DNA from: an uncultured Treponema sp.
GTDB taxonomy: Bacteria > Spirochaetota > Spirochaetia > Treponematales > Treponemataceae
DNA: 64,000 bases
Direction: 5' to 3'
Assembly: GCA_946410085.1 (NCBI GenBank)
Contig: CAMJZA010000011.1
Span: forward strand, 1 to 64,000
Part shown: one piece after another, positions 1-64,000 of the stretch
Position numbering within the stretch: position 1 is the stretch's first letter
Layout: every line of letters starts with the position of its first letter
Notes under the pieces: generated by a model
The model's input: only the letters and a program-made list of their open reading frames with translations
Told to the model about the DNA's origin: nothing
Databases searched by the model: none
Position numbers and translations under genes: made by a program

Positions 1-54
1 TTCTCTTCTCTTCTCTTCTCTTCTCTTCTCTTCTCTTCTCTTCTCTTCTCTTCT
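1..54 (+). repeat. TTCTC pentanucleotide array inside a signal peptide
   Basis: Ten complete TTCTC units plus a four-base partial unit end at position 54. The array may continue left of the window. It is read in frame by the following lipoprotein gene as repeating Phe-Ser-Ser-Leu-Leu, which is the hydrophobic core of its signal peptide. The unit is five bases, so gain or loss of one copy shifts the frame. The two other frames stop at once: TGA at 54-56 and TAA at 85-87. The same pentamer (CTCTT in another phase) sits at the same place in neisserial opa genes. Confidence 0.93.
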
Positions 55-1942
55 GATACTCTGTTCACTAGGCTTTACTGCCTGTAACGGTAACGGCGGT
101 GCGCATGACAGCGGAGGGGCAGCCTATGTTCCGGGCGGCGGCGGCTCCGGTTCAAGCGGAACTGGCGGGTCGGTCACCGGCAGCGGCTCCACGGATACAG
201 GCATGGGCACAATTTCCGCCGAAGAGCTGCGCAATCTGGCAAACGGCGGCTGGGCGGATTCTATTAAGGCGCTCTTCCCGACGGGCGAAGACGAGACGAC
301 AAAAACTTTCTTCCTGAACCTGCCCGCCGAAGGCTTCGGTGTGCCGGATGACGGATATATGGTCCTTCTCATCGACAGCGACGGATTCTCCGCCGGCATC
401 GGAACGCACTGGGAGGCTACCCGGTATGTTTCCGGCGACATTATCAGCTTTACCGACATCCCCATGATGCGGGTCGGTTCCAGCGTGACGGTGACCGTCC
501 TCTGCTATACGGCGGACGGCATCCTCATCAGCTCAGGTTTCAGCAGCGGTACGGCGAGGGACGGTGGCGTTCCGATGGAAATCGGCATCATCGGTTCCGC
601 GCGGATCGTCCTCGGTTCCAACAGTGCCCCGAACGGCAATACGACCGAACAGGTCGGCACGGTGTACGACGTCATCGAATATGCGGGAACGGGCCTTCAG
701 ATGGCAGCCGTCAATCCGAACACGGGTGCAGTGATGAAAGTGACGGTAAACGGAACGCTTGTCAGCACGACGACGGAAAGCTCCGTGACCGCCCCTCTTT
801 CCGACGGCTACAATACCATAGCGCTCACGGTGACGAAGGGGGACAATACCCCGGTCGTGACGACGCGGCACATCTACGTCGTCAAGAAGCTTGTCAAGCC
901 GGTGATAACGATGTCCGGCGCGACGGCGAACGACAAGACGCTGGCATCCGGCGGCAAGAGCTATCAGGTCATCGAGTATACGGGAACAAAACCAAAGGTG
1001 ACCATAACAAACAGCTATGACGGCAGCAGCGCAAGCTATGAGGCAAAGCTGGGGACCACAGTCTTAAGCACTGCCTGCCCGTCCACTATTACGAATCAGG
1101 AGCTTTCCGACGGTTTCAATGCGGTTACCGCGACGCTGAGCGAGCCCTACTGCGACACACTCACGGACGAGAAGTACTACTACGTCGTCAAGGCACTGAC
1201 CGAGGACGACGTTTCGATTACGCCCTCCGACTACAGCACTGCAGCGATTGAAGGCGACTACGAGGTCCTGTACTTCAGCTATCTTGCCGACCCGCTTACC
1301 ATGCCCAATCTGTCGGTCGGCAACGAATATACGGGCGATGCCACGACGCCCGAGCTGGGCGACTCCTATCTGGAGATTACCGTCACGGGCGATACGACCG
1401 TCGCAGAGACTTCCAGCCTGAGCGGTCAGGAGCTGAACCTCGGCGACTGTACCGTGAGCGTCAGCCTCTGCAAGCCCAAGTGTACCCCCGTCTCGGTCGA
1501 AAAGAAGCTCCGCGTCAAGATGAAGCCGGTCACGGTGTCCATGTCTTCCATAACCCTCGATTATGATACGAAAGACTTCCATAGGTGGGTAACTCAGAGC
1601 AGCTATGTACAGGCTAGCAACGCTGACGGTACGGATTCCACCCAAAAGACGGTCTATGCGATGAATCACGTACAGTATGGTGCTGATGGATGGACTCCGG
1701 TAAAGACAGTATCCGTCTCTGCCGTCCTTACGGCACCGGACAGCTCATTCAGGTTCTGGACAACTGAAGGTATTTTTACGTATGACGACAACCCGGGAGA
1801 AAAACCTACGTCAGTCGGGTCCTACGACAGGCCCTGGACTTTGGACGATTTGCGGGATACAGCGAACAGGTCGGTGGACCAATACGTCGGCGTCTCCAAA
1901 GCTGCGAGCCGGTATACCTTTACTCTGAACGTGACCGACTGA
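2..1942 (+). CDS. Surface lipoprotein with Ig-like repeats, predicted phase-variable (5' end outside window)
   Basis: The reading frame is open from the window edge to TGA at 1940-1942, giving at least 646 codons; the start lies upstream. The first visible residues are repeated FSSLL blocks, then ILCSLGFTAC, a spirochaete-style lipobox with its Cys codon at 83-85. A Gly/Ser-rich linker of about 40 residues follows. The body is mostly beta-rich: two clearly related modules of about 110 residues (each with a VIEYxGT strand, an LSDGYN or LSDGFN turn and a YVVK exit strand), a third more divergent one, and an unrelated C-terminal domain. I recognise no enzyme motif. The likely role is an exported, lipid-anchored surface or adhesin-like protein whose translation depends on the repeat number in its signal peptide. 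Outer-surface location is inferred; the signal peptide and modules are seen. Confidence 0.88.
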   Translation, partial: SLLFSSLLFSSLLFSSLLILCSLGFTACNGNGGAHDSGGAAYVPGGGGSGSSGTGGSVTGSGSTDTGMGTISAEELRNLANGGWADSIKALFPTGEDETTKTFFLNLPAEGFGVPDDGYMVLLIDSDGFSAGIGTHWEATRYVSGDIISFTDIPMMRVGSSVTVTVLCYTADGILISSGFSSGTARDGGVPMEIGIIGSARIVLGSNSAPNGNTTEQVGTVYDVIEYAGTGLQMAAVNPNTGAVMKVTVNGTLVSTTTESSVTAPLSDGYNTIALTVTKGDNTPVVTTRHIYVVKKLVKPVITMSGATANDKTLASGGKSYQVIEYTGTKPKVTITNSYDGSSASYEAKLGTTVLSTACPSTITNQELSDGFNAVTATLSEPYCDTLTDEKYYYVVKALTEDDVSITPSDYSTAAIEGDYEVLYFSYLADPLTMPNLSVGNEYTGDATTPELGDSYLEITVTGDTTVAETSSLSGQELNLGDCTVSVSLCKPKCTPVSVEKKLRVKMKPVTVSMSSITLDYDTKDFHRWVTQSSYVQASNADGTDSTQKTVYAMNHVQYGADGWTPVKTVSVSAVLTAPDSSFRFWTTEGIFTYDDNPGEKPTSVGSYDRPWTLDDLRDTANRSVDQYVGVSKAASRYTFTLNVTD

Positions 1943-2011
1943 CCGTCTGCCCCTGTCCGACACACCTCCCCGTTCCCGTGACGCCACCCGCCCCCAGCAC
2001 TCCGACTCCGC

Positions 2012-2083
2012 ATGTTGCCATCCGAGATGAACCAGCTCATAAAGAAGCTTGAAGCGGAAGGATTCAAGTTTGAGGGAGCGTGA
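2012..2083 (+). pseudogene. Possible HicA-like toxin fragment
   Basis: A 23-codon reading frame starts MLPSEMNQLIKKLEAEGF and stops at TGA 2081-2083. The SxEMxxLIKKLEAEGFK pattern resembles the first strand and helix of HicA/YcfA mRNA-interferase toxins, which normally run to about 60-80 residues and carry a catalytic His in a GSHxxF motif. That half is absent, and no HicB partner follows. It is best read as a decayed fragment in the spacer between the lipoprotein gene and the convergent esterase gene. The match is short, so chance is possible. Confidence 0.28.
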
Positions 2084-2105
2084 GAACAAGATTCCTGCAT
2101 GATTG

Positions 2106-3179
2106 TCAGCAGGATTTATGTGGTGCATGAGGTGGGTGTTTGCCAGACGGAGGAACTTTTTTCATCCAGAGTATGGCGAGGCTGACCCACTGGCGGACGT
2201 CTTCGTATTCCTCTGCCTTGGTGTGAAAGAACTCGTCCGGTGCACCAGAAAGAGCTGACTTGTCAGCACCAGAGAGAGCAGGCTTGTCAGCGTCGTCCGC
2301 TGCGGGGGTGTCAGGAAACTGCGCTGCAAGTTCGGTCCGGCGCCGTTCGGAAACGTTGACGCCTTTCCCTTCTTTGACGGCCTGAACTGCCCGCCTGACC
2401 TGTTCCATCGTATAGGGCTCGCCGAAGTTCCCCCTGAAGAAATCTTCGGTCGGGACGCTCAGGCCGTGGAAACCGGTCGGGAAGACATAGTGGGCAAAGG
2501 GGACGCCTTTTTCCAGGAGGGCCCGGGCGAACAGATAGCTGTTCTGGACGGGGACCAGGTCGTCCGTCGCCGTCTGCCAGAGGAAGCAGGGCGGGGTTCT
2601 GTCCGTGACGTTCTTTTCCAGCGAAAAGTATGTCAGTTCTTCATCAGACGGATGCTTTCCGATGAGGGCTTCCACGGAGGAAGGGTGCGTGTATGTGCCC
2701 GTCGTAATCACCGGGTAGCAGAGGATGGCCCCGTCAGGCCGGCAGGAGATGCCTGCATACTCCGGGTTCTTGTCCGCTACGTCATCGTGGTGGACGGCAA
2801 GCGTTCCGCAGACGTGGGCGCCCGCAGAAAAGCCGCAGACAAAGATCTTTTTGCCCGGTGCATACGCTTTGGCCCGGGAGCGCACGAAGCGCACGGCGCG
2901 GGCTATGTCTTCAAGCGGCTGCCTCCTGAGCGGTACGGACATCGTAATGTCGGTCGTGTAGGTCAGGACAAAGACGTTCAGCCCCTGCTCATAGAATGCT
3001 TTGGCGACAAGTTCCCCTTCCTGCGGAACGCACATGCAGTAGCCCCCGCCCGGTGCGACAATCAGGCAGTCGTGCGTGCCGTCTTCGTGCAGGTAGGCAT
3101 GGATGTTCGGCACAAAGCCGTAGGCCGCTGCATACGTATATTCACCCGCTTCCCAAATACTCTCACAGAATTGCTTCAT
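2106..3179 (-). CDS. Alpha/beta-hydrolase, acetyl-esterase type
   Basis: The protein has 357 residues. It shows the hallmarks of BD-FAE/Aes-type carbohydrate esterases: an oxyanion-hole segment APGGGY, the nucleophile elbow GFSAGA, a catalytic-Asp segment TDDLVPV and a catalytic His in FHGLS. It probably removes acetyl or acyl groups from sugars or xylan-like oligomers. There is no signal peptide, so it is likely cytoplasmic. The start at 3179 is preferred over the in-frame ATG at 3275 because it follows an AAGGGG ribosome site and a TTGACA-18-TACCCT promoter at 3204-3233, which the longer form would translate through. A tail segment holds two 24-base units (2242-2289) encoding ADKSALSG/ADKPALSG. 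The gene is convergent with the lipoprotein gene. Confidence 0.85.
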   Translation of the reverse strand: MKQFCESIWEAGEYTYAAAYGFVPNIHAYLHEDGTHDCLIVAPGGGYCMCVPQEGELVAKAFYEQGLNVFVLTYTTDITMSVPLRRQPLEDIARAVRFVRSRAKAYAPGKKIFVCGFSAGAHVCGTLAVHHDDVADKNPEYAGISCRPDGAILCYPVITTGTYTHPSSVEALIGKHPSDEELTYFSLEKNVTDRTPPCFLWQTATDDLVPVQNSYLFARALLEKGVPFAHYVFPTGFHGLSVPTEDFFRGNFGEPYTMEQVRRAVQAVKEGKGVNVSERRRTELAAQFPDTPAADDADKPALSGADKSALSGAPDEFFHTKAEEYEDVRQWVSLAILWMKKVPPSGKHPPHAPHKSC

Positions 3180-3203
3180 GCTGTTCGCCCCTTCTTCTGT
3201 TCT

Positions 3204-3265
3204 AGGGTAAAGGGAAATGTGCCCTTCTGTCAAGCTTGACAGGCCGGACGCAAACGCAGTATGAT
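3204..3265. promoter_or_regulatory. Divergent promoter pair sharing a palindrome at the -35 boxes
   Basis: The 16-bp perfect palindrome CTGTCAAGCTTGACAG (3227-3242) contains TTGACA on both strands. To the right, TTGACA (3236-3241), 18 bases, then TATGAT (3260-3265) reads towards the transporter. To the left, TTGACA (complement of 3228-3233), 18 bases, then TACCCT (complement of 3204-3209) reads towards the esterase. The two polymerase sites overlap back to back, so the promoters should compete, or share one regulator that binds the dyad. Confidence 0.6.
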
Positions 3266-3271
3266 TCTCCC

Positions 3272-3413
3272 GCATTCAAAAGACAGTTCGAAGTCCTTCC
3301 TGTCGTTAAACAAAACCAGGTCAAACGTCATCATAAAAACCACTTTCAGTATTTTTTATGATGACAACGAGCTGTAAGCCTCTGACGAGACTTACAGCTC
3401 GCAGAATGTTTTT
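3272..3413 (+). promoter_or_regulatory. Long leader with terminator-like hairpin before the queuosine-precursor transporter
   Basis: Transcription from the promoter at 3236-3265 would give about 180 nt of leader before the start at 3455. It contains a perfect 13-bp AT-rich hairpin (arms 3327-3339 and 3353-3365), then a perfect 11-bp hairpin (arms 3368-3378 and 3391-3401) and a T5 run at 3409-3413, which looks like an intrinsic terminator. A small GACAG/CTGTC stem lies upstream near 3284-3306. This is the layout of an attenuator or riboswitch. I could not match it to the preQ1 riboswitch consensus sequences I know. Confidence 0.5.
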
Positions 3414-3454
3414 AGATGGGAATCTCACTGCTCTGTCCTAAAGCGAGGTTTCTT

Positions 3455-4141
3455 ATGAATGAACTTTTATTGATTATCACCCTGCTTGTTTCGTTCGGTG
3501 GTACCCTGATCTTCCTGAAATTCTTCGGGAAAGGCGGTCTGTTTGCGTGGATCGGCATCTGCACGGTCCTTGCGAACATTGAGGTGACGCTTCTGGTCCA
3601 TGCCTTTGGAATGGACCAGACGCTGGGAAACACCCTCTTTGCGGCGACCTTCCTTGCCACCGATATCCTGAGTGAGCTGTACGGCAAGCGGGATGCGGGC
3701 AAGGGGGTCCTTGCGGGCATCTTTACGAACCTGAGCTTCATCCTCCTTTCCTTCATGTGGGTGCGCTATACGCCTGCGGAAGGTGACTGGGCAAGTCCCT
3801 TCGTGCAGGGGCTCTTTTCGAATACGCCCCGCATGCTGCTCTCGAGCCTGATTGCCTATGTCATATCAGAGGCGATTGACGTGTGGCTCTACCATGCCTG
3901 GTGGAAGCTGACGGAACGCAGGACCGGCAGCCATACGAAGATGCTCTGGTTCCGCAACAACTTTTCCACGCTCATCTCGCAGTTCGTGAACATCGTGCTG
4001 TTCAATTTCGGGGCATTCCTCGGCATCTACTCGTTCAGCGAGCTGCTTGCCATTACGGCCTCCTGCTACGTGATATACGTGGCGACGAGCCTTCTGGACA
4101 CGCCCTTTATCTATCTGGCACGGAAGCTTGCGGCCGCCTGA
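3455..4141 (+). CDS. yhhQ: Queuosine precursor transporter (YhhQ/QPTR, Vut_1 family)
   Basis: This is a 228-residue membrane protein with about six hydrophobic helices. It has the family's conserved acidic segment ATDILSELYGK after the second or third helix, and LISQFVNIVLF in the second half. The family (COG1738, PF02592) imports queuosine precursors such as preQ0, preQ1 or queuine across the inner membrane for tRNA modification. The start ATG follows a GCGAGG ribosome site. An upstream in-frame start at 3416 is possible but has no comparable site. A queA gene lies elsewhere in the window (40976-42028), so the organism makes or salvages queuosine. The long structured leader suggests expression is controlled by attenuation. 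Confidence 0.88.
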   Translation: MNELLLIITLLVSFGGTLIFLKFFGKGGLFAWIGICTVLANIEVTLLVHAFGMDQTLGNTLFAATFLATDILSELYGKRDAGKGVLAGIFTNLSFILLSFMWVRYTPAEGDWASPFVQGLFSNTPRMLLSSLIAYVISEAIDVWLYHAWWKLTERRTGSHTKMLWFRNNFSTLISQFVNIVLFNFGAFLGIYSFSELLAITASCYVIYVATSLLDTPFIYLARKLAAA

Positions 4142-4212
4142 CGGATGGCGGGCCGTGCTGCTTTCTTTGTGCAGCCGGTTCAGCGGTTCAGCGGTTCGGC
4201 CGCCGTTCTTCC

Positions 4213-4241
4213 TTTACAAACGGAAGGCCCTGTCGTATACT
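4213..4241 (+). promoter_or_regulatory. Sigma-70 promoter, leaderless configuration
   Basis: TTTACA (4213-4218), a 17-base spacer and TATACT (4236-4241) lie directly before the ATG at 4248, with only 6 bases between the -10 box and the start codon. Transcription should begin at or next to the A of ATG. There is no Shine-Dalgarno sequence. Confidence 0.65.
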
Positions 4242-4247
4242 TGAGCT

Positions 4248-5795
4248 ATGGTGCATGTTCCGGTAAAGGTCAAGCTGCCCTTCCTGTGGGGGAGGGCGGT
4301 TTTCAGGAAGGATGAGTGGCGAAACATCAATCTCGTTGTGGGTCCGAACGGGTCGGGAAAGACCCTGCTCGTCGATGCCATTTCCAGGACCTTTGCTGCT
4401 TCCGGTTACAGCATCAAGTTCTTCCGTTCCGACCGGCGGGAGGATCGGGAAGCGCTTGCAATCGTGCAGGGCAATGAGGCAATCCGCCGGAAGATTCAGG
4501 ACGTGCTTTCGAGCATGTTCGGTAAGACCATCGTGTTCAAGCAGGGGGAGGAGGGAGACTACATCCCCGTCGTGGTGAACCGGGCCTGGAATGTCGAATA
4601 CAATCTTGAAGAAGTTGAATGCCACGGCCTGAAGGAAATCATCACCCTGCTTGCCGCCCTCTATGCCAATACGGGCAATACCTGCCTCGTCTTTGACGAG
4701 CCGGAGCTGCACCTGCATCCCCAGTTCCAGCAGTTCTTTGCGGAGGAACTGCGGCGGGTGTCGGAGCGGCATCCCAAGCGCATGTACTTTATCATTACGC
4801 ATTCCCCTTTCTTCATAGACCTGCGTTCCCCGGAGGACCTGTTCGGCGTGCTTGTCTGCCATACGAACCGGGAGCCGACGCACATAGAGTCGCTGGGAAA
4901 GCGGGATGAAGATTTGCTCCGCCGCTTCCTGCCCCGCTTTAACAGCTATCACAAGCAGTTCTTTTTTTCCGATAATCAGATTTTCGTTGAAGGCTATACG
5001 GACCAGCAGATTTTTGCGGGCCTCCTGCCCTACATACATACGGAACGCGGCGTTGCGGGGACGGGAATAATCGACGTCGGCGGCAAGGACGAGCTGGGGG
5101 TGTTCTGCAAGGTCTGTGCCCTGCTCGGTACGAACAGCCGGATTATTACCGACCTTGATTCCCTGTTCGGCGGCAAGCTGCGGGACGTGTTCTGCTCCGA
5201 CGAGCGGGCTGCCCAGTGGCTTGAGCGGCAGCGGGAAAAGCAGCTGCCCTTTTACCGGACTATTTTTACGCAGCGGGAAATGGGAGCGCCGATTACCCTG
5301 GAAAAGCTCATCCTGCGTCTGGAGCGCTATCTGGGCGTCATCGGGCGCTCCCTCTGTACGATGCAGCCTGCCGGTCCGCTGGAAGGTGAGATTGCGCTGC
5401 TGGTGGAAAAGCTTGATGCCCTGGACCAGAAGCATTCCCGGGCAGAAAACGTGGATACCTTCAAGACGGTGGTGCTGCAGGGCGTTATGAGCGAAGGGGC
5501 CTTGCAGGAGCAGCTTGCGGAATACCTGCCTGCCTCAGTTTCCGAAAGCCTCCCGCTGGTCAGGAACCTGTTCAACCTGATTCTTGCCGCCGCATCAGCG
5601 GCAGGGGTGTATGTCTTACCCCTTGGCTGTATTGAACACTACTATACGCAGTCGGCCGTCCGCTACATGCCGGTTGCCGGTAAGGACCGCTGTTTTCATA
5701 TAGAACGGCGGCACCTGCTGCAGGCAGGTCCCGAGCTCATTGCGAAGGAGTATGCAGGGCTCATCTCGTTCCTCGAGGCCGTCTGCACCCGCTAG
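4248..5795 (+). CDS. OLD-like ATPase with C-terminal TOPRIM domain
   Basis: The protein has 515 residues. An N-terminal ABC/SMC-type ATPase carries Walker A GPNGSGKT (32-39), a Walker B segment CLVFDEPELHLHP (146-158) and the following ITHSP switch (near 183). A TOPRIM-like half follows, with the acidic motif VEGYTD (247-252) and DLDS (302-305). This is the architecture of OLD-family nucleases, where ATP binding controls DNA cleavage by the TOPRIM domain. OLD proteins act in DNA repair or phage defence. No UvrD-like GajB partner is adjacent, so it would be a stand-alone form. Translation is probably leaderless. Its stop codon shares the tetranucleotide CTAG (5792-5795) with the stop of the convergent cysteine desulfurase. 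Confidence 0.75.
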   Translation: MVHVPVKVKLPFLWGRAVFRKDEWRNINLVVGPNGSGKTLLVDAISRTFAASGYSIKFFRSDRREDREALAIVQGNEAIRRKIQDVLSSMFGKTIVFKQGEEGDYIPVVVNRAWNVEYNLEEVECHGLKEIITLLAALYANTGNTCLVFDEPELHLHPQFQQFFAEELRRVSERHPKRMYFIITHSPFFIDLRSPEDLFGVLVCHTNREPTHIESLGKRDEDLLRRFLPRFNSYHKQFFFSDNQIFVEGYTDQQIFAGLLPYIHTERGVAGTGIIDVGGKDELGVFCKVCALLGTNSRIITDLDSLFGGKLRDVFCSDERAAQWLERQREKQLPFYRTIFTQREMGAPITLEKLILRLERYLGVIGRSLCTMQPAGPLEGEIALLVEKLDALDQKHSRAENVDTFKTVVLQGVMSEGALQEQLAEYLPASVSESLPLVRNLFNLILAAASAAGVYVLPLGCIEHYYTQSAVRYMPVAGKDRCFHIERRHLLQAGPELIAKEYAGLISFLEAVCTR

Positions 5796-6970
5796 CTCAG
5801 GAACTTCCCGGCGACGGTCTTGACTTCTGCCAGAAGCTCTGTCATCGCTTCATGCGTGCTTTCGCTGCCGAAGCTGAAGCGCACGGCACCTTCTTTTTCC
5901 GCAGCACTGATGCCGAGCCCGTCCAGGATCGGGCGGGCGTGGGAGCCTGACGAGCAGGCGCTGCCCGTTGAGATGTAGAAGCCGTCCGCGCTCAGCGCCC
6001 GCTCCATGACCTGGCCGGGAATGCCGGGGAAGGCTGCCTGCACGACCCAGGGGCTGTAGTTTCCCTCGTTTGCCTCGTCTTCGCGGGCGTAGGGAAGGAT
6101 CCGCACGCCCTGTATGCCCAGAAGTCCCTGAATGAACTCGCGCGTCCACTCCCGCTGCCTGTCAAGGCGGGCAATGCTTTCCGGCCTGTCCCTGCGGATG
6201 TAATAGCGGTCAAGGGCGAGCGCGAATGCCCTGGCGCCGAAGAGGTTTTCCGTTCCGCTGCGCAGGCCTTTTTCCTGCCCGCCCCCGCGCAGGAAGGGGG
6301 TGAAGGGCTTTGCTGCATAGAGGAGGCCGATGCCCCTCGGTCCCCGTATCTTGTGGGCCGAAAATGCTGCCGAGTCTATGCCTTTGTGGGTCAGGTCCAG
6401 TTCTATCTTGCCTGCCGCCTGCACGCAGTCTACGTGAAAGAAGGGCTTCCGGCCCTGCCTGCCCCGTTCTGCCAGCGCATCTGCTATCTCGCAGACGGGC
6501 TGTATGGCCCCGGTCTCATTGTTCACTGCCATGACGCTGACGAAGACGCTGTCATCCTGCAGGGCATCCCTGACGCTTTCGGGGCGCACGATGCCCTGCC
6601 TGTCGGCCTTGACCTCTATGACCTTCCAGCCGCAGGCGGCCAGCGATTTTGCCATCTCCCGGTTGGCGGGGTGTTCTATCTGGGACAGGAGGACGCTGCC
6701 TTTCTGCGGCCGGTTCAGCACGGAAAGGAGGGGAAGCTGGTCGCTTTCGGTTCCGCCGGAAGTAAAGTAGACGCTCTGCGGGGGGACTCCGAGGACCTTT
6801 GCAGCATCGGCACGGCAGCTTTCCAGTGCTTCCCGTGCGTCGCTTCCTGCTCCGTGGATGCTTGAGGGGTTGCCCCAGTGTTCGAGCGAGAAGTCCAGGG
6901 CCTCGCGGAGAATTCCGGCGTCTGCGGGGGCGGTTGCCGCCCAGTCAAAGTAGTGCGTACTGTCAGTCAT
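5792..6970 (-). CDS. Cysteine desulfurase (NifS/IscS family)
   Basis: The 392-residue PLP enzyme takes sulfur from L-cysteine to form a protein persulfide for Fe-S clusters and thio-modified tRNA. The PLP lysine is Lys207 in SAHKIRGPRG, and the catalytic cysteine is Cys339 in STGSACSSG. The GGTESD, HPAN and NNETGAIQP motifs are all present. The start at 6970 was chosen because TTGTCC-17-TACAAT ends 7 bases before this ATG, which implies a leaderless mRNA. A longer start at 7006 would lie inside the -35 box. No iscU is adjacent, so the gene appears to be a single-gene unit. The family assignment is secure; the IscS versus NifS subtype is not. Confidence 0.92.
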   Translation of the reverse strand: MTDSTHYFDWAATAPADAGILREALDFSLEHWGNPSSIHGAGSDAREALESCRADAAKVLGVPPQSVYFTSGGTESDQLPLLSVLNRPQKGSVLLSQIEHPANREMAKSLAACGWKVIEVKADRQGIVRPESVRDALQDDSVFVSVMAVNNETGAIQPVCEIADALAERGRQGRKPFFHVDCVQAAGKIELDLTHKGIDSAAFSAHKIRGPRGIGLLYAAKPFTPFLRGGGQEKGLRSGTENLFGARAFALALDRYYIRRDRPESIARLDRQREWTREFIQGLLGIQGVRILPYAREDEANEGNYSPWVVQAAFPGIPGQVMERALSADGFYISTGSACSSGSHARPILDGLGISAAEKEGAVRFSFGSESTHEAMTELLAEVKTVAGKFLS

Positions 6971-6977
6971 GCGTCTG

Positions 6978-7006
6978 ATTGTAGCGACTTTGCCCCGGCA
7001 GGACAA
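6978..7006 (-). promoter_or_regulatory. Sigma-70 promoter, leaderless configuration, for cysteine desulfurase
   Basis: On the minus strand TTGTCC (7001-7006), a 17-base spacer and TACAAT (6978-6983) are followed by 7 bases and the ATG at 6970. There is no ribosome-binding sequence, so transcript and coding region should begin at almost the same base. Confidence 0.65.
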
Positions 7007-7017
7007 GGGCAGGCATA

Positions 7018-7059
7018 CAAAAGTGCATCGTACCGCAGCTTACAGCTGTCGTACGATGC
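7018..7059 (-). terminator. Rho-independent terminator of sugar-binding protein gene 1
   Basis: A perfect 9-bp stem, GCATCGTAC (7025-7033) with GTACGATGC (7051-7059), has an inner CAGCT/AGCTG stem. On the minus strand it is followed by ACTTTTG. It sits 38 bases beyond the stop of the binding-protein gene and separates it from the desulfurase promoter. Confidence 0.7.
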
Positions 7060-7096
7060 GGATGTATATTGCGGGGAATTCTGAAAAGCGGATCGG

Positions 7097-8425
7097 TTAC
7101 TGTTTCAGATTGGGATAGAGCTCCCGGATTGATGTGTAGAAGTTCTCCCAGGCCTGATCCTCGGAAATAATTCCGTTGTAGTAGTCAACCATTGCAGCCT
7201 GAACCTTCTCACAGATTCCCTGATCATAGGCAGAAATCTTGCTCTTGTCGATCTTCTTTGCGTTCTGGAGCAGGAGACCGAGGTGGTTCTGTCCGCCCAG
7301 GAAGGCATTCTTATAGCTTCCGCCCGCAACTTCGGTCATAGCGGCCTCGTTGTTCGTGAAGTCACCGGTCTTTTCAGAAATCTTCTTTGCCGTTGCTTTG
7401 TCACAGGTCATCGTGTACATGATGTCCTTGATCAGGTCGATGTTGTCAGATCCCTTGGCAGCGCAGATCCAGGTGCCGCCCCATGCGAATCCCTGGGGTC
7501 CTTCGCAGAATGCCCAGTCACCGCAGCTTCCGTTACCGGCAACGGCATCCTTCGTCTGATCGTCCTTTGCCCATCCGGCGAGACAGAAGTCAATGAACCA
7601 GCCCGGTCCGAAGTATCCGAAGACCTTTCCGTTCTTTCCTGCACCGGCAGCGCTCTCATCAGACCAGAGGCTTGCCTTGTTGTTATAGCCCTTGTTCGTA
7701 TACTCCTTGGTCTGCTTGATCCAGCGGCGGATCTGGGGATCGATAACAATCTTGTCGCCCTTCACGAGGGGAGCAGAGATGTTGTCGGAGAAGACGCGGA
7801 AGTCATCGTCAAAGCCGGAGAGCATGTAGTAACCGGCAGCCTTCATCTTGGCAGCAACGGCGTCAAACTTGTCCCAGCTGTTGAGCTGCTTCTGGACTTC
7901 TGCCGGATCATCGGTTCCGAGAACCTGCTTTGCAAATGAGCGGCGGTAGATGAATCCGGCCGGACATGCCTGCCATGAAACACCCTTGAGCTTGCCCTTG
8001 CTGTTCGTCATGACGTCTTTCGTATACTTGTACTGCTGAGCGAGGTCAGCGTCGGTCAGACCGATGTCCTTCTTGACATCGAGCGTGTAGTCAGTATCAA
8101 CATACTTGAGGGCATAGTCAGACTCAACGAGGAAGATGTCAATCTTGTCATCAGCCTTTGCCTTGTCCTGAGCGAGCAGGGCTTCATCGAGCTTGTTCTG
8201 ATAGGCATTGCCCTGACTGGGAGTGATGATCCAGTTGACCTTCACATCCTTCGGCAGCTTAGCAGCATAGAAGTCGTTGAAGCGTGACTGGAACTCCTCA
8301 TTCCAGACATAGATGTTCAGGACCTTTCCCTGAGCAGCAGCCTTCTTCTTGCCCCACGGAAGGGCAACAGCCAGCGTCGTGGCAGCGCAGGCAACGGCAG
8401 CAGCAACAATCAGTGTTTTTTTCAT
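7097..8425 (-). CDS. Sugar ABC-transporter solute-binding protein, paralogue 1
   Basis: The 442-residue protein begins with a Lys-Lys-Thr n-region and a hydrophobic stretch ending near AVALPWG, an export signal without a clear lipobox, so it is probably a free periplasmic protein. The mature part starts KVLNIYVWNEEFQSRF, typical of family-1 (MalE-like) carbohydrate-binding proteins. It is very similar to the proteins at 13734-15062 and 15311-16714. No permease or ATPase gene is adjacent. A strong ribosome site (TTAGGAGGAAAAC) precedes the start. Its first 124 coding bases and the 37 bases before them are identical to paralogue 2 but in inverted orientation. I see no strong promoter of its own between that repeat and the recombinase gene. 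Confidence 0.9.
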   Translation of the reverse strand: MKKTLIVAAAVACAATTLAVALPWGKKKAAAQGKVLNIYVWNEEFQSRFNDFYAAKLPKDVKVNWIITPSQGNAYQNKLDEALLAQDKAKADDKIDIFLVESDYALKYVDTDYTLDVKKDIGLTDADLAQQYKYTKDVMTNSKGKLKGVSWQACPAGFIYRRSFAKQVLGTDDPAEVQKQLNSWDKFDAVAAKMKAAGYYMLSGFDDDFRVFSDNISAPLVKGDKIVIDPQIRRWIKQTKEYTNKGYNNKASLWSDESAAGAGKNGKVFGYFGPGWFIDFCLAGWAKDDQTKDAVAGNGSCGDWAFCEGPQGFAWGGTWICAAKGSDNIDLIKDIMYTMTCDKATAKKISEKTGDFTNNEAAMTEVAGGSYKNAFLGGQNHLGLLLQNAKKIDKSKISAYDQGICEKVQAAMVDYYNGIISEDQAWENFYTSIRELYPNLKQ

Positions 8426-8462
8426 GTTTTCCTCCTAATAATTTCGAAAACAATTACTGTAT
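8301..8462 (-). repeat. Left copy of a perfect 162-bp inverted repeat
   Basis: The complement of 8301-8462 matches 13697-13858 base for base. It covers the 3' part of the leader, the ribosome site, the start codon and the signal-peptide region of binding-protein gene 1. Outside these limits identity falls at once: 8463 against 13696 and 8300 against 13859 differ, and the genes then diverge mainly at third codon positions. The copies enclose 8463-13696. Confidence 0.9.
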
Positions 8463-8511
8463 GTTTCCAACCGCAGAAAAACCTTGTTTTTACAGGCTCC
8501 ATGCCGATAAA

Positions 8512-8533
8512 GTGACCGAATTGTGACCAATAT
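8512..8533 (+). repeat. Left direct repeat flanking the recombinase gene
   Basis: GTGACCGAATTGTGACCAAT followed by AT recurs at 9632-9654 with one extra base. Each copy contains the sub-repeat TGACC twice, and the block follows a possible promoter (TTGTTT, 16 bases, GATAAA). It could be a recombination site, an element boundary or an autoregulatory operator. Confidence 0.6.
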
Positions 8534-8552
8534 CAGCTAAGGCAGGTACTAT

Positions 8553-9602
8553 ATGCCGAAATACAGGCAGACCTATACGCTCTTCAGGCGGGGAAAATTC
8601 TTCTACTATCGGACCTACACGGCGGACGGTGTCCGGACGACAGCCCGTTCAACCGGATGCACGTCGCTTACGGCGGCACGGTTATACTGCGACAGGCTCT
8701 TTAAAGAAGGAAAACTGCTTGCCTCTGCCGGCAGGACTTTCAGGGACTATGCAGCAGGGTTCTTTGACAGGGATTCCGTCTATGCAAAAGACAACGGGCT
8801 TTCTCCTCGGTCAATTGCCATATACAGTACGGCGTTGGAAAAAGATCTCCTGCCGATGCTTGGCAACCGGATGCTCACGGATATAACCCATACGTCCGTC
8901 AAATCCCTGCGGCAGCTTCTTCTGGACGAAGGTCTTTCCCCGAGTACCGTGCGGCTCAAGATGGCAGCCCTGCACATTATCCTGAAATCCGCGTATCTGG
9001 ACGGCATTATTTCCCGGGACCCGTTCGACAAGCTCCGGAATCTGAAAGGCAGCATGCGGCATCGGGATGCATTCAGCCTTGCCGAGGTACAATTCCTGTA
9101 CAGGGCTTCTTCCCCGGGAATGAAGGAGACGCTGCTGCTCCTTGCCCTGACCGGCATGAGAATCAGTGAGCTTGCCGGCGTATCCCCTGCAAACGTGAAA
9201 GAAACCGGCGGTACCCGCTACATCAGGCTTGAACAGCAGTTCATCGACGGGGCTTTTGCCCCGTTGAAGACAAAGCGGCCGAGGGACATCCCGCTCAGTT
9301 CCCTGCTTGTCCCGCTCGTTGACGGGGAGCGGAGGAATCTGCGCAAAACGTTGCGGAGGGAGCTTGACCCACAGATTAAGAAAATCTCTGGCTGGAAGGA
9401 ACGGCTGCTGTGTCCGCATTCCCTCCGTCACTTTTTCATATCATCCGCAAAGGCGTATGGCATAAATTATTTGAAGGTGGAAGCCATAGCAGGCCATTCG
9501 CTTAAAGGGATGCAGGAAGTCTATACAAGCTTTCATACTGCAGATCTTGCCGACATAATCAGCTGGCAGGAGTGGGCCTTGTCCCGGATAACAGGCGCGT
9601 AA
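8553..9602 (+). CDS. Tyrosine recombinase (phage-integrase family)
   Basis: The 349-residue protein has an N-terminal SAM-like core-binding domain (about 60-150) and a complete catalytic domain. The catalytic residues are visible: Arg203 in TGMRISEL, Lys239 or Lys241 in LKTKRPRDI, His289-x-x-Arg292 in PHSLRH, His315 in AGHS and the nucleophile Tyr324 in EVYTSF. The enzyme should therefore be active. The N-terminus (YRQTYTLFRRGKFFYYR) looks like the short three-strand DNA-binding domain of phage-type integrases. It is divergent from binding-protein gene 1, lies inside the 5.2-kb segment bounded by the 162-bp inverted repeat, and is flanked by its own direct repeats. Its substrate may be either pair of repeats or an element lost from here. 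Confidence 0.9.
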   Translation: MPKYRQTYTLFRRGKFFYYRTYTADGVRTTARSTGCTSLTAARLYCDRLFKEGKLLASAGRTFRDYAAGFFDRDSVYAKDNGLSPRSIAIYSTALEKDLLPMLGNRMLTDITHTSVKSLRQLLLDEGLSPSTVRLKMAALHIILKSAYLDGIISRDPFDKLRNLKGSMRHRDAFSLAEVQFLYRASSPGMKETLLLLALTGMRISELAGVSPANVKETGGTRYIRLEQQFIDGAFAPLKTKRPRDIPLSSLLVPLVDGERRNLRKTLRRELDPQIKKISGWKERLLCPHSLRHFFISSAKAYGINYLKVEAIAGHSLKGMQEVYTSFHTADLADIISWQEWALSRITGA

Positions 9603-9631
9603 CCTGTCTTGCAGCGCGGCACGGCAGGACT

Positions 9632-9654
9632 GTGACCGATATTGTGACCAATAT
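9632..9654 (+). repeat. Right direct repeat flanking the recombinase gene
   Basis: The second copy of the direct repeat described at 8512-8533 has 22 of 23 positions in common (one inserted T). It begins 29 bases after the recombinase stop codon. Two TGTGACC words are spaced 12 bases apart within it. Confidence 0.6.
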
Positions 9655-9705
9655 GAGGTGCCGTACATGGACATTCGCAGGCGGCACGAATGGACCGTCC
9701 CTGTG

Positions 9706-9734
9706 TTGTAAATTCCGCCGATTTCTGCTAGAGT
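9706..9734 (+). promoter_or_regulatory. Sigma-70 promoter, leaderless configuration, for the his fusion gene
   Basis: TTGTAA (9706-9711), 17 bases and TAGAGT (9729-9734) are followed by 9 bases and the ATG at 9744. No ribosome-binding sequence is present, so the mRNA leader would be 0-3 nt. Confidence 0.5.
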
Positions 9735-9743
9735 CTTTGTATT

Positions 9744-11042
9744 ATGGTTATCTCTTCAATAGACTTAAAGGACGGGCACGTCGTCCAGCTCAAGAACGGA
9801 AAGGACTTGGTTCTGCAGCGCGACGATGCCGACAAACTCATACAGGAATTTGACCGCTACGGCGAGGTCGCCGTCATAGATCTGGATGCCGCGATGGGGC
9901 ACGTGGACGCAAAGGGCAACACGGTGAACACCCCCCTGCTCAAGTCCCTCCTGCGTAAGGGTAACGTCCGCACCGGCGGCGGTATCCGCAGCGTCAAGCG
10001 GGCGCGGGAGCTGGTGTCGCTTGGGGCGGAAAAGGTCATCGTCGGTTCGGCCGCATGGAACGCGGACCGCAAGGAAGGGGAGTCCCCCCTGAACGTGGCC
10101 TTTCTGGAGGAACTTGCCGCTGCGATCGGAAAACAGCGGATCATCATCTCGGTAGATGCGATAAACGGCAAGATTGCCGTCAAGGGCTGGACGGAGTCGC
10201 TTCCCGTCTCTCTCATCGAAGGGGCGAAGGAGGCGGAAAAGTACTGTTCGGAGCTGCTCTTTACCTGCGTGGAAAAAGAGGGCTGCATGGGCGGTACCGA
10301 CATGGATATGGTGAAGAGTCTGCGGGAGGCGGTCAGCTGCCGTGTGGTTGCGGCCGGCGGGGTCAGTTCCGTCGAAGAAGTCGCCGCTCTGGGACAGCTG
10401 GGCTGCGACGTGCAGCTGGGCATGGCCCTGTACACCGGCAAGGTGAAGCTTGATGACTGCTTTATCTCCTGCATTGACTGGAAAAAGACTGACGGCCTGG
10501 TTCCGGTCATCGTGCAGAGTCCCGCCCGCGAGGTCCTCATGATGGGCTTTGCCAATGAGGAGGCCCTGCGCAAGACCTTTGACACGGGAAAGCTCACCTT
10601 CTTCAGCCGCACGAAGGGCAGGCTGTGGACCAAGGGCGAGACGAGCGGGCACTTCCTGAACCTGGTCAAGGTCCGCGCCGACTGCGACCGCGACACGATC
10701 CTTGCGACGGCCGTGCCGGTGGGCGGGGTCTGCCACACGGGCAGCTGGACCTGCTTTTCGAGCGAGGCGGACGAAGCGAGCAGCATGGAGCGCCTGTACG
10801 GTACGATTTCCGAACGCTTCGCAAACCCCAAGCCGGGAAGCTACACGGCAACGCTCAATGACAAGCGGGTGCGCGAGAAGGTGATGGAGGAAGCCGAGGA
10901 GCTGACCGAGGCCGAAGGCCGCGATGAGGTCATCTGGGAGGCGGCAGACCTGCTCTACTTCGTCAGCGTCCTGATGTACAAGGAAGGCGTCAGCTGGCAG
11001 GACGTGTACGACGAGCTGGACCGGCGGCATAAGGAAAAGTAA
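9744..11042 (+). CDS. HisA-HisI-HisE fusion, three consecutive histidine-biosynthesis steps
   Basis: The 432-residue protein has an N-terminal HisA TIM barrel (about 1-240). Its paired catalytic aspartates are Asp7 in SSIDLKDG and Asp138 in SVDAINGK, with phosphate loops TGGGI and AGGVSS. A HisI phosphoribosyl-AMP cyclohydrolase domain follows (about 250-340: LMMGFANEEAL, FFSRTKGRLWTKGETSG and the ADCDRD and CHTGSWTCF metal-binding cysteines). A HisE phosphoribosyl-ATP pyrophosphatase domain ends the protein (about 345-432: EKVMEEAEEL, EAADLLYF). These are steps 2, 3 and 4 of the pathway, fused in reverse order. HisIE fusions are common; adding HisA is unusual. No other his gene is next to it. 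Translation appears leaderless. Confidence 0.9.
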   Translation: MVISSIDLKDGHVVQLKNGKDLVLQRDDADKLIQEFDRYGEVAVIDLDAAMGHVDAKGNTVNTPLLKSLLRKGNVRTGGGIRSVKRARELVSLGAEKVIVGSAAWNADRKEGESPLNVAFLEELAAAIGKQRIIISVDAINGKIAVKGWTESLPVSLIEGAKEAEKYCSELLFTCVEKEGCMGGTDMDMVKSLREAVSCRVVAAGGVSSVEEVAALGQLGCDVQLGMALYTGKVKLDDCFISCIDWKKTDGLVPVIVQSPAREVLMMGFANEEALRKTFDTGKLTFFSRTKGRLWTKGETSGHFLNLVKVRADCDRDTILATAVPVGGVCHTGSWTCFSSEADEASSMERLYGTISERFANPKPGSYTATLNDKRVREKVMEEAEELTEAEGRDEVIWEAADLLYFVSVLMYKEGVSWQDVYDELDRRHKEK

Positions 11043-11064
11043 CGCTTTCCTTTTCCGCATAAAA

Positions 11065-11093
11065 TTTACTATATTGAATGCAAGTTGTATATG
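11065..11093 (+). promoter_or_regulatory. Promoter of the COG0523 GTPase gene
   Basis: TTTACT (11065-11070), 17 bases and TATATG (11088-11093) are followed by a CCGGA-ATA-TCCGG inverted repeat and a GGGAGG ribosome site before the ATG at 11128. I do not see a convincing Zur or Fur box. Confidence 0.45.
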
Positions 11094-11127
11094 ATATCCG
11101 GAATATCCGGGAGGTTTATAGAAGAGT

Positions 11128-12369
11128 ATGGCAAAGAAACTGACACCGATGACGCTTTTGTGCGGCTATCTGGGGGCGGGCAAGACAACCCTTTTGAACA
11201 ATGTCTTGAATAACCAGCAGGGTTACAAGGTTGCCGTCATTGTGAACGACATAGGCGAGGTCAACGTTGACGCGAAGCTCATCGCGGACGGGGCAAAGAT
11301 TACCGACACGAGCAGCATTGTTCCGCTGACCAACGGCTGCATCTGCTGCACGCTCAAGACGCAGCTGGCGCAGAACATCGAGAACCTGATCAAGACCGGT
11401 AAGTACGATTACATCATGATCGAAGCAAGCGGCGTCTGCGAACCCATGCCGATTGCCCAGGAACTTGAGACGATTCAGAACGGCAAGCTGGACAACGTGG
11501 TCGGCGTTGTTGATGCGAAGCGGCTCGTTGATGAGTTTGCATCCGGTGATGCCCTGTTAAAGGAGAAAGACGAGGAGGACATCGAATCCCTGCTTGTCCA
11601 GCAGATTGAGTTCTGTTCAACACTGGTGATAAATAAGAAGGACCTGGTAACCGAAGAGCAGTTCAAGAAGGTCCGTGCCGTCATCAATGCGATTCACCCC
11701 GGCGTGAAGATTCTTGAGACCGTGAAGGGAAATGCCGACGTGGGCGACATCCTTGCGACCGGCAGCTTTGACTTTGATGCGGTCTATTCGAGCGCAGGCT
11801 GGTGCAAGACGCTGACCGAGGATGAAGAAGGCGGCGATCATGACGATGACGACCATGACGAACACCATCACGATGGCGATGAACACGAGGAGCACGGGCA
11901 TCATCACGAGGATCATGACGATGATGATGAGCACGACGGGCACCATCACGGCGGCCATGAGCATCACCACCACGAGCACCGGCATGAAGGCGAGAGCGAG
12001 GACGAGTACGGCATCGGTACGATGATTTACTACCGCCGCAAGCCCTTTGACCGGCAGAAGCTGGACGAATACTGCAACGGCTGGCCGAAGAACATCATCC
12101 GCTGCAAGGGCCTCATGTGGTTTGCCGACGAACCTGAGATGGCCTGGGTCTTCGAGACAAGCGGCAGGCAGATTCAGGCCGGTTATTCCGGTCAGTGGAT
12201 TGCGGCTGCCCCCAAAGGTGAGCAGGAGCAGATCCTCAGTGAGAATCCGAAGATCCGTGACGAATGGGACGAATCGGTCGGTGACCGCATGATAAAGCTC
12301 TGCATCATCGGGCAGAATCTTGACCGTGATGCGATAGCGAAGTCCCTCGACGGCTGTCTTGCCGGTTGA
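11128..12369 (+). CDS. CobW/COG0523-family metal-chaperone GTPase with His-rich loop
   Basis: The 413-residue G3E GTPase has P-loop GYLGAGKT (13-20), the family's metal-binding motif CICC (71-74), a Walker B-like IEASG and the NKKD base-recognition motif near 168. After the GTPase domain comes an Asp/His/Glu-rich stretch of about 55 residues (roughly 232-290) dominated by HH, HD and HE pairs, a likely Zn or Ni/Co reservoir. A CobW C-terminal domain (YRRKPFDRQKL to the end) follows. The family inserts metal into client enzymes, often zinc under starvation (ZNG1/YeiR type). The client is unknown. A good ribosome site, GGGAGG, precedes the start. Confidence 0.88.
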   Translation: MAKKLTPMTLLCGYLGAGKTTLLNNVLNNQQGYKVAVIVNDIGEVNVDAKLIADGAKITDTSSIVPLTNGCICCTLKTQLAQNIENLIKTGKYDYIMIEASGVCEPMPIAQELETIQNGKLDNVVGVVDAKRLVDEFASGDALLKEKDEEDIESLLVQQIEFCSTLVINKKDLVTEEQFKKVRAVINAIHPGVKILETVKGNADVGDILATGSFDFDAVYSSAGWCKTLTEDEEGGDHDDDDHDEHHHDGDEHEEHGHHHEDHDDDDEHDGHHHGGHEHHHHEHRHEGESEDEYGIGTMIYYRRKPFDRQKLDEYCNGWPKNIIRCKGLMWFADEPEMAWVFETSGRQIQAGYSGQWIAAAPKGEQEQILSENPKIRDEWDESVGDRMIKLCIIGQNLDRDAIAKSLDGCLAG

Positions 12370-12434
12370 CGTCCTTTTGACCGGCCATTGGGCGGCCTTC
12401 AGCCCGTTTCAGCGGAGTAATCCGCCGGAACGGG

Positions 12435-12474
12435 CGCAAACGTTTTCGGGAGAAAAAATTCGAAAACGTTTGCG
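12435..12474 (+). promoter_or_regulatory. Paired AAACGTTT operators upstream of lacI-type gene
   Basis: Two 14-bp sites, CGCAAACGTTTTCG (12435-12448) and CGAAAACGTTTGCG (12461-12474), are exact reverse complements of each other, 26 bases apart. Each has an AAACGTTT core typical of LacI/GalR-family half-site pairs. They lie just upstream of the promoter of the LacI gene, so autoregulation, or control by a sister regulator, is likely. The pair can also fold as a hairpin. Confidence 0.55.
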
Positions 12475-12492
12475 TAAAATGCCTGTTTTTCG

Positions 12493-12521
12493 TTGCAAAA
12501 TTTCCCTTCCCGATTTATAGT
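12493..12521 (+). promoter_or_regulatory. Promoter of the LacI-family gene
   Basis: TTGCAA (12493-12498), 17 bases and TATAGT (12516-12521) are followed by a strong GAGGAGGG ribosome site. This fixes the start at ATG 12547 rather than an in-frame start at 12493 inside the -35 box. Confidence 0.55.
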
Positions 12522-12546
12522 ATGTATAATCGAGGAGGGTTTTTTT

Positions 12547-13557
12547 ATGCCTGTTACTTTAAAGGACATCGCAAAAGCCTGCAACGTTTCGTTTTCGACC
12601 GTGAGCAAGGCTTTGAAAAACAGTCCTGAGATAAGCCAGAAGACGATAGATGCCGTGAACAAGAAGGCTATGGAACTGGGCTACCATCCGAACGCGGCCG
12701 CCATCGCACTGCGCACGAACCGTTCATACGACATAGGGGTCATCTTTGAGGACATAACGGGGTCGGGCCTGCAGCACCAGTACTTTGCGCGCATCTTTGA
12801 TTCGATAAACGAAAGCGCGAACAAGGCCGGGTACGACATCACGTTTCTGAGCAACATGGGAAAGCGGAGCTATCTGGCTCAGGCGAAGTACCGGGGCTGT
12901 GACGGCATTATCATCGTAAACTCGTCCTTCCGCCGGGCCGACGTGAAGGAACTGCTGGATAGCGGCATACCCGTCTGCACACTGGACCGGAACCTGAAGA
13001 ACGCCCATCCGTCGGTGATGAGCGACAACTGCGACGGATTCCGCTCGCTCATGGAGTTCATCTTGGGGCGGGGACACCGCAAGATTGCCTTCGTGCACGG
13101 GGAGGCGACCGATGTAACGCGAGTCCGCCTTTCCGTGTTCCGCAGCATGCTCAAGAAGCATGACATTGATGTCCCGAAGGAGTATGTCATCGGGGCAACC
13201 TACCACCTGCCCGAGACGACGAGACTGGCGACGCTCGACCTGCTCAAGCTGAAGGAACGGCCCAGCTGCATCATTTACCCCGACGACTATTCCGCGCTCG
13301 GCGGCATTGACGCGCTGATGCAGAACCGCATGACGCCCGGAAAGGATATCAGCATCGCGGGGTATGACGGCATCTTCCTGTCCAAGGTCATAACGCCCCG
13401 GCTGACGACCTGGGAGCAGAACAGTCCCGAAATAGGCAGGCAGCTCGTGAGCCAGCTGCTGTCCAGCATCGAGTATCCCGAAAACTTTTCTCCGACGTCC
13501 ATACAGGTGTCCGGCCGTCTGGTGGAAGGAGACAGTGTTGTTGCCCTGAACGCGTAA
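12547..13557 (+). CDS. LacI/GalR-family transcriptional regulator
   Basis: The 336-residue protein starts with a classic LacI helix-turn-helix (TLKDIAKACNVSFSTVSKALKN) and hinge helix (YHPNAAAIALRT). A type-1 periplasmic-binding-like sensor domain follows (DIGVIFEDI, GCDGIIIVNSS, DGFRSLMEFILGRGHRKIAFVHG, YDGIFLSKVITPRLTTWEQ). It most likely senses a sugar or sugar phosphate. The next two genes downstream encode sugar-binding proteins, each with a CTACAACGTTGTAG palindrome right after its promoter, so this protein is the obvious candidate repressor. The AAACGTTT pair before its own promoter suggests autoregulation. The ligand cannot be told from the sequence. Confidence 0.92.
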   Translation: MPVTLKDIAKACNVSFSTVSKALKNSPEISQKTIDAVNKKAMELGYHPNAAAIALRTNRSYDIGVIFEDITGSGLQHQYFARIFDSINESANKAGYDITFLSNMGKRSYLAQAKYRGCDGIIIVNSSFRRADVKELLDSGIPVCTLDRNLKNAHPSVMSDNCDGFRSLMEFILGRGHRKIAFVHGEATDVTRVRLSVFRSMLKKHDIDVPKEYVIGATYHLPETTRLATLDLLKLKERPSCIIYPDDYSALGGIDALMQNRMTPGKDISIAGYDGIFLSKVITPRLTTWEQNSPEIGRQLVSQLLSSIEYPENFSPTSIQVSGRLVEGDSVVALNA

Positions 13558-13626
13558 CCTTTGACCGCCCGGTTCGTTCTTTCTACGGAGACTGAAAAAA
13601 ATCGCACACTTTTTGAAAAATAATTG

Positions 13627-13677
13627 TTGACAAATAGAAAAGTGCGGTTATAATGAAAGTATGCTACAACGTTGTAG
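13627..13677 (+). promoter_or_regulatory. Promoter and LacI-type operator of sugar-binding protein gene 2
   Basis: TTGACA (13627-13632), 16 bases and TATAAT (13649-13654) form a near-consensus promoter. The perfect palindrome CTACAACGTTGTAG (13664-13677) begins about at the transcription start, a standard repressor position. The same palindrome occurs before gene 3. Confidence 0.75.
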
Positions 13678-13696
13678 TACGGGGTGGCATAAAAAT

Positions 13697-13858
13697 ATAC
13701 AGTAATTGTTTTCGAAATTATTAGGAGGAAAACATGAAAAAAACACTGATTGTTGCTGCTGCCGTTGCCTGCGCTGCCACGACGCTGGCTGTTGCCCTTC
13801 CGTGGGGCAAGAAGAAGGCTGCTGCTCAGGGAAAGGTCCTGAACATCTATGTCTGGAA
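13697..13858 (+). repeat. Right copy of a perfect 162-bp inverted repeat
   Basis: This copy is identical to the complement of 8301-8462. It holds the last 37 leader bases, the start and about 41 codons of binding-protein gene 2. The promoter and operator of gene 2 lie just outside it, inside the enclosed 5.2-kb segment. Confidence 0.9.
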
Positions 13859-15062
13859 CGAGGAGTTCCAGTCTCGCTTCAACGACTTCTATGCTTCAAG
13901 GCTGCCGTCTGACGTGAAGGTCAACTGGGTCGTTACGCCGAACCAGGGCAATGCCTATTCGAACAAGCTCGATGAAGCCCTGCTCGCTCAGGACAAGGCA
14001 AAGGCTGACGACAAGATTGACCTCTTCCTCGTCGAGTCTGACTATGCCTTGAAGTATGTCGACACCGACTATACGCTCGACGTCAAGAAGGACATCGGTC
14101 TGACCGACGCTGACCTCGCCCAGCAGTACAAGTATACGAAGGACGTCATGACGAGCAGCAAGGGCAAGCTCAAGGGTGTTTCATGGCAGGCATGTCCGGC
14201 CGGATTCATCTACCGCCGCTCCTTCGCAAAGCAGGTTCTCGGAACCGACGATCCGGCAGAAGTCCAGAAGCAGCTGAACAGCTGGGACAAGTTCGATGCT
14301 GTTGCCGCCAAGATGAAGGCTGCCGGCTACTTCATGCTCTCCGGCTTTGATGATGACTTCCGCGTCTTCTCCGACAACATCTCTGCTCCCCTCGTGAAGG
14401 GCAACAAGATCAACATCGATCCGCAGATCCGCCGCTGGATCAAGCAGACCAAGGAGTATACCGACAAGGGCTACAACAACAAGGCAAACCTCTGGTCAGC
14501 CGAGAGCGGACAGGGTGCAGGAAAGAACGGAAAGGTCTTCGGCTACTTCGGACCGGGCTGGTTCATCGACTTCTGTCTCGCCGGTTGGGCCGCTGACGAC
14601 GCTTCACAGCCCTACGTTGCTGGAAACGGAAGCTGCGGTGACTGGGCATTCTGCGAAGGACCCCAGGGATTCGCATGGGGCGGCACCTGGATCTGCGCTG
14701 CCAAGGGATCTGACAACATCGACCTGATCAAGGACATCATGTACGTGATGACTTGTGATCAGGCAACTGCAAAGAAGATTTCCGAGCAGACCGGTGACTT
14801 CACGAACAACGAAGCTGCCATGACGCAGGTTGCAAACGGCAGCTACAAGAGCACGTTCCTGGGCGGACAGAACCATCTGGCCCTCCTGCTCCAGAACGCA
14901 AAGAAGATCGACAAGAGCAAGGTTTCTGCCTACGATCAGGGAATCTGCGAGAAGCTGCAGGCTGCAATGGCCGACTACTACAACGGAAAGGTTTCCGAGG
15001 ATCAGGCCTGGAACAACTTCTACACCTCTGTTATTGAGCTGTATCCGAACCTGAAGCGCTAA
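13734..15062 (+). CDS. Sugar ABC-transporter solute-binding protein, paralogue 2
   Basis: The 442-residue family-1 solute-binding protein is nearly the same as the product of 7097-8425, with an identical signal peptide. No lipobox is clear, so it is likely free in the periplasm. Conserved blocks shared by all three paralogues include KVLNIYVWNEEFQSRF, VSWQACPAGFIYRRSFAK and GYFGPGWFIDFCLAGWA. It is transcribed from a strong promoter with a LacI-type operator and ends at a good terminator, so it forms a single-gene unit. The absence of permease and ATPase genes suggests it works with a distant transporter. DNA identity with paralogue 1 is patchy after the first 162 bp, a sign of recombination or gene conversion. 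Confidence 0.92.
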   Translation: MKKTLIVAAAVACAATTLAVALPWGKKKAAAQGKVLNIYVWNEEFQSRFNDFYASRLPSDVKVNWVVTPNQGNAYSNKLDEALLAQDKAKADDKIDLFLVESDYALKYVDTDYTLDVKKDIGLTDADLAQQYKYTKDVMTSSKGKLKGVSWQACPAGFIYRRSFAKQVLGTDDPAEVQKQLNSWDKFDAVAAKMKAAGYFMLSGFDDDFRVFSDNISAPLVKGNKINIDPQIRRWIKQTKEYTDKGYNNKANLWSAESGQGAGKNGKVFGYFGPGWFIDFCLAGWAADDASQPYVAGNGSCGDWAFCEGPQGFAWGGTWICAAKGSDNIDLIKDIMYVMTCDQATAKKISEQTGDFTNNEAAMTQVANGSYKSTFLGGQNHLALLLQNAKKIDKSKVSAYDQGICEKLQAAMADYYNGKVSEDQAWNNFYTSVIELYPNLKR

Positions 15063-15131
15063 GCGGGTGAGCAAGGGACACAAGTCCTCAGGACGATAGT
15101 TCATAGGACGATAGTCCTAGATGCACCGCAG

Positions 15132-15170
15132 AACCCGGCTGTACCGAAAGGTGCAGCCGGGTTTTTGTTT
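15132..15170 (+). terminator. Rho-independent terminator of sugar-binding protein gene 2
   Basis: A 14-bp stem (15132-15145 with 15150-15163) closes on a GAAA tetraloop and runs into GTTTTTGTTTTT. It separates gene 2 from the gene 3 promoter. Confidence 0.9.
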
Positions 15171-15210
15171 TTCTCCGGTTTTTCCTGTTTTTTTCTCCCG
15201 GCTTTTTTTC

Positions 15211-15265
15211 TTGACAATTCACTATATTCGGCTATAATAAAGATGCAGACTACAACGTTGTAGTC
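15211..15265 (+). promoter_or_regulatory. Promoter and LacI-type operator of sugar-binding protein gene 3
   Basis: TTGACA (15211-15216), 16 bases and TATAAT (15233-15238) are followed by the 18-bp perfect palindrome GACTACAACGTTGTAGTC (15248-15265). The 14-bp core is the same as before gene 2, so both genes are probably repressed by the neighbouring LacI-family protein. Confidence 0.78.
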
Positions 15266-15310
15266 TTTTCAAACATGTACCGTAATCATTTTCGTATTTG
15301 GAGGAATACT

Positions 15311-16714
15311 ATGAAAAAGATTTATAAGGCAGCGCTTATTCTCTCTGTCGCTGCGTTTGCTCTGGCAGGATGTGCCAAGAAGGAGGCCGCTGCCGGTTCC
15401 GCTTCATCATCATCCTCTTCTTCGTCGTCATCTTCATCATCCGGCTCTGCGAAGGCTGCAGCCGCTGCCGGAACGTCCGGCGGAAAGGTCCTGAACATCT
15501 ATGTCTGGAATGAGGAATTCCAGTCACGCTTCAACGACTTCTATGCCAAGAAGCTCCCGTCTGACGTGACGGTCAACTGGGTCATCACCCCCAATCAGGG
15601 CAATGCATACCAGAACAAGCTCGATGAGACCCTGCTCGCGCAGGATAAGGCCGCTGCAAACGACAAGATTGACATCTTCCTCGTCGAGGCTGACTATGCC
15701 TTGAAGTATGTCGACACCGACTATACGCTTGACGTCAAGAAAGAAATCGGTCTTTCCGATTCCGACCTGTCCCAGCAGTACAAGTACACCAAAGACATCA
15801 TGACCGACAGCAAGGGAACCCTCAAGGGCGTTTCATGGCAGGCCTGTCCGGCCGGTTTCATCTACCGCCGCTCCTTTGCAAAGAAGGTCCTCGGTACCGA
15901 CGATCCGGCAGAAGTCCAGAAGCAGCTTGACAGCTGGGACAAGTTCGACGCCGTTGCCGCCAAGATGAAGGCTGCCGGTTACTTCATGCTTTCCGGCTTT
16001 GACGATGCCTTCCGCGTCTTTACCGACAACGTGACCTCTCCCTGGGTTGTTGACGGAAAAATCAACATTGATCCCCAGGTACGCCGCTGGATTCAGCAGA
16101 CCAAGGAGTACACGGACAAGGGCTACAACAACAAGGCAAACCTCTGGTCTCCCGAGAGCGGACAGGGCGCCGGCAAGAACGGCCGTGTCTTCGGCTACTT
16201 CGGACCGGGCTGGTTCATCGACTTCTGTCTCGCAGGCTGGGCCGCTGACGACGCAACGCAGCCTTTTATTGCCGGAAACGGCAGCTGCGGTGACTGGGCA
16301 TTCTGCGAGGGACCCCAGGGCTTCTCATGGGGCGGCACGTGGATCTGCGCTGCCCGCGGAACCGACAACCTTGACCTGGTCAAGGACATCATGTACACGA
16401 TGACCTGCGACAAGGAGACTGCAAAGAAGATTTCCGAGCAGACCGGTGACTTCACGAACAACGAGGCCGCTATGACCGAAGTTGCAAACGGCAGCTACAA
16501 GAGCACGTTCCTGGGCGGTCAGAACCACCTGGCCCTCCTGCTCCAGAACGCAAAGAAGATCGACAAGAGCAACATCTCTGCCTACGATCAGGGCATGAGC
16601 GAAAAGCTCCAGGCTGCCATGGCCGACTATTACAACGGAATTATTTCCGAGGAACAGGCTTGGACGAACTTCTATACCGCAATCTCTGAGCTGTATCCGA
16701 ACCTCAAGAAGTAA
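15311..16714 (+). CDS. Sugar-binding lipoprotein, paralogue 3, with poly-Ser linker
   Basis: The 467-residue protein carries a lipoprotein signal (LALAGC, Cys21), unlike paralogues 1 and 2. A linker with a run of about 13 serines (TCN codons, near 15400-15441) separates the lipid anchor from the same family-1 sugar-binding domain. The start at 15311 follows GGAGGAATACT; the upstream in-frame ATG at 15275 has no ribosome site. Having one anchored and two unanchored versions of the same binding protein suggests division of labour, either tethered capture against diffusible buffering or different ligands. It has its own promoter, operator and terminator, and no adjacent transporter genes. Confidence 0.92.
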   Translation: MKKIYKAALILSVAAFALAGCAKKEAAAGSASSSSSSSSSSSSSGSAKAAAAAGTSGGKVLNIYVWNEEFQSRFNDFYAKKLPSDVTVNWVITPNQGNAYQNKLDETLLAQDKAAANDKIDIFLVEADYALKYVDTDYTLDVKKEIGLSDSDLSQQYKYTKDIMTDSKGTLKGVSWQACPAGFIYRRSFAKKVLGTDDPAEVQKQLDSWDKFDAVAAKMKAAGYFMLSGFDDAFRVFTDNVTSPWVVDGKINIDPQVRRWIQQTKEYTDKGYNNKANLWSPESGQGAGKNGRVFGYFGPGWFIDFCLAGWAADDATQPFIAGNGSCGDWAFCEGPQGFSWGGTWICAARGTDNLDLVKDIMYTMTCDKETAKKISEQTGDFTNNEAAMTEVANGSYKSTFLGGQNHLALLLQNAKKIDKSNISAYDQGMSEKLQAAMADYYNGIISEEQAWTNFYTAISELYPNLKK

Positions 16715-16846
16715 TCCGGTCCGGAACTAGGCGTCCCCGGCAGCCTGTTGCTGCGGACGCCCTGAAACCGGTCAAGATGCAATCTTCTTGAGCTGAAGCA
16801 GATAAGGACATAAACCTCCTAATAAAATTAAAAAGCAATGCTTTTT

Positions 16847-16879
16847 ACCTGCCATAATCCGCTATGGCAGGTTTTTTTT
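16847..16879 (+). terminator. Rho-independent terminator after sugar-binding gene 3
   Basis: ACCTGCCATA (16847-16856) pairs with TATGGCAGGT (16863-16872) and is followed by T8. A second hairpin lies closer to the stop codon (GGCGTCC 16730-16736 with GGACGCC 16755-16761, plus inner GCAGC/GCTGC) without a T run; it may protect the mRNA end. Confidence 0.9.
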
Positions 16880-16931
16880 GCCCGAATTCCCCTTTCCTGC
16901 CGGAAATTTCCCCTCATTGTCCCCGGTTAAA

Positions 16932-16960
16932 TTGACAGACGCGTGATATTTGTCTACAAT
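16932..16960 (+). promoter_or_regulatory. Promoter of the peptide-binding lipoprotein gene
   Basis: TTGACA (16932-16937), 17 bases and TACAAT (16955-16960) lie 53 bases before the ATG at 17014, which has a GCAGGAG ribosome site. Confidence 0.75.
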
Positions 16961-17013
16961 AGTTTCTATTCTATTACCAAATATTACATATCATCATACT
17001 GGCAGGAGTTTGT

Positions 17014-18555
17014 ATGGATATAAGGAAGTTGTCTGGCAGATGCCTTGCGCTGGTGCTTTGTTTTGCTTCGCTGTCTCTGCTTTCATGCGGCGGCAAGTCT
17101 GCGTCAACTGAAAAACCGGGCGTTCCGGGTGAAAACCTTCCGCGGCAGAAGGAAGGCGGCAAGATGGTCTACGGCTTTGCGACGGAGCTGAACAACTTTG
17201 ACCCCTTCTCGTCCATGACTGCGGAAGCCCGTGCCGTCAACTTTAACATCTTTGACGGCCTCGTGAATGTCGCGACCGACGGCAGCTTCCTTCCGGCGCT
17301 TGCGGAAAGCTATGCCGTTTCTCAGGACGCCATAACCTGGACCTTTACCCTCCGCAAGGGGGTGAAATTCCACGACGGCAAGACACTCACGAAGGATGAC
17401 GTACTCTATTCCATTCAGAAGGCCATAGACGGCGGCATGACCGGCTATACGAAGATAGCATCGTACTCGTTCGATGCGTCCGGCGAAACGCTGACCATCC
17501 AGCTGGAGAACCCTGATGCCGGTTTCGTTGCCTACCTGACGACTCCGATTGTCCAGAAGGATGCGAAGGATCTTGCCAAGCATCCGGTCGGAACCGGCCC
17601 GTTCATTTTCAAGGAATTTATCGAGCAGGATCATATAACGCTTGCAAAGAACAACAACTATTGGGGACGGAAGGCGCACCTTGATACGGTCATCATCAGG
17701 TTCATTTCAAGTCAGGCTGACTTTATCCTCAATTTCCAGGCCGGCAGCATTGACGGATTTTCCGCCAGTGCGGACACGGTGGAACAGCTGAACCGGGATG
17801 AGATAAACCTGTATCCGCGCAATTCCAATGCGGTACAGCTGTTTGCCCTGAACAATGCCTTCGGCCCCTTTACGGACAAGAAGGTCCGCCAGGCCTTCTG
17901 CTACCTGATTGATGCCGAAACGATTATCCGCACGGTCAACTTCGGCTACGGTGTCAAGGCGTCCAGCCCGGTGATACCGGCCCTTTCAAAATACTATGCG
18001 TCTGATGTCGATTTTACCTATACCAAGGATCCGGAGAAGGCGAAGAAACTGCTTGCCGAATCTTCCTATCCGAACGGGTTCGAGTTCACGATAACGGTTC
18101 CTTCCAATTATAATGTGCATGTCAGGACTGCAGAAGTCATTGTCGGCGAACTTGCCAAGCTGGGAATCAAGGCGCAGATAAAGCAGGTTGACTGGGCGAC
18201 CTGGCTGCAGCGGGTCTACAGCGAGAAGGACTACGAAGCGACGATTATCTCCTTTGACGGCCATTTTGCCTATCCGACCGCTTTCCTTTCCCGCTACTGC
18301 TCGGATGCGAAGAACAATCTGGTTCACTTTCAGAATGAGAAGTATGACAAGGTGTACAACAAGGCGCTCGTGACTGCAAGGGAAGAAGAGCGGATTGCCT
18401 ATTTCAAGCAGTGCCAGCAGATTCTGAGCGATGAGGCGGCGAGTGTCTTCCTGGAGGACATCTCCATGCTTTCCGTCTACAACAAGCGCTTCCAGGGCTT
18501 CAGGGATTATCCCCTGTACACGATCGACTTTTCCGCAATGTACGAGGTGGAGTAA
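17014..18555 (+). CDS. Oligopeptide/dipeptide-binding lipoprotein (SBP family 5)
   Basis: The 513-residue protein begins with a lipoprotein signal ending LSLLSC (Cys25). The mature part follows the OppA/DppA pattern: LNNFDPFSSMTAEA, a conserved binding-lobe block FTLRKGVKFHDGKTLTKDDVLYSI, HPVGTGPFIFKE and DKKVRQAFCYLIDAETI. Such proteins deliver peptides, nickel or other small ligands to an ABC permease. None of the dppBCDF genes is adjacent, so this is an orphan receptor. It has its own promoter (16932-16960). The ligand is not predictable from the sequence. Confidence 0.92.
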   Translation: MDIRKLSGRCLALVLCFASLSLLSCGGKSASTEKPGVPGENLPRQKEGGKMVYGFATELNNFDPFSSMTAEARAVNFNIFDGLVNVATDGSFLPALAESYAVSQDAITWTFTLRKGVKFHDGKTLTKDDVLYSIQKAIDGGMTGYTKIASYSFDASGETLTIQLENPDAGFVAYLTTPIVQKDAKDLAKHPVGTGPFIFKEFIEQDHITLAKNNNYWGRKAHLDTVIIRFISSQADFILNFQAGSIDGFSASADTVEQLNRDEINLYPRNSNAVQLFALNNAFGPFTDKKVRQAFCYLIDAETIIRTVNFGYGVKASSPVIPALSKYYASDVDFTYTKDPEKAKKLLAESSYPNGFEFTITVPSNYNVHVRTAEVIVGELAKLGIKAQIKQVDWATWLQRVYSEKDYEATIISFDGHFAYPTAFLSRYCSDAKNNLVHFQNEKYDKVYNKALVTAREEERIAYFKQCQQILSDEAASVFLEDISMLSVYNKRFQGFRDYPLYTIDFSAMYEVE

Positions 18556-18635
18556 GTGCCGGACTGTTTTGGGGACGGACGGTTTTGAGCGAGTTTTTGA
18601 GCGACTTTTTCGGGCGAACGGAGGAACGATAGACT

Positions 18636-19916
18636 ATGGAACTTGAGACAAAATGCATACAGGCAGGCTATTCCCCCAGGAACGGGGAACCCCGCATGAT
18701 TCCGATCATACAGAGTACGACCTTTAAGTACGATACGAGCGAGGACATGGGAAAGCTGTTTGACCTTGAGGCAAGCGGCTATTTCTATACCCGCCTTCAG
18801 AATCCGACGAACGACATGGTCGCCGCAAAGATTGCGGCCCTTGAAGGCGGAACGGCTGCCATGCTTACCTCGTCAGGGCAGGCGGCGAACTTTTTTGCCG
18901 TCTTCAACATTGCGACGGCGGGCGACCATGTGATTGCTTCTTCGTCCATATACGGCGGAACATTCAACCTCTTTAACGTGACGATGCGCAAGATGGGCAT
19001 TGATTTCACGTTTGTCAGCCCCGACTGCACGGATGCAGAGCTGGATGCGGCCTTTAAGCCCAACACGAAGGCGGTTTTCGGCGAGACGATTGCAAACCCT
19101 GCCCTGACGGTCTTTGACATTGAGCGCTTTGCTGCCCGGGCGCATGCACACGGGGTTCCGCTCATCGTGGACAACACCTTTGCAACCCCGGTGAACTGCC
19201 GGCCCGTTGAGTGGGGGGCAGACATCGTAACCCATTCGACGACCAAGTACATGGACGGACACGATTCCTGCGTGGGAGGCGTCATTGTTGACGGCGGCAA
19301 GTTTGACTGGATGGCGCACAAAGACCGCTTCCCCGGCCTCTGCACGCCCGACGAGTCCTATCACGGCATTACCTATGCCGAAAAGTTCGGGAAGGAGGGG
19401 GCCTTCATCACCAAGGCGACTGCCCAGCTGATGCGGGATTTCGGTTCCATTCAGGCTCCCTTCAATGCCTTTATCCTCAATCTGGGCCTTGAATCCCTGC
19501 CGGTCCGCATGGCCCGCCACTGCGAGAATGCGCTTGCGGTCGCCCGTTTCCTTTCAAAGCATCCGGGTGTTGCCTGGGTGAACTATCCAGAGCTGGAAGG
19601 AAACAAATATTACGAACTTGCGAAGAAATACCTGCCTTCCGGCAGCTGCGGCGTCGTTTCCTTCGGCGTCAGGGGCGGGCGTGCCGCTGCCGAGCGCTTC
19701 ATGAAGCAGCTCAAGCTCGCAATGATTGCAACGCATGTCGCCGATGCGCATACCTGCGTCCTGCATCCGGCTTCTTCAACCCACCGGCAGCTGACCGATG
19801 CGGAACTGGAAGCCGGCGGCGTTTCGCCTGACCTCATCCGCCTGTCGGTCGGACTTGAGAACGTCAGGGACATACTGGATGATCTGGATCAGGCTCTCAA
19901 GGCTGCTGCGGTATGA
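18636..19916 (+). CDS. metY: O-acetylhomoserine sulfhydrylase (Cys/Met metabolism PLP enzyme)
   Basis: The 426-residue gamma-family PLP enzyme has its PLP lysine at Lys204 in THSTTKYMDGH, with the phosphate-binding block SSGQAANFF and the YTRLQNPTND motif. The length and the insert LCTPDESYHGITY are typical of O-acetylhomoserine (thiol)-lyase, which makes homocysteine from O-acetylhomoserine and sulfide; cystathionine synthases are shorter, at about 380-400 residues. The ribosome site is GGAGGA. The last four bases, ATGA, overlap the start of the next gene, so translation is coupled. No SAM riboswitch is visible in the 80-base upstream spacer. Confidence 0.88.
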   Translation: MELETKCIQAGYSPRNGEPRMIPIIQSTTFKYDTSEDMGKLFDLEASGYFYTRLQNPTNDMVAAKIAALEGGTAAMLTSSGQAANFFAVFNIATAGDHVIASSSIYGGTFNLFNVTMRKMGIDFTFVSPDCTDAELDAAFKPNTKAVFGETIANPALTVFDIERFAARAHAHGVPLIVDNTFATPVNCRPVEWGADIVTHSTTKYMDGHDSCVGGVIVDGGKFDWMAHKDRFPGLCTPDESYHGITYAEKFGKEGAFITKATAQLMRDFGSIQAPFNAFILNLGLESLPVRMARHCENALAVARFLSKHPGVAWVNYPELEGNKYYELAKKYLPSGSCGVVSFGVRGGRAAAERFMKQLKLAMIATHVADAHTCVLHPASSTHRQLTDAELEAGGVSPDLIRLSVGLENVRDILDDLDQALKAAAV

Positions 19917-21004
19917 AGAAGAATCCTGCCTTTGCGAAGGACAACGTAAAGACTAAGATTGCGGTCCTGGTCGGGCTTTTCTGCTTCCTGTACCTTATCT
20001 TTTCGTTCAGGCCCCTGGGAACTGAACTGCACCTGACGCCCGACTGGACGCTCGCAATTGACCGGGAAGAACTGGGAGCCGAAAGCGAAGCCGCACAGGA
20101 TCTGGTTCCCTTCAAGCTGGGGCAGGCAATCGGCTATTTCTCTGCTGACGGGCGGATTGCTGCCTGCATACCGTTCAGCTTTAATGCGGCAATTTCCTCC
20201 CGCTATTACGCCGTATACAGTGCAAACAACAGCGGAACCGAGGTAAAGAACCCTGACGGTACGACGGCGCTGACGCTTGACGCACCGGGCTTTCCTTACT
20301 TTTCGGACGACCGGATTTTCCTTTTCATGCCGAACGGCAACTCCATCGCCCGCTATGACAGCGCGGGAGAAAAGCTGTGGGAGTACGAGAATTATGCACC
20401 GGTAAGTGCCTTCTCTTCTTCCGAAGGCGGCTGCGTCATCGGCTTTGCGGACGGGCAGATTGTGTCCGTGAAGAATGACGGAACGATTGACCAGCGTTAC
20501 TATCCGGGCGGCAGCGAGTTTTCTGCAATCTACGGTGCCGCCGTCAGTACGGACGGCAGCCTCATTGCCTGTGTCAGCGGCCTGAAGCAGCAGCGCTTCA
20601 TCGTTTCGCGGCGGAATCAGGGGGAACATCCCAAGGTTATCTTTCATGAATACCTTCCAGCCGAATCAAACCAGCTCCGCCTCGTAAAGTTCAATGCGGA
20701 CGCCAGCATGGTCTTTTACAACTATAACGGCGGGCTTGGCGTTGCCGACCTGCAGGGGACGAAGAGTGCGCATATTCCGCTTTCCGGAACGGTCGTTCAG
20801 ATCGAGGAAGCAGAGGAATACGGTCTCGTGTTCATCCTGAGCCGTGACGGGGACGGGTACAGCGTTACCGTCCTGGAACCCTTTGATCAGGTGCTTTCGT
20901 CAACGTCATTCAAGGCAGAACATGCATTCCTGCTCGTGCAGGACAACTACGTCTTTATCGGCCGGGACAGCAAGATTTCCCGCCTTTCAATTTCCAAGCG
21001 CTGA
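19913..21004 (+). CDS. Membrane-anchored beta-propeller-like protein, function unknown
   Basis: The 363-residue protein has an N-terminal membrane anchor (KIAVLVGLFCFLYLIFSF) and an outside domain made of repeated beta-rich segments with a WD/NHL/PQQ-propeller flavour (RIAACIPFSFNA, NSIARYDSAGEKLWEYEN, GGCVIGFADGQIVSVKNDG, DASMVFYNYNGGLGVADLQ). No catalytic signature is seen. It overlaps metY by four bases and is followed closely by the degenerate M23 gene, which suggests a common transcript. A structural or sensory role in the cell envelope is a reasonable guess only. Confidence 0.75.
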   Translation: MKKNPAFAKDNVKTKIAVLVGLFCFLYLIFSFRPLGTELHLTPDWTLAIDREELGAESEAAQDLVPFKLGQAIGYFSADGRIAACIPFSFNAAISSRYYAVYSANNSGTEVKNPDGTTALTLDAPGFPYFSDDRIFLFMPNGNSIARYDSAGEKLWEYENYAPVSAFSSSEGGCVIGFADGQIVSVKNDGTIDQRYYPGGSEFSAIYGAAVSTDGSLIACVSGLKQQRFIVSRRNQGEHPKVIFHEYLPAESNQLRLVKFNADASMVFYNYNGGLGVADLQGTKSAHIPLSGTVVQIEEAEEYGLVFILSRDGDGYSVTVLEPFDQVLSSTSFKAEHAFLLVQDNYVFIGRDSKISRLSISKR

Positions 21005-21031
21005 TGAGGCGGTCAGGACCGGGGGGCTTTT

Positions 21032-21967
21032 ATGGCTTTTATGATGGGTAGGGATAAAAATCGTCACATGCGTCGCATTCGGACTGTGCGTTCTGTGCGT
21101 ACCCTGCGTTTTTGGGCTGCGGCACTGCTTGTTGCCGCATGCAGTTCCGCTTTGTCGGGGGCCTTTGACTGGCCGCAGGACGAGACGAATGCGGACTCCT
21201 TTGCTTCCTATTTTGCCCAGCTGCGGGGCGGGAAAATTGCCTCTTCCATCGTCTTCCGGGAAAGCTCTTCCGATGTGCGTGCCGCGGACAACGGGGAAAT
21301 TACCCTGATCATCGGCGGTCATGCGGGGGATTACGGCTGGTTTGACTCTCCCTTGGGCAATGCCGTCGTCATCGCCCACGATGACAAGATTTCGACCGTC
21401 TACGGGAACCTCGACGAGGACAGCCTGCCGACCTACCTGTACGGAAGCGTCTTGAGCGGGACGAAAATCGGCGAAAGCGGTAATTCTGCCTGGCACGAGG
21501 GGGAAGGGGGCCTGGAATTCCAGGTGCTTGACCTTGAAAACAAGAGCTGCATCAATCCCCGCCTGCTCATGCCCCGGGTCGGAGAGGAGCTTGAGCTTCT
21601 GATCGGGAACCTGAGCCTGGATGACCGGGATGGCAAGACCCACTACCTGCTCAACGAGCGGAACCTGCCTGCGGGGAGCTACCGCCTGTATCAGGACCGG
21701 CAGGATGTCGCCGTTCCCTACAAGACGCAGGTTGCCCTGAACGGCCTCACGGTCGAAAGCATCAGCTATGACAACCTGCTGGAAAGCCGGGGGGCGCTGT
21801 GCGTACAGGGGAATGAGAAGTATTCGGTTAAGGACATATATCCCGACGCGAAGCGCCGCCTGCTTTCCGTCATCCATCTTGCGCACGGACATTCAACCCT
21901 GTCCGTTACGGTCAGCGATATTCTGGGCGAAAGCCACCAGATCAAGTATAACATAGACATTGAGTAG
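21032..21967 (+). CDS. Exported protein with degenerate M23 (LytM-like) domain
   Basis: The 311-residue protein has a basic n-region and the hydrophobic signal RFWAAALLVAAC; it could be a lipoprotein (VAAC) or be cleaved near ALSGA. The region LGNAVVIAHDDKISTVYGNL matches the LytM core pattern, but the zinc ligands are lost: GNL replaces AHL, and EFQVLD stands where the family has HFE-type residues. A catalytically dead M23 domain usually activates or scaffolds other envelope proteins. The start at 21032 follows a GGGGGG ribosome site. It sits between the propeller-like protein and a dehydrogenase, all on the same strand. Confidence 0.72.
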   Translation: MAFMMGRDKNRHMRRIRTVRSVRTLRFWAAALLVAACSSALSGAFDWPQDETNADSFASYFAQLRGGKIASSIVFRESSSDVRAADNGEITLIIGGHAGDYGWFDSPLGNAVVIAHDDKISTVYGNLDEDSLPTYLYGSVLSGTKIGESGNSAWHEGEGGLEFQVLDLENKSCINPRLLMPRVGEELELLIGNLSLDDRDGKTHYLLNERNLPAGSYRLYQDRQDVAVPYKTQVALNGLTVESISYDNLLESRGALCVQGNEKYSVKDIYPDAKRRLLSVIHLAHGHSTLSVTVSDILGESHQIKYNIDIE

Positions 21968-22003
21968 ACATTGAATAGAAAGACCCTTCGGAGGAGGTAT
22001 GCG

Positions 22004-22948
22004 ATGAAGATTACGATACTGGACGGAAATGCCGTAAATCCGGGAGACTTGTCCTGGGCAGAACTTGAAAAACTGGGCAGCCTGACCGTGTATCCGCGGA
22101 CTGCTGCCGCAGACGTCATTGCCCGCATCGGCGACAGCGATGCCGTCCTCCTGAACAAGGTGAACATCACCGAAGCAATCCTTGCCGCCTGCCCTTCGCT
22201 CAAGTACATCGGCGTACAGGCGACTGGCTACAACGTGATTGATCTGGAAGCATGCCGCCGGCATGGGGTTACCGTGACGAATGTCCCTTCTTACAGTACG
22301 GCAGGGGTTGCCCAGCTGGTTTTTTCGTTCATCAGCGAGTGGGCCTGCCACGTGCAGCTGCATTCCGACTCCGTCATGGCGGGCGGCTGGGTGCGGTCGC
22401 CGGACTTCGTGTACTGGGAGAAGCCCCTCTTTGAGATTGAAGGCAAGACCCTGGGCATATTCGGCTACGGAAATATCGGCAGCCGGGTCGCCCGCATTGC
22501 CGAAGCCTACGGAATGCGGGTCATCGTCTGTACCCGCACGCCCAAGGCCGGAATCGCACATCCCGTCGATTTTGACACCCTGCTGAAGGAGTCCGACTTC
22601 ATCTCCCTCCATGCCCCGCTGACGGACAAGACCAAGGAGATAATCAACAGGGACAGCCTTGCACGGATGAAAAAGGGCGCCTACCTCATAAACACTGCGC
22701 GGGGCGGCCTGGTAAACGAGGCTGATGTCCGTGCCGCACTTGAGGCGGGCAGTCTTGCCGGCTATGCTGCCGACGTGGTCCTGCAGGAGCCGATGTCCCC
22801 GGACTGCCCCCTGCTCAAGGCCCCGAACTGCCTCCTGACCCCCCACATCGCCTGGGCTTCCGTGGAAACCCGGCGGCGGCTCATGGGTGTCGTCATCGGC
22901 AACCTGCAGGCATGGATGGCCGGTACGCCGGTCAACGTCGTCAGCTGA
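22004..22948 (+). CDS. D-2-hydroxyacid dehydrogenase (NAD-dependent)
   Basis: The 314-residue two-domain enzyme has the Rossmann motif GIFGYGNIG near 150 and the catalytic set Arg in NTARGG, Glu in QEPMS and His in TPHIAW. The substrate-side segment LNKVNIT and the overall length fit glycerate/hydroxypyruvate dehydrogenases better than SerA or lactate dehydrogenase. The substrate is inferred only by family resemblance. The start has a strong GGAGGAGG site. The next gene, glgX, has its own promoter, so this is probably the end of the preceding unit. Confidence 0.88.
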   Translation: MKITILDGNAVNPGDLSWAELEKLGSLTVYPRTAAADVIARIGDSDAVLLNKVNITEAILAACPSLKYIGVQATGYNVIDLEACRRHGVTVTNVPSYSTAGVAQLVFSFISEWACHVQLHSDSVMAGGWVRSPDFVYWEKPLFEIEGKTLGIFGYGNIGSRVARIAEAYGMRVIVCTRTPKAGIAHPVDFDTLLKESDFISLHAPLTDKTKEIINRDSLARMKKGAYLINTARGGLVNEADVRAALEAGSLAGYAADVVLQEPMSPDCPLLKAPNCLLTPHIAWASVETRRRLMGVVIGNLQAWMAGTPVNVVS

Positions 22949-23056
22949 GGGGGCGGAACACGAAACGCTGCCGTTCCGGCTGACGCCTTTCACGGGCGTT
23001 TTCACATCGTTTTCCGCCTGTTTTGGCAGAAAACGGCCGAAAAGCGTTTTTTTCAG

Positions 23057-23085
23057 TGGCACAATATAAGAATATCTGCTATAAT
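23057..23085 (+). promoter_or_regulatory. Promoter of glgX, leaderless configuration
   Basis: A perfect TATAAT (23080-23085) ends 8 bases before the ATG at 23094. At 17-base spacing the -35 position reads TGGCAC, a poor match. A similar TGGCAT stands before the gene at 57003. There is no ribosome-binding sequence. Confidence 0.5.
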
Positions 23086-23093
23086 AAGCTGTA

Positions 23094-25232
23094 ATGACGT
23101 TGGAAAACTGTTTGCCTGGGAATCCTTACCCCCTCGGTGCGCATCTGCGGGACGGCGGCGTGAACTTTGCCGTCTTCAGCCGGAACGGGACAAGGGTTAT
23201 ATTGGAATTGTTTGCGAACGAAGGGGATAACGATCCGTATGCATCCCTGGAGCTGGACCCCGTGCGGAACCGCACCGGGGACATTTGGCATATATTCGTG
23301 CCTGGACTCAAGGCGGGCGCCCTATACCTGTACCGGGTGGACGGGCCTTTTGAGCCGCGGGAAGGGCACCGCTTTAATGTAAAGGAACTGCTTTTTGATC
23401 CCTACGCAAAGGCGATTACGGCGACGTCCATATTCCACAGCCTGCCGCCGAACTACCGGACTCCGCTCGACAAGACGGACGTAGAGCTGGAGGAATCCCG
23501 TCATTTCTACCAGTTTCCCAAGTGCGTCGTCATCGACGACAAGGCCTTTGACTGGGAGGGCGACCGGCCGATCAACCGGCCCCTGCACGACAGCATCATC
23601 TATGAGGTACACGTCAAGGGCTTTACGGCCGGCCGTGATGCGGGGGTGCGTAATCCCGGCACCTACGACGGCTTCCGCGAGAAGATTCCCTACCTGACGC
23701 ATCTGGGAATAACGGCAGTTGAGCTACTCCCCATGTACGAGTTCGACGAATACGAAAATACGAACATAAATCCCCGTACCGGCGACCGGATGAAGAACTA
23801 CTGGGGCTACAGTACGGTCAACTTCTTCTCGCCCAAGGCTGGCTTTGCCGCCGACAAGCGGCCGGGCGCCTGCGTGCATGAGTTCAAGAACCTCGTCAAG
23901 GAACTGCACCGGAATAATATCGAAGTCATCCTCGACGTCGTATTCAACCATACGGCGGAAGGCAACGAGCATGGGGTCATGCTGAACTTCCGCGGCTTTG
24001 AGAACAGTGTCTATTACCAGCTGGTCGGCAGCCACAGGGAATACTACATGAACTATTCCGGCTGCGGCAACTCCTTTAACTGCAACCACCCGATTGTCCG
24101 CCAGTTCATTCTGGACTGCCTGCGCTACTGGGTACTGGAGTACCACATTGACGGCTTCCGCTTTGACCTCGCACCGATTCTGGCGCGCGGACAGGACGGG
24201 GCGATCATGGGACTGCCGCCGCTGACCAATGCGATTTCCGAAGATCCGATCCTTGCCGACACGAAGATAATTGCCGAACCCTGGGATGCGGGCGGTGCCT
24301 ACCTGCTCGGGGGCTTCCCCGGCGGCCGCTGGGCGGAGTGGAACGACCGTTTTCGCGATGACATCAGGAAATTCTGGCGGGGGGACGAGTTTGTTTCCAA
24401 CGGGGCGGCGACCCGCATGAGCGGTTCAAGCGACCTCTTTACGATTTCCGGCCGTTCGCCGAGCCACAGCATCAACTTCGTGACCTGCCATGACGGCTTT
24501 ACGATGAACGACCTCGTGAGCTACAACCACAAGCACAACGACGACAACGGCGAGGAGAACCGGGACGGTACCGATTCCAACTGGTCCTACAACCACGGCT
24601 ACGAGGGACCGACCAAGAATCCCCTGATAGAACGGCGGCGCAACAAGCAGATGCGGAATTTCCTGCTGACCCTGCTCGTTTCAATCGGAACGCCGATGAT
24701 GCTCGGCGGCGACGAATTCCGCCGGGGGCAGGAAGGCAACAACAATGCCTACTGCCAGGACAACGAGATTTCATGGTTTGACTGGAGCATTGCGAACCTC
24801 AACTCTTCGCTCATTGCCTTTACGAAGCGGGCGATTGCCCTGCGGAAGAATCATGCGGTATTCCGCCGCTGTACTTTCTTTCAGGGGCAGCGGGCGGGTT
24901 CCGTTCCCGACATCCAGTGGTTTGACATGGACGGCAGCAGCCCCGAGTGGAGCAAGATTTCCCGTTTCATCGCCTACGTGCTCTACGGGCAGTACTGCGT
25001 GAACGACGACGGAAGCCGCGACAGCGACTTCTACATTGCGGCAAACACCGACCGCCAGGACGTGATGGTAACCATCCCGACCCCGCTCGACGGCAAGAGC
25101 TGGTACCTCGTTGCCGACACCTCGATTGAGGGGGCGGATGCCATTGCAGAGGAAGGAAAGGCCGTGAAACTGCGGGAGCAGGAGCATTACGTGATTCCGT
25201 CCAATTCGCTCATCGTGCTGATGGCCCAGTAG
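23094..25232 (+). CDS. glgX: Glycogen debranching enzyme GlgX (isoamylase type, GH13)
   Basis: The 712-residue protein has an N-terminal CBM48-like domain (GAHLRDGGVNFAVFS) and a GH13 barrel with all four conserved regions: DVVFNHTAEG, GFRFDLAPIL (nucleophile Asp358), IIAEPWDAGG (acid Glu) and FVTCHDGF. It cleaves alpha-1,6 branches from glycogen or limit dextrin in the cytoplasm. Glycogen phosphorylase follows 52 bases downstream, so the pair forms a glycogen-breakdown unit. Its own start is probably leaderless, while glgP has a Shine-Dalgarno site. Confidence 0.95.
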   Translation: MTLENCLPGNPYPLGAHLRDGGVNFAVFSRNGTRVILELFANEGDNDPYASLELDPVRNRTGDIWHIFVPGLKAGALYLYRVDGPFEPREGHRFNVKELLFDPYAKAITATSIFHSLPPNYRTPLDKTDVELEESRHFYQFPKCVVIDDKAFDWEGDRPINRPLHDSIIYEVHVKGFTAGRDAGVRNPGTYDGFREKIPYLTHLGITAVELLPMYEFDEYENTNINPRTGDRMKNYWGYSTVNFFSPKAGFAADKRPGACVHEFKNLVKELHRNNIEVILDVVFNHTAEGNEHGVMLNFRGFENSVYYQLVGSHREYYMNYSGCGNSFNCNHPIVRQFILDCLRYWVLEYHIDGFRFDLAPILARGQDGAIMGLPPLTNAISEDPILADTKIIAEPWDAGGAYLLGGFPGGRWAEWNDRFRDDIRKFWRGDEFVSNGAATRMSGSSDLFTISGRSPSHSINFVTCHDGFTMNDLVSYNHKHNDDNGEENRDGTDSNWSYNHGYEGPTKNPLIERRRNKQMRNFLLTLLVSIGTPMMLGGDEFRRGQEGNNNAYCQDNEISWFDWSIANLNSSLIAFTKRAIALRKNHAVFRRCTFFQGQRAGSVPDIQWFDMDGSSPEWSKISRFIAYVLYGQYCVNDDGSRDSDFYIAANTDRQDVMVTIPTPLDGKSWYLVADTSIEGADAIAEEGKAVKLREQEHYVIPSNSLIVLMAQ

Positions 25233-25284
25233 GGCGGCAGAGGACATATACAAGAGAATACTACACCATTTACCGGAGGAAAAT

Positions 25285-27747
25285 ATGGTATTTGACGCAG
25301 AACAGTTTAAGGCAAACCTGACGGGGCGCCTTCGCAGGCAGTACGGCAAAGACATAAGCCAGGCTTCAAAGCACGACCTCTTTGACGCGGTCAGTGCCAG
25401 TGCCCTGGAAATCATCATGCCGAACTGGATGGAGACCAGGCGTGAGTATGAGGCAAAGCCGACCAAGCAGCTCTACTATTTAAGCGCTGAGTTCCTGATG
25501 GGACGCGCCCTCAGCAACAACCTGATTAACGCCGGAATCGACAAGCAGGTCAAGGAAGTCCTCAAGGGAATGAACATCGACTACAACATCATCGAGGACG
25601 AGGAGCCTGATGCGGGCCTTGGAAACGGAGGTCTCGGCCGCCTTGCCGCCTGCTTCCTGGACAGCCTTGCAACCCTGCAGTATCCGGGCAACGGCTACGG
25701 AATCCGCTATGAGTACGGCATGTTCGAGCAGCACATCATCAACGGCGAGCAGGTGGAGTTCCCCGACAACTGGCTGCGCCACCGCGACCCCTGGGAAGTC
25801 AAGCGGAGCGACCTTGCCGTCACCGTCCGCTTCGGCGGAGAAATCAAGCACGGCAAGACCCCTGACGGGCAGGACCGCTTCTTCGTTGAGGGTGCGGAGG
25901 AAGTCATCGCGACTCCCTACGATATGCCCATCGTCGGCTTCGGCAACAATACGGTCAACACGCTCCGCCTCTGGCAGGCGACGAGCCCGAACGGCTTTGA
26001 CCTGCAGCTGTTCAACGACATGCAGTACAGCCGCGCCGTTGAGCGGCAGAACAACGCCGAGAACATCAGCCGCGTCCTGTACCCCAACGACAACGGTCCG
26101 ATGGGTAAGGAGCTGCGCCTGAGGCAGCAGTACTTCTTTACGTCCGCATCCCTGCAGGACCTCGTGCACCACTTTGTCATGACGGTCGGCACGGATCTGT
26201 CCAAGTTCCCGGACTATCACGTCATCCAGCTCAACGACACGCACCCCGTCGTCGCCATCCCCGAGCTCATGCGGATTTTGCTGGACGAGTACAACGTCGG
26301 CTGGGACAACGCCTGGGCCGTCGTCCAGAAGACCTTCGCCTACACCAACCATACGATTCTCGCCGAGGCTCTTGAGAAGTGGCCGATCGAGACCTTCAAG
26401 AACCTGCTTCCCCGCATCTACCAGATCGTCGAGGAGATCAACCGCCGCGAGGTGATTGAGCTGCGGCAGAAGTTCCCGAACGACTACGACAAGCAGAACC
26501 ACATGGCGATCATCCATGACGGCAAGGTCTACATGGGCTGGCTCGCAATCCACGCCTGCTTCTCCGTCAACGGTGTTGCCGAACTGCACACCAAGCTGCT
26601 CAAGGAGCAGGAGTTCAAGGCCTGGAACGTCCTGTACCCGCAGAAGTTCAACAACAAGACGAACGGAGTCACCCAGCGCCGCTGGCTGCTCCTTTCCAAC
26701 CCGGAGCTGGCCGACCTCATCACCGAGAAGATCGGGCACGGATGGGAGACCGACCTGACCAAGCTCAAGGGCCTGGAGAAGTTCGTCGATGACGATGCGA
26801 CCTTGAACCGCCTGATGGAAATCAAGATGCACAACAAGCAGGAGCTTGCCGACTACCTCAAGCATGCGCAGAACGAGTTCCTTGACCCGGACAGCATCTT
26901 TGACACCCAGGTAAAGCGGCTCCACGAGTACAAGCGGCAGCTGCTGAACATCTTCCACATCATGTACCTGTACAACCGGATTGTCGAGGATCCCTCGTTC
27001 AACCCGCCGCCCCGCACCTTCATCTTCGGCGCAAAGGCAGCATCCGGCTACCGCAGGGCAAAGTCCATCATCAAGCTCATCAACACCGTTGCCGACCGCG
27101 TCAATACCGACCGCCGCGTCGGAGGCAAGCTGCGCGTCGTGTTCATTGAGAACTACCGCGTTTCCGTTGCCGAGCGGATTATCCCCGCGACCGATGTTTC
27201 CGAGCAGATTTCTACCGCCGGTTACGAGGCGTCCGGTACGTCCAACATGAAGTTCATGATGAACGGTGCGGTGACGCTCGGAACGATGGACGGTGCAAAC
27301 ATCGAGATCGTCCACGAGGCAGGAAAGGACAATGAAGTCATCTTCGGTCTGACCGCCGACGAGATCATCAAGATAAACAGCGAGCACTCCTACAACCCGC
27401 AGAAGTACCTGGAACGCAACCCGGCACTGCAGAAGGTCGTGGAGCAGCTGGTGGACGGCACCTACGACCGCACCGGCCTGCTTTTTCGCGAGCTGCATGA
27501 CTCCCTCGTCTACGGCGTTGAAGGTCAGCGGCCCGACGTGTACTTCATCCTTGCGGACTTCGACTCCTACGTGCAGGCGCAGGAGAAGGTTGCCAAGCTC
27601 TATGCCGACAAGAAGGGCTGGGCAAAGAAGGCCCTGATGAACATTGCCAACTCCGGCAAGTTCTCAAGCGACCGCACCATCGAAGATTACGTCAAGGACA
27701 TCTGGCATATCGAGAAGATGGAAATCAAGGGAAAGGCGAAGAACTAA
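25285..27747 (+). CDS. glgP: Glycogen/starch phosphorylase
   Basis: The 820-residue protein matches the full family length. It has GNGGLGRLAACFLDS near the N-terminal third, the active-site block LNDTHPVVAIPELMR and the PLP lysine Lys656 in SGTSNMKFMMNGA. It releases glucose-1-phosphate from glycogen. It sits behind glgX with a GGAGGA ribosome site and ends at a strong terminator. Codon use is strongly biased to C-ending codons, which suggests high expression and also explains the long spurious antisense frame. Confidence 0.97.
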   Translation: MVFDAEQFKANLTGRLRRQYGKDISQASKHDLFDAVSASALEIIMPNWMETRREYEAKPTKQLYYLSAEFLMGRALSNNLINAGIDKQVKEVLKGMNIDYNIIEDEEPDAGLGNGGLGRLAACFLDSLATLQYPGNGYGIRYEYGMFEQHIINGEQVEFPDNWLRHRDPWEVKRSDLAVTVRFGGEIKHGKTPDGQDRFFVEGAEEVIATPYDMPIVGFGNNTVNTLRLWQATSPNGFDLQLFNDMQYSRAVERQNNAENISRVLYPNDNGPMGKELRLRQQYFFTSASLQDLVHHFVMTVGTDLSKFPDYHVIQLNDTHPVVAIPELMRILLDEYNVGWDNAWAVVQKTFAYTNHTILAEALEKWPIETFKNLLPRIYQIVEEINRREVIELRQKFPNDYDKQNHMAIIHDGKVYMGWLAIHACFSVNGVAELHTKLLKEQEFKAWNVLYPQKFNNKTNGVTQRRWLLLSNPELADLITEKIGHGWETDLTKLKGLEKFVDDDATLNRLMEIKMHNKQELADYLKHAQNEFLDPDSIFDTQVKRLHEYKRQLLNIFHIMYLYNRIVEDPSFNPPPRTFIFGAKAASGYRRAKSIIKLINTVADRVNTDRRVGGKLRVVFIENYRVSVAERIIPATDVSEQISTAGYEASGTSNMKFMMNGAVTLGTMDGANIEIVHEAGKDNEVIFGLTADEIIKINSEHSYNPQKYLERNPALQKVVEQLVDGTYDRTGLLFRELHDSLVYGVEGQRPDVYFILADFDSYVQAQEKVAKLYADKKGWAKKALMNIANSGKFSSDRTIEDYVKDIWHIEKMEIKGKAKN

Positions 27748-27820
27748 GCCGTCTCTTGTTCCCTGGAGCGGCAGTGCAGGGCGCGGGTACAGCCTGCCCC
27801 TGTTCCGCCGCATGCGTTTC

Positions 27821-27859
27821 CGCCCCCGGCAGCCCGTACAGGCGCGGGGGCGTTTTTTT
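27821..27859 (+). terminator. Rho-independent terminator after glgP
   Basis: CGCCCCCG (27821-27828) pairs with CGGGGGCG (27845-27852) and is followed by T7. Confidence 0.92.
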
Positions 27860-27900
27860 GCACGCCGGGTCTGCGGCGTGCATGCAGGAGGGTGGGGCTG

Positions 27901-28680
27901 ATGCAGCTTGATGACATCGTAATTGTCCTTGTCCGGGCGGAAGAAAGCCGGAACATCGGGGCAGTCTGCCGGGCAATGGCAAACTGCGACATCCGCCGGC
28001 TCAGGATTGTCGGCATGAAGCGGGAGGACTACGACATAGACTCGGTGTACCGCCTTGCAATCCATGCGGGCTACATCTTTGACGATGCGGAGTTCTATGA
28101 GACCATTGCGGAAGCGACGGCGGACTGTGCGTTTGCCGTCGGTACGACGCGGCGGGAAGGCCGGCGGCGGAAGGGCGCCCTGCTGTTGCCCGAGGAACTG
28201 GGACCGCTCGTGAAGGACCGCTCAGGCGGGGAGGGGAGCGGGGGAAAGGCCGCCGTCCTCTTCGGCAACGAGCGGTCCGGCATGAGCGACGAGGAAATGC
28301 GCTCGTGTGACTTTGGCCTGACAATCCCTTCGAGCGAGAACTTCGGTTCGCTCAACCTGAGCCACGCCGTGCAGCTCGTGTGCTATGAGCTGTTCCGCTC
28401 CCTTTCAAGGCGGGAGGAGTCGCTTTTGTACAAGCGCGAGCTTATTACCCGTCCCCGGCTGGAGGAAACGGTCGCCTGCATGCTGGACGACATGGCGCAG
28501 ATAGGCTTTTTTTCCCATCTGGGGCGGGAGGATATGGAAGAATTCTGGCGCAGCATCCTTTCCCGCGCGATGCTGACCGAGGATGAGGCGATGAAGGTTC
28601 AGAAGACCTTTGACCGGGCTGCGGAACTGGCGACCCGGGAACCGCTCAACCATCCGTCTGCGTCGCATTACAGGAGTTAG
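27901..28680 (+). CDS. TrmJ-like SPOUT tRNA/rRNA 2'-O-methyltransferase
   Basis: The 259-residue SPOUT-fold enzyme has the three SpoU motifs: VRAEESRNIGAVCRAM (motif 1, catalytic Arg/Asn region), AVLFGNERSGMSDEE (motif 2) and LTIPSSENFGSLNLSHAVQLVCYE (motif 3). The order and the C-terminal helical extension resemble TrmJ/LasT, which methylates position 32 of tRNAs, so TrmJ is the best guess. The start at 27901 follows an AGGAGGG site; a GTG nine bases upstream lies within that site. The gene converges with the phosphoesterase gene. Confidence 0.85.
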   Translation: MQLDDIVIVLVRAEESRNIGAVCRAMANCDIRRLRIVGMKREDYDIDSVYRLAIHAGYIFDDAEFYETIAEATADCAFAVGTTRREGRRRKGALLLPEELGPLVKDRSGGEGSGGKAAVLFGNERSGMSDEEMRSCDFGLTIPSSENFGSLNLSHAVQLVCYELFRSLSRREESLLYKRELITRPRLEETVACMLDDMAQIGFFSHLGREDMEEFWRSILSRAMLTEDEAMKVQKTFDRAAELATREPLNHPSASHYRS

Positions 28681-28682
28681 GA

Positions 28683-28715
28683 CAGGGGCTGCGGGCCGTC
28701 CCGGACGCGCCCCTG
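28683..28715. terminator. Possible bidirectional terminator hairpin
   Basis: CAGGGGC (28683-28689) pairs with GCCCCTG (28709-28715) exactly between two convergent stop codons, with further inner GC pairing. No T run is present on either strand, so its function is uncertain. Confidence 0.35.
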
Positions 28716-29408
28716 CTAGAAGTAAAAGCGCCGCGGCTCCGGGTTGAACGGCACGCTCTTTGCCCCGGTAATGCGGTAGAAGGTGTAGTCCTGATAGGCA
28801 GAACCTTTCCTGAGCCTGAGCGTCATGAAGCTCGGAGGCAGGCCTCCCCGGGGAATTGCGCAGCTGCCGGGGTTCAGCGTGAGCAGGCCCGACGAACATT
28901 CCGCCAGCGCAATGTGCGTGTGTCCGTACAGGACCATGCCTGCCCCCTGGGACATGGCTTCATGTGCCAGGTAGAGGGTTCCGTCGTAGAGCGAAAAGCG
29001 GTGCCCGTGCGTTATGAACATGCTGTGCCCGCTTGCCGTGAGCATCTGGCGGATCGGGACCTTCAGCTGGACGAAGGGAGTGCCGGGATCCTGCGCCGGA
29101 TTTGCAATGGAGTAGCGGGCCGCGTCATTGTTGCCCTGCACCAGCGCGATGACCGGCGGAAGTGCCCTGGACAGGGCAGCGTCTTCCAGGGATGCGGTCA
29201 GGATGCCGCAGACGTCGCCCGTGCCGTCCCCGCAGAACACGAAGGCGTCGCATTGTTCCCCCCACTCGTACAGAATGTAGCGGAGCATGCTGCCTGCCCC
29301 GTGGGAATCGGAAATGACCAGAATCAGCGACTCGTCCTTTTGGGCAAGTTTCCCGATGGCTTCTGCCGATCCGATGAGGAGGCTCTCCTGCTGTTCCAGA
29401 CTGTTCAC
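28716..29408 (-). CDS. Metallophosphoesterase (YfcE-like)
   Basis: The 230-residue protein has calcineurin-like metal motifs: ISDSHG (DxH), CGDGTGD (GDxxD), VQGNND (GNxD), THGHRFS (GH) and GHTHIA (GHxH). These define the YfcE/MJ0936 type of bacterial phosphodiesterase. It starts with GTG, four bases after the stop of the upstream lipoprotein gene, with an AGGA site, so the two are co-transcribed and probably coupled. The in vivo substrate of this family is generally unknown. The first 25 residues precede the fold and may be a short extension. Confidence 0.88.
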   Translation of the reverse strand: MNSLEQQESLLIGSAEAIGKLAQKDESLILVISDSHGAGSMLRYILYEWGEQCDAFVFCGDGTGDVCGILTASLEDAALSRALPPVIALVQGNNDAARYSIANPAQDPGTPFVQLKVPIRQMLTASGHSMFITHGHRFSLYDGTLYLAHEAMSQGAGMVLYGHTHIALAECSSGLLTLNPGSCAIPRGGLPPSFMTLRLRKGSAYQDYTFYRITGAKSVPFNPEPRRFYF

Positions 29409-29411
29409 CGC

Positions 29412-30266
29412 TTACTTGTCCTGTTCAATGACAAAGTGGTTTATGGACTGGATGCCGGTTTCTCCGTCAACGTAGCGGCGCACCTTTTTTTCGCCGACGA
29501 TTGACTGGACGTGCGAATGCAGGTCCTGATCGGAAAAGATGGAGCTCCGCAGTGCCTTTGCGGCGGTCTGTCCGGCAGGCGGGAAGCGGGCCGGGTAGTA
29601 GCGGTCATCCGGCAGGTCTACCATGTACCTGATTGCCCGCAGGACAATCTGCTCTGCGGTCTTGTCGACCGTCTTGACTTCGACTTCCTCGTCTTCAAGG
29701 CTCACGTTCCGCTCGTATTCAAGGACAAAGTCGCAGTTGAACTCTTCTCCCAATACATCGTCCTGGGGCATGAGGGAAAAAATCGCGTAGGGCGGATTGT
29801 CGTCCCAGTCCTGGCGCAGTCTGGTCAGGTAGCGGTGCGTGCCGTCCGGTGCGCCGAGCAGGATGATTCCCTTTATGTCCCGTTCACTGATGATGTCGTA
29901 GAGACTTGAAATCTTGGCAATGGACAGCTGGCCTTCAACATCGTTTTCCGTAAAGATGACGGGCAGGATGATTCCTCCGTCGCTTTCCAGCCCGTAGCGT
30001 TTCTGAAGGATACCGAGGAAGTCATCAAGAAATTCCCCGTCGTTAAAGCCGTATCCGAAGAGGACGCAGATGATGCCGTCCTTGGAACTGTAGCGGGAAA
30101 TGGCGCTGTAGTCGGGAACCGATGCCTCCCGTACTGCGATTTTTATGATGCCTGCGCCTGCCTGAACCGTTTCTTCCGCGCTCTTTTTCCCGCAGGAACT
30201 GCCGGCAAGCACAAGCATGCCGCACAGCAGCCCCGCAGCTATCCGTTCCACCCATTTTGTTTTCAT
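29412..30266 (-). CDS. Lipoprotein of unknown function (periplasmic-binding-like)
   Basis: The 284-residue protein has a lipoprotein signal (MLVLAGSSC). The rest alternates beta strands and helices (IIKIAVREAS, GIICVLFGYGFNDG, GIILPVIFTEND, KGIILLGAPDGTH), which resembles a type-1 periplasmic binding fold; no specific family is recognised. The start at 30266 is chosen because a TATACT box ends 7 bases before it. A longer start at 30347 would place 27 non-signal residues first and overlap the end of the next gene upstream. It forms a two-gene unit with the phosphoesterase. Confidence 0.75.
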   Translation of the reverse strand: MKTKWVERIAAGLLCGMLVLAGSSCGKKSAEETVQAGAGIIKIAVREASVPDYSAISRYSSKDGIICVLFGYGFNDGEFLDDFLGILQKRYGLESDGGIILPVIFTENDVEGQLSIAKISSLYDIISERDIKGIILLGAPDGTHRYLTRLRQDWDDNPPYAIFSLMPQDDVLGEEFNCDFVLEYERNVSLEDEEVEVKTVDKTAEQIVLRAIRYMVDLPDDRYYPARFPPAGQTAAKALRSSIFSDQDLHSHVQSIVGEKKVRRYVDGETGIQSINHFVIEQDK

Positions 30267-30273
30267 AGCACAC

Positions 30274-30302
30274 AGTATAGCGAAAAGAATGCCTTTGGAG
30301 AA
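30274..30302 (-). promoter_or_regulatory. Promoter, leaderless configuration, for lipoprotein gene
   Basis: On the minus strand TTCTCC (30297-30302), 17 bases and TATACT (30274-30279) are followed by 7 bases and the ATG at 30266. The -10 box is good and the -35 box weak. There is no ribosome-binding sequence. Confidence 0.5.
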
Positions 30303-30346
30303 GGGGGATGCAGCCGCGGGCAGAACCCCCGGCTGCGTAAGCTGCA

Positions 30347-31513
30347 TCAGACGTGTTTTATTTTGCGCCTGATATCAGAAAGGCGGTTCAGGGCCTCATG
30401 CAGCGTTTCGTCTTTCTTTGCAAAATGCAGGCGGACATAACGGTTTTCTGCTTCCTTAAAAAAGCTCGAACCGGGAACCGAACCGACACCGACATCACGC
30501 GCAAGAAGCTCTGCAAATTCCAGATCCGACGCATAGCCGAATTCTGAGATGTCAATCAGAACGTAATAGGCGCCTTCCGGAACCGTATGCGGCAAGCCGA
30601 TGGAATCCAGCCCCTGCAGGAACAAGTCCCGCTTGTGCGTATATTTTTCCTGCAGGTCACGGTAATAGCCGTCGCCGAAGCGCAGTCCGGTAACGGCAGC
30701 TTCCTGAAGCGGTGCGGCAGCCCCTACGGTCAGAAAGTCATGCACCTTTTTGATGCGGTCGCTGATCTCCGGATTTGCCTGCGTATAGCCGAGGCGCCAG
30801 CCGGTGATTGAGTATGTTTTTGAAAGCGAATTGCAGGTAATCGTGCGGTCCTTCATTCCGGGAAGCGAAGCCATGTAGGTGTGGACGTTCGGTTTGTACA
30901 GAATGTGCTCGTACACTTCATCGGTTATGACAAAGGCATCGTATTTTTTTGCAAGATCGGCTATCAGCATCAGTTCGCCGCGGGTAAAAACTTTTCCGCA
31001 GGGATTTGAAGGATTGCACACGATGATTGCCTTTGGCCGCTGCCGGAAGGCATCTTCAAGCACTTCTGCGTCAAAGCGGAACTCGGGAGGAATGAGCGGA
31101 ACATACACCGGCTCTGCCCCGCTCAAAATCGTGTCCGCTCCATAGTTTTCATAAAACGGAGAGAACACGATCACTTTGTCGCCGGGATTGGTGACGCTCA
31201 TCATTGCCGCCATCATCGCTTCGGTGGAACCGCAGGTTACGACAAGCTCTTCATTCGGATTTACTGCTATGCCCGAAAAATGCGTGATTTTTGCTGCAAG
31301 CGCCTCACGGAAATTCTGTGCCCCCCAGGTCGTGGAATACTGATGAAAATCTTCTTTAGTGACCTGCGCAAGCCGTGCAAGAATTTCCTCCGGCGGCTCA
31401 AAATCGGGGAAGCCCTGCGAGAGATTCACGGCTCCATACTGATTTGAAATCCGTGTCATTCTTCGAATGACTGAATCGGTAAAATGAGAGGTTCTGTCTG
31501 ACAGTGACGGCAT
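30347..31513 (-). CDS. Class I/II PLP aminotransferase
   Basis: The 388-residue fold-type I aminotransferase has GSTEAMMAAM (phosphate binding), NPSNPCGKVF, DEVYEH and the PLP lysine in NSLSKTYSITGWRLGY. The NLSQGFPDFEPP opening and the SKTYSITGWRLGY block are shared with methionine/kynurenine-type (YbdL) and AspC-like aminotransferases; the amino donor cannot be settled. An AGGGAG site precedes the start, and a TACAAT box lies about 30 bases further upstream. Confidence 0.88.
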   Translation of the reverse strand: MPSLSDRTSHFTDSVIRRMTRISNQYGAVNLSQGFPDFEPPEEILARLAQVTKEDFHQYSTTWGAQNFREALAAKITHFSGIAVNPNEELVVTCGSTEAMMAAMMSVTNPGDKVIVFSPFYENYGADTILSGAEPVYVPLIPPEFRFDAEVLEDAFRQRPKAIIVCNPSNPCGKVFTRGELMLIADLAKKYDAFVITDEVYEHILYKPNVHTYMASLPGMKDRTITCNSLSKTYSITGWRLGYTQANPEISDRIKKVHDFLTVGAAAPLQEAAVTGLRFGDGYYRDLQEKYTHKRDLFLQGLDSIGLPHTVPEGAYYVLIDISEFGYASDLEFAELLARDVGVGSVPGSSFFKEAENRYVRLHFAKKDETLHEALNRLSDIRRKIKHV

Positions 31514-31587
31514 ATCCGGCTCCCTGCGTTGTGGAAATTGCCTGATTGTAGCATAAAAGCGGGTCTTTTCCTATACGGCAGGCAACC

Positions 31588-31675
31588 GTTTAAAAACCAG
31601 CTGGAACATGTTTAAAACCAAGCTGGAATTCATTTAAAACCAAGCTGGAATTCATTTAAAACTAAGCCGAAACGG
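31588..31675 (+). repeat. Four 22-bp tandem repeats
   Basis: Four contiguous 22-base units start at 31588, 31610, 31632 and 31654. The consensus is RTTTAAAACCAAGCTGGAAT followed by TC. Units 2 and 3 differ at one base; units 1 and 4 are more diverged. The array fills the spacer between the aminotransferase and the GNAT gene. It has no obvious hairpin. Confidence 0.85.
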
Positions 31676-31765
31676 TGTCGGCGCTCGTTTTGACCTGACG
31701 CCGGCAGTAGCCAAGGGGGTAATTTCGTGGCATACTGGTACGAGTTTGGAAACGCAGGGGGAAGC

Positions 31766-32209
31766 ATGGAATACGAGATTACGGATTATGTGACGGCGGA
31801 AGAGTATATGGAACTGCGAAAACTCGTGGGATGGGGCCTCTTTCCGCTCGAGCAGGCCGCTGAGGGAATCAGTCACACGACACACCTCTGCTGCTTCAGG
31901 AAGGATGGCCTTGCCATCGGACTCCTTCGGGTACTCTGGGACCACGGCTACGTCGTCCACATCGCCGACGTGATTGTCCGTCCGGAATATCAGGGACAGG
32001 GGCTGGGCCGCGCCCTGATGGACCATGCGATGGCATACATCAGGAGCGTGCTGAAGCCCGGCCGGAAAGTCATGGTAAGCCTCATGGCTGCAAAAGGAAA
32101 GGAAGACTTTTACAAAAAATTCGGATTCTTCACACGGCCGGATGAAGCGCATGGCGCAGGCATGTGCCAGTGGATTGAGTGCCCCCCTCCTGCGGGCCCG
32201 GCAGAATGA
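31766..32209 (+). CDS. GNAT-family N-acetyltransferase
   Basis: The 147-residue GNAT protein has acetyl-CoA-binding motif A VRPEYQGQGLGRALMDHAM and the C-terminal FYKKFGF segment. The N-terminal TAEEYMELRKLVGW pattern is common in small GNATs of unknown substrate. The start at 31766 follows GGGGGA; a GTG start at 31727 with AAGGGGG is an alternative that adds 13 residues. The stop codon lies inside the first unit of a 22-bp tandem array, so changes in the array edge could alter the C-terminus. It is surrounded by repeat arrays on both sides. Confidence 0.85.
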   Translation: MEYEITDYVTAEEYMELRKLVGWGLFPLEQAAEGISHTTHLCCFRKDGLAIGLLRVLWDHGYVVHIADVIVRPEYQGQGLGRALMDHAMAYIRSVLKPGRKVMVSLMAAKGKEDFYKKFGFFTRPDEAHGAGMCQWIECPPPAGPAE

Positions 32210-32376
32210 TTCAGGCAGTCTTGCAGAATTATTCTGACAGCCTTGCAGAAAGATTCTGACAGCCTTGCAGAATGATTCTGACAGTCTTGCAGAATGATTC
32301 CGACAGTCTTGCAGAATTATTCTGACAGTCTTGCAGAATGATTCTGACAGCCTTGCAGAATGATTCTGACAGCTTA
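32201..32376 (+). repeat. Eight 22-bp tandem repeats overlapping a gene end
   Basis: Eight exact-length units start at 32201, 32223, 32245, 32267, 32289, 32311, 32333 and 32355, with consensus GCAGAATGATTCTGACAGTC followed by TT. The first unit contains the last codons and the TGA of the GNAT gene. The variation is mainly T/C at one site and ATG/TTA/AAG near the front. Two-turn helical spacing makes it a plausible protein-binding array or a VNTR. Confidence 0.95.
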
Positions 32377-33065
32377 TCCGCATGATTGGGATATGCGGGT
32401 GAAGCACTTCCCGTTTGATTGCCGAAATTTTTGCAACAAAGTATTACAAACCGGACGGATTTTTTTTGCTATTCTTTGGGGCACAGGTCGTTGACTGAAC
32501 CAATGTTCAGGGCCTGTACGTCAGGCAGGGTACTGTCTGTTACCCTTGCCGTCTGTTTTAACAGTCCATATTTTTAGGTGCTGCCTGCCCGTGATGCACG
32601 TTAGGTGCGCGGATGGGGCGTACCGTCCTTCCTCACCCCGTGCGTGCGGGCATTCATGCGCTACGGAAAGGCCGTTTTTTACGGACCGACTACGGAAGGG
32701 GGATGGTATCGAAAAACTACCAAAGTCTGTATTGAAAATCCGCCAAAGTCTGTATCGAAAAAGTTGACAAACTGCTGTAGGCGATTACGCATATAAACGG
32801 GAAGATGGCATCGTAATAGTGCCTCTTACTTGCCTGGGGAATTAAGAAGTAGCGGTTATGACTATCCCGACGCGGATCTTGCCGGGTTTGTCCCCGTCAT
32901 CGCGAAGGCACGAATCGAGGGCCGGCAGGTCAATCAATGCAAAATTATAAAAATGTGTAAAAACAGGCGGAATTTTATTGCAAAAATGTGTAAAACAACG
33001 TCCGATTCTTTTGCAAAAATGTGTAATTTTTCAAAAAAAACATTGCAAAAGTGTGTAATCGGTGT
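32377..33065. other. Gene-poor spacer with two further short repeat families
   Basis: No convincing gene is seen over about 690 bases. Three 23-base units, the third diverged, lie at 32707-32775 (core CCAAAGTCTGTATYGAAAA). Four TTGCAAAAATGTGTAA-like boxes start at 32945, 32978, 33011 and 33043, spaced 33, 33 and 32 bases, and run up to the promoter of the ATPase gene. Base composition falls from GC-rich to very AT-rich across this strip, marking the left edge of a foreign-looking island. Confidence 0.7.
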
Positions 33066-33071
33066 TAGGAT
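33043..33071 (+). promoter_or_regulatory. Promoter of the AAA/DUF4143 ATPase gene
   Basis: TTGCAA (33043-33048), 17 bases and TAGGAT (33066-33071) are followed by 12 bases and the ATG at 33084. The -35 box is part of the fourth 33-bp-spaced repeat, so a protein bound to the boxes would touch the polymerase. Confidence 0.45.
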
Positions 33072-33083
33072 TAATTGTACAAT

Positions 33084-34385
33084 ATGTATCGTAAAGCATT
33101 TGAAGAATTAAAAGAGTGGAAAGCCTCAGCGGGTAGAAAACCCTTGATTTTAAAAGGGGCAAGACAGGTTGGAAAAACCTGGCTTATGAAAGAATTTGGT
33201 AAAGAATGTTATAAAAAGATATTTTATTTTTCGTTTGATAGGGAAGAGTCTCTTCATGATATTTTCAAGATAAATAAAGATCCTTACAGAATTATTGAAA
33301 GTCTTGGAACAATTAGGGAAGATAAAATACTCCCTGAAGAGCATTTAATTATTTTTGATGAAATACAGGAATGCCCGGAAGCACTTAATGCGCTGAAGTA
33401 TTTTAATGAAGAAGCAAATCAATATCATGTCATTGCTGCTGGCAGTCTGTTAGGAACGCTGCTTGCTCAGCCGATGAGTTATCCTGTTGGAAAAGTAAAT
33501 CTCTTAAATATGTATCCAATGGATTTTGAAGAATTTTTGAATGCTTTATCGCCAGGTCTTTATAAATACATAATTGAAACACCTCCAGAAGAAATATTAA
33601 AGATTCAGCATGATAAGCTGATTGAACAATACAGAAATTATCTCATTGTTGGTGGCATGCCTTCCTGTGTTTATTCCTGGATGACAGAAAAAAATTCCGG
33701 GACAGTCCTTAAAATTCAAAAAGAACTGTTAGAGCTATATGAAAATGATATTTCCAAACACAGCGGAAAAGTCAATGCAGGAAGAATCCTTCTTGTTTTC
33801 AGAAGTCTTGTCAGCCAGCTTTCTAAAGAGAATGAAAAATTCATTTACGGATGTGTAAAACAAGGCGCACGGGCAAGAGAATTTGAAGAAGCAATAGAAT
33901 GGCTTGTGAGTTCAGGACTTGTGATACGCATTTATGATGTAACAAAGCCTGAACACCCGCTTAAAGCCTTTGAAGATGTATCATGCTTTAAACTGTTTTA
34001 TTTTGACGTCGGTCTTGCAAAAAGGGCAGCCGAAGTAACAAATGAAGCAATCATTCTGAATAAGGACTTTCAATTCAAGGGACCGCTTACAGAAAACTAC
34101 TGTGTGCAGCAGCTCCGAACTCTTTTTGATGCAGCACCTCATTATTATTCTCCAGACAGGAATTATGAAGTTGATTTTCTATTGCAGAACGGAATGCAGA
34201 TTATTCCTGTGGAATGCAAAGCGGGAAAAAGCGTTTCAAGCGCAAGTTTCAAACGCTATCGAAAAGAGCAGCATCCAAAATGCGCAATCAGGTTCTCAGA
34301 ACTCCCGTACAAAGAACAGGAGGACATGATAAACGTCCCCTTGTACTTGGCATGCAGGGTAAACAGGATGGGGATGGAACAATGA
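33084..34385 (+). CDS. AAA_14/DUF4143 family ATP-binding protein (AT-rich, probably acquired)
   Basis: The 433-residue protein has an N-terminal AAA ATPase with Walker A GARQVGKT (25-32) and Walker B IIFDEIQECP (near 95). A C-terminal DUF4143 domain follows, with the PD-(D/E)xK-like end YEVDFLLQNGMQIIPVECKAG. Family members are common, patchily distributed and often mobile, and their role is unsettled. The gene is strikingly AT-rich, with AAA/GAA/ATT codons, against GC-rich neighbours, and is bounded by short repeats, which signals horizontal transfer. The ATG at 33084 is preferred to a TTG nine bases earlier. Only a very short leader is predicted. Confidence 0.88.
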   Translation: MYRKAFEELKEWKASAGRKPLILKGARQVGKTWLMKEFGKECYKKIFYFSFDREESLHDIFKINKDPYRIIESLGTIREDKILPEEHLIIFDEIQECPEALNALKYFNEEANQYHVIAAGSLLGTLLAQPMSYPVGKVNLLNMYPMDFEEFLNALSPGLYKYIIETPPEEILKIQHDKLIEQYRNYLIVGGMPSCVYSWMTEKNSGTVLKIQKELLELYENDISKHSGKVNAGRILLVFRSLVSQLSKENEKFIYGCVKQGARAREFEEAIEWLVSSGLVIRIYDVTKPEHPLKAFEDVSCFKLFYFDVGLAKRAAEVTNEAIILNKDFQFKGPLTENYCVQQLRTLFDAAPHYYSPDRNYEVDFLLQNGMQIIPVECKAGKSVSSASFKRYRKEQHPKCAIRFSELPYKEQEDMINVPLYLACRVNRMGMEQ

Positions 34386-34691
34386 CCTCAAGACGGCGAA
34401 AATATCCTTCAAGACGATGAAAATGAATAGCAGGATCGGGTTTTTGGCGAGTATGATCCACAAAAACATAAAGGACTTTTTGCTGACGGATTTTTAAAAG
34501 GAGACCGAATCTCTCCAAAGCTCGCCGGACGGCAGCCGTCAGGTCTTCGCCCACCCGGCGCGGCTACGGGAAAACCTGCTTGAACGGTAGGGATTGCCCT
34601 GTTTGGGGCTGAAAAACGTCCTGTTTTGTGCTAAATTATGGCCGGATCCTGTATTTTCCGTGAAATCTTTCCCTTTTCAACCCTTTGCCCC
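34386..34691. other. Spacer downstream of the ATPase gene
   Basis: No gene is seen. Two 21-base units (34388-34408 and 34409-34429, core TCAAGACG and GAAAAT) follow the ATPase stop. A GACGGC-A-GCCGTC inverted repeat lies further on. The GC-rich composition returns here, marking the right edge of the AT-rich island. Confidence 0.5.
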
Positions 34692-34781
34692 TTGAATAAT
34701 CTTGTACTGTATGCTATGCTAGACTTTACTTAGATATGGGGCGGCTTTGAAAGTCGTCCAAGCGACTAGTAGGAGTTCATA
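34692..34781 (+). promoter_or_regulatory. rpsD promoter and structured leader
   Basis: TTGAAT (34692-34697), 17 bases and TATGCT (34715-34720) start a leader of about 55 bases. A 9-bp hairpin pairs 34739-34747 with 34751-34759. Its right arm AGTCG (34752-34756) can instead pair with CGACT at 34763-34767, next to the AGGAG ribosome site. Two exclusive folds beside the start codon suggest feedback control by S4, as known for S4 leaders in other bacteria. Confidence 0.45.
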
Positions 34782-35375
34782 ATGGCGACAAGAAGGAATC
34801 CCAGGTTCAAAGAGTGCAGGAGACTTGGAGTTAATGTTTGTGGGCATCCGAAGGCAATGAAGAGGGCCGATGCCCCTGCCTTTAGGAAGACGCATAAGGT
34901 TTCAGAATATGGCAGGCAGCTGATTGAAAAGCAGAAAGTCAAGGCCTATTACGGCATCTTGGAGAAGCAGCTGCGGAACTACTATGCGAAGGCCCAGAAG
35001 AAAGAGGGCAAGACGGGTGAAGTCCTCCTTTCAACGCTGGAGTGCCGTCTGGATAACTTGGTGTATAGGCTCGGCATTGCCAATTCAATCAGGATGGCCC
35101 GCCAGCTCGTTACCCACCGCCACATCACCGTCGACGGCAATGTTGTCAATTTCCCGTCAACGCACATCAAGGTTGGTCAGGTGATTGCCCTGAAGGAAAA
35201 GGACCGCAAGAACGCCCAGTTCAAGAAGTGCTTCCTTGAGATGAACAAGTCTCCGCTTCCCTATCTGGAGCGCGATGACGATAATTTCTGCGGCAAGCTG
35301 ATTGCATATCCCCAGCGGAAGGATATTCCGGTTGAGATTAACGATCAGATGGTCGTTGAGTTCTACTCAAAGTAA
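34782..35375 (+). CDS. rpsD: 30S ribosomal protein S4
   Basis: The 197-residue protein is slightly shorter than the E. coli protein (206). The body has the S4 N-terminal domain (RNPRFKECRRLGVNVCGHPK) and the S4 RNA-binding fold (LECRLDNLVYRLGIANSIRMARQLVTHRHITVDGNVVN). The N-terminal zinc-type cysteine set is reduced. It binds 16S rRNA early in 30S assembly. Here it stands alone, between a foreign-looking ATPase and an EAL protein, rather than in the alpha operon. It has its own promoter, structured leader, AGGAG site and terminator. Confidence 0.97.
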   Translation: MATRRNPRFKECRRLGVNVCGHPKAMKRADAPAFRKTHKVSEYGRQLIEKQKVKAYYGILEKQLRNYYAKAQKKEGKTGEVLLSTLECRLDNLVYRLGIANSIRMARQLVTHRHITVDGNVVNFPSTHIKVGQVIALKEKDRKNAQFKKCFLEMNKSPLPYLERDDDNFCGKLIAYPQRKDIPVEINDQMVVEFYSK

Positions 35376-35405
35376 TTTACGGTAAGACAGCTTTCTGTCT
35401 GACAG

Positions 35406-35454
35406 GGCAAGGAGTCCGGCGCAGCCGTGTGCAGGGGCTTCCTTGCCTTTTTTT
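35406..35454 (+). terminator. Rho-independent terminator after rpsD
   Basis: GGCAAGGA (35406-35413) pairs with TCCTTGCC (35440-35447) and is followed by T7. It ends four bases before the stop of the convergent EAL gene. Confidence 0.88.
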
Positions 35455-35458
35455 GTGC

Positions 35459-37387
35459 CTAGCGGTTCTTTTCCTGCAGGAAGCTGATGAATTCTTCCTT
35501 CTTCATGGGTTTTGCAAAGTAGAATCCCTGGATGTAATCGCAGTCAAGTTCTTCGAGGATGCGGTATTGCCGTTCCGTTTCCACGCCTTCGCAGACGATT
35601 TTGAATCCGACGTCGTGCATCATTGCGATGGTGTTCCGTATGATTGACCTTCCGGAAGGGGTTTCCACGATGTCTACGATGCTCTTGTCGATCTTGACGA
35701 GGCTGAGCGGCAGGTCAATCGCCCGCTTTATGTTCGAATAGCCGGTTCCGTAGTCGTCCAGTGAGAACGAATAGTTCTTCTTGAGCAGGGTTTCCACGTT
35801 GTTGTAGCCGGTCATGGTGTGCATTCCGGCCATCGACTCGGTAATCTCCATGTTGATGCGCTCTGACGGGGTGCGGTATTTTTCCTGCAGGACGGTGATT
35901 TTGTCGACGAGGTCCTTCTGCAGGAGCTGCTCGACCGACAGGTTCAGCTCAATGTAATGGAGGCCCAGTTCGGTGAATTCGGGAATCGTTACGAATTTGA
36001 AGATGCTGTCCAGAACGAAGTTGCCGATCGGGAGGATCAGGCCCGTGCTTTCTGCCGTGGGGATGAACAGGTCGGGCGGGATAAAGCCGTGCTGGGGATC
36101 GTTCAGGCGGATGAGGGCTTCGGCGGACGTGAATTTCCGGGTCTTGAGGTTGTAGATCGGCTGGTAGAACATCTCAAAGTTGCCGTCTGCAATGCCCTTG
36201 GTGATGATGTCTGATATGTTCTCCAGGAGGCGGAAATTCTTATGCCGGATGACCTCGTTTGCCCTGAGCAGGATCTGCCCCTGCGGGAGGTAGCGCTGGA
36301 AGAAGCGGCTGAACTGCAGGACGCTTTCGACGTTTGAAAAATCCCGGGGGAATTCCATCAGGCAGATTTTGGGGTCCAGTATGGAAGCATAGCTGTCTTC
36401 TTCGAGGTTCCGCCACATGTCGATGAGCGCCGGATAGTCCTGCTCTATGTCGAGTCCGCCCTGGCTGAAGACGGCCTGAATGCTCCCCGCCGAATGGTAG
36501 TACAGCTTGTATCCGTTCATCTCGCTGATGATTTCTGTAATCTGCTGCTCGGTTTTCCTGATGAAGCTGAAGAATTTTTCGTCGCCGAAGTAGTTCCGTG
36601 CCTCAGGCGCATTGGCGAAATTGATGATGAGGAGCGTTGCGCTCCTGCCTGACAGCTTGAGGTTGGTCAGCTGCTTCTTCAGGGCTTCCTTTGTGTACAG
36701 TCCGGTGTCGGGGTCGAACATCTCTTCGGGCCGGTAGACGATGAGGTGCACCAGAAGGAGCGTGATGGCAGACGAAATCATTTCCAGCAGGTAGTCGGCG
36801 TTCAGGGACTGGTAGAGCGCACAGAGGAAGTCGACGATGTAGGTTGAAATCATCGTCAGCCATTTGATTTTTCCCAGATAGCGGCGCATCCTGCAGAGGC
36901 AGATGAAACCGAAGAGGCTGTAGCCCATCCCGATGCCGTACAGGATGAACATGTGCGGTCCCCGCTGGTAGTAGTCTTCCGGTGTTATCGTGAACAGCCG
37001 GTGGGTAAACAGGTTTGACAGTATGACCAGGTGAAGGGTGAGCAGCGGGATGATGAGGGCGAGCCGGTATGCCGTTTTCTGCAGCTTGAAGACGCAGTCT
37101 GTCTGGATGAAAATCAGGATGATGTAGCTGACCATGATGAACTGCCGGACAAAGAGGTAGCCGTAGGTGATGATGTGGGCAACGGCAAGTCCGAAGGAGA
37201 AGCGGTGGATCAGGACGAATGACCAGTACATGGAGATGTCCAGTATGGTGGAGGCAAGGCAGAACCAGATGACACGCAGGAATGCCCTGTTTTCGATTCC
37301 CTTGAACATTTTCCGGTAATATATGGAAAGGAGGATTGCTGCGTAAATAAAAATTGCCACGTAGTTGAATACAAGGATACTTTTCAA
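35459..37387 (-). CDS. Membrane-bound EAL-domain c-di-GMP phosphodiesterase with degenerate GGDEF
   Basis: The 642-residue protein starts with about 230 residues of six or seven membrane helices of a 7TM-sensor type. A GGDEF-like domain follows that keeps FDPDTGLYT but lacks the GG(D/E)EF loop (GSIQAVF is seen there), so it should not synthesise c-di-GMP. The EAL domain is complete: EAL near 421, ELNLSVEQ, EITES, DDYGTGYSN near 544, KIDKS, CEGVET near 599 and QGFYFAKP. It is therefore predicted to hydrolyse c-di-GMP in response to a membrane signal. The start is TTG at 37387 with a CGGAG site. It converges with rpsD. Confidence 0.9.
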   Translation of the reverse strand: MKSILVFNYVAIFIYAAILLSIYYRKMFKGIENRAFLRVIWFCLASTILDISMYWSFVLIHRFSFGLAVAHIITYGYLFVRQFIMVSYIILIFIQTDCVFKLQKTAYRLALIIPLLTLHLVILSNLFTHRLFTITPEDYYQRGPHMFILYGIGMGYSLFGFICLCRMRRYLGKIKWLTMISTYIVDFLCALYQSLNADYLLEMISSAITLLLVHLIVYRPEEMFDPDTGLYTKEALKKQLTNLKLSGRSATLLIINFANAPEARNYFGDEKFFSFIRKTEQQITEIISEMNGYKLYYHSAGSIQAVFSQGGLDIEQDYPALIDMWRNLEEDSYASILDPKICLMEFPRDFSNVESVLQFSRFFQRYLPQGQILLRANEVIRHKNFRLLENISDIITKGIADGNFEMFYQPIYNLKTRKFTSAEALIRLNDPQHGFIPPDLFIPTAESTGLILPIGNFVLDSIFKFVTIPEFTELGLHYIELNLSVEQLLQKDLVDKITVLQEKYRTPSERINMEITESMAGMHTMTGYNNVETLLKKNYSFSLDDYGTGYSNIKRAIDLPLSLVKIDKSIVDIVETPSGRSIIRNTIAMMHDVGFKIVCEGVETERQYRILEELDCDYIQGFYFAKPMKKEEFISFLQEKNR

Positions 37388-37494
37388 GATGTACTCCGAT
37401 AGCTTTGCCTGCTTCCCCGGCAGCTTCCCTTAGTGTATCATAAGAACAGGGATGTCGTCTAGATTCGGCATTGTCCGGGATCCGGCATTTGGGT

Positions 37495-37523
37495 TTGACA
37501 TTCCTCCTGTTATGAGGGATAAT
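37495..37523 (+). promoter_or_regulatory. Consensus promoter, leaderless configuration
   Basis: A perfect TTGACA (37495-37500), 17 bases and GATAAT (37518-37523) are followed by 9 bases and the ATG at 37533. The promoter lies inside the longer reading frame that begins at 37452, which shows that the upstream in-frame starts are probably not used. Confidence 0.65.
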
Positions 37524-37532
37524 CAGGTTATA

Positions 37533-39101
37533 ATGGCTGATTTAGACAAAAAAGACGATTCACCGCTTTTGTCAGGGGGAGGGGGCTTTTTTTCGACTCT
37601 TCTGGATCTCATTCTGGGCAGGGACAGTGATCCGCAGCGCAGGGGGCTGCAGGTTGCCCAGAAACAGCTGAACAAGACGGGCAATAAGTTCTACAAGCTG
37701 AGCAAGGACCGCTTTCTCCCTGCGTTTGCAACGTTCCTCTACGGAATTTATGAGGCGGTCGACCCCCTGCGGGAGTTTTTCCTGACCAATACGTCAGACA
37801 GCTATTATGCCAGCGCTGCCATACGGTATTTTACGACGGAAAAGCTGACCGGCTACCTTGAAGCGATCTCGGATGATGCCCTGGAGGAGCGGGGAAAGGA
37901 TCGGGAGTTCTCTGTCCTCAAGGAGGAGGCCCACAAGCTGTTTGAAAACCTCACCTCCGTTGCTTCCCGTGAACTGTCCGGGAAGGCCAATGCGATGTAC
38001 AATGCCGTCATTGCCCTCAAGCAGTTCTGCCTTGTGGACTACTATGCCCTTTTAAAGCGCTTCAAGCCGGATCTTGTGGAACACCGCTTTGAGCGCGGGG
38101 CGGATTTCGGCCAGCTGCCGAAGAAGTTTGCAATAGACATTGTGCCCGACTTCCTGTCCGCAACCGTCAATCTGCTTTGCGTGGAAGACTGGTCTTCCCA
38201 GCTGGAATTCCTTTCCGGCCTGCCGGGCTTCCGGGACTTTGACCGGGCTCTGTTTGACGGCATGTATGAAAAGCTGAGCAGGATGAATTCCATGGCCGTA
38301 TTCCTCAATTTCGGCCGCCTTGTGATCCATGATCCTTCGTATGCTGCTGCCCCCCAGTTTCCGTCGGAGGACATTGCAAGATCGTATCTGGATTCCCTGT
38401 CGCACGGCATGGAAGAGAAGCTGATCGAGATTGACACGAAGAAAAAGAACGAACTGCTTGAGCTCCAGATGAAAGAAGTCTTTGGCGGTGCTGAGATCAT
38501 GGAACTTCAGAATTATACGGAGGAATCGTCCGAAATTCTTGAGGATATTCCGGTCGAGCTGGACGACGGGAAGAAGATTTCCTATACGAACTATGCGCAG
38601 GCCAAGTACTTTCACACCCTCACGGAAGTCTATCTGGGGAAAAGCCTGCTTGAATTCGTTGAAAATTTTGCAGTCCGGGCAGAACTGTACGGCGGGGAGT
38701 ACGCCGCCAAGTTTTCTGCCGACTATCATCAGATGCTGATTTCGAATGACGAGATCATGAAGCTTGACATGGAGCTTGGTCAGGGCTTCCCGAACGGCTA
38801 TAAGATTGCGGTTCTGGCAGATGCTGCTGCCCATTCGCATGATGCGGCGGAAAAGCTCTATACGGAAGTCTCGAACGTGAACAAGCTGTTTGCCGAGCAG
38901 CTGGGTGCGGGCATGGGAATCCTGCATGGGGTTCACAAGAAGATAGCAAACCTGCTGGAGGACCGGAAGTCCATCAGCCCTGCAATCGTCAAGAACTGGC
39001 ATAACCTTGATGATTATCTGAAGGAACCTGCCCTGCAGACCCTGACGGAGGCAAACTCCCGCCTGAGCCATTTCATCTCCCTGATGGAAAGCCTGAAGTA
39101 G
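37533..39101 (+). CDS. Spirochaete-conserved protein, DUF5312-like, function unknown
   Basis: The 522-residue, largely alpha-helical, hydrophilic protein (MADLDKKDDSPLL at the start) has no signal peptide or membrane segment. It resembles a treponemal family annotated as DUF5312, a family assignment from memory. Distinct blocks are FYKLSKDRFLPAFATFLYGIYE, SAAIRYFTTEKLTGYLE and YTNYAQAKYFHTLTEVYLG. The start was chosen from the promoter position (37495-37523). It lies upstream of ruvA on the same strand. No function can be proposed from the sequence. Confidence 0.72.
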   Translation: MADLDKKDDSPLLSGGGGFFSTLLDLILGRDSDPQRRGLQVAQKQLNKTGNKFYKLSKDRFLPAFATFLYGIYEAVDPLREFFLTNTSDSYYASAAIRYFTTEKLTGYLEAISDDALEERGKDREFSVLKEEAHKLFENLTSVASRELSGKANAMYNAVIALKQFCLVDYYALLKRFKPDLVEHRFERGADFGQLPKKFAIDIVPDFLSATVNLLCVEDWSSQLEFLSGLPGFRDFDRALFDGMYEKLSRMNSMAVFLNFGRLVIHDPSYAAAPQFPSEDIARSYLDSLSHGMEEKLIEIDTKKKNELLELQMKEVFGGAEIMELQNYTEESSEILEDIPVELDDGKKISYTNYAQAKYFHTLTEVYLGKSLLEFVENFAVRAELYGGEYAAKFSADYHQMLISNDEIMKLDMELGQGFPNGYKIAVLADAAAHSHDAAEKLYTEVSNVNKLFAEQLGAGMGILHGVHKKIANLLEDRKSISPAIVKNWHNLDDYLKEPALQTLTEANSRLSHFISLMESLK

Positions 39102-39178
39102 GGCCGGCCGTTGCGGGGCTCGGCCGTTGATGCGGGCGGGGCTCAGCTGCTGCTGGGTTCGGCTGCCGCTGCGGGCGA

Positions 39179-39207
39179 TTGCCCAGACCCCTTTTTTCTG
39201 CTATAGT
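39179..39207 (+). promoter_or_regulatory. Promoter of ruvA, leaderless configuration
   Basis: TTGCCC (39179-39184), 17 bases and TATAGT (39202-39207) are followed by 7 bases and the ATG at 39215. There is no ribosome-binding sequence. This fixes the ruvA start and excludes the in-frame start at 39179. Confidence 0.6.
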
Positions 39208-39214
39208 ATCCTCC

Positions 39215-39841
39215 ATGTTCAACAGCCTGACGGGTATCATAACGGAAAAATCAGCCCAGAAGCTGTGCATTGATACGCACGGCATAGAGTGGGAGGTGAA
39301 TTCTCCTGACACGAGCATTCAGTCCCTGCCTCCGGTCGGAGAGACCTGCAGGGTCTATACATGGCTGCAGCATACCGATGCCCTGATGACCCTCTACGGT
39401 TTTGCGAGCGAGGGCGAGCGTTCCCTGTTTTTTGACCTGCTCAAGGTTGACGGCATTGGTCCGAAAGGAGCGCTCAAGATTATGGGGGCGGTTTCTGCCC
39501 CGCAGCTGGTGAAGATTCTTGATGACGGAAACCTTGATGCCCTGCAGAAGGTGCCGGGGGTGGGAAAGAAGACTGCCGCGAAGATGCTGCTGCAGCTCAA
39601 GGGAAAGCTGTCGCTGTCTGATGACACTTCAGGCCGGGCGGGGGCGGCTTCTGCCGCGAAATCCCCGTACGCTGATGTTATCGGGGCGCTCGTGAACATG
39701 GGCTATGAGCGGAAAAATGCCGAACAGACGGTATCCCGCCTGATGGAAGGACTTGAGAAGGACGGGGAGTTTTCGGCATTGAACCAGTCTGCAAGGGAAG
39801 ATGCCCTGTTCCGTAAAGCACTCGTGGAGATGGCACAATGA
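39215..39841 (+). CDS. ruvA: Holliday junction helicase subunit RuvA
   Basis: The 208-residue protein has the N-terminal OB domain ([15 protein letters not shown]), tandem helix-hairpin-helix motifs ([12 protein letters not shown] and [19 protein letters not shown]) and the C-terminal RuvB-contact domain ([20 protein letters not shown]). It binds the four-way junction as a tetramer and recruits RuvB. The stop overlaps the ruvB start in ATGA (39838-39841). ruvC is not adjacent, which is usual in treponemes. Confidence 0.96.
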
Positions 39842-41001
39842 ATAGAAGCGTACGTGCAAAAAGTCCCTATTCGCGGCCAAAGACGGAGCGGGAAGCAGAA
39901 GCCGACGACATGAACATCGTTGCCCAGCTTTCTGCACAGGCGGCAGGGGGCATGGTTTCGGGGCCGGCCCCGGATGCCACCCATATTGTACGTGCGGATG
40001 TTGCCGTGGATGATGACGTGCAGGAAGGCAGCCTCCGTCCCAAAAGCCTGAAGGAATTTCAGGGGCAGCAGGCAATCAAGGAAAATCTGTCCGTTTTTGT
40101 CAATGCTGCCCGTGACCGGCAGGAGGCGCTTGACCATCTTTTTCTGATCGGACCGCCCGGACTGGGCAAGACGACCCTGGCACAGATTACCGCCGCAGAG
40201 CTGGGGGTTGACTTTAAGGTGACGAGTGCGCCTGCCCTGGACAAGCCGAAGGATCTTGCCGGAATCCTTTCGACGATTACTGCGCGCACCGTTTTCTTTA
40301 TAGACGAAATTCACCGCCTCAAGCCTGCCATTGAAGAGATGCTCTATATCGCCATGGAAGATTTTGAACTTGACTGGGTAATCGGGCAGGGCGCTGCCGC
40401 ACGTACGGTCAGGATTCCCATTCCGCATTTTACCCTGGTCGGTGCGACGACAAAGGCGGGCATGGTTTCGTCCCCGCTTATCAGCCGTTTTGGAATTGTC
40501 CAGCGCTTTAACTTTTATACGCATGAAGAGCTTGCCTCGATTATCAGGCGGTCTGCCGCAATCCTGAATGTGACGGCGGATGAAGATGCTTCCATGCTGA
40601 TGGCATCCTGTTCCCGCGGTACGCCCCGCATTGCGAACAGGATTCTCCGCCGGATGCGGGATTTTGCGCAGGTGGCGGGCAGTCCGGTGATAACGGTAGA
40701 TATCGTGACTGAAGGACTCAGGAAGCTCGGTATTGACTCGCTGGGGCTGGAGCGCTATGACAGGGAGATTCTTTCTTCCATAATCAACAACTTTTCGGGG
40801 GGACCGGTCGGTGCCGAGACCCTTGCGATTTCAATCGGGGAAAGCCAGGATACGCTTGAGGATTACTACGAACCCTATTTAATTCAGTGCGGCCTGCTCC
40901 AGCGGACGCCCCGGGGCCGGGTTGTTACCGACCGCGCATACAAACATCTGGGACTTGAAAAAAGGGGAGGGGGAAATGAAGACCAGCGACTTTTATTTTG
41001 A
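39838..41001 (+). CDS. ruvB: Holliday junction branch-migration ATPase RuvB
   Basis: The 387-residue AAA+ motor has Walker A GPPGLGKT (105-112), Walker B FFIDEIHR, sensor [19 protein letters not shown] and the winged-helix C-terminus ending in [17 protein letters not shown]. The core usually starts 20-30 residues before LRPKSLKEF; here about 65 residues precede it, low in complexity, so either the N-terminus is extended or translation starts inside. The four-base overlap with ruvA and a GGAG site support the start given. The last 26 bases overlap queA. Confidence 0.96.
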
Positions 41002-42028
41002 CTTGCCGGAAGAGCTGATTGCACAGAAGCCCTGTACAGCACGGGGCGATGACCGCCTGATGCTGCTGGGGCGGACGAGCGGGGCCGTGGAGCATCACGT
41101 CATGGCAGACCTTCCTTCCTTAGTCGACGAGGGAACGCTGATGGTGTTCAATAACAGCCGCGTCCGCCGGAGCCGCTGCTACGGCATGCGGCTTCTGAAC
41201 GGCACTGAGACGGGACGTGAGCAGGAGTTCATGTTCCTGAACCAGACGGGACCCGACGGGGACTGCTGGAATACGATGGTCAAGGGCGCGAAGAAGGTGA
41301 AGCCCGGTGCTGCCTACCGTTTTCCCGACGGTTCTGAAGGCGTCATTCAGGATGATGCGTCCGGTGAGGGAACGGAGTTCCGCCTCATCAAGTTTCCCTT
41401 CCGCGTGACGGAAGACTGGTTCGAGCGGAACGGCCACATTCCCCTGCCGCCCTACATCAGGCGGGAGGATACGGATGTTGACAGCGAGCGCTATCAGACG
41501 GTCTACGCAAAAGAAACGGGGAGCGCGGCATGTCCGACTGCCGGCCTGCATTTTACCGAAGGAATGCTTTCTGCCTTACAGGCAAAAGGTATTGAGCTTG
41601 CATGGCTGACCCTGCATGTGGGCTTGGGAACCTTTCTGCCTGTCCGTGCAGAAAATATCGAGGACCACCGGATGCACGAGGAGGTCTATACCGTGCCGTA
41701 CGATGTTGCCGAGCGCATAAACAGGGCGAAACAGGACGGGCGGAAAATCCTTGCCGTCGGAACAACAAGCGTGCGGACCCTGGAAAGCGCGAGTGACGAT
41801 AACGGCATTGTGCAGGGTGGCACGGGCAGGACGCATATCTTCATGTATCCCGGTTACCGCTTCAAGGTCGTAGACCAGATGTTCACGAACTTTCATACGC
41901 CGGAGTCTACGCTGATAATGCTCGTCAGTGCGTTTTCGACACGGGAAAACATCTTGAATGCCTACCGGTGCGCCGTACAGGAAAAATACCGTTTCTTCTC
42001 CTACGGGGACGCAATGCTGATAAAATAA
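40976..42028 (+). CDS. queA: S-adenosylmethionine:tRNA ribosyltransferase-isomerase
   Basis: The 350-residue enzyme of the queuosine pathway transfers the ribosyl moiety of SAM to preQ1 in tRNA. The family blocks [62 protein letters not shown] and HEEVYTVP are all present. The start ATG lies in GGGGAGGGGGAAATG within the end of ruvB; an earlier in-frame start would lack this site. Together with the YhhQ transporter this supports an active queuosine system. It ends one base before the stop of the convergent XDH-like gene. Confidence 0.96.
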
Positions 42029-42029
42029 C

Positions 42030-42836
42030 TTAGCTGAGCAGCTGCAGGTTGTTGTCCAGCAGGCGGAGAAACTGGTCTTTGAGGATGGGGGCTGCACCGC
42101 TCCAGATAAACTCCTTCTGGCTCAGGCTGTCTGCCGCAGACAGGAAGTCTGCTATTGCCCTCTCGCTGAGGGGCAGCTTGGAACCGAGGAGTTTGTTTTC
42201 CAGTTCCCGGGAGCGGAATACCGGCACGCCGGCGAATGCGATTTTCATATTGACGATCAGGTCATTTTCCGTGTCGACGAGGAATACGAAGCTTGCGCTC
42301 AGGGGGCTCATTCTGTTTTCCGGTCCGACCCGCTTGAAGATTGCAATTTCCCATTCATTGGCGGGAACCCTGATCTTCGTCAGGATAAAGGACGGCGGAA
42401 CCTTGGTGAACTTGATGAAGGGAATGTATTTTACCGAAGTCTGGTTTTTGATTTCGAGCCTTGCATCGAGCGCAAGCAGGGGGGCGTAGAGGGTTCCCTT
42501 TTGCCCGTCCTTGCAGATGTTGCCTGCCAGCGTAGCGATGTTCCGCACGGGACCGGTTGCCGTTGATACGACCGCATCATAGAGGACAGAAGGCAGGTTC
42601 GTCCTTCCCATCGAGCTGATCTGGGCGAGTGTTACTGCGGGGCCGAAGTCGATGTAGCGTTCCCGCTTGTCAAAATTCCGGAGTTCCGGTATGGTGCGGG
42701 TGGAAACAGCCTTGTAGCGGGGGGCCGTCGGCTGGGTACAGGCTCCGACAATCTGCAGCTTGCTGACGCTTTTTATGTGGTAAAAGACGTCGGAAAGGTT
42801 TTTGGCAAGGAGAAAGCTGCCGTTATTTTCTTCCAT
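42030..42836 (-). CDS. XDH-like FAD-binding subunit (CoxM/XdhB type)
   Basis: The 268-residue protein looks like the medium, FAD-binding subunit of molybdenum hydroxylases, with GACTQPTAPRYKAV at the N-terminal loop and the family's ATGPVRNIATLAGNICKD segment. It is the last gene of a three-gene set, overlapping the Fe-S subunit gene by 14 bases. In canonical enzymes this subunit passes electrons from Fe-S clusters to NAD. The first FAD loop (AGGT in relatives) is not conserved here, so FAD binding is uncertain. Confidence 0.75.
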   Translation of the reverse strand: MEENNGSFLLAKNLSDVFYHIKSVSKLQIVGACTQPTAPRYKAVSTRTIPELRNFDKRERYIDFGPAVTLAQISSMGRTNLPSVLYDAVVSTATGPVRNIATLAGNICKDGQKGTLYAPLLALDARLEIKNQTSVKYIPFIKFTKVPPSFILTKIRVPANEWEIAIFKRVGPENRMSPLSASFVFLVDTENDLIVNMKIAFAGVPVFRSRELENKLLGSKLPLSERAIADFLSAADSLSQKEFIWSGAAPILKDQFLRLLDNNLQLLS

Positions 42837-43311
42837 ACTTCTTCCCCTCCCGTTTGTGTTTCGTTGCTATTGCATAGAGGATGCCGTTGATGTAGCTGTT
42901 GCGGTCCGTGCAGCAGAAGTCAAGGTCCTTTATCATGTCCGTAATCTGCTGTATGCTCGGACGCGCGGGAGTCGTAATCAGCTGATAGGCGGTCAGAATC
43001 TTGCCTGCGTCGCAGTATCCGCAGAGATTCACTCCCGCCTGCCTGAAGCCTGTCATGATGTCGCTGTATTCAGGGAAGCTTTTGAAAAACTCAAGGGTGA
43101 CGATATTTGAGTCCCTGACGGCGGCGACGGGAACGATGCAGGAAGGGACAGGCTTCCCGTCTATGAGTACCATGCAGTTGCCGCAGTGCCCTTCCATGCA
43201 GCCGCATTTGACCTTGTACAGTTTTTTTTCGCGGAGGGCCTGGAGAAGGCTTTCGTTCGGACTTACATCAAAAAGATCTGCCTCGTCATTGAGCATTACC
43301 GGAATCTGCAT
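42823..43311 (-). CDS. XDH-like [2Fe-2S] subunit (CoxS type)
   Basis: The 162-residue two-domain iron-sulfur protein has the plant-ferredoxin-type cluster motif CGCMEGHCGNC plus the later Cys in VPSC, all intact. The second helical domain has CGYCDAG, but the C-x-C pair expected near its end reads FCCTDRN, so one ligand of the second cluster seems displaced or lost. It overlaps both neighbours (26 and 14 bases), which points to a tight operon with the molybdopterin-type and FAD-type subunits. Confidence 0.82.
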   Translation of the reverse strand: MQIPVMLNDEADLFDVSPNESLLQALREKKLYKVKCGCMEGHCGNCMVLIDGKPVPSCIVPVAAVRDSNIVTLEFFKSFPEYSDIMTGFRQAGVNLCGYCDAGKILTAYQLITTPARPSIQQITDMIKDLDFCCTDRNSYINGILYAIATKHKREGKKYGRK

Positions 43312-45679
43312 CCTTTTCCTCCTGCTGCCCGTCTGAGGCGGGTTCTCTATCTGCTGTTTCCGCTGTTTCTGCCGTCAGGGGTGCGGAACTGCCTGCATCT
43401 GAGGGAGATTCCCTGTCGGCCTCTCCGGTCGCTGTGTCTGCCGTGTCTGTAGCTGCTTCGGGTTCGGCTGCATCGCTCTGGCTGCCGGAGTGACGTGCGC
43501 TGCTCCTTACTGCCGCCCGGGCCTGCAGTTCCTGTATCTTCCGGTAAATGCTGTCATACTGGAGGGGGAGTTCGGTAAGCTGAGTCCCCAGGGCCTGAGA
43601 AAGGGCCTGCAGGTAGGCGGACGGAATAATCTGATAGACGAGACCTCCGATCTGCTCCGGGTTTCCGTTATCCTTCATGAAGGATATGGAGATGTCGTCG
43701 CAGAGGGTCTCTTTTTCGTCTGTCAGAGAACTGAGTATCTTTTGTATACCGAGCTTGATCGTCGCTTCTGCTGCCGGCGAGCTGAGTATCTGCCCGCCGC
43801 TGATGATGAGCTGGATTTTCCGTATCCGGTCGGTGAAGGTACAGCAGTCAAGCTCCACTTCGACTGTTGCGGCTGCGAAAGAACAGGAGTGGAACGGCTT
43901 GCCCCGGAACTGCTGGCTGTCCCAGGCCTTCTTCTGGACACTCCCGAGTTTGTGCGTGACCGAAATGGGGAGCCCGCTTTTTTCCCGTTTCCGCCTGATT
44001 GCCTCGCAGCATTTTTTGAGGAGGACGGTCGTAATGCTGATGTTTGCGTATGCGCTCTCGGGCAGGTAGGGTTCACTGCCGCCTTCGAAGGTCGTCCCCA
44101 TCTTGATGCGCGAGGGTCTGATGTCGAGTATGTCCGAAGCAAGCTTTGTCCATATTTCCTGAATGGATTTTGAGAGCGGCGGGCTGTGTATGACCAGGTC
44201 CCCGTCTTCTTCCAGCGTGACTTCCAGCTCCTGGTTTGCTCCGTATATCGTTGAGCCGTAGTAAAAGGACCCCTCGTATCCGGCGGCGAATCCGATGCCC
44301 CTGACCGGCGGAACGAACGGCGATGCCGTGAACTGGCTTGCAAAATTCTTTGAGCGCATCAGGCTTTCACGGTTATAAAAGATATACTTGTTTTTAAAGT
44401 CGCTGGAATTGAACAGGATGTCTATGCTTTCCTCCGCCTTGGGCAGCATGAACGTGAAAGGTATGCCGGTATTTGCTTCGTTTGGTTCATCATCGCTGCT
44501 TTCCTGCTGGCTGTTGAGGTTCAGCTTCCGTATGTCGCTGGGAAAGACGAGTGAAAGTTCCGGCTGCCTGTTGAGTTTCTGGACCAGTGCTGACATGGCG
44601 TTTTCCATTGCAAAGAAAGCTGCCGAATCAATCAGCTGGAGGTCAATGGAAAGGGGAGGCGTATGGGAAGGGACCGCTTTTACCCGGACGCTCATGCTTT
44701 CTGCCTTGTAGCAGGAGCTTGCGGCAATTGCGAGTCGGTCGATTATTTCTCCGATGAAGACGTTTGTACTGCCACAGTCCAGCGTTGCTTCTATTTTCAG
44801 CGCCTTCAGCCTGCCTTCCCTGTCGGCACCCAGTTCGGTATGAAAGAGGATGGGCTTCATGCAGTCGATGTAGCTCTCCTGTTCCTGCCTGCTGTAGATG
44901 AGTTTTACCGGTGCCTTCAGCCGGTAGGAGGCGACGGCAGCCTGACAGGCTATGATGGAGTTGTACCAGATGCTGTTCGTAGAACGGTTGAACGCTTTTG
45001 TCCGTGTTACGTTAATCTGCTCGGGGGCAATATTCAGGACTTCTGCCAGGTTCGTCCGCAGGTTGCTTATCCACTGGGACGGCGTATAGACATTCAAAGT
45101 GTCGCCCGAGAAGGAACAGAGGGCTCCGCAGGTTTCCCGGTAGTTCCTCGGGCACAGGCTGTAGGTCCAGTCATTCTGTACGGTAACTTCGGCTTCTGCA
45201 AGTGCTCTGTCTATTCCCCTGCAGCTTCCGCTCTCCTGCGTGAAGCAGTCGCCGTATTCAATGAGCCGCTCCCGTTCCTCCGACGTAAAGAGGACGTCAT
45301 GGGAGTCCTCGCTGCCCTTGACCTGATGTTCAATGGGAATGTCGTCGTAGTGTATCCGAAGGCCGTTCAGGGCTTTCTCGATGGTTCCCATGTCCGGTCC
45401 GACCAGCAGGCCGATTGCTTCTCCTTCGTAGGAGAGGTTGCCGTCGCAGAAGACTGAAATTTTCCCTTCTGCGCTGTCAACCAGATTGGTACCGGGAACA
45501 TCCCGGGCCGTGAACAGGGTGCAGCCTTCTATGCTGCCGTCCTGGGTGATCGAGGTGATGATGCCCCTGTCCATCGGGCTTCGTACGGTAACCGCATACA
45601 GCATGTTCTTTAAGGAAAGGTCACTGCAAAAATCATTCTTGAAGGTGATTGTTGCGGCTTCCTCTTTTTCCTTAGGCAT
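43286..45679 (-). CDS. XDH-like molybdopterin-binding subunit, divergent
   Basis: The 797-residue protein has the aldehyde-oxidase/XDH large-subunit layout: an N-terminal hammerhead-like domain (SPMDRGIITSITQDGS, GEAIGLLVGPDM), ETCGALCSF and NRSTNSIWYNSIIACQAAV. Canonical cofactor motifs are weak: the GQG and ASR-type segments are replaced (GGSEPYLPESAYANIS), and I cannot find the C-terminal GVGE with the catalytic Glu. A tail of about 80 Ala/Asp/Glu/Ser-rich residues follows. The start at 45679 overlaps the DegT stop (ATGCCTAA) with a GGAG site. Substrate and activity are uncertain. Confidence 0.72.
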   Translation of the reverse strand: MPKEKEEAATITFKNDFCSDLSLKNMLYAVTVRSPMDRGIITSITQDGSIEGCTLFTARDVPGTNLVDSAEGKISVFCDGNLSYEGEAIGLLVGPDMGTIEKALNGLRIHYDDIPIEHQVKGSEDSHDVLFTSEERERLIEYGDCFTQESGSCRGIDRALAEAEVTVQNDWTYSLCPRNYRETCGALCSFSGDTLNVYTPSQWISNLRTNLAEVLNIAPEQINVTRTKAFNRSTNSIWYNSIIACQAAVASYRLKAPVKLIYSRQEQESYIDCMKPILFHTELGADREGRLKALKIEATLDCGSTNVFIGEIIDRLAIAASSCYKAESMSVRVKAVPSHTPPLSIDLQLIDSAAFFAMENAMSALVQKLNRQPELSLVFPSDIRKLNLNSQQESSDDEPNEANTGIPFTFMLPKAEESIDILFNSSDFKNKYIFYNRESLMRSKNFASQFTASPFVPPVRGIGFAAGYEGSFYYGSTIYGANQELEVTLEEDGDLVIHSPPLSKSIQEIWTKLASDILDIRPSRIKMGTTFEGGSEPYLPESAYANISITTVLLKKCCEAIRRKREKSGLPISVTHKLGSVQKKAWDSQQFRGKPFHSCSFAAATVEVELDCCTFTDRIRKIQLIISGGQILSSPAAEATIKLGIQKILSSLTDEKETLCDDISISFMKDNGNPEQIGGLVYQIIPSAYLQALSQALGTQLTELPLQYDSIYRKIQELQARAAVRSSARHSGSQSDAAEPEAATDTADTATGEADRESPSDAGSSAPLTAETAETADREPASDGQQEEKDADSGNAQ

Positions 45680-46862
45680 GGTACTTTTCTCCAATCTGCT
45701 GAATGCAGTCAACGACATAGGAAATTGCTTCGTCACTCATGTCGGGGAAGAGGGGAATTGAGATGGTCTCATTGTAGTGCTGTTCGGCATGGGGGAAATG
45801 CTCCGCATCAAATCCCTCATAGAGCTGTTTCCAGTAGCTGAAATGGAAGATCGGTATGAAGTGGACGGATATGCCGACACCTTTCTGCTGCAGTTCTTTT
45901 GCAAAGGTATTCCGGTCACAGCGGAGCTTCGTCAGGTCAAGCCGCAGCAGGAAGAGGTGCCAGGAGTTTCCCTCGCCGTCCGGCGGCAGCTTAATGAAGT
46001 CGAGCTGCCTGAATGCTTCCATGTAGCGCTCTACGTGAGCCTTCCGTTTCCGGTCAAATTCATCTGCCCGGGCAAGCTGTACCCTGCCGAGTGCTGCGAG
46101 GAGGTCGGGCAGGTTGTACTTGTATCCCGGGGCAATGATGTCATATTCCCATGATGCCTTCGGCGATGTATAGCGGTCCCACGTTGTCCGGTCCATGCCG
46201 TGCATCCGCATCGAAGTCATCCGCTTTGCGAGCGCTTCATCATTCGTGACGACCATGCCGCCTTCTCCGGTCGTAATCGTCTTGGTGACGTAAAAGGAAA
46301 ACACGCCCACATCGCCGATTGCACCGGCATAACCGAGGTGGGTCCTGCTTGGGAAGGAGTGGGCTGCATCTTCAATGACCTTTACGCCGTATTTCCGGGC
46401 GAGGGCCATGATGGCATCCATGTTGCAGACGTTTCCGGCGATATGGACGGGAACAATGGCGGCGACATGCTTTCCTTGCGGACTTTTGAGGATTTCCTCT
46501 ACTTTCACCGGGTCAATCGAATAGCTGTCCTGTTCGATGTCTGCAAAGTAGACATCTGCTCCCAGAAGGCGGGCGCAGGCAGCCGTGGACACGAAGGTGT
46601 AGGGGGTCGTTATGACAGCCTTGCCGGGCTTGACGCCGCAGGCTTCCATTGCGAGCACCATGCCGCTCGTATTGCTGTTGACGGCGAGGGCGTAGGATGC
46701 CTGGACCTTTGCAGCGAATTCCTGCTCGAACGCAAGCGCTTCTTTTCCTGTCGTAAGCCAGCCGCTCCGCATGACCCGCAGGACTGCCTCTTCTTCTTCT
46801 TTTCCGATTGATGCCGTGAAAAAGGGAACTTTCAGTGCTTCACGCTTCGTAGTATCTGCCAT
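45672..46862 (-). CDS. DegT/DnrJ/EryC1-type sugar aminotransferase
   Basis: The 396-residue PLP aminotransferase acts on keto sugars. It has VNSNTSGM, TTPYTFVSTA, the EDAAHSF motif and the PLP lysine Lys194 in YVTKTITTGEGGMV, typical of the PglE/ArnB/SpsC group. It is coupled to the upstream dehydratase by a TAATG overlap, so the pair should convert a UDP-HexNAc to a 4-amino-4,6-dideoxy sugar, a building block of surface glycans. The XDH-like genes follow with an eight-base overlap, an odd partner for this pathway. Confidence 0.9.
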   Translation of the reverse strand: MADTTKREALKVPFFTASIGKEEEEAVLRVMRSGWLTTGKEALAFEQEFAAKVQASYALAVNSNTSGMVLAMEACGVKPGKAVITTPYTFVSTAACARLLGADVYFADIEQDSYSIDPVKVEEILKSPQGKHVAAIVPVHIAGNVCNMDAIMALARKYGVKVIEDAAHSFPSRTHLGYAGAIGDVGVFSFYVTKTITTGEGGMVVTNDEALAKRMTSMRMHGMDRTTWDRYTSPKASWEYDIIAPGYKYNLPDLLAALGRVQLARADEFDRKRKAHVERYMEAFRQLDFIKLPPDGEGNSWHLFLLRLDLTKLRCDRNTFAKELQQKGVGISVHFIPIFHFSYWKQLYEGFDAEHFPHAEQHYNETISIPLFPDMSDEAISYVVDCIQQIGEKYHA

Positions 46863-48391
46863 TATAAAACCACCTTGACTGAGTTTGACATGTTGACGAC
46901 CTTACCGTCCTGCTCCTGCGCCTCGTAGAATGCGTTGAGTGTGGGAACCGCTGCCCGCAGGAGCTTGAGCAGTTCCGCTTTATTCCGGTAGAGCCCGGGC
47001 TGTGCCGGATTATATGCGCAGATTGGTGCAAGGCTTTCCACGAGCTGGTGAAGGTCAAAGGTTCCGGGCGGTATGTTCGTCAGCTTGAGGATTTTCCGGT
47101 AGTCCGTCGGCTGCGGATTTTCTTCATCGAGCCAGAGGGGTTCAACGAGGCGTTCGCCCGGCCGTGTCCCGATGAACTTGATGTCGATGTCCTCGTAGGG
47201 CTCAAAGCCTGAGAAACGGATGATCTGCTCGGCAAGGTCGAGTATCTTTATGGGATCTCCCATATCGAGCAGGTATGACGCTCCGTTCAGTCCCACACCG
47301 CCGGTCTGGAGGACGAGCGAGCATGCTTCGGGAATCGTCATGAAATAGCGTTCCATATCCCGGTCAGTTACGGTGACGGGACCGCCGTTCTGTATCTGTT
47401 CCATAAAGATGGGCAGGATGGAGCCGCGCGAACCCAAGACATTGCCGAAACGGACGAACATGAAGGCCTGCCCGTTCCGTACCCTGCCTGCCGCGTCGTT
47501 CACCAGCTTTTCGCAGAGCATCTTGCTGACCCCGTAGACGCTGACCGGGTCAACGGCCTTGTCCGTTGAAATGAGGACGAACTTCTTGGTTCCTGCTTTC
47601 AGCGCTGCGTCGAGCAGGTTTTTGGTGCCGAATACGTTGTTTTCGATGGAAGCGACCGGGTTTTCTTCCATCATGGGGACGTGCTTGTAGGCCGCACAGT
47701 GGAAGATGACGTCGGCCCGGGTCTGGGTAACGATGTACTTCATGTACTCCCGGTCTTTCATGTCGCCGATGATGGGAACGACGGAAGCTTTTTCTCCGAC
47801 GCCTTCATTCTGGAGGATGTGCAGTTCCCGGTAGATTTTGACGATAGAGTTTTCCCCGTGTCCGAAAAGATAGAGCCGTTCACAGCCGCCGGAAAGCAGC
47901 TGCCGGGACAGCTCGGAACCGATGGAACCTCCCGCACCGGTGATGAGGACCCGCTTGCCCTTCAGGTAGGCGAGGCTTTCGTGGAGGGGAATGATGATCG
48001 GCGTGCGGCCCAGGATATCCAGCGGATTGATGTCCCGGGCCTGTATCAGGTGCGCCTTGCCGTCTATGACCTGGCTGATTGAAGGCAGGATCTTAATGTT
48101 GAAGAAACCGCCAGCCTTGAGGGAATTGTATATTGCGCGGATCCGGTCGCCGCCTGCACTGGGAATTGCAATGATTGCCTTGTCGATTGCGCTGGCTTTC
48201 AGCAGGGGGGCAACCTCGTCGATGGGTCCCAGAACGGGGATTCCGTCTATCTTTGTCCCGATGAGTGTCTTGTCATCATCTAAAAATGCTGCAACGTGGC
48301 CGAATATATTCTTGCGAATCAAGTCTTTTGCAATCATCTGACCGGCAAATCCGGCACCGATGATGTACAGGAGTGTTTCTACTTTGTCCAT
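46862..48391 (-). CDS. UDP-HexNAc 4,6-dehydratase-like protein (CapD/PglF/WbpM family) without membrane domain
   Basis: The 509-residue protein has an N-terminal Rossmann domain (LYIIGAGFAGQMIAKDL) and a C-terminal SDR dehydratase domain with NAD motif ITGAGGSIGSEL, CAAYKHVPMMEENP, STDKAVDPVSVYGVSK and RFGNVLGSRGSILP. Full-length PglF/WbpM proteins carry four N-terminal membrane helices; these are missing here, so it should be soluble. The SDR Tyr/Met substitution typical of this family (SxxK after STDKA) is present. It leads the operon DegT - XDH-like trio, with its own promoter at 48423-48451. Confidence 0.9.
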   Translation of the reverse strand: MDKVETLLYIIGAGFAGQMIAKDLIRKNIFGHVAAFLDDDKTLIGTKIDGIPVLGPIDEVAPLLKASAIDKAIIAIPSAGGDRIRAIYNSLKAGGFFNIKILPSISQVIDGKAHLIQARDINPLDILGRTPIIIPLHESLAYLKGKRVLITGAGGSIGSELSRQLLSGGCERLYLFGHGENSIVKIYRELHILQNEGVGEKASVVPIIGDMKDREYMKYIVTQTRADVIFHCAAYKHVPMMEENPVASIENNVFGTKNLLDAALKAGTKKFVLISTDKAVDPVSVYGVSKMLCEKLVNDAAGRVRNGQAFMFVRFGNVLGSRGSILPIFMEQIQNGGPVTVTDRDMERYFMTIPEACSLVLQTGGVGLNGASYLLDMGDPIKILDLAEQIIRFSGFEPYEDIDIKFIGTRPGERLVEPLWLDEENPQPTDYRKILKLTNIPPGTFDLHQLVESLAPICAYNPAQPGLYRNKAELLKLLRAAVPTLNAFYEAQEQDGKVVNMSNSVKVVL

Positions 48392-48422
48392 GTTAGTTCC
48401 GCTTTATCCCCATTTTCTATCC

Positions 48423-48451
48423 ATAATACCATAGATTCCGGGCTGTTTCAA
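48423..48451 (-). promoter_or_regulatory. Promoter of the dehydratase-led operon
   Basis: On the minus strand TTGAAA (48446-48451), 17 bases and TATTAT (48423-48428) are followed by about 31 bases to the ATG at 48391, which has a weak CGGAA site. Confidence 0.55.
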
Positions 48452-48473
48452 CAGTTTGCCTTGTTCCCTGCCC

Positions 48474-48502
48474 TTTAAATTCTTCCCCGCTTAGTGTATG
48501 AT
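48474..48502 (+). promoter_or_regulatory. Promoter, leaderless configuration, for lipoprotein gene
   Basis: TTTAAA (48474-48479), 17 bases and TATGAT (48497-48502) are followed by 8 bases and the ATG at 48511. It is divergent from the dehydratase operon promoter 23 bases away. Confidence 0.5.
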
Positions 48503-48510
48503 ACGCAGGT

Positions 48511-49884
48511 ATGAAACGTTGCAGAACAGTCTTTCTGAGCCTTATTGCGGCGTCGGCATTGCTGCTGACCGGCTGCGAGAGTGTCATAGGATACAGTGTC
48601 GTCCTCTGGACGATTGCGGACAACGGGATAGCGGACGGTACGATTGTCCCCGTGTACCTCAAGTCCAACATCATGCAGGAATATGTCATCGACAACCCGA
48701 ACACTGAGGAAGTCGAGAAGATAGAAGTTCCCTTCAGTGCCCTTTCGGTTCCCATGTCAAAGAAAAAGGCCCGGGAACGGGCTGCACGGTATAAGGATTA
48801 CGAGCATCAGTACGCAAAATGCGTGCTGGACGGACTTCCCATCCGGGAGGCTCCCGAGAACGGCAGCAAGCAGGTCTACCGCCTGCGGCAGGATGAGGTA
48901 ATCCGTGCCCTCTACAAGGGGGAGGGCGTTATTCCGACGAACGGCAAGGAACTGCTGAAAGGTGAGTGGCTGCGCGTCATCACGAAGGGGGGAACTGCCG
49001 GCTGGTGTTTCTCCCAGAACCTCCGCCTTTTTACGATGAATTCCGACGGCTCGTACGGAGAAGGGGCTGAAGAAGCTGAGGTACAGGAAGCGGATGACGA
49101 GCTGGAGCTGATGCTTTCTTCCATCTGGTATCCCGACTATTACCAGAAGATGATAGCTTCCCGGGAACTGGACCTTGACTATTTTACCGAGGACTACCGT
49201 TTTGATACCGGCAGTTCCACCGGTGAGATTGTCCTCAAGCTGTTCAATGTTGACGAACGCTATCCCTATGCCGGCGTGACGAAACTCCGCGGAGGGGTCT
49301 ACCGCTTTAATGGAACCCAGATACAGGTTACGGTCAAGGGCAAGTCTTCGATTGTCCTGCAGTATACGGATTCCAGCGGCAAGCCGAGAACCTTTGGCTT
49401 CATGACGCTCGGCGAAGCGACTGATATTGCAACGATGATCAAGGCCGAAGGTGAACGGCGGCAGGCGGTGATAAGCGATCTGTCCAAGCTGGGACCTGAA
49501 TTTTTCAGTTCTGCATACGGAACGCTCTCCATCAGCATCAGTCCGGTGAGCGGCGGTGTGTTCAGCTGGACGGACTATGATCTGGTTGTTCCGTCCCTGA
49601 TCAGCCGTAATTCCGGTAAGGACGGAACGGTAACGACGCACTATTATCTTGACAAGTCGCTCAAGGCGGACTGGGACGGGGTGCTGAGCTTCCGTTTTGA
49701 CAGGAACGGCAGCGAGGTCAACCTGCTGTACAAGAAGGCTTCCGGCGGTCTCCGTCTGGCCCCGGCCCGGATTAAGGAAGTTGAAGACAGCGTGACGGGA
49801 CGCAGGAGCTATTCCGTTCTGGCCTCCAGCAATCCGCTCGTCATGTTCTTCCAGACGGCAGCTGCCATGTCTGACGGTCAGTAG
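48511..49884 (+). CDS. Lipoprotein with SH3-like domain, function unknown
   Basis: The 457-residue protein has a typical lipoprotein signal (ASALLLTGC). Residues of about 105-175 form a bacterial SH3-like domain (LPIREAPENGSKQVYRLRQDEVIRALYKGEG, WLRVITKGGTAGWCFSQNLRLF). The second half is beta-rich, with repeated strand patterns (YRFNGTQIQVTVKGKSSIVLQYTD) and no known motif. SH3-like domains of this kind often contact peptidoglycan or peptides. It is followed 15 bases later by an ABC-F gene, probably on the same transcript. Translation is probably leaderless. Confidence 0.82.
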   Translation: MKRCRTVFLSLIAASALLLTGCESVIGYSVVLWTIADNGIADGTIVPVYLKSNIMQEYVIDNPNTEEVEKIEVPFSALSVPMSKKKARERAARYKDYEHQYAKCVLDGLPIREAPENGSKQVYRLRQDEVIRALYKGEGVIPTNGKELLKGEWLRVITKGGTAGWCFSQNLRLFTMNSDGSYGEGAEEAEVQEADDELELMLSSIWYPDYYQKMIASRELDLDYFTEDYRFDTGSSTGEIVLKLFNVDERYPYAGVTKLRGGVYRFNGTQIQVTVKGKSSIVLQYTDSSGKPRTFGFMTLGEATDIATMIKAEGERRQAVISDLSKLGPEFFSSAYGTLSISISPVSGGVFSWTDYDLVVPSLISRNSGKDGTVTTHYYLDKSLKADWDGVLSFRFDRNGSEVNLLYKKASGGLRLAPARIKEVEDSVTGRRSYSVLASSNPLVMFFQTAAAMSDGQ

Positions 49885-49898
49885 GGGAGTCCGATTCT

Positions 49899-51866
49899 AT
49901 GTCATTCGTTCAGTTTTCAAAGGTGTCGCTTGCGTTCGGAGACCGGGATATCCTGAAGGACGCATCGATTAACCTGCACAAGGGGAGCAAGGCTGCCCTG
50001 ACGGGGGCAAACGGGGCCGGTAAGTCAACCCTCATAAAGGTGATGGCAGGGCTTGTAAAGGCCGATTCGGGTGAACGCATTGCCGAACGCGGGGCCCGGA
50101 TTTCATACCTGCCTCAGAGCGGTCTGGTGCATTCCGGCTGTACGCTGAAGGAGGAGGCTGACAAGGCCTTTGCCTACGGCTATGAGTGGCAGAAAGAGAT
50201 AGATGCCCTGGGCGACCGCATGAAGGAGGAGCCCGATAAGGCAGGGCAGCTGGCACTTGCACAGAGCGAGCTGCTGGCAAAACTGGACGAGTCCGGCTGG
50301 TACCGGCGGGAGGCGCTGGCTGAGCAGGTACTTCTGGGACTGGGCTTCAGCAGGGATGACTTTGCGAAGCAGACGGAGGAGTTTTCCGGCGGCTGGCAGA
50401 TGCGGATTGCCCTTGCCAAGTCGCTGATGGCGGAGCCTGATATCCTGCTTCTGGACGAGCCGACGAACTACCTTGACATAGAGGCGCGGAACTGGCTTGA
50501 AGGCTTCCTTTCTGACTTTGCAGGCGGCTTCCTCCTGGTCAGCCACGACCGCTATTTTCTGGACCATACGATTACCGAAGTGTATGAGCTGTTTGGCGGC
50601 CAGCTGCGCCGCTACAGCGGGAATTTCAGCCATTATGAGGAAATCCGTGCTCAGGAGCTTGAGACCCTGACGGCAGAGTACAAGAAGCAGCAGGATGAGA
50701 TAGCCCATCTTGAAGAGTTCATCAACCGTTTCGGCTATAAGGCGACCAAAGCGGCGCAGGCGCAGGAGCGGCAGAAGATGCTGGACAAGCTGCTTGCGAA
50801 TAAGATAGAAATTCCCGAAAGCCTGAAGAAAATCCATTTCAATTTTCCGCCTGCCCCGCATTCCGGTCAGCTTGTGCTGACGTTACAGGGCCTGACGAAG
50901 AGCTACGGGGGGCCTGCGGTCATAAACGGCCTTGACATCGTGGTTGAACGGGGGGAGCGGCTCGTCGTTGCCGGAAGGAACGGTGCGGGCAAGTCCACGC
51001 TCCTGCGCATACTGGCAGGGGTTGATTCCGGTTATTCCGGTACGGTCAGGCTGGGCACGGACGTCGCAGTCGGTTACTTCTGCCAGGATAATGCGGAGAA
51101 GATAACGGGACAGGAGACGATCCTTGAGCGGCTTGAGGCGAAAGCCCCGCTTGCCCTTGTTCCCAAGCTGCGGGATATGCTGGGAGCCTTTCTTTTCCGG
51201 GGCGACGATGTATTCAAGAGCATAGACGTGCTTTCCGGCGGTGAGAAGAGCCGCATTGCCCTGCTTGAGCTGCTGCTGCGGCCGGTGAACCTGCTTGTGC
51301 TTGACGAACCGACGAACCATCTGGACATGCACTCCAAGGATGTGCTGCTCGATGCGCTCAGGGACTTCGGCGGGACGGTCGTCTTTGTCAGTCACGACCG
51401 GGGCTTCATAGAAGGGCTTGCGACCCGCGTACTGGAACTGAAACCCGGCAGCCACCGCATTTTCCCCGGCGACTACAAGTATTACATGGAGCGGCTTGAG
51501 GCAGAGGCAGCGGGCGAGATTCCCCCGCCTGCTGCCGGTGCCTCAGCATCGTCTTCCGCCAAGCCCCCTGCCCGGCAGTCTTCGTCCGCTTCTTCCTCCG
51601 ATGACGGCAGTTCGGGCAAGGAGGCATGGGAGAAGCGGAAGCAGGAGGAGGCTGAGCGGCGCAAGCTGGAAAAGGAGGTGAGCCGGCTTGAGTCGCTTAT
51701 CGGGGCAGCTGAGGAAAAGAAGGCTGAACTTGAAAACTCCCTGTCCCTGCCGGAGGTCTATTCCAATGGAGAAAAGGCGAAGGAAGTCCAGCGGAAGATT
51801 ACAGAACTTGACGGGGAGCTTGAGCGCTTGAACGCTGACTGGGAAGCTGCTGCCGGCAGGCTGTAG
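49899..51866 (+). CDS. ABC-F ribosome-associated ATPase (Uup/Ettα-like group)
   Basis: The 655-residue protein has two ATP-binding cassettes and no membrane domain: Walker A GANGAGKST, signature FSGGWQMRIALAKS and Walker B LLLDEPTN, then GRNGAGKST, LSGGEKSRIALLEL and LVLDEPTN. The inter-domain arm (HLEEFINRFGYKATKAAQAQERQKML) marks ABC-F. A Ser/Ala-rich linker leads to a C-terminal coiled coil (about 585-655), as in Uup. ABC-F proteins act on the ribosome, in translation quality control or antibiotic protection. The ribosome site is GGGGAG. The subgroup is not certain. Confidence 0.93.
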   Translation: MSFVQFSKVSLAFGDRDILKDASINLHKGSKAALTGANGAGKSTLIKVMAGLVKADSGERIAERGARISYLPQSGLVHSGCTLKEEADKAFAYGYEWQKEIDALGDRMKEEPDKAGQLALAQSELLAKLDESGWYRREALAEQVLLGLGFSRDDFAKQTEEFSGGWQMRIALAKSLMAEPDILLLDEPTNYLDIEARNWLEGFLSDFAGGFLLVSHDRYFLDHTITEVYELFGGQLRRYSGNFSHYEEIRAQELETLTAEYKKQQDEIAHLEEFINRFGYKATKAAQAQERQKMLDKLLANKIEIPESLKKIHFNFPPAPHSGQLVLTLQGLTKSYGGPAVINGLDIVVERGERLVVAGRNGAGKSTLLRILAGVDSGYSGTVRLGTDVAVGYFCQDNAEKITGQETILERLEAKAPLALVPKLRDMLGAFLFRGDDVFKSIDVLSGGEKSRIALLELLLRPVNLLVLDEPTNHLDMHSKDVLLDALRDFGGTVVFVSHDRGFIEGLATRVLELKPGSHRIFPGDYKYYMERLEAEAAGEIPPPAAGASASSSAKPPARQSSSASSSDDGSSGKEAWEKRKQEEAERRKLEKEVSRLESLIGAAEEKKAELENSLSLPEVYSNGEKAKEVQRKITELDGELERLNADWEAAAGRL

Positions 51867-51902
51867 CGGCAACTCAGGCTGTATCTGCGGCTTCTGGTCG
51901 TA

Positions 51903-51931
51903 TATACAGCCTTTATTTTTTGTGCTATCCT
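51903..51931 (+). promoter_or_regulatory. Promoter of polA, leaderless configuration
   Basis: TATACA (51903-51908), 17 bases and TATCCT (51926-51931) are followed by 6 bases and the ATG at 51938. The boxes are weaker than elsewhere, but no ribosome site precedes polA. Confidence 0.4.
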
Positions 51932-51937
51932 TTCTGC

Positions 51938-54817
51938 ATGGAACGTACAGAAGGAACGGACGGGGCACGGAATGCCGTCTACATACTGGATGCCTATGGA
52001 CTGATCTATCGGGCTTACTTTGCAATGGTAACTCATCCCCTGACGAACAGCAGGGGAGAGAATATAAGTGCGATCGTGATTTTTTTCAGGAATCTTGTCG
52101 CGCTCCTCAAAAAGTACCGGCCTGCGTATCTTGTTGCGGCATTTGATTCCCGCACACCGACTTTCCGTCACGAGATGTACAAAGAATACAAGGCGACCCG
52201 GCAGAAGGCTCCTGAAGACCTGCATCCGCAGGCGGATAAAATAGAAGAAATCCTTGGTCTGCTGAAGGTTCCCGTCCTGCATGTTGACGGCTTTGAAGCG
52301 GATGATATCATTGCAACCCTGACGCAGCGCTGTAAGGAGACAGGGCTTCCCTGCCGGATTTTGAGCGGTGATAAGGATTTGCTCCAGCTGGTTGATGAGA
52401 ACTGCAGGGCGATGCAGCCCGATAAGGCGAACGGAGGCTGGGAGTGTGAAGGTGTTGCGGAGGTTAAGGCGAAGTGGGGCCTTGAACCGGGGATGATTCT
52501 GGACTACCTTTCGCTCGTCGGAGACAGCGCAGACAATGTGCCGGGCGTTAAGGGGGTGGGCGACAAGACGGCGCTCAAGCTGCTGGGGCAGTACGGCAGT
52601 CTTGACGGAATTTATGCCCGTGCGGACGAGATAAAGGGGGCAATCGGCAGTAAAATCAGGGATGGGAAGGAAAGTGCCTATTTTTCAAAGACGCTCATTA
52701 CCCTGCGCTATGATGTACCGCTTGATTTTGATTTTGCTGACTTTACGACGGAAAATCTTGATTATGCTGCTGCTGCCGCCAGGCTTTCTGAATGCGGTGC
52801 CTTTGCCGTTGCAAAGTCTGTTGCGACGGCGGGAGACCCTGCTGCCGTCGCTGCCGGGACGAAGGGACCGGATGCTGCCTCCGGGGACTTATTCGCGGAA
52901 AGCCCTGCCCCCGGGAGTCCTGCAGCCAAAAATCCTGCTGTGTTTTCTGACGGGGGAGCTGATGCCCGTCCGATCCGTAAAAATGAGGGAAATTACAGGG
53001 CGGTAGTGGAGTGTGCCGACCTGACGGCCTTCATTGACGCCGTCCTGGCTTCTTCTGAAAAGGAAGTTGCCTTTGATACGGAAACTGACAGCCTGAATTC
53101 CCATACGGCACATCTTGTCGGCTTCAGTCTCTGCTGCAAGGCTGGCGAGGCGATATACGTTCCCGTCATGCTGCCCGGCGGGATGTTTGCTCCCAGGACC
53201 GTCGAAAAGGCTGACTGCCTTGCCCAGCTGTCCCGTCTGCTTGACTGTCCGGACCTGCTTCTTGTCATGCACAACGGGAAGTTTGATCTGGAAGTGCTTG
53301 CCGCCAACGGCTATGACCGGCAGCCTTCCTGCCGGATTGCCGATACGATGCTTGCTGCCTGGCTCCTGGACCCGGATGCGACAGGAAAAAGCCCTTACGG
53401 GCTTGAGTATTTGAGCGAGCGGGAGCTTGCACTTGCGGGAACGGAGTTTGATGACATTGTTCCCAAGGGGCAGACTTTCGCTGATGTGCCGCTTGAGACA
53501 GCGGCTCCCTATGGAGCCGAAGATGCGGACTTTACCTTCATGCTCTGGCAGCTGTACAAAAAGCGGCTTGCGGATCAGGGATTGGAGGAGCTCTACTTTG
53601 GCCTTGAAATGAAGCTGCTTCCCGTTCTTGCCCGGATGGAAGAGCGGGGAATCCATATTGACAAGGGGGCACTTGCTTCATATAAGACGGAACTGGAGCG
53701 GGAGATTGCTGAAAAACAGGATCTGATTTTTAACGAGGTCGGCCATGAATTCAACATTGCCTCTACCAGGCAGCTGCAGCAGGTTCTGTTTGAAGAGCGC
53801 AAGCTTATTCCGGGCAAGAAGACCCGCACGGGTTACAGTACGGACACATCGGTGCTGGAAGAGCTTTCTGAGCGGACGAGCGACCCTGTTCCCCGTATGA
53901 TTCTGGATTTCCGCGGTGCCACCAAGCTGCTTTCAACGTACGTGGAAACCCTGCCGACCCTTGCTGACGGGGAAGGGAGGATTCACACTTCTTTCCTGCA
54001 GACGGGAACTGCAACGGGCCGCCTTTCTTCCCGTGACCCCAACCTGCAGAATATCCCCATCCGGGATGAAGCGGGCCGGAGGATCCGCAGTGCGTTTACC
54101 GCCGTACCGGGTACTGTCTTGATTTCCGCAGATTATTCTCAGATAGAACTTGTCATCCTTGCCCATCTGAGCGGTGACAGGCAGCTCTGTCAGGCATTTC
54201 GTGACGGCATTGATGTCCACCGGTCCACGGCGTCCCTCGTCTATGGGGTTCCGATCGGGGATGTGACACCGGACATGCGGCGTTTTGCCAAGACCGTGAA
54301 CTTCGGCATTATGTACGGGATGAGTGCTTTCCGTCTTTCGGGGGAACTGGGGATAACGAGGACTGAGGCGAAGGAGTTTATAGACCGCTACTTTGCGACC
54401 TATGCGGATGTGCGGAAGTTCATTGACAGGACTATTGCCGAAGCCCGCGAGAACGGTTTTTCCACCACTATCATGGGACGCAGGCGGCAGATCCGCGGTA
54501 TATACAGCCGGAACAAGACCGAGCAGCAGGCTGCGGAACGGGTCGCCGTAAATACCCCGATTCAGGGCAGTGCTGCCGACATCGTAAAGACAGCGATGAT
54601 CCGCATACAGGAGGCACTCGATGCAAAGGGGTTGAGTCGGGATGTCCGCATGCTGCTCCAGGTTCACGATGAGCTTATCTTTGAATGTCCCGATGAAGAG
54701 AAACTGCTGGGTGATGTGATTTCCCTCATACAGGAAAAGATGGAAAGCGCTGTCAGCCTGCGTGTCCCCCTCCGTGTCAGCATTGAGCACGGCAGGAACT
54801 GGGGGGAGTTCCACTGA
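51938..54817 (+). CDS. polA: DNA polymerase I
   Basis: The 959-residue protein has three domains. The 5'-3' exonuclease (about 1-290) has DGFEADD, GDKDLLQLV and GDSADNVPGVKGVG. A Pro/Ala-rich linker leads to a 3'-5' exonuclease-like domain starting DTETDS near 380, with the first metal ligands intact, so proofreading may be retained. The polymerase (about 560-959) has DYSQIELV near 731, the O-helix RRFAKTVNFGIMYG and VHDELIFE near 909. It acts in gap repair and Okazaki-fragment processing. Its TGA overlaps the coaE start (TGATG). Confidence 0.97.
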   Translation: MERTEGTDGARNAVYILDAYGLIYRAYFAMVTHPLTNSRGENISAIVIFFRNLVALLKKYRPAYLVAAFDSRTPTFRHEMYKEYKATRQKAPEDLHPQADKIEEILGLLKVPVLHVDGFEADDIIATLTQRCKETGLPCRILSGDKDLLQLVDENCRAMQPDKANGGWECEGVAEVKAKWGLEPGMILDYLSLVGDSADNVPGVKGVGDKTALKLLGQYGSLDGIYARADEIKGAIGSKIRDGKESAYFSKTLITLRYDVPLDFDFADFTTENLDYAAAAARLSECGAFAVAKSVATAGDPAAVAAGTKGPDAASGDLFAESPAPGSPAAKNPAVFSDGGADARPIRKNEGNYRAVVECADLTAFIDAVLASSEKEVAFDTETDSLNSHTAHLVGFSLCCKAGEAIYVPVMLPGGMFAPRTVEKADCLAQLSRLLDCPDLLLVMHNGKFDLEVLAANGYDRQPSCRIADTMLAAWLLDPDATGKSPYGLEYLSERELALAGTEFDDIVPKGQTFADVPLETAAPYGAEDADFTFMLWQLYKKRLADQGLEELYFGLEMKLLPVLARMEERGIHIDKGALASYKTELEREIAEKQDLIFNEVGHEFNIASTRQLQQVLFEERKLIPGKKTRTGYSTDTSVLEELSERTSDPVPRMILDFRGATKLLSTYVETLPTLADGEGRIHTSFLQTGTATGRLSSRDPNLQNIPIRDEAGRRIRSAFTAVPGTVLISADYSQIELVILAHLSGDRQLCQAFRDGIDVHRSTASLVYGVPIGDVTPDMRRFAKTVNFGIMYGMSAFRLSGELGITRTEAKEFIDRYFATYADVRKFIDRTIAEARENGFSTTIMGRRRQIRGIYSRNKTEQQAAERVAVNTPIQGSAADIVKTAMIRIQEALDAKGLSRDVRMLLQVHDELIFECPDEEKLLGDVISLIQEKMESAVSLRVPLRVSIEHGRNWGEFH

Positions 54818-55431
54818 TGGTTCTGGGGCTTGCAGGTCCGATGGCAGCCGGAAAGAACCTTGCGGCAGAGATTCTTGTGCAGCGGGGCTGGGCCGCGGTC
54901 GATGCGGACCTGCTGGTTCACGAGGTGATTGAGGAGAAGAAGGCTGAGATTGTGGCCGCTTTTTCTGCTGAGGCTGAAGCCGGGGGTCTTTCCCTGCTGA
55001 AAGCAGACGGAACTGTTGACCGGCGGGCTATCGGGCAGATCATATTCGGACATCCGGAGCTTGTGGAACGGCAGGAGAACATCGTTTACCCCGGAGTGAA
55101 CAAAAGAATCGATGCATTCCTTGAAGAAAACCGTCGGGCGGGGAGGGACTGCCTGCTGAATGCGACGCTTTTGTACAAGGTTCCTTCAATTCATGCCGTA
55201 GATGCCCTGCTCTATGTCGATGCTCCCGTCTGCATCCGCCTGCTGCGGGCGCGAAGGAGGGACGGGCTTTCCTATGCCCGGATTCTTTCCCGATTCAGGA
55301 GTCAGAGGAATCTTTTCTCTCAATACCGAAAATCAGCTGCCGATATTAAGAGAGTATGGAATATCGGCAGCAGGGCAAGGCTTGAGCGGAAGCTCGATGC
55401 TTTCCTTTCCTCATGCCGGTTGAGGGGATAA
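54817..55431 (+). CDS. coaE: Dephospho-CoA kinase, variant P-loop
   Basis: The 204-residue protein sits immediately after polA with a one-base overlap and has CoaE features: VDADLLVHEVIE, RRAIGQIIFGHPELVERQENIVYP and DCLLNATLLYK, which stands for the LLfEs... segment. The P-loop reads GPMAAGKN, where most CoaE proteins end GKS or GKT, so the usual Ser/Thr that ligates Mg is replaced by Asn. It would catalyse the last step of CoA synthesis. The assignment rests on position and overall pattern; the odd P-loop makes a changed activity possible. Confidence 0.82.
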   Translation: MVLGLAGPMAAGKNLAAEILVQRGWAAVDADLLVHEVIEEKKAEIVAAFSAEAEAGGLSLLKADGTVDRRAIGQIIFGHPELVERQENIVYPGVNKRIDAFLEENRRAGRDCLLNATLLYKVPSIHAVDALLYVDAPVCIRLLRARRRDGLSYARILSRFRSQRNLFSQYRKSAADIKRVWNIGSRARLERKLDAFLSSCRLRG

Positions 55432-55436
55432 TTACT

Positions 55437-56429
55437 ATGGAACAGAAAAAGACTTTGTGGATAGCGCTGTCTTCGGGCATTTTCCTGCTCGTCGTTCTGG
55501 GGGCAGCCCTTATTATATATGCACCGGGATCAAAGCTGAACAGTAATGCCGTTGCCCTGCGTGAAAGCGGGCAGGTGTGGACTGCGGGGCTTCCTCCCAG
55601 TCAGACCTCCTCTCAGGGGGCACTGATTGCTTCTGTCCCCGAGCCGGGATCAGTTTCAGGAACCTTTGTCCCGTCTTCGGCTTCAAAAACTGAAGGATCC
55701 GGTTCATCACAGAATGGTGTGATGAAGACCGATTCCATGACGGTGTATTCAGAGAAAACGACGCTTTATACGGGTGATATCCAGACCAATGCTTCTTCTC
55801 AGGCTGCTAGCGTGAGTTCAAATGTTACGGCAACGAATTCGAAAGGGGAGCAGGTTATGCAGGAGACGGGGAACAGGAAGAAGGTTGAGGAGCCGAAGCA
55901 GACGAAGGTTTCTCAGGCTGTGGCTTCCTCCGCTTCTGCAACGGCAGGTCCCGCAAAGACATCGTCTTCCGCTGCGGCGCAGACACCGGCTGCAAGCCAG
56001 ACTGCTGCGGCTCCGGCACATACACAGCTTGCGGCAGCTAAGACGTCTGGAACGGCATCCGGCTCTGCAAAGACAGGTACTTCTTCAAAGTCAGGGACAG
56101 GTTCGTCTTCTGCCCAGGCGAAGAGTGCTGCTTCCGGCTCTTCCGCTGCCAAGACGGCCATTCTTCCTGCAGCCCATTACTGGGTACAGGTTGCATCCTA
56201 TTCAACGAAGGATAACGCTGATGAGGCACGGAATATCCTTGATGCAAAGGATCTTCCCTGTGAGGTGTTTACCTTTACAAAGGACAGCAAGCTGTATTAC
56301 CGGGTCCGGGTCGGTCCCTACAAGACGGAGAGCGAGGCCGAGCGCTGGAAGAAAAGCATTGATGCCATAGACCTGTTCAAGACAGCCCAGAGTTATGTCG
56401 TAGACTCCAGTGCGAGGGCATCCCGCTAG
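55437..56429 (+). CDS. SPOR-domain membrane protein
   Basis: The 330-residue protein has a short cytoplasmic start (MEQKKT), one membrane helix (LWIALSSGIFLLVVLGAALI), a long Ser/Ala/Thr/Lys low-complexity stretch (about 150-245) and a C-terminal SPOR domain (YWVQVASYSTKDNADEARNIL, LYYRVRVGPYKTESEAERW). SPOR domains bind denuded glycan strands at division septa, so a septal or elongation-site role is likely. The ATG at 55437 is preferred over the in-frame ATG at 55413 inside coaE, because the shorter form starts right before the membrane segment. The stop touches the start of ybaK. Confidence 0.88.
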   Translation: MEQKKTLWIALSSGIFLLVVLGAALIIYAPGSKLNSNAVALRESGQVWTAGLPPSQTSSQGALIASVPEPGSVSGTFVPSSASKTEGSGSSQNGVMKTDSMTVYSEKTTLYTGDIQTNASSQAASVSSNVTATNSKGEQVMQETGNRKKVEEPKQTKVSQAVASSASATAGPAKTSSSAAAQTPAASQTAAAPAHTQLAAAKTSGTASGSAKTGTSSKSGTGSSSAQAKSAASGSSAAKTAILPAAHYWVQVASYSTKDNADEARNILDAKDLPCEVFTFTKDSKLYYRVRVGPYKTESEAERWKKSIDAIDLFKTAQSYVVDSSARASR

Positions 56430-56912
56430 ATGAAAAAGACTAATGCCATGCGCATCCTCGACGGCGCAAAGATTGCTTACCGGGCGGTTGAGTATGCCGA
56501 TGACGGTGAGCATGAGCTTGAGCGGGGGGCGGCGAAAGAGCTTGCCGCCAAGCTGGGCATTTCCCCTGAATCCTGCTTTAAGACGATCGTGATGCGGTCG
56601 GAATCGAAAGAAGTTCTGGTATTCTGCCAGAGCGCTGACAATGAAATCAATGTAAAGAAAGCCCGTACGGCCGCAGGGGTAAAGGAGCTTAGTCCCGTAA
56701 AGAGCAGCGAGCTGCTGTCCCTGACCGGCTATATACGCGGCGGCTGTTCGCCTATCGGGATGAAGCGTAAGTACCGCACGTTCATAGATTCCTCGGTTTT
56801 ACAGCATGAGGAAGTGTACATCAGTGCAGGCATGCGCGGTGAGCAGATTGTCATTGCCCCGCAGGATTTGATTACGGTGACCGGAGCTTCCGTCACCGAT
56901 CTTCTTCTATAG
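56430..56912 (+). CDS. Aminoacyl-tRNA deacylase, YbaK/EbsC type
   Basis: The 160-residue protein has the YbaK core: AAKELAAKLGISPESCFKTIV, the conserved lysine in VNVKKARTAAGVKEL (NVKKA) and the GGCSPIGMKRKYRTFID loop with the catalytic GxxSP pattern. The family hydrolyses mischarged Cys-tRNA(Pro). It begins directly after the SPOR stop codon (TAGATG) and closes the polA-coaE-SPOR-ybaK unit. Confidence 0.92.
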   Translation: MKKTNAMRILDGAKIAYRAVEYADDGEHELERGAAKELAAKLGISPESCFKTIVMRSESKEVLVFCQSADNEINVKKARTAAGVKELSPVKSSELLSLTGYIRGGCSPIGMKRKYRTFIDSSVLQHEEVYISAGMRGEQIVIAPQDLITVTGASVTDLLL

Positions 56913-56967
56913 CTGTTTTTCAGCTGTTCTCAGTTACTTTTCGCTCATTCCTCTGTTGTCCGGTCAC

Positions 56968-56996
56968 TGGCATGAAATGCTGCAATACGGTATACT
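56968..56996 (+). promoter_or_regulatory. Promoter, leaderless configuration, for the YkgJ-like gene
   Basis: TATACT (56991-56996) ends 6 bases before the ATG at 57003. The -35 position at 17-base spacing reads TGGCAT, similar to the glgX promoter. No ribosome site is present. Confidence 0.5.
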
Positions 56997-57002
56997 GCAG
57001 GC

Positions 57003-57494
57003 ATGTCAGATGTACCGGATACGTCCATTCCTTTTTACCATGAGGGGCTTGCTTTTTCCTGTAACCAGTGCTCCGGTGAATCCCGCTGCTGCCGGGGACA
57101 GCCGGGGGTCGTTCAGCTGGGGCAGAATGACTTGACCCGGCTTGCCGATGCCGAAGGCTTGAGTGAAGAGCAGTTTATACAGGCTTTTTGCCGCTGGATT
57201 CCCGAAGGAAACGGCTATGAGTTTCTATCTCTGCGGGAACTCTCAAACTATGACTGCATTCTGTGGGGAAAATCCGGCTGCAGTGTCTATGAAGCCCGTC
57301 CTGCCCAGTGCCGGACCTATCCGTTCTGGCCTTTTCTTGTGGAGGACCGGCAGACCTGGAATGACGAGGCGAAGGACTGTCCGGGTATAAACCGTGGTAC
57401 GCTTCACTCCCGTGAAGAGATAGAGGCGAATATTCGGGAATACGGGCGGGAAGAACGGATCCGGCGCAGGCGCAGGGAATGGTGGGAATCATGA
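57003..57494 (+). CDS. YkgJ-family cysteine-cluster protein
   Basis: The 163-residue protein has the family's cysteine pattern FSCNQCSGESRCC near residues 18-31, then YDCILWGKSGCSVYEARPAQCRTYPFWP. UPF0153/YkgJ proteins bind zinc or an Fe-S cluster, and their role is unknown. The gene has its own promoter. The DUF2264 gene begins 55 bases downstream with a separate ribosome site, so the two may share a transcript. Confidence 0.88.
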   Translation: MSDVPDTSIPFYHEGLAFSCNQCSGESRCCRGQPGVVQLGQNDLTRLADAEGLSEEQFIQAFCRWIPEGNGYEFLSLRELSNYDCILWGKSGCSVYEARPAQCRTYPFWPFLVEDRQTWNDEAKDCPGINRGTLHSREEIEANIREYGREERIRRRRREWWES

Positions 57495-57549
57495 CTCTGT
57501 ACAGGTGCCGGTCCGGAATCTGTATCGCTGCTATTGTAAGGAGGAATCG

Positions 57550-59649
57550 ATGAAATTTGAGCCGGGAACAAAGGACTATACGCGCAGCCCCTTTACGGGC
57601 TTGACGAGGGAAAGCTGGCTGGAAGCTGCCGCCTATCTGATCGAAGGCGTGTTTAAACATATACGGCATTTTGAGGATCCTGTCATTGTTGCCAGGCAGG
57701 AGACGGAAGTAACGTATCCGCATTTGAAAGATTCTCCCGAACAGCAGGAGGCTCAGCGTCGGGCGGAGCTGTTTGAGGGGCTGACGAGGACCTTTTTCAT
57801 TGCGGCTCCATTGCTGAAAAACAAGCCTGACTATATGGTGAACGGATACCGTCTTGCAGACTATTATAAAGCCCAGGTTCTGCGCTCCTGTTCAAAAGGA
57901 GATTCCGTGAGTGTCGGCAGCTATGAGGAACTGCAGGAAGTAACCGGCCGCACAGATCCATTCCGCTGCTTTCAGCAGACCGTAGAGACCTGCGCACTTG
58001 TCATCTGTCTTGAAATAAGCCGGAAACAGATATGGGAAACCTATACCACAGAGGAGAAGAATACGATAGCGGCTTTCCTTTCCGGGTATGCCCATACGAA
58101 TACCGTTCCCCAGAACTGGCGCCTGTTCAATATGCTGGATATGGCGTTCCTGCACAAGGAAGGCTATTGGATCGATGAGGAAATCATGGCTGACCATGCG
58201 CAGGCGATTCTCGGTTACTACGCGGGCGACGGCTGGTACCGTGACGGGCAGAGCTTTGACTATTATTCCTGCTGGGCCTTTAACCTGTATGCACCTCTGT
58301 GGAATGTCTGGTACGGATATGAGAATATGCCGTATATTGCCCGGAAGTTTGAGGATAACTCAAATGCCCTGATGCGGACCTATCCGGATTTTTTTGATGC
58401 AGACGGATGGATGCTGATGTGGGGGCGGAGCAATATCTATCGTTTTGCAGCGGCCAGTGCCTTTGACGGGAACTTTTTTGTCCGCCATCCGGCGGCGAAT
58501 CCCGGTCTGGCACGGCGGATTGCATCGGGTGCGTTAATGCAGTTCCTCGGACGAGACGATTGTGTTGTCAACGGGGTGCCTTCCCTGGGCTTTTACGGAC
58601 AGTTCTCACCCCTCGTGCAGGGCTATTCCTGTGCGGAATCTCCCTTCTGGCTGGGAAAAGCCTTCCTCTGCCTTGACCTGCCGGCGGATCATCCTTTCTG
58701 GACGGCAACGGAAGAAAACGGCAGCTGGGCTACCATGCAGGCGGGTGAAGTAAAAGAGACGGTACTTGATGGTCCGGCGCTCTGCTTTACAAACCATCAG
58801 GCGAACGGGCAGACGATCCTGCGCAGCGGCAAGATAGTCAAGGAAGCCGGTGATGACCACGGCCTTTGGAACTATGCAAAGCTCTGCTTTAACTCGAAGT
58901 ATCCCTGGGAGGCAACGCCCCGTGCAGATACAGCAGGGGATGCGGACGTGGCAGAGGGCGAAGTTGAGTCGCAGCAGTATGTACTCAAGGACAGTACGAC
59001 GGGAACGCTGCTGAAGGCAAATGCCACTTTCTGGGCAGGCAGCAGGGGCGGTGTCCTGTACCGGCGGCAATTCTTCGGCTACAATCTGCACGATGAAACC
59101 CATTGGATGCAGGCGATGAACCTTGCAGATTTCCCGGTTGCAAACGGTATTATCCGCGTTGACCGCCACCGGCTCTACCGCCGTCCGGTGTCGGTTACAC
59201 TTGGTGCCTATGGATTCCCCGACAACGGAACGGAAATTGCCCGCCTTGAATGGGATGGTGCAAAAGCCATTGTGCTGACGGGAAGTGATTCGACAGGACA
59301 CCGGAAACAGCTTGCCATGACCGTCTGGGACGGCTGGAGCGGCATTAATGTCGTGCACAGCAGCGGGACGAACCCCGAATCCCTTCATTCTATCGTCGCT
59401 TTTGCACAGGCATCGTTTGTAAAGCAGTATGGAGGAGCAGAGCCTTATGTGCTTGTTTCTCAGGTCATTACCCGTGATGATGACCAGCCTTTTACGGAAG
59501 ACGAGCTGTTTCCCATCCGGGAAATCGTCTATGCTGACAGCCTGCACTCGCATCGGACGGGCTCGTATGGTCCCGTACGGATTGTCCTTGCGGACGGTAC
59601 GGAACGGACGGTTGACTTTGAGGGTATTGAAGGTAGGCTGACACTTTAG
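57550..59649 (+). CDS. DUF2264 family protein, probably glycan-active
   Basis: The 699-residue cytoplasmic protein has no signal peptide. The family blocks SPFTGLTRESWLEAAAYLIEGVF, VPQNWRLFNMLDMAFLHKEGYWIDEE, YYAGDGWYRDGQSFDYYSCWAFNLYAPLW and MWGRSNIYRFAAASAF define DUF2264. The N-terminal part looks like an alpha/alpha toroid, as in glycoside hydrolases and polysaccharide lyases, and the C-terminal part is beta-rich; a heparinase-like architecture is inferred. A start at 57550 follows GTAAGGAGGAATCG; an upstream start at 57505 has no site. The substrate is unknown. Confidence 0.88.
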   Translation: MKFEPGTKDYTRSPFTGLTRESWLEAAAYLIEGVFKHIRHFEDPVIVARQETEVTYPHLKDSPEQQEAQRRAELFEGLTRTFFIAAPLLKNKPDYMVNGYRLADYYKAQVLRSCSKGDSVSVGSYEELQEVTGRTDPFRCFQQTVETCALVICLEISRKQIWETYTTEEKNTIAAFLSGYAHTNTVPQNWRLFNMLDMAFLHKEGYWIDEEIMADHAQAILGYYAGDGWYRDGQSFDYYSCWAFNLYAPLWNVWYGYENMPYIARKFEDNSNALMRTYPDFFDADGWMLMWGRSNIYRFAAASAFDGNFFVRHPAANPGLARRIASGALMQFLGRDDCVVNGVPSLGFYGQFSPLVQGYSCAESPFWLGKAFLCLDLPADHPFWTATEENGSWATMQAGEVKETVLDGPALCFTNHQANGQTILRSGKIVKEAGDDHGLWNYAKLCFNSKYPWEATPRADTAGDADVAEGEVESQQYVLKDSTTGTLLKANATFWAGSRGGVLYRRQFFGYNLHDETHWMQAMNLADFPVANGIIRVDRHRLYRRPVSVTLGAYGFPDNGTEIARLEWDGAKAIVLTGSDSTGHRKQLAMTVWDGWSGINVVHSSGTNPESLHSIVAFAQASFVKQYGGAEPYVLVSQVITRDDDQPFTEDELFPIREIVYADSLHSHRTGSYGPVRIVLADGTERTVDFEGIEGRLTL

Positions 59650-59793
59650 GCGTGCCGGTGCGCTGTGCGGTCCGACCGGGGGCTCCTGTACCGCTGCTGC
59701 TCCCGGGCTGGTCTCTGCAACGTGTGTTCGCGGTGTTTTCCTGTCGTATGTGCCTGCAATAAACGTTTCCGATTGCATAAACGGGCGAAAAGG

Positions 59794-59827
59794 TATAGTA
59801 TCTTTGCACACGTATTGGAATACGTGT
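59794..59827 (+). promoter_or_regulatory. map promoter and 20-bp palindrome at the transcript start
   Basis: TATAGT (59794-59799), with TTGCAT 15 bases upstream, is followed by the perfect 20-bp palindrome ACACGTATTGGAATACGTGT (59808-59827) starting about at the predicted transcription start. It could be a repressor site or a 5'-end mRNA hairpin. A GAGGAG ribosome site precedes the ATG at 59862. Confidence 0.5.
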
Positions 59828-59861
59828 CGGCTGTGTAAGGAATCGAGGAGTTTTACATACT

Positions 59862-60644
59862 ATGATACGCTTGAAGAATGAGAAGGAAATCAATGGAATC
59901 CGCGAGAGCTGCCACCTGCTGGCAGACCTGTTCAACGAGATTATCCCGAAGGTAAAGGCAGGAATTTCGACCAAACAGATAGATGACTGGTGCCTCAATT
60001 TCATGAAGAAGCATGGAGGCAAGCCCGCATGGTGGCAGGAGGATTTTCCCGGTGCAGCCTGTATCAGCATCAACGAGGAGGTCATTCACGGGGTTCCCTC
60101 GCCGAAGCGGATTGTGAAGGACGGAGACCTCGTGTCCCTCGACATCGGCATTAATCTGAACGGCTACATCTCTGACAGTACGCATACGGTTATGGTCGGT
60201 AACGTGAAGCCCCAGCACCGGAAGCTGGTGCAGGTAACGAGGGAGAGCCTTATGGCGGGCATTATGGCATGTGTTCCCGGCAACCGGATAAAGGATATCG
60301 CAAAAGCTGTCTACAAGGTAACCCATGATCAGAACGGCTACGGCGTGGTTGAAGAATACTGCGGGCATGGTGTCGGACTGGATGTGCATGAGGATCCGTC
60401 TATTCCCAACTGTCCCTGTGGCGGACCGAATCCCCGGATACAGGCCGGCATGGTGCTTGCCATTGAGCCGATGATTAACGAGGGCACCGGTGATGTCATC
60501 ACCGGGAAACCGGGCAATGACTGGGTCGTCGTTTCCGCAGACGGCAGCTGGTCCTGCCATGAAGAACATACCGTTGCAGTCTTCCCCGATCATACGGAAA
60601 TTCTGACCGATTTGGACTACAACGGCTGTTCGTGTCTCAAGTAG
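59862..60644 (+). CDS. map: Methionine aminopeptidase, type I
   Basis: The 260-residue enzyme removes the N-terminal methionine from new proteins. The metal ligands are all in place: Asp in SLDIGINLNG, Asp in YISDSTHT, His in CGHGVGLDVHE, Glu in AIEPMI and Glu in HEEHTVAVF. The HHGVP-type substrate loop reads VIHGVPSP. It has its own promoter with a palindrome. The last eight bases overlap the end of the convergent GH13 gene, so there is no terminator between them. Confidence 0.96.
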   Translation: MIRLKNEKEINGIRESCHLLADLFNEIIPKVKAGISTKQIDDWCLNFMKKHGGKPAWWQEDFPGAACISINEEVIHGVPSPKRIVKDGDLVSLDIGINLNGYISDSTHTVMVGNVKPQHRKLVQVTRESLMAGIMACVPGNRIKDIAKAVYKVTHDQNGYGVVEEYCGHGVGLDVHEDPSIPNCPCGGPNPRIQAGMVLAIEPMINEGTGDVITGKPGNDWVVVSADGSWSCHEEHTVAVFPDHTEILTDLDYNGCSCLK

Positions 60645-63600
60645 TTTTCTTCTTTTTTCCGGCGCTTCCGGCAGGCTTCTTTTCTGCCGTCTTTTTTGCC
60701 GGAGCCTTTGCGGAAGGAGAAGCTGGCTTCTTTTCTGCCGCTTTCTTTTCCGCAGGCTTTTTTGCCTTTTCTTCTTTCTTTTCCGGCCGGACAGCCTGCG
60801 TGAACTTCTCGCACTGGTATTCAGCCCCGTCCCGTGCGGTTGAGAGGGTCTTATAGAGCTTAAAGATGTTGTTCCGCATGATGCGCGGGCTGTACATTGA
60901 AACAGCTGCGAGCAGGTACCAGAGGGTCAGGTCCATCCGTTCCTTGTTGAACCAGCGGATACCGTTAAACTCATTTGCCCCGGTCAGTGCAAAGGAACGG
61001 TCTCCGCTGGTCAGTTCTCTTGCAACTTCATACGCAGAGTTCAGGTAACTTGCCGCTCCGAAATTGAGGCTGCGGGTGAACATGAGGGAGAAGATATTCA
61101 GGAATGTTTCCTTCATGTCGTCTGCTTTGAAGCCTGCCTGCGTGAGATATTCGGTCAGTTTTCTTGCGTAGCCCCACTTGCGCAGGTTCCGCTGTCCTGC
61201 GGAAGAAACCATTGCAAATGCCGTGAGTATATCCGGCGCATTTGCAGATCCTTTCGGACCTTTTGCAAGTTCCTGTTCGAAGGGGGATTCCTGCTCCCTG
61301 TAGCTAGAATAGAGGAATTCAATCTGGTTTTTGAAGCCTGCCCAGCGTTCTTCAGCCGTTGCATTGACGGACTTCTTGCTGTTCCTTTTTGCCTTCTGGC
61401 TGGCACCGGTCTTGGAACCGTCCGCGGTCTTCTTTTCTTCTTCGCCCAGGGCAGCCATTTCCTTTGCAACTTCCTCTTCTTTCCTGTAATAGCTGAGGGC
61501 TGCTGCTTCAACAGAGGCAAACAGCTGCTTCAGGTTCGGACGCTTTGCTTTCTGTTCCTTGAGCTCTGCATCAGATGCAAAGAGATTATGCAGGGAGGTA
61601 AGGAATTCCGGTGTTGCGAACTTTTCAAGAACGGCATACAGGTCCTTGTAGCGGTATTCCTCCCATGCCACATCAAGGTCCTCGGTTCCCCGGCCGTTCA
61701 GCAGCTCATGGAGCTTGGCGTATTTGCCTTCCACCGTGTCTTCTACCTGCTGCACATCCAGATAGACCTGATACTCAAAGCCGTTGAGGGCGACGAACAT
61801 ACCCTGATTGATCAGGTCGTCGCTCCGCCTGACGTACCAGAGGCCGTTCCGGTGCTCGCGGAAAATACAGTAGTTCTTCCAGCCGGGACTCAAAAGCAGG
61901 CCTTCAGAGAGCGTCTTTGAAACCTGCATCTTGTCATTGTCACCGCTGCCGGTCTTGACTGCGTAATCGCAGGACTGCTTTATCCAGCCCTGTGCCCGCT
62001 CGTACTTGTTGTTGTAGAAGACGATTGTCCGTTCTTTTCCTGCTCCATTTGAATAGGCAAAGATGTTTTCATTGACAGCACCGTTATCCCAGACATCGTA
62101 GAAGAGGAAGTTGTCGACACCCGAGAAGAGGTAGCGGCGGTGCATCAGGGGGAAGATGTCCGTCCAGTGCCGGTGGACAAGTCCTTCGTCCTGGACTTCA
62201 TCGCGGTATGCCCGCGTGTATTCCATACCGTACTTTTCCTCAAAGCCTTCTATCTGGCCGTGTCCGAACATCGGGAGTCCGGGCATGGTGACCATGAGCG
62301 TACAGACGCCGAAGTACTTGTCTCCCTTGCCGAACTGGGCAACGGCAGTCTCCTCGTCGGGGTTGTTCATGAAGTTGACGAAGCGCTTGAGTACCTGCGG
62401 ATCGAACTTTATCGTATTCTTTACCGTGTCGCGGTACTTCTGGTTTTCCTCTTTCTTGAGCATGTTCATGAAGGCTGAGTTGTAGACACGGTGCATTCCG
62501 AGCGTACGGGTAAAGTAGCCTTCCATCATCCAGAACGCTTCGGCGAGCAGCAGCGTGTCGGGCATGTCACGGGCACAGCGGTCAACGACTTCCCGCCAGA
62601 ACTCGTTCGGAATCCTTGCCTCGAACTCGTCGGAACTGAGGGCGGACTGGCTTCTCGTTGCGATGTCACCGCCGTGTCCCGGTTCCGGGTACCAGAGCCG
62701 GCGGATATGCTTCTTGGCAAGAACCATTGCGGCATCAAAGCGGATGATCGGGAAGTTTGATGCGACTTTCATAATTTGCTGGATGACGGCCTCCCGTGCC
62801 TCCGGATTCAGGAAGTCAATCTGTGCCGTATCGTTCCAGGGCATACCCGTTCCGTCATTACCGTGGTAGATGTAGACCGTATCACCGGTCTGGTTGTCCA
62901 CGCGCTTGAAGCAGACGGCGCAGTCGCTCTTGGAATAGTAGTGGTCCTCCAGATAGATTGAAACACGCGAGTCAAGGCTCAGGTTTTCTCCATTAAATGA
63001 ATACTGGGGGAAGGGGCAGTCCCGCCGGGTAATGAAGTACTGCGGATGCTCGATGACCCACTTGCCGTCCATACCCGTATGGTTGGGGACCATATCTGCC
63101 GCAAGCCGGATGCCGCGTATCCAGCAGCGCTTGCGCAGGTTATCCAGTGCTCCCCAACCGCCCAGATTGTCTGCGATTTCATAATCGTACAGGGAGTATG
63201 CCGAAGAGGCAGCCTCGGGATTTCCGTTTATCTGCTTGATCCGCTTGCTTGCCCAGCTGCGCTGCCAGAGTCCGATGAGCCAGAGACCGGTAAAGCCCTC
63301 GTCACGCAGGCGGTCCAGTTCTTCATCGGGAATCTGGTCAAGGCGCGTAATGTCCCGCTCATATTTCTTGGAAAGCTGGTACAGCCAGACCAGAACGGTC
63401 TTTGCCATCAGGATGACTTTCGGCATCCAGTCCTTATCAGGGCTGAAGCGCTCATATTCGCGCATCAGGTCATCGTAGGAATAGGGGGACATTTCCGGGT
63501 CACCGCCATTCGTCGGGTGCCAGGCAGCCTTTTCTTCCTCCGAGATTGTGTCAATTCCCTCCAGCAGGCGGCGGAGCCACTCGCCGAGCAGGTCTGCCCA

Positions 63601-64000
63601 GTACTTGCGGATGTAGTCAAGCTGCCCCTTGAGGGAGGTGGGGGAAGCAATGACCGGTTCCTTGAGCATGTTTATCAGGTCGTTATTCTTGGGGCCGAAG
63701 ACGGGCTGGGTCTTGAAGAAGGCCTTTATCTGATTCCAGCTTTTGACGTAGAGCGGATTCTCCTTCAGTTTCTTATCGTCGAAGAGAATCTGGAAGGGGT
63801 GAAAGGCAGGATTCTCGTTTGCGAGATGGAGCATAATCAGCTCCTCCAATACCTGTTCCCGGTTCGACCGGTCCTTTTTGGTTCCCGCATCCCATGCCGT
63901 CCGCACAAGGAATTCCTCCTTCGTGCATCTGCCCTGATAGACTTCCAGCGGAGGAAACTCGTCCATGAACTGGAAGAGAAGGGAATCCGTCTCTTCCTTT
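60637..64000 (-). CDS. Very large GH13 alpha-amylase-family protein with lysine-rich tail (5' end outside window)
   Basis: The frame is open to the right edge; in-frame coding continues upstream of the first ATG at 63966 (KEETDSLLFQF), so the start lies outside. At least 1,120 residues are present. GH13 regions are seen in order: ADMVPNHTG, IIRFDAAMVL (nucleophile Asp), LLLAEAFWMMEG (acid Glu) and NNPDEETA. A long N-terminal helical region and a C-terminal helical region flank the barrel. The protein ends in about 50 residues of Lys/Ala/Pro/Glu repeats (KKPAEKKAAEKKP), like histone H1. No signal peptide is visible. It probably acts on cytoplasmic glucan or maltodextrin. Confidence 0.88.
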   Translation of the reverse strand, partial: KEETDSLLFQFMDEFPPLEVYQGRCTKEEFLVRTAWDAGTKKDRSNREQVLEELIMLHLANENPAFHPFQILFDDKKLKENPLYVKSWNQIKAFFKTQPVFGPKNNDLINMLKEPVIASPTSLKGQLDYIRKYWADLLGEWLRRLLEGIDTISEEEKAAWHPTNGGDPEMSPYSYDDLMREYERFSPDKDWMPKVILMAKTVLVWLYQLSKKYERDITRLDQIPDEELDRLRDEGFTGLWLIGLWQRSWASKRIKQINGNPEAASSAYSLYDYEIADNLGGWGALDNLRKRCWIRGIRLAADMVPNHTGMDGKWVIEHPQYFITRRDCPFPQYSFNGENLSLDSRVSIYLEDHYYSKSDCAVCFKRVDNQTGDTVYIYHGNDGTGMPWNDTAQIDFLNPEAREAVIQQIMKVASNFPIIRFDAAMVLAKKHIRRLWYPEPGHGGDIATRSQSALSSDEFEARIPNEFWREVVDRCARDMPDTLLLAEAFWMMEGYFTRTLGMHRVYNSAFMNMLKKEENQKYRDTVKNTIKFDPQVLKRFVNFMNNPDEETAVAQFGKGDKYFGVCTLMVTMPGLPMFGHGQIEGFEEKYGMEYTRAYRDEVQDEGLVHRHWTDIFPLMHRRYLFSGVDNFLFYDVWDNGAVNENIFAYSNGAGKERTIVFYNNKYERAQGWIKQSCDYAVKTGSGDNDKMQVSKTLSEGLLLSPGWKNYCIFREHRNGLWYVRRSDDLINQGMFVALNGFEYQVYLDVQQVEDTVEGKYAKLHELLNGRGTEDLDVAWEEYRYKDLYAVLEKFATPEFLTSLHNLFASDAELKEQKAKRPNLKQLFASVEAAALSYYRKEEEVAKEMAALGEEEKKTADGSKTGASQKAKRNSKKSVNATAEERWAGFKNQIEFLYSSYREQESPFEQELAKGPKGSANAPDILTAFAMVSSAGQRNLRKWGYARKLTEYLTQAGFKADDMKETFLNIFSLMFTRSLNFGAASYLNSAYEVARELTSGDRSFALTGANEFNGIRWFNKERMDLTLWYLLAAVSMYSPRIMRNNIFKLYKTLSTARDGAEYQCEKFTQAVRPEKKEEKAKKPAEKKAAEKKPASPSAKAPAKKTAEKKPAGSAGKKKKTT

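What the first reader, a model, noticed from the sequence alone, without database searches (positions are those of the whole stretch)
1..85. Opa-like pentamer switch inside a spirochaete lipoprotein signal peptide
Seen: 10.8 copies of TTCTC are translated as FSSLL blocks forming the h-region of a lipoprotein signal that ends LGFTAC. The other two frames hit stops at 54-56 and 85-87. Known: neisserial opa genes use the same pentamer at the same site to switch translation on and off. Inference: this gene is phase-variable, with the ON state shown here, and the device arose independently in a spirochaete. Repeat number would also alter signal-peptide length in steps of five residues per three copies.
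Basis: partly seen in the sequence, partly recalled or inferred. Interest (0 to 1): 0.88.

Follow-up and report, generated by a model that had tools for sequence, protein, structure and literature searches.

The report
Repeat-switched lipoprotein family in a spirochaete
A spirochaete carries at least eight lipoprotein genes whose secretion signal is partly built from a stuttering 5-letter DNA repeat (TTCTC); because the repeat count sets the reading frame, each gene can probably be switched on or off independently, as the unrelated gonococcal Opa proteins are.

Summary
The array is real: 10.8 perfect TTCTC copies at window 1-54 run into a lipoprotein signal ending LGFTA|C. The window is the start of a contig cut inside the array, so 10.8 is a lower bound and the claimed ON state is not shown. 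The likely upstream half is another contig (C115): promoter, ribosome site, ATG, 96-nt leader, array. Joined, only 12.4, 15.4... copies would be ON.

The genome's TTCTC arrays (from about 3 copies) occur in nine contigs, i.e. eight genes, all the same leader type. C12 is ON. C19, C29, C63 and C130 are OFF, yet C29 and C63 keep intact mature ORFs of over 1,000 aa. A 27-member paralogous lipoprotein family carries other non-triplet repeats in the same N-terminal zone (poly-G, CTATT, octamer, heptamer): 10 repeats in 5.6 kb there versus 0 in 33 kb of gene bodies. Six of 199 congeneric genomes have the family, mostly with poly-G.

TTCTC arrays also sit in signal peptides of unrelated proteins in several phyla, so the device recurs. 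Best reading: translational phase variation by slipped-strand mispairing, Opa-like in mechanism, not Opa by descent. Copy-number variation between cells was not testable.

The parts
1..54 (+). (TTCTC)10.8 array, truncated at its 5' side by the contig end; encodes cyclic FSSLL = h-region of the signal peptide
   Evidence: contig start = window start
55..82 (+). rest of the h-region and lipobox (...ILCSLGFTA)
   Evidence: direct translation
83..85 (+). predicted lipidated Cys codon (TGT), first residue of the mature lipoprotein
   Evidence: lipobox motif; invariant C1 in the family alignment
86..205 (+). Gly/Ser-rich linker after the lipid anchor; several paralogs carry poly-G tracts here
83..595 (+). 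conserved N-terminal module shared by 27 paralogs in this genome
   Evidence: profile hit G000:C11:83-595, E = 6.7e-53
2..1942 (+). open reading frame of the lipoprotein (646 aa + stop, no start codon in the window)
   Evidence: 48% identical over 532 aa to the C12 paralog
54..56 (+). TGA: stop met just after the array in one of the two OFF frames
85..87 (+). TAA: stop met in the other OFF frame

Best explanation
The feature is the 3' half of a translational contingency locus, one of at least eight in this genome with the same switch. A promoter (TTGCAT / -10 TATACT type) and a ribosome-binding site drive an ATG-initiated basic leader of 20-41 aa. It is followed by a TTCTC array encoding (FSSLL)n, the hydrophobic core of the signal, then a lipobox and a large, modular, surface-type lipoprotein. 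Gain or loss of one 5-bp unit by slipped-strand mispairing shifts the frame downstream of the array. One frame in three gives a full lipoprotein; the others stop within a few to about 20 codons after the array. All three frames of the array encode the same stop-free FSSLL peptide, so the array always works as an h-region in the ON frame. With several independent switches, clonal cells can show different lipoprotein sets. Shown: arrays, site, leader, start, mixed ON/OFF frames, intact ORFs behind OFF switches, confinement of repeats to the N-terminal zone. Inferred: slippage in cells, surface location, the biological role (antigen or adhesin variation, or phage avoidance).
For: 1) All TTCTC runs of 14 bp or more in the genome lie in nine contigs = eight genes of one leader type, with a conserved promoter and leader. 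2) Frame states: C12 (11.8 copies) ON; C19 (10.4) and C29 (4.8) OFF, one copy short; C63 (4.8) and C130 (9.6) OFF, one copy too many. C29 and C63 still have stop-free mature frames of 1,048+ and 1,063 aa (C29 not followed to its end), as expected of reversible OFF, not decay. 3) Repeats of the kinds tested cluster in the N-terminal zone: 10 in 5.6 kb versus 0 in 33 kb of the same gene bodies; no G/C run of 8 or more in the 64-kb window. 4) Turnover of repeat type at one place: poly-G, CTATT, octamer and heptamer in paralogs; poly-G/C or TTCCTTA in 27 of 55 loci of six sister species. C7 (L051) has a decayed pentamer tract in frame but is OFF through a G8 tract. 5) The window's missing half: C115 and C11 are the only contigs flush inside a TTCTC array of about 10 copies, and in sister genome G076 the C115 mutase-like gene lies beside the window's hydrolase gene.
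Against: No isolate series, long reads or expression data: copy-number change was not observed. Some copy numbers come from a fragmented assembly. The C11-C115 join is inferred. The leader (20-41 aa before the h-region) is long for a lipoprotein signal. Single-sequence AlphaFold of the mature protein is uninformative (pLDDT 34), so the surface role rests on domain types in paralogs.
Confidence: 0.86

Rival explanations
1. The array is only a low-complexity way of coding a hydrophobic core; copy number is stable or changes too slowly to matter, so there is no switch.
For: FSSLL is a plausible h-region; slippage was not observed. Perfect arrays can persist by recent duplication of a leader cassette (C19 and C73 leaders are alike).
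Against: Selection for a hydrophobic peptide alone would not leave C19, C29, C63 and C130 out of frame, nor place poly-G (glycine, not hydrophobic), octamers and heptamers in the same zone of paralogs while gene bodies have none.
Confidence: 0.07
2. The OFF members are pseudogenes and only the C12-type gene is functional.
For: Four of five readable TTCTC members are out of frame in the assembly.
Against: C29 and C63 keep mature frames of over 1,000 aa without a stop. In gonococci too fewer than one third of opa genes are in frame (PMC13183285).
Confidence: 0.04
3. The array mainly tunes signal-peptide length or strength (graded control), with frame change a side effect.
For: Copy numbers range from 4.8 to 11.8, so h-region length would vary in steps.
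Against: Two thirds of all steps change the frame and stop translation near the lipobox, so ON/OFF dominates any length effect.
Confidence: 0.03

Closest known systems
Neisserial opa genes (CTCTT coding repeat)
   Same: Same pentamer in the signal-sequence coding region; multigene family with one array per gene at separate loci; ON/OFF by frame; several members OFF (PMC13183285, PMC3960869).
   Different: Opa is an 8-strand outer-membrane beta-barrel (own knowledge). Here the product is a large modular lipoprotein with a lipobox and a longer basic leader, no similarity to Opa found, in another phylum.
Poly-G phase variation of Treponema pallidum tpr / tp0126 genes
   Same: Spirochaete surface-protein genes controlled by simple repeats (PMC7864442); sister loci here use poly-G.
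   Different: The T. pallidum tracts described in that paper act in promoters; here the TTCTC array is inside the reading frame and acts on translation.
BspA-type leucine-rich-repeat and FGE-sulfatase-domain lipoproteins
   Same: Several paralogs end in LRR_5/DUF285, PKD or FGE-sulfatase domains, domain types used on bacterial surfaces (own knowledge).
   Different: The window protein itself matches no Pfam or NCBIfam family; the shared N-terminal module has no match there either.
TTCTC arrays in signal peptides of other bacteria found here
   Same: Array in the h-region followed by a lipobox or signal-peptidase I site, ON and OFF examples: e.g. Alistipes L105, Saprospirales L133, Coatesbacteria L151, Endomicrobiellum L143/L203, and two other species of the same genus, L069 and L072.
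   Different: Mature proteins unrelated; mostly single genes, with two loci each in one Endomicrobiellum and one Saprospiraceae genome.

Membership tests
Simple-repeat contingency locus (translational phase variation) | Perfect non-triplet tandem repeat near the 5' end of a reading frame, downstream of a start codon | tested here: met
   Met in C12, C19, C29, C63, C130; for the window gene the start is on C115 by inference
Simple-repeat contingency locus (translational phase variation) | Both in-frame and out-of-frame states occur while the downstream frame stays intact | tested here: met
   1 ON, 4 OFF among TTCTC paralogs; mature frames over 1,000 aa behind two OFF arrays
Simple-repeat contingency locus (translational phase variation) | Copy number varies between cells or isolates of one strain | not testable with these tools
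   No reads and one genome per species; only paralogs differ (4.8 to 11.8 copies)
Simple-repeat contingency locus (translational phase variation) | Expression follows copy number | not testable with these tools
   Needs reporter or immunoblot
Opa protein family | CTCTT array in the signal-sequence coding region | tested here: met
Opa protein family | Mature eight-stranded beta-barrel cleaved by signal peptidase I | tested here: not met
   Lipobox with Cys+1 and a mature part of about 619 aa; no Pfam match of any kind; no sequence match to a solved structure
Bacterial lipoprotein | Basic n-region, hydrophobic h-region, lipobox with Cys at +1 | tested here: met
   Motif level only: leader + (FSSLL)n + LGFTAC / IIFSLGFTAC etc.; lipidation itself not tested

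The most novel reading that the evidence does not exclude
A non-triplet repeat whose cyclic codons are stop-free and hydrophobic (TTCTC = FSSLL, CTATT = LFYSI, TTCCTTA = FLIPYSL) is a recurrent, independently evolved switch module for signal peptides across bacterial phyla. In this spirochaete clade it has grown into a large lipoprotein family in which leader-switch cassettes of different repeat type are swapped or replaced over time.
Probability: 0.5. Interest if true: 0.8.

Novelty: new variant of a known kind. Interest (0 to 1): 0.7.

Why it matters
The textbook example of a pentamer switch in a signal peptide is Neisseria opa; I found no report of one in spirochaetes in the held papers. 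Here a non-neisserial organism has an Opa-like multigene system, inside a wider family in which different repeat classes occupy the same zone, so the evolution of contingency loci (birth, change of unit, decay) can be read from paralogs. If such spirochaetes vary a large lipoprotein coat combinatorially, immune escape, phage avoidance and niche switching become testable as reasons.

Tried and rejected
Reading the window alone as ON: rejected, since the contig is cut inside the array. A loose positional test for TTCTC arrays at ORF starts across phyla was weak (24 of 117 sense, 20 of 117 antisense, 13% at random); only a stricter signal-peptide test separated them (13 of 117 against 4.1%, p = 0.001), so the cross-phylum claim is moderate. 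The pattern tool's reversed control is useless for TTCTC, because the reversed unit is the same cyclic unit. L070 (G037) was rejected as unrelated: its array lies antisense to what looks like a response-regulator-type frame. A PDB profile search of the N-terminal module gave one weak hit (flagellin hook IN motif, E = 0.005), not relied on. The 'relatives' sample (58 other genomes) missed the family; the genus-wide search found it.

Full report
OBSERVATION. The window starts with 10.8 perfect TTCTC copies, read through in frame 2 as SLLFSSLLFSSLLFSSLLILCSLGFTAC, a lipoprotein signal with Cys at 83-85, followed by a mature part to the stop at 1940-1942. The stops quoted for the other frames are correct. 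The window is G000:C11:1-64000, so base 1 is the contig end: the array is truncated and no start codon is present.

GENOME CONTEXT. In this 3.64-Mb assembly (134 contigs) 20-bp TTCTC runs occur in C11, C12, C19, C29, C63, C73, C115 and C130, and 14-bp runs add only C70. Those that show their upstream side share one structure: a promoter-like site (TTGCAT/C-16-TATACT; the pattern found no match when reversed), a purine-rich ribosome site, ATG, a basic leader of 20-41 aa, the array, the rest of the h-region, and a lipobox. C58 and the start of C31 hold two more leaders of the same type, cut off before the array. C12 and C115 have a more divergent promoter with the same TATACT.

FRAME STATES. C12, 11.8 copies: ON, 661-aa mature ORF. 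C19, 10.4: OFF, needs +1. C29, 4.8: OFF, +1. C63, 4.8: OFF, -1. C130, 9.6: OFF, -1. C29 and C63 have stop-free mature frames of 1,048 (fetched stretch ends there) and 1,063 aa. C73 matches C19 up to its contig end and is probably OFF. A C7 member (L051) has a decayed tract that keeps the signal in frame but is OFF by a G8 tract in the linker. ON in 1 of 5 is compatible with a random third, and gonococcal opa genes are also in frame less often than one third (PMC13183285).

THE WINDOW GENE'S MISSING HALF. Only two contigs end flush inside a TTCTC array of about 10 copies: C11 (downstream half) and C115 (upstream half); C70 ends after about 3 copies. In sister genome G076 the phosphoglycerate-mutase-like gene of C115 lies next to, and in the matching orientation to, the alpha/beta-hydrolase-like gene of the window (2106-3275 -). 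Thus C115-array-C11 is very probably one gene with leader MGRNRMYGMTDSRSGQGNRTEGQRAASGGRRG. Its ON lengths are 9.4, 12.4, 15.4... copies. The two ends together require at least 11.4, which is OFF, so the state is undetermined.

THE FAMILY. A profile of the N-terminal module finds 27 members in this genome and members in six of 199 other genomes of the genus. C-termini differ: BspA-type LRR/DUF285, PKD, FGE-sulfatase domains; the window protein matches no Pfam or NCBIfam family. Paralogs carry other repeats in the N-terminal zone: poly-G (C31, C40, C7, C28), CTATT (C64), TTGCGGGC/TTGCGGTC octamers (C34, C114, C104), TGCGGAC heptamer (C46). In 16 genes, 10 repeats fall in 5.6 kb of N-terminal zone and none in 33 kb of gene body. 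In the sister species 27 of 55 loci have a G/C run of 8 or more, or a TTCCTTA heptamer array, there (my tally of the listing). This turnover is the strongest comparative argument that switching is what is kept, with the repeat type replaceable.

WHY THIS UNIT. Any pentamer gives the same cyclic codon set in all three frames. TTCTC gives stop-free, uncharged FSSLL, 19th of 156 stop-free pentamers in mean hydropathy, with CTATT 18th. This explains how an array can serve as an h-region at any copy number while moving only the downstream frame; it does not explain the choice of TTCTC over others.

OTHER BACTERIA. Under a strict signal-peptide test 13 of 117 arrays qualify against 4.1% of random positions (p = 0.001), in e.g. 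Alistipes (L105, ON), Saprospirales (L133, OFF), Coatesbacteria (L151, OFF), Verrucomicrobiia (L100, OFF) and Endomicrobiellum (two loci in one genome: L143 15.0 copies OFF, L203 13.0 ON). Two other species of the same genus have unrelated lipoproteins with the array (L069, L072). So the device seems to have evolved repeatedly.

SPIROCHAETE IDENTITY. Three FlaA (PF04620) genes, none in 14 control genomes, support a spirochaete; genus names were not given by the tools.

VERDICT. Opa-like in mechanism, not an Opa. Translational phase variation is strongly supported by anatomy and comparison, and not yet by observed copy-number change. The specific 'ON here' claim fails.

Noticed in passing
L209 (C90), L059 end (C64:20958-21005), L211 (C45), L212 (C117): Octamer (TTGCGGGC / TTGCGGTC) and heptamer (TGCGGAC) arrays begin a few bases after TTGACA...TATAAT/CATAAT promoter-like sites; candidate downstream halves (C34, C114, C104, C46, C33) lead into lipoproteins. 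TTG inside the octamer could even serve as a start in each frame. Mechanism (initial transcript, leaderless start or frame) is open.
   Followed up: partly
L320 (C22:6800), L324 (C82:5267), L322 (C38:16544), L321 (C37:25470): G9 tracts outside the family lie in frames resembling membrane proteins (acyltransferase-like, flippase-like), in another coding frame, and between a promoter-like site and the start of a further lipoprotein: candidate additional contingency loci.
   Followed up: partly
L009 (C12) 3499-3567: Two slippage tracts in tandem: G9 immediately followed by the 11.8-copy TTCTC array, both inside the leader of the ON gene.
   Followed up: partly
L282 (G076:C6): Sister-species family member with a 9.6-copy TTCCTTA heptamer array (FLIPYSL) just before the signal-peptide start region.
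   Followed up: no
L143 and L203: Candidatus Endomicrobiellum incisitermitis has two related secreted proteins with 15.0 and 13.0 TTCTC copies in their signal peptides, one OFF and one ON: a second small multigene case in another phylum.
   Followed up: partly
window 4248-5795: AAA ATPase with weak resemblance to retron Eco8 / PtuA effector ATPases (NCBIfam E 1e-13, far below cut-off).
   Followed up: no
window 31587-33026: Cluster of imperfect 22-33 bp tandem repeats; the 32-40 kb stretch is lower in GC.
   Followed up: no
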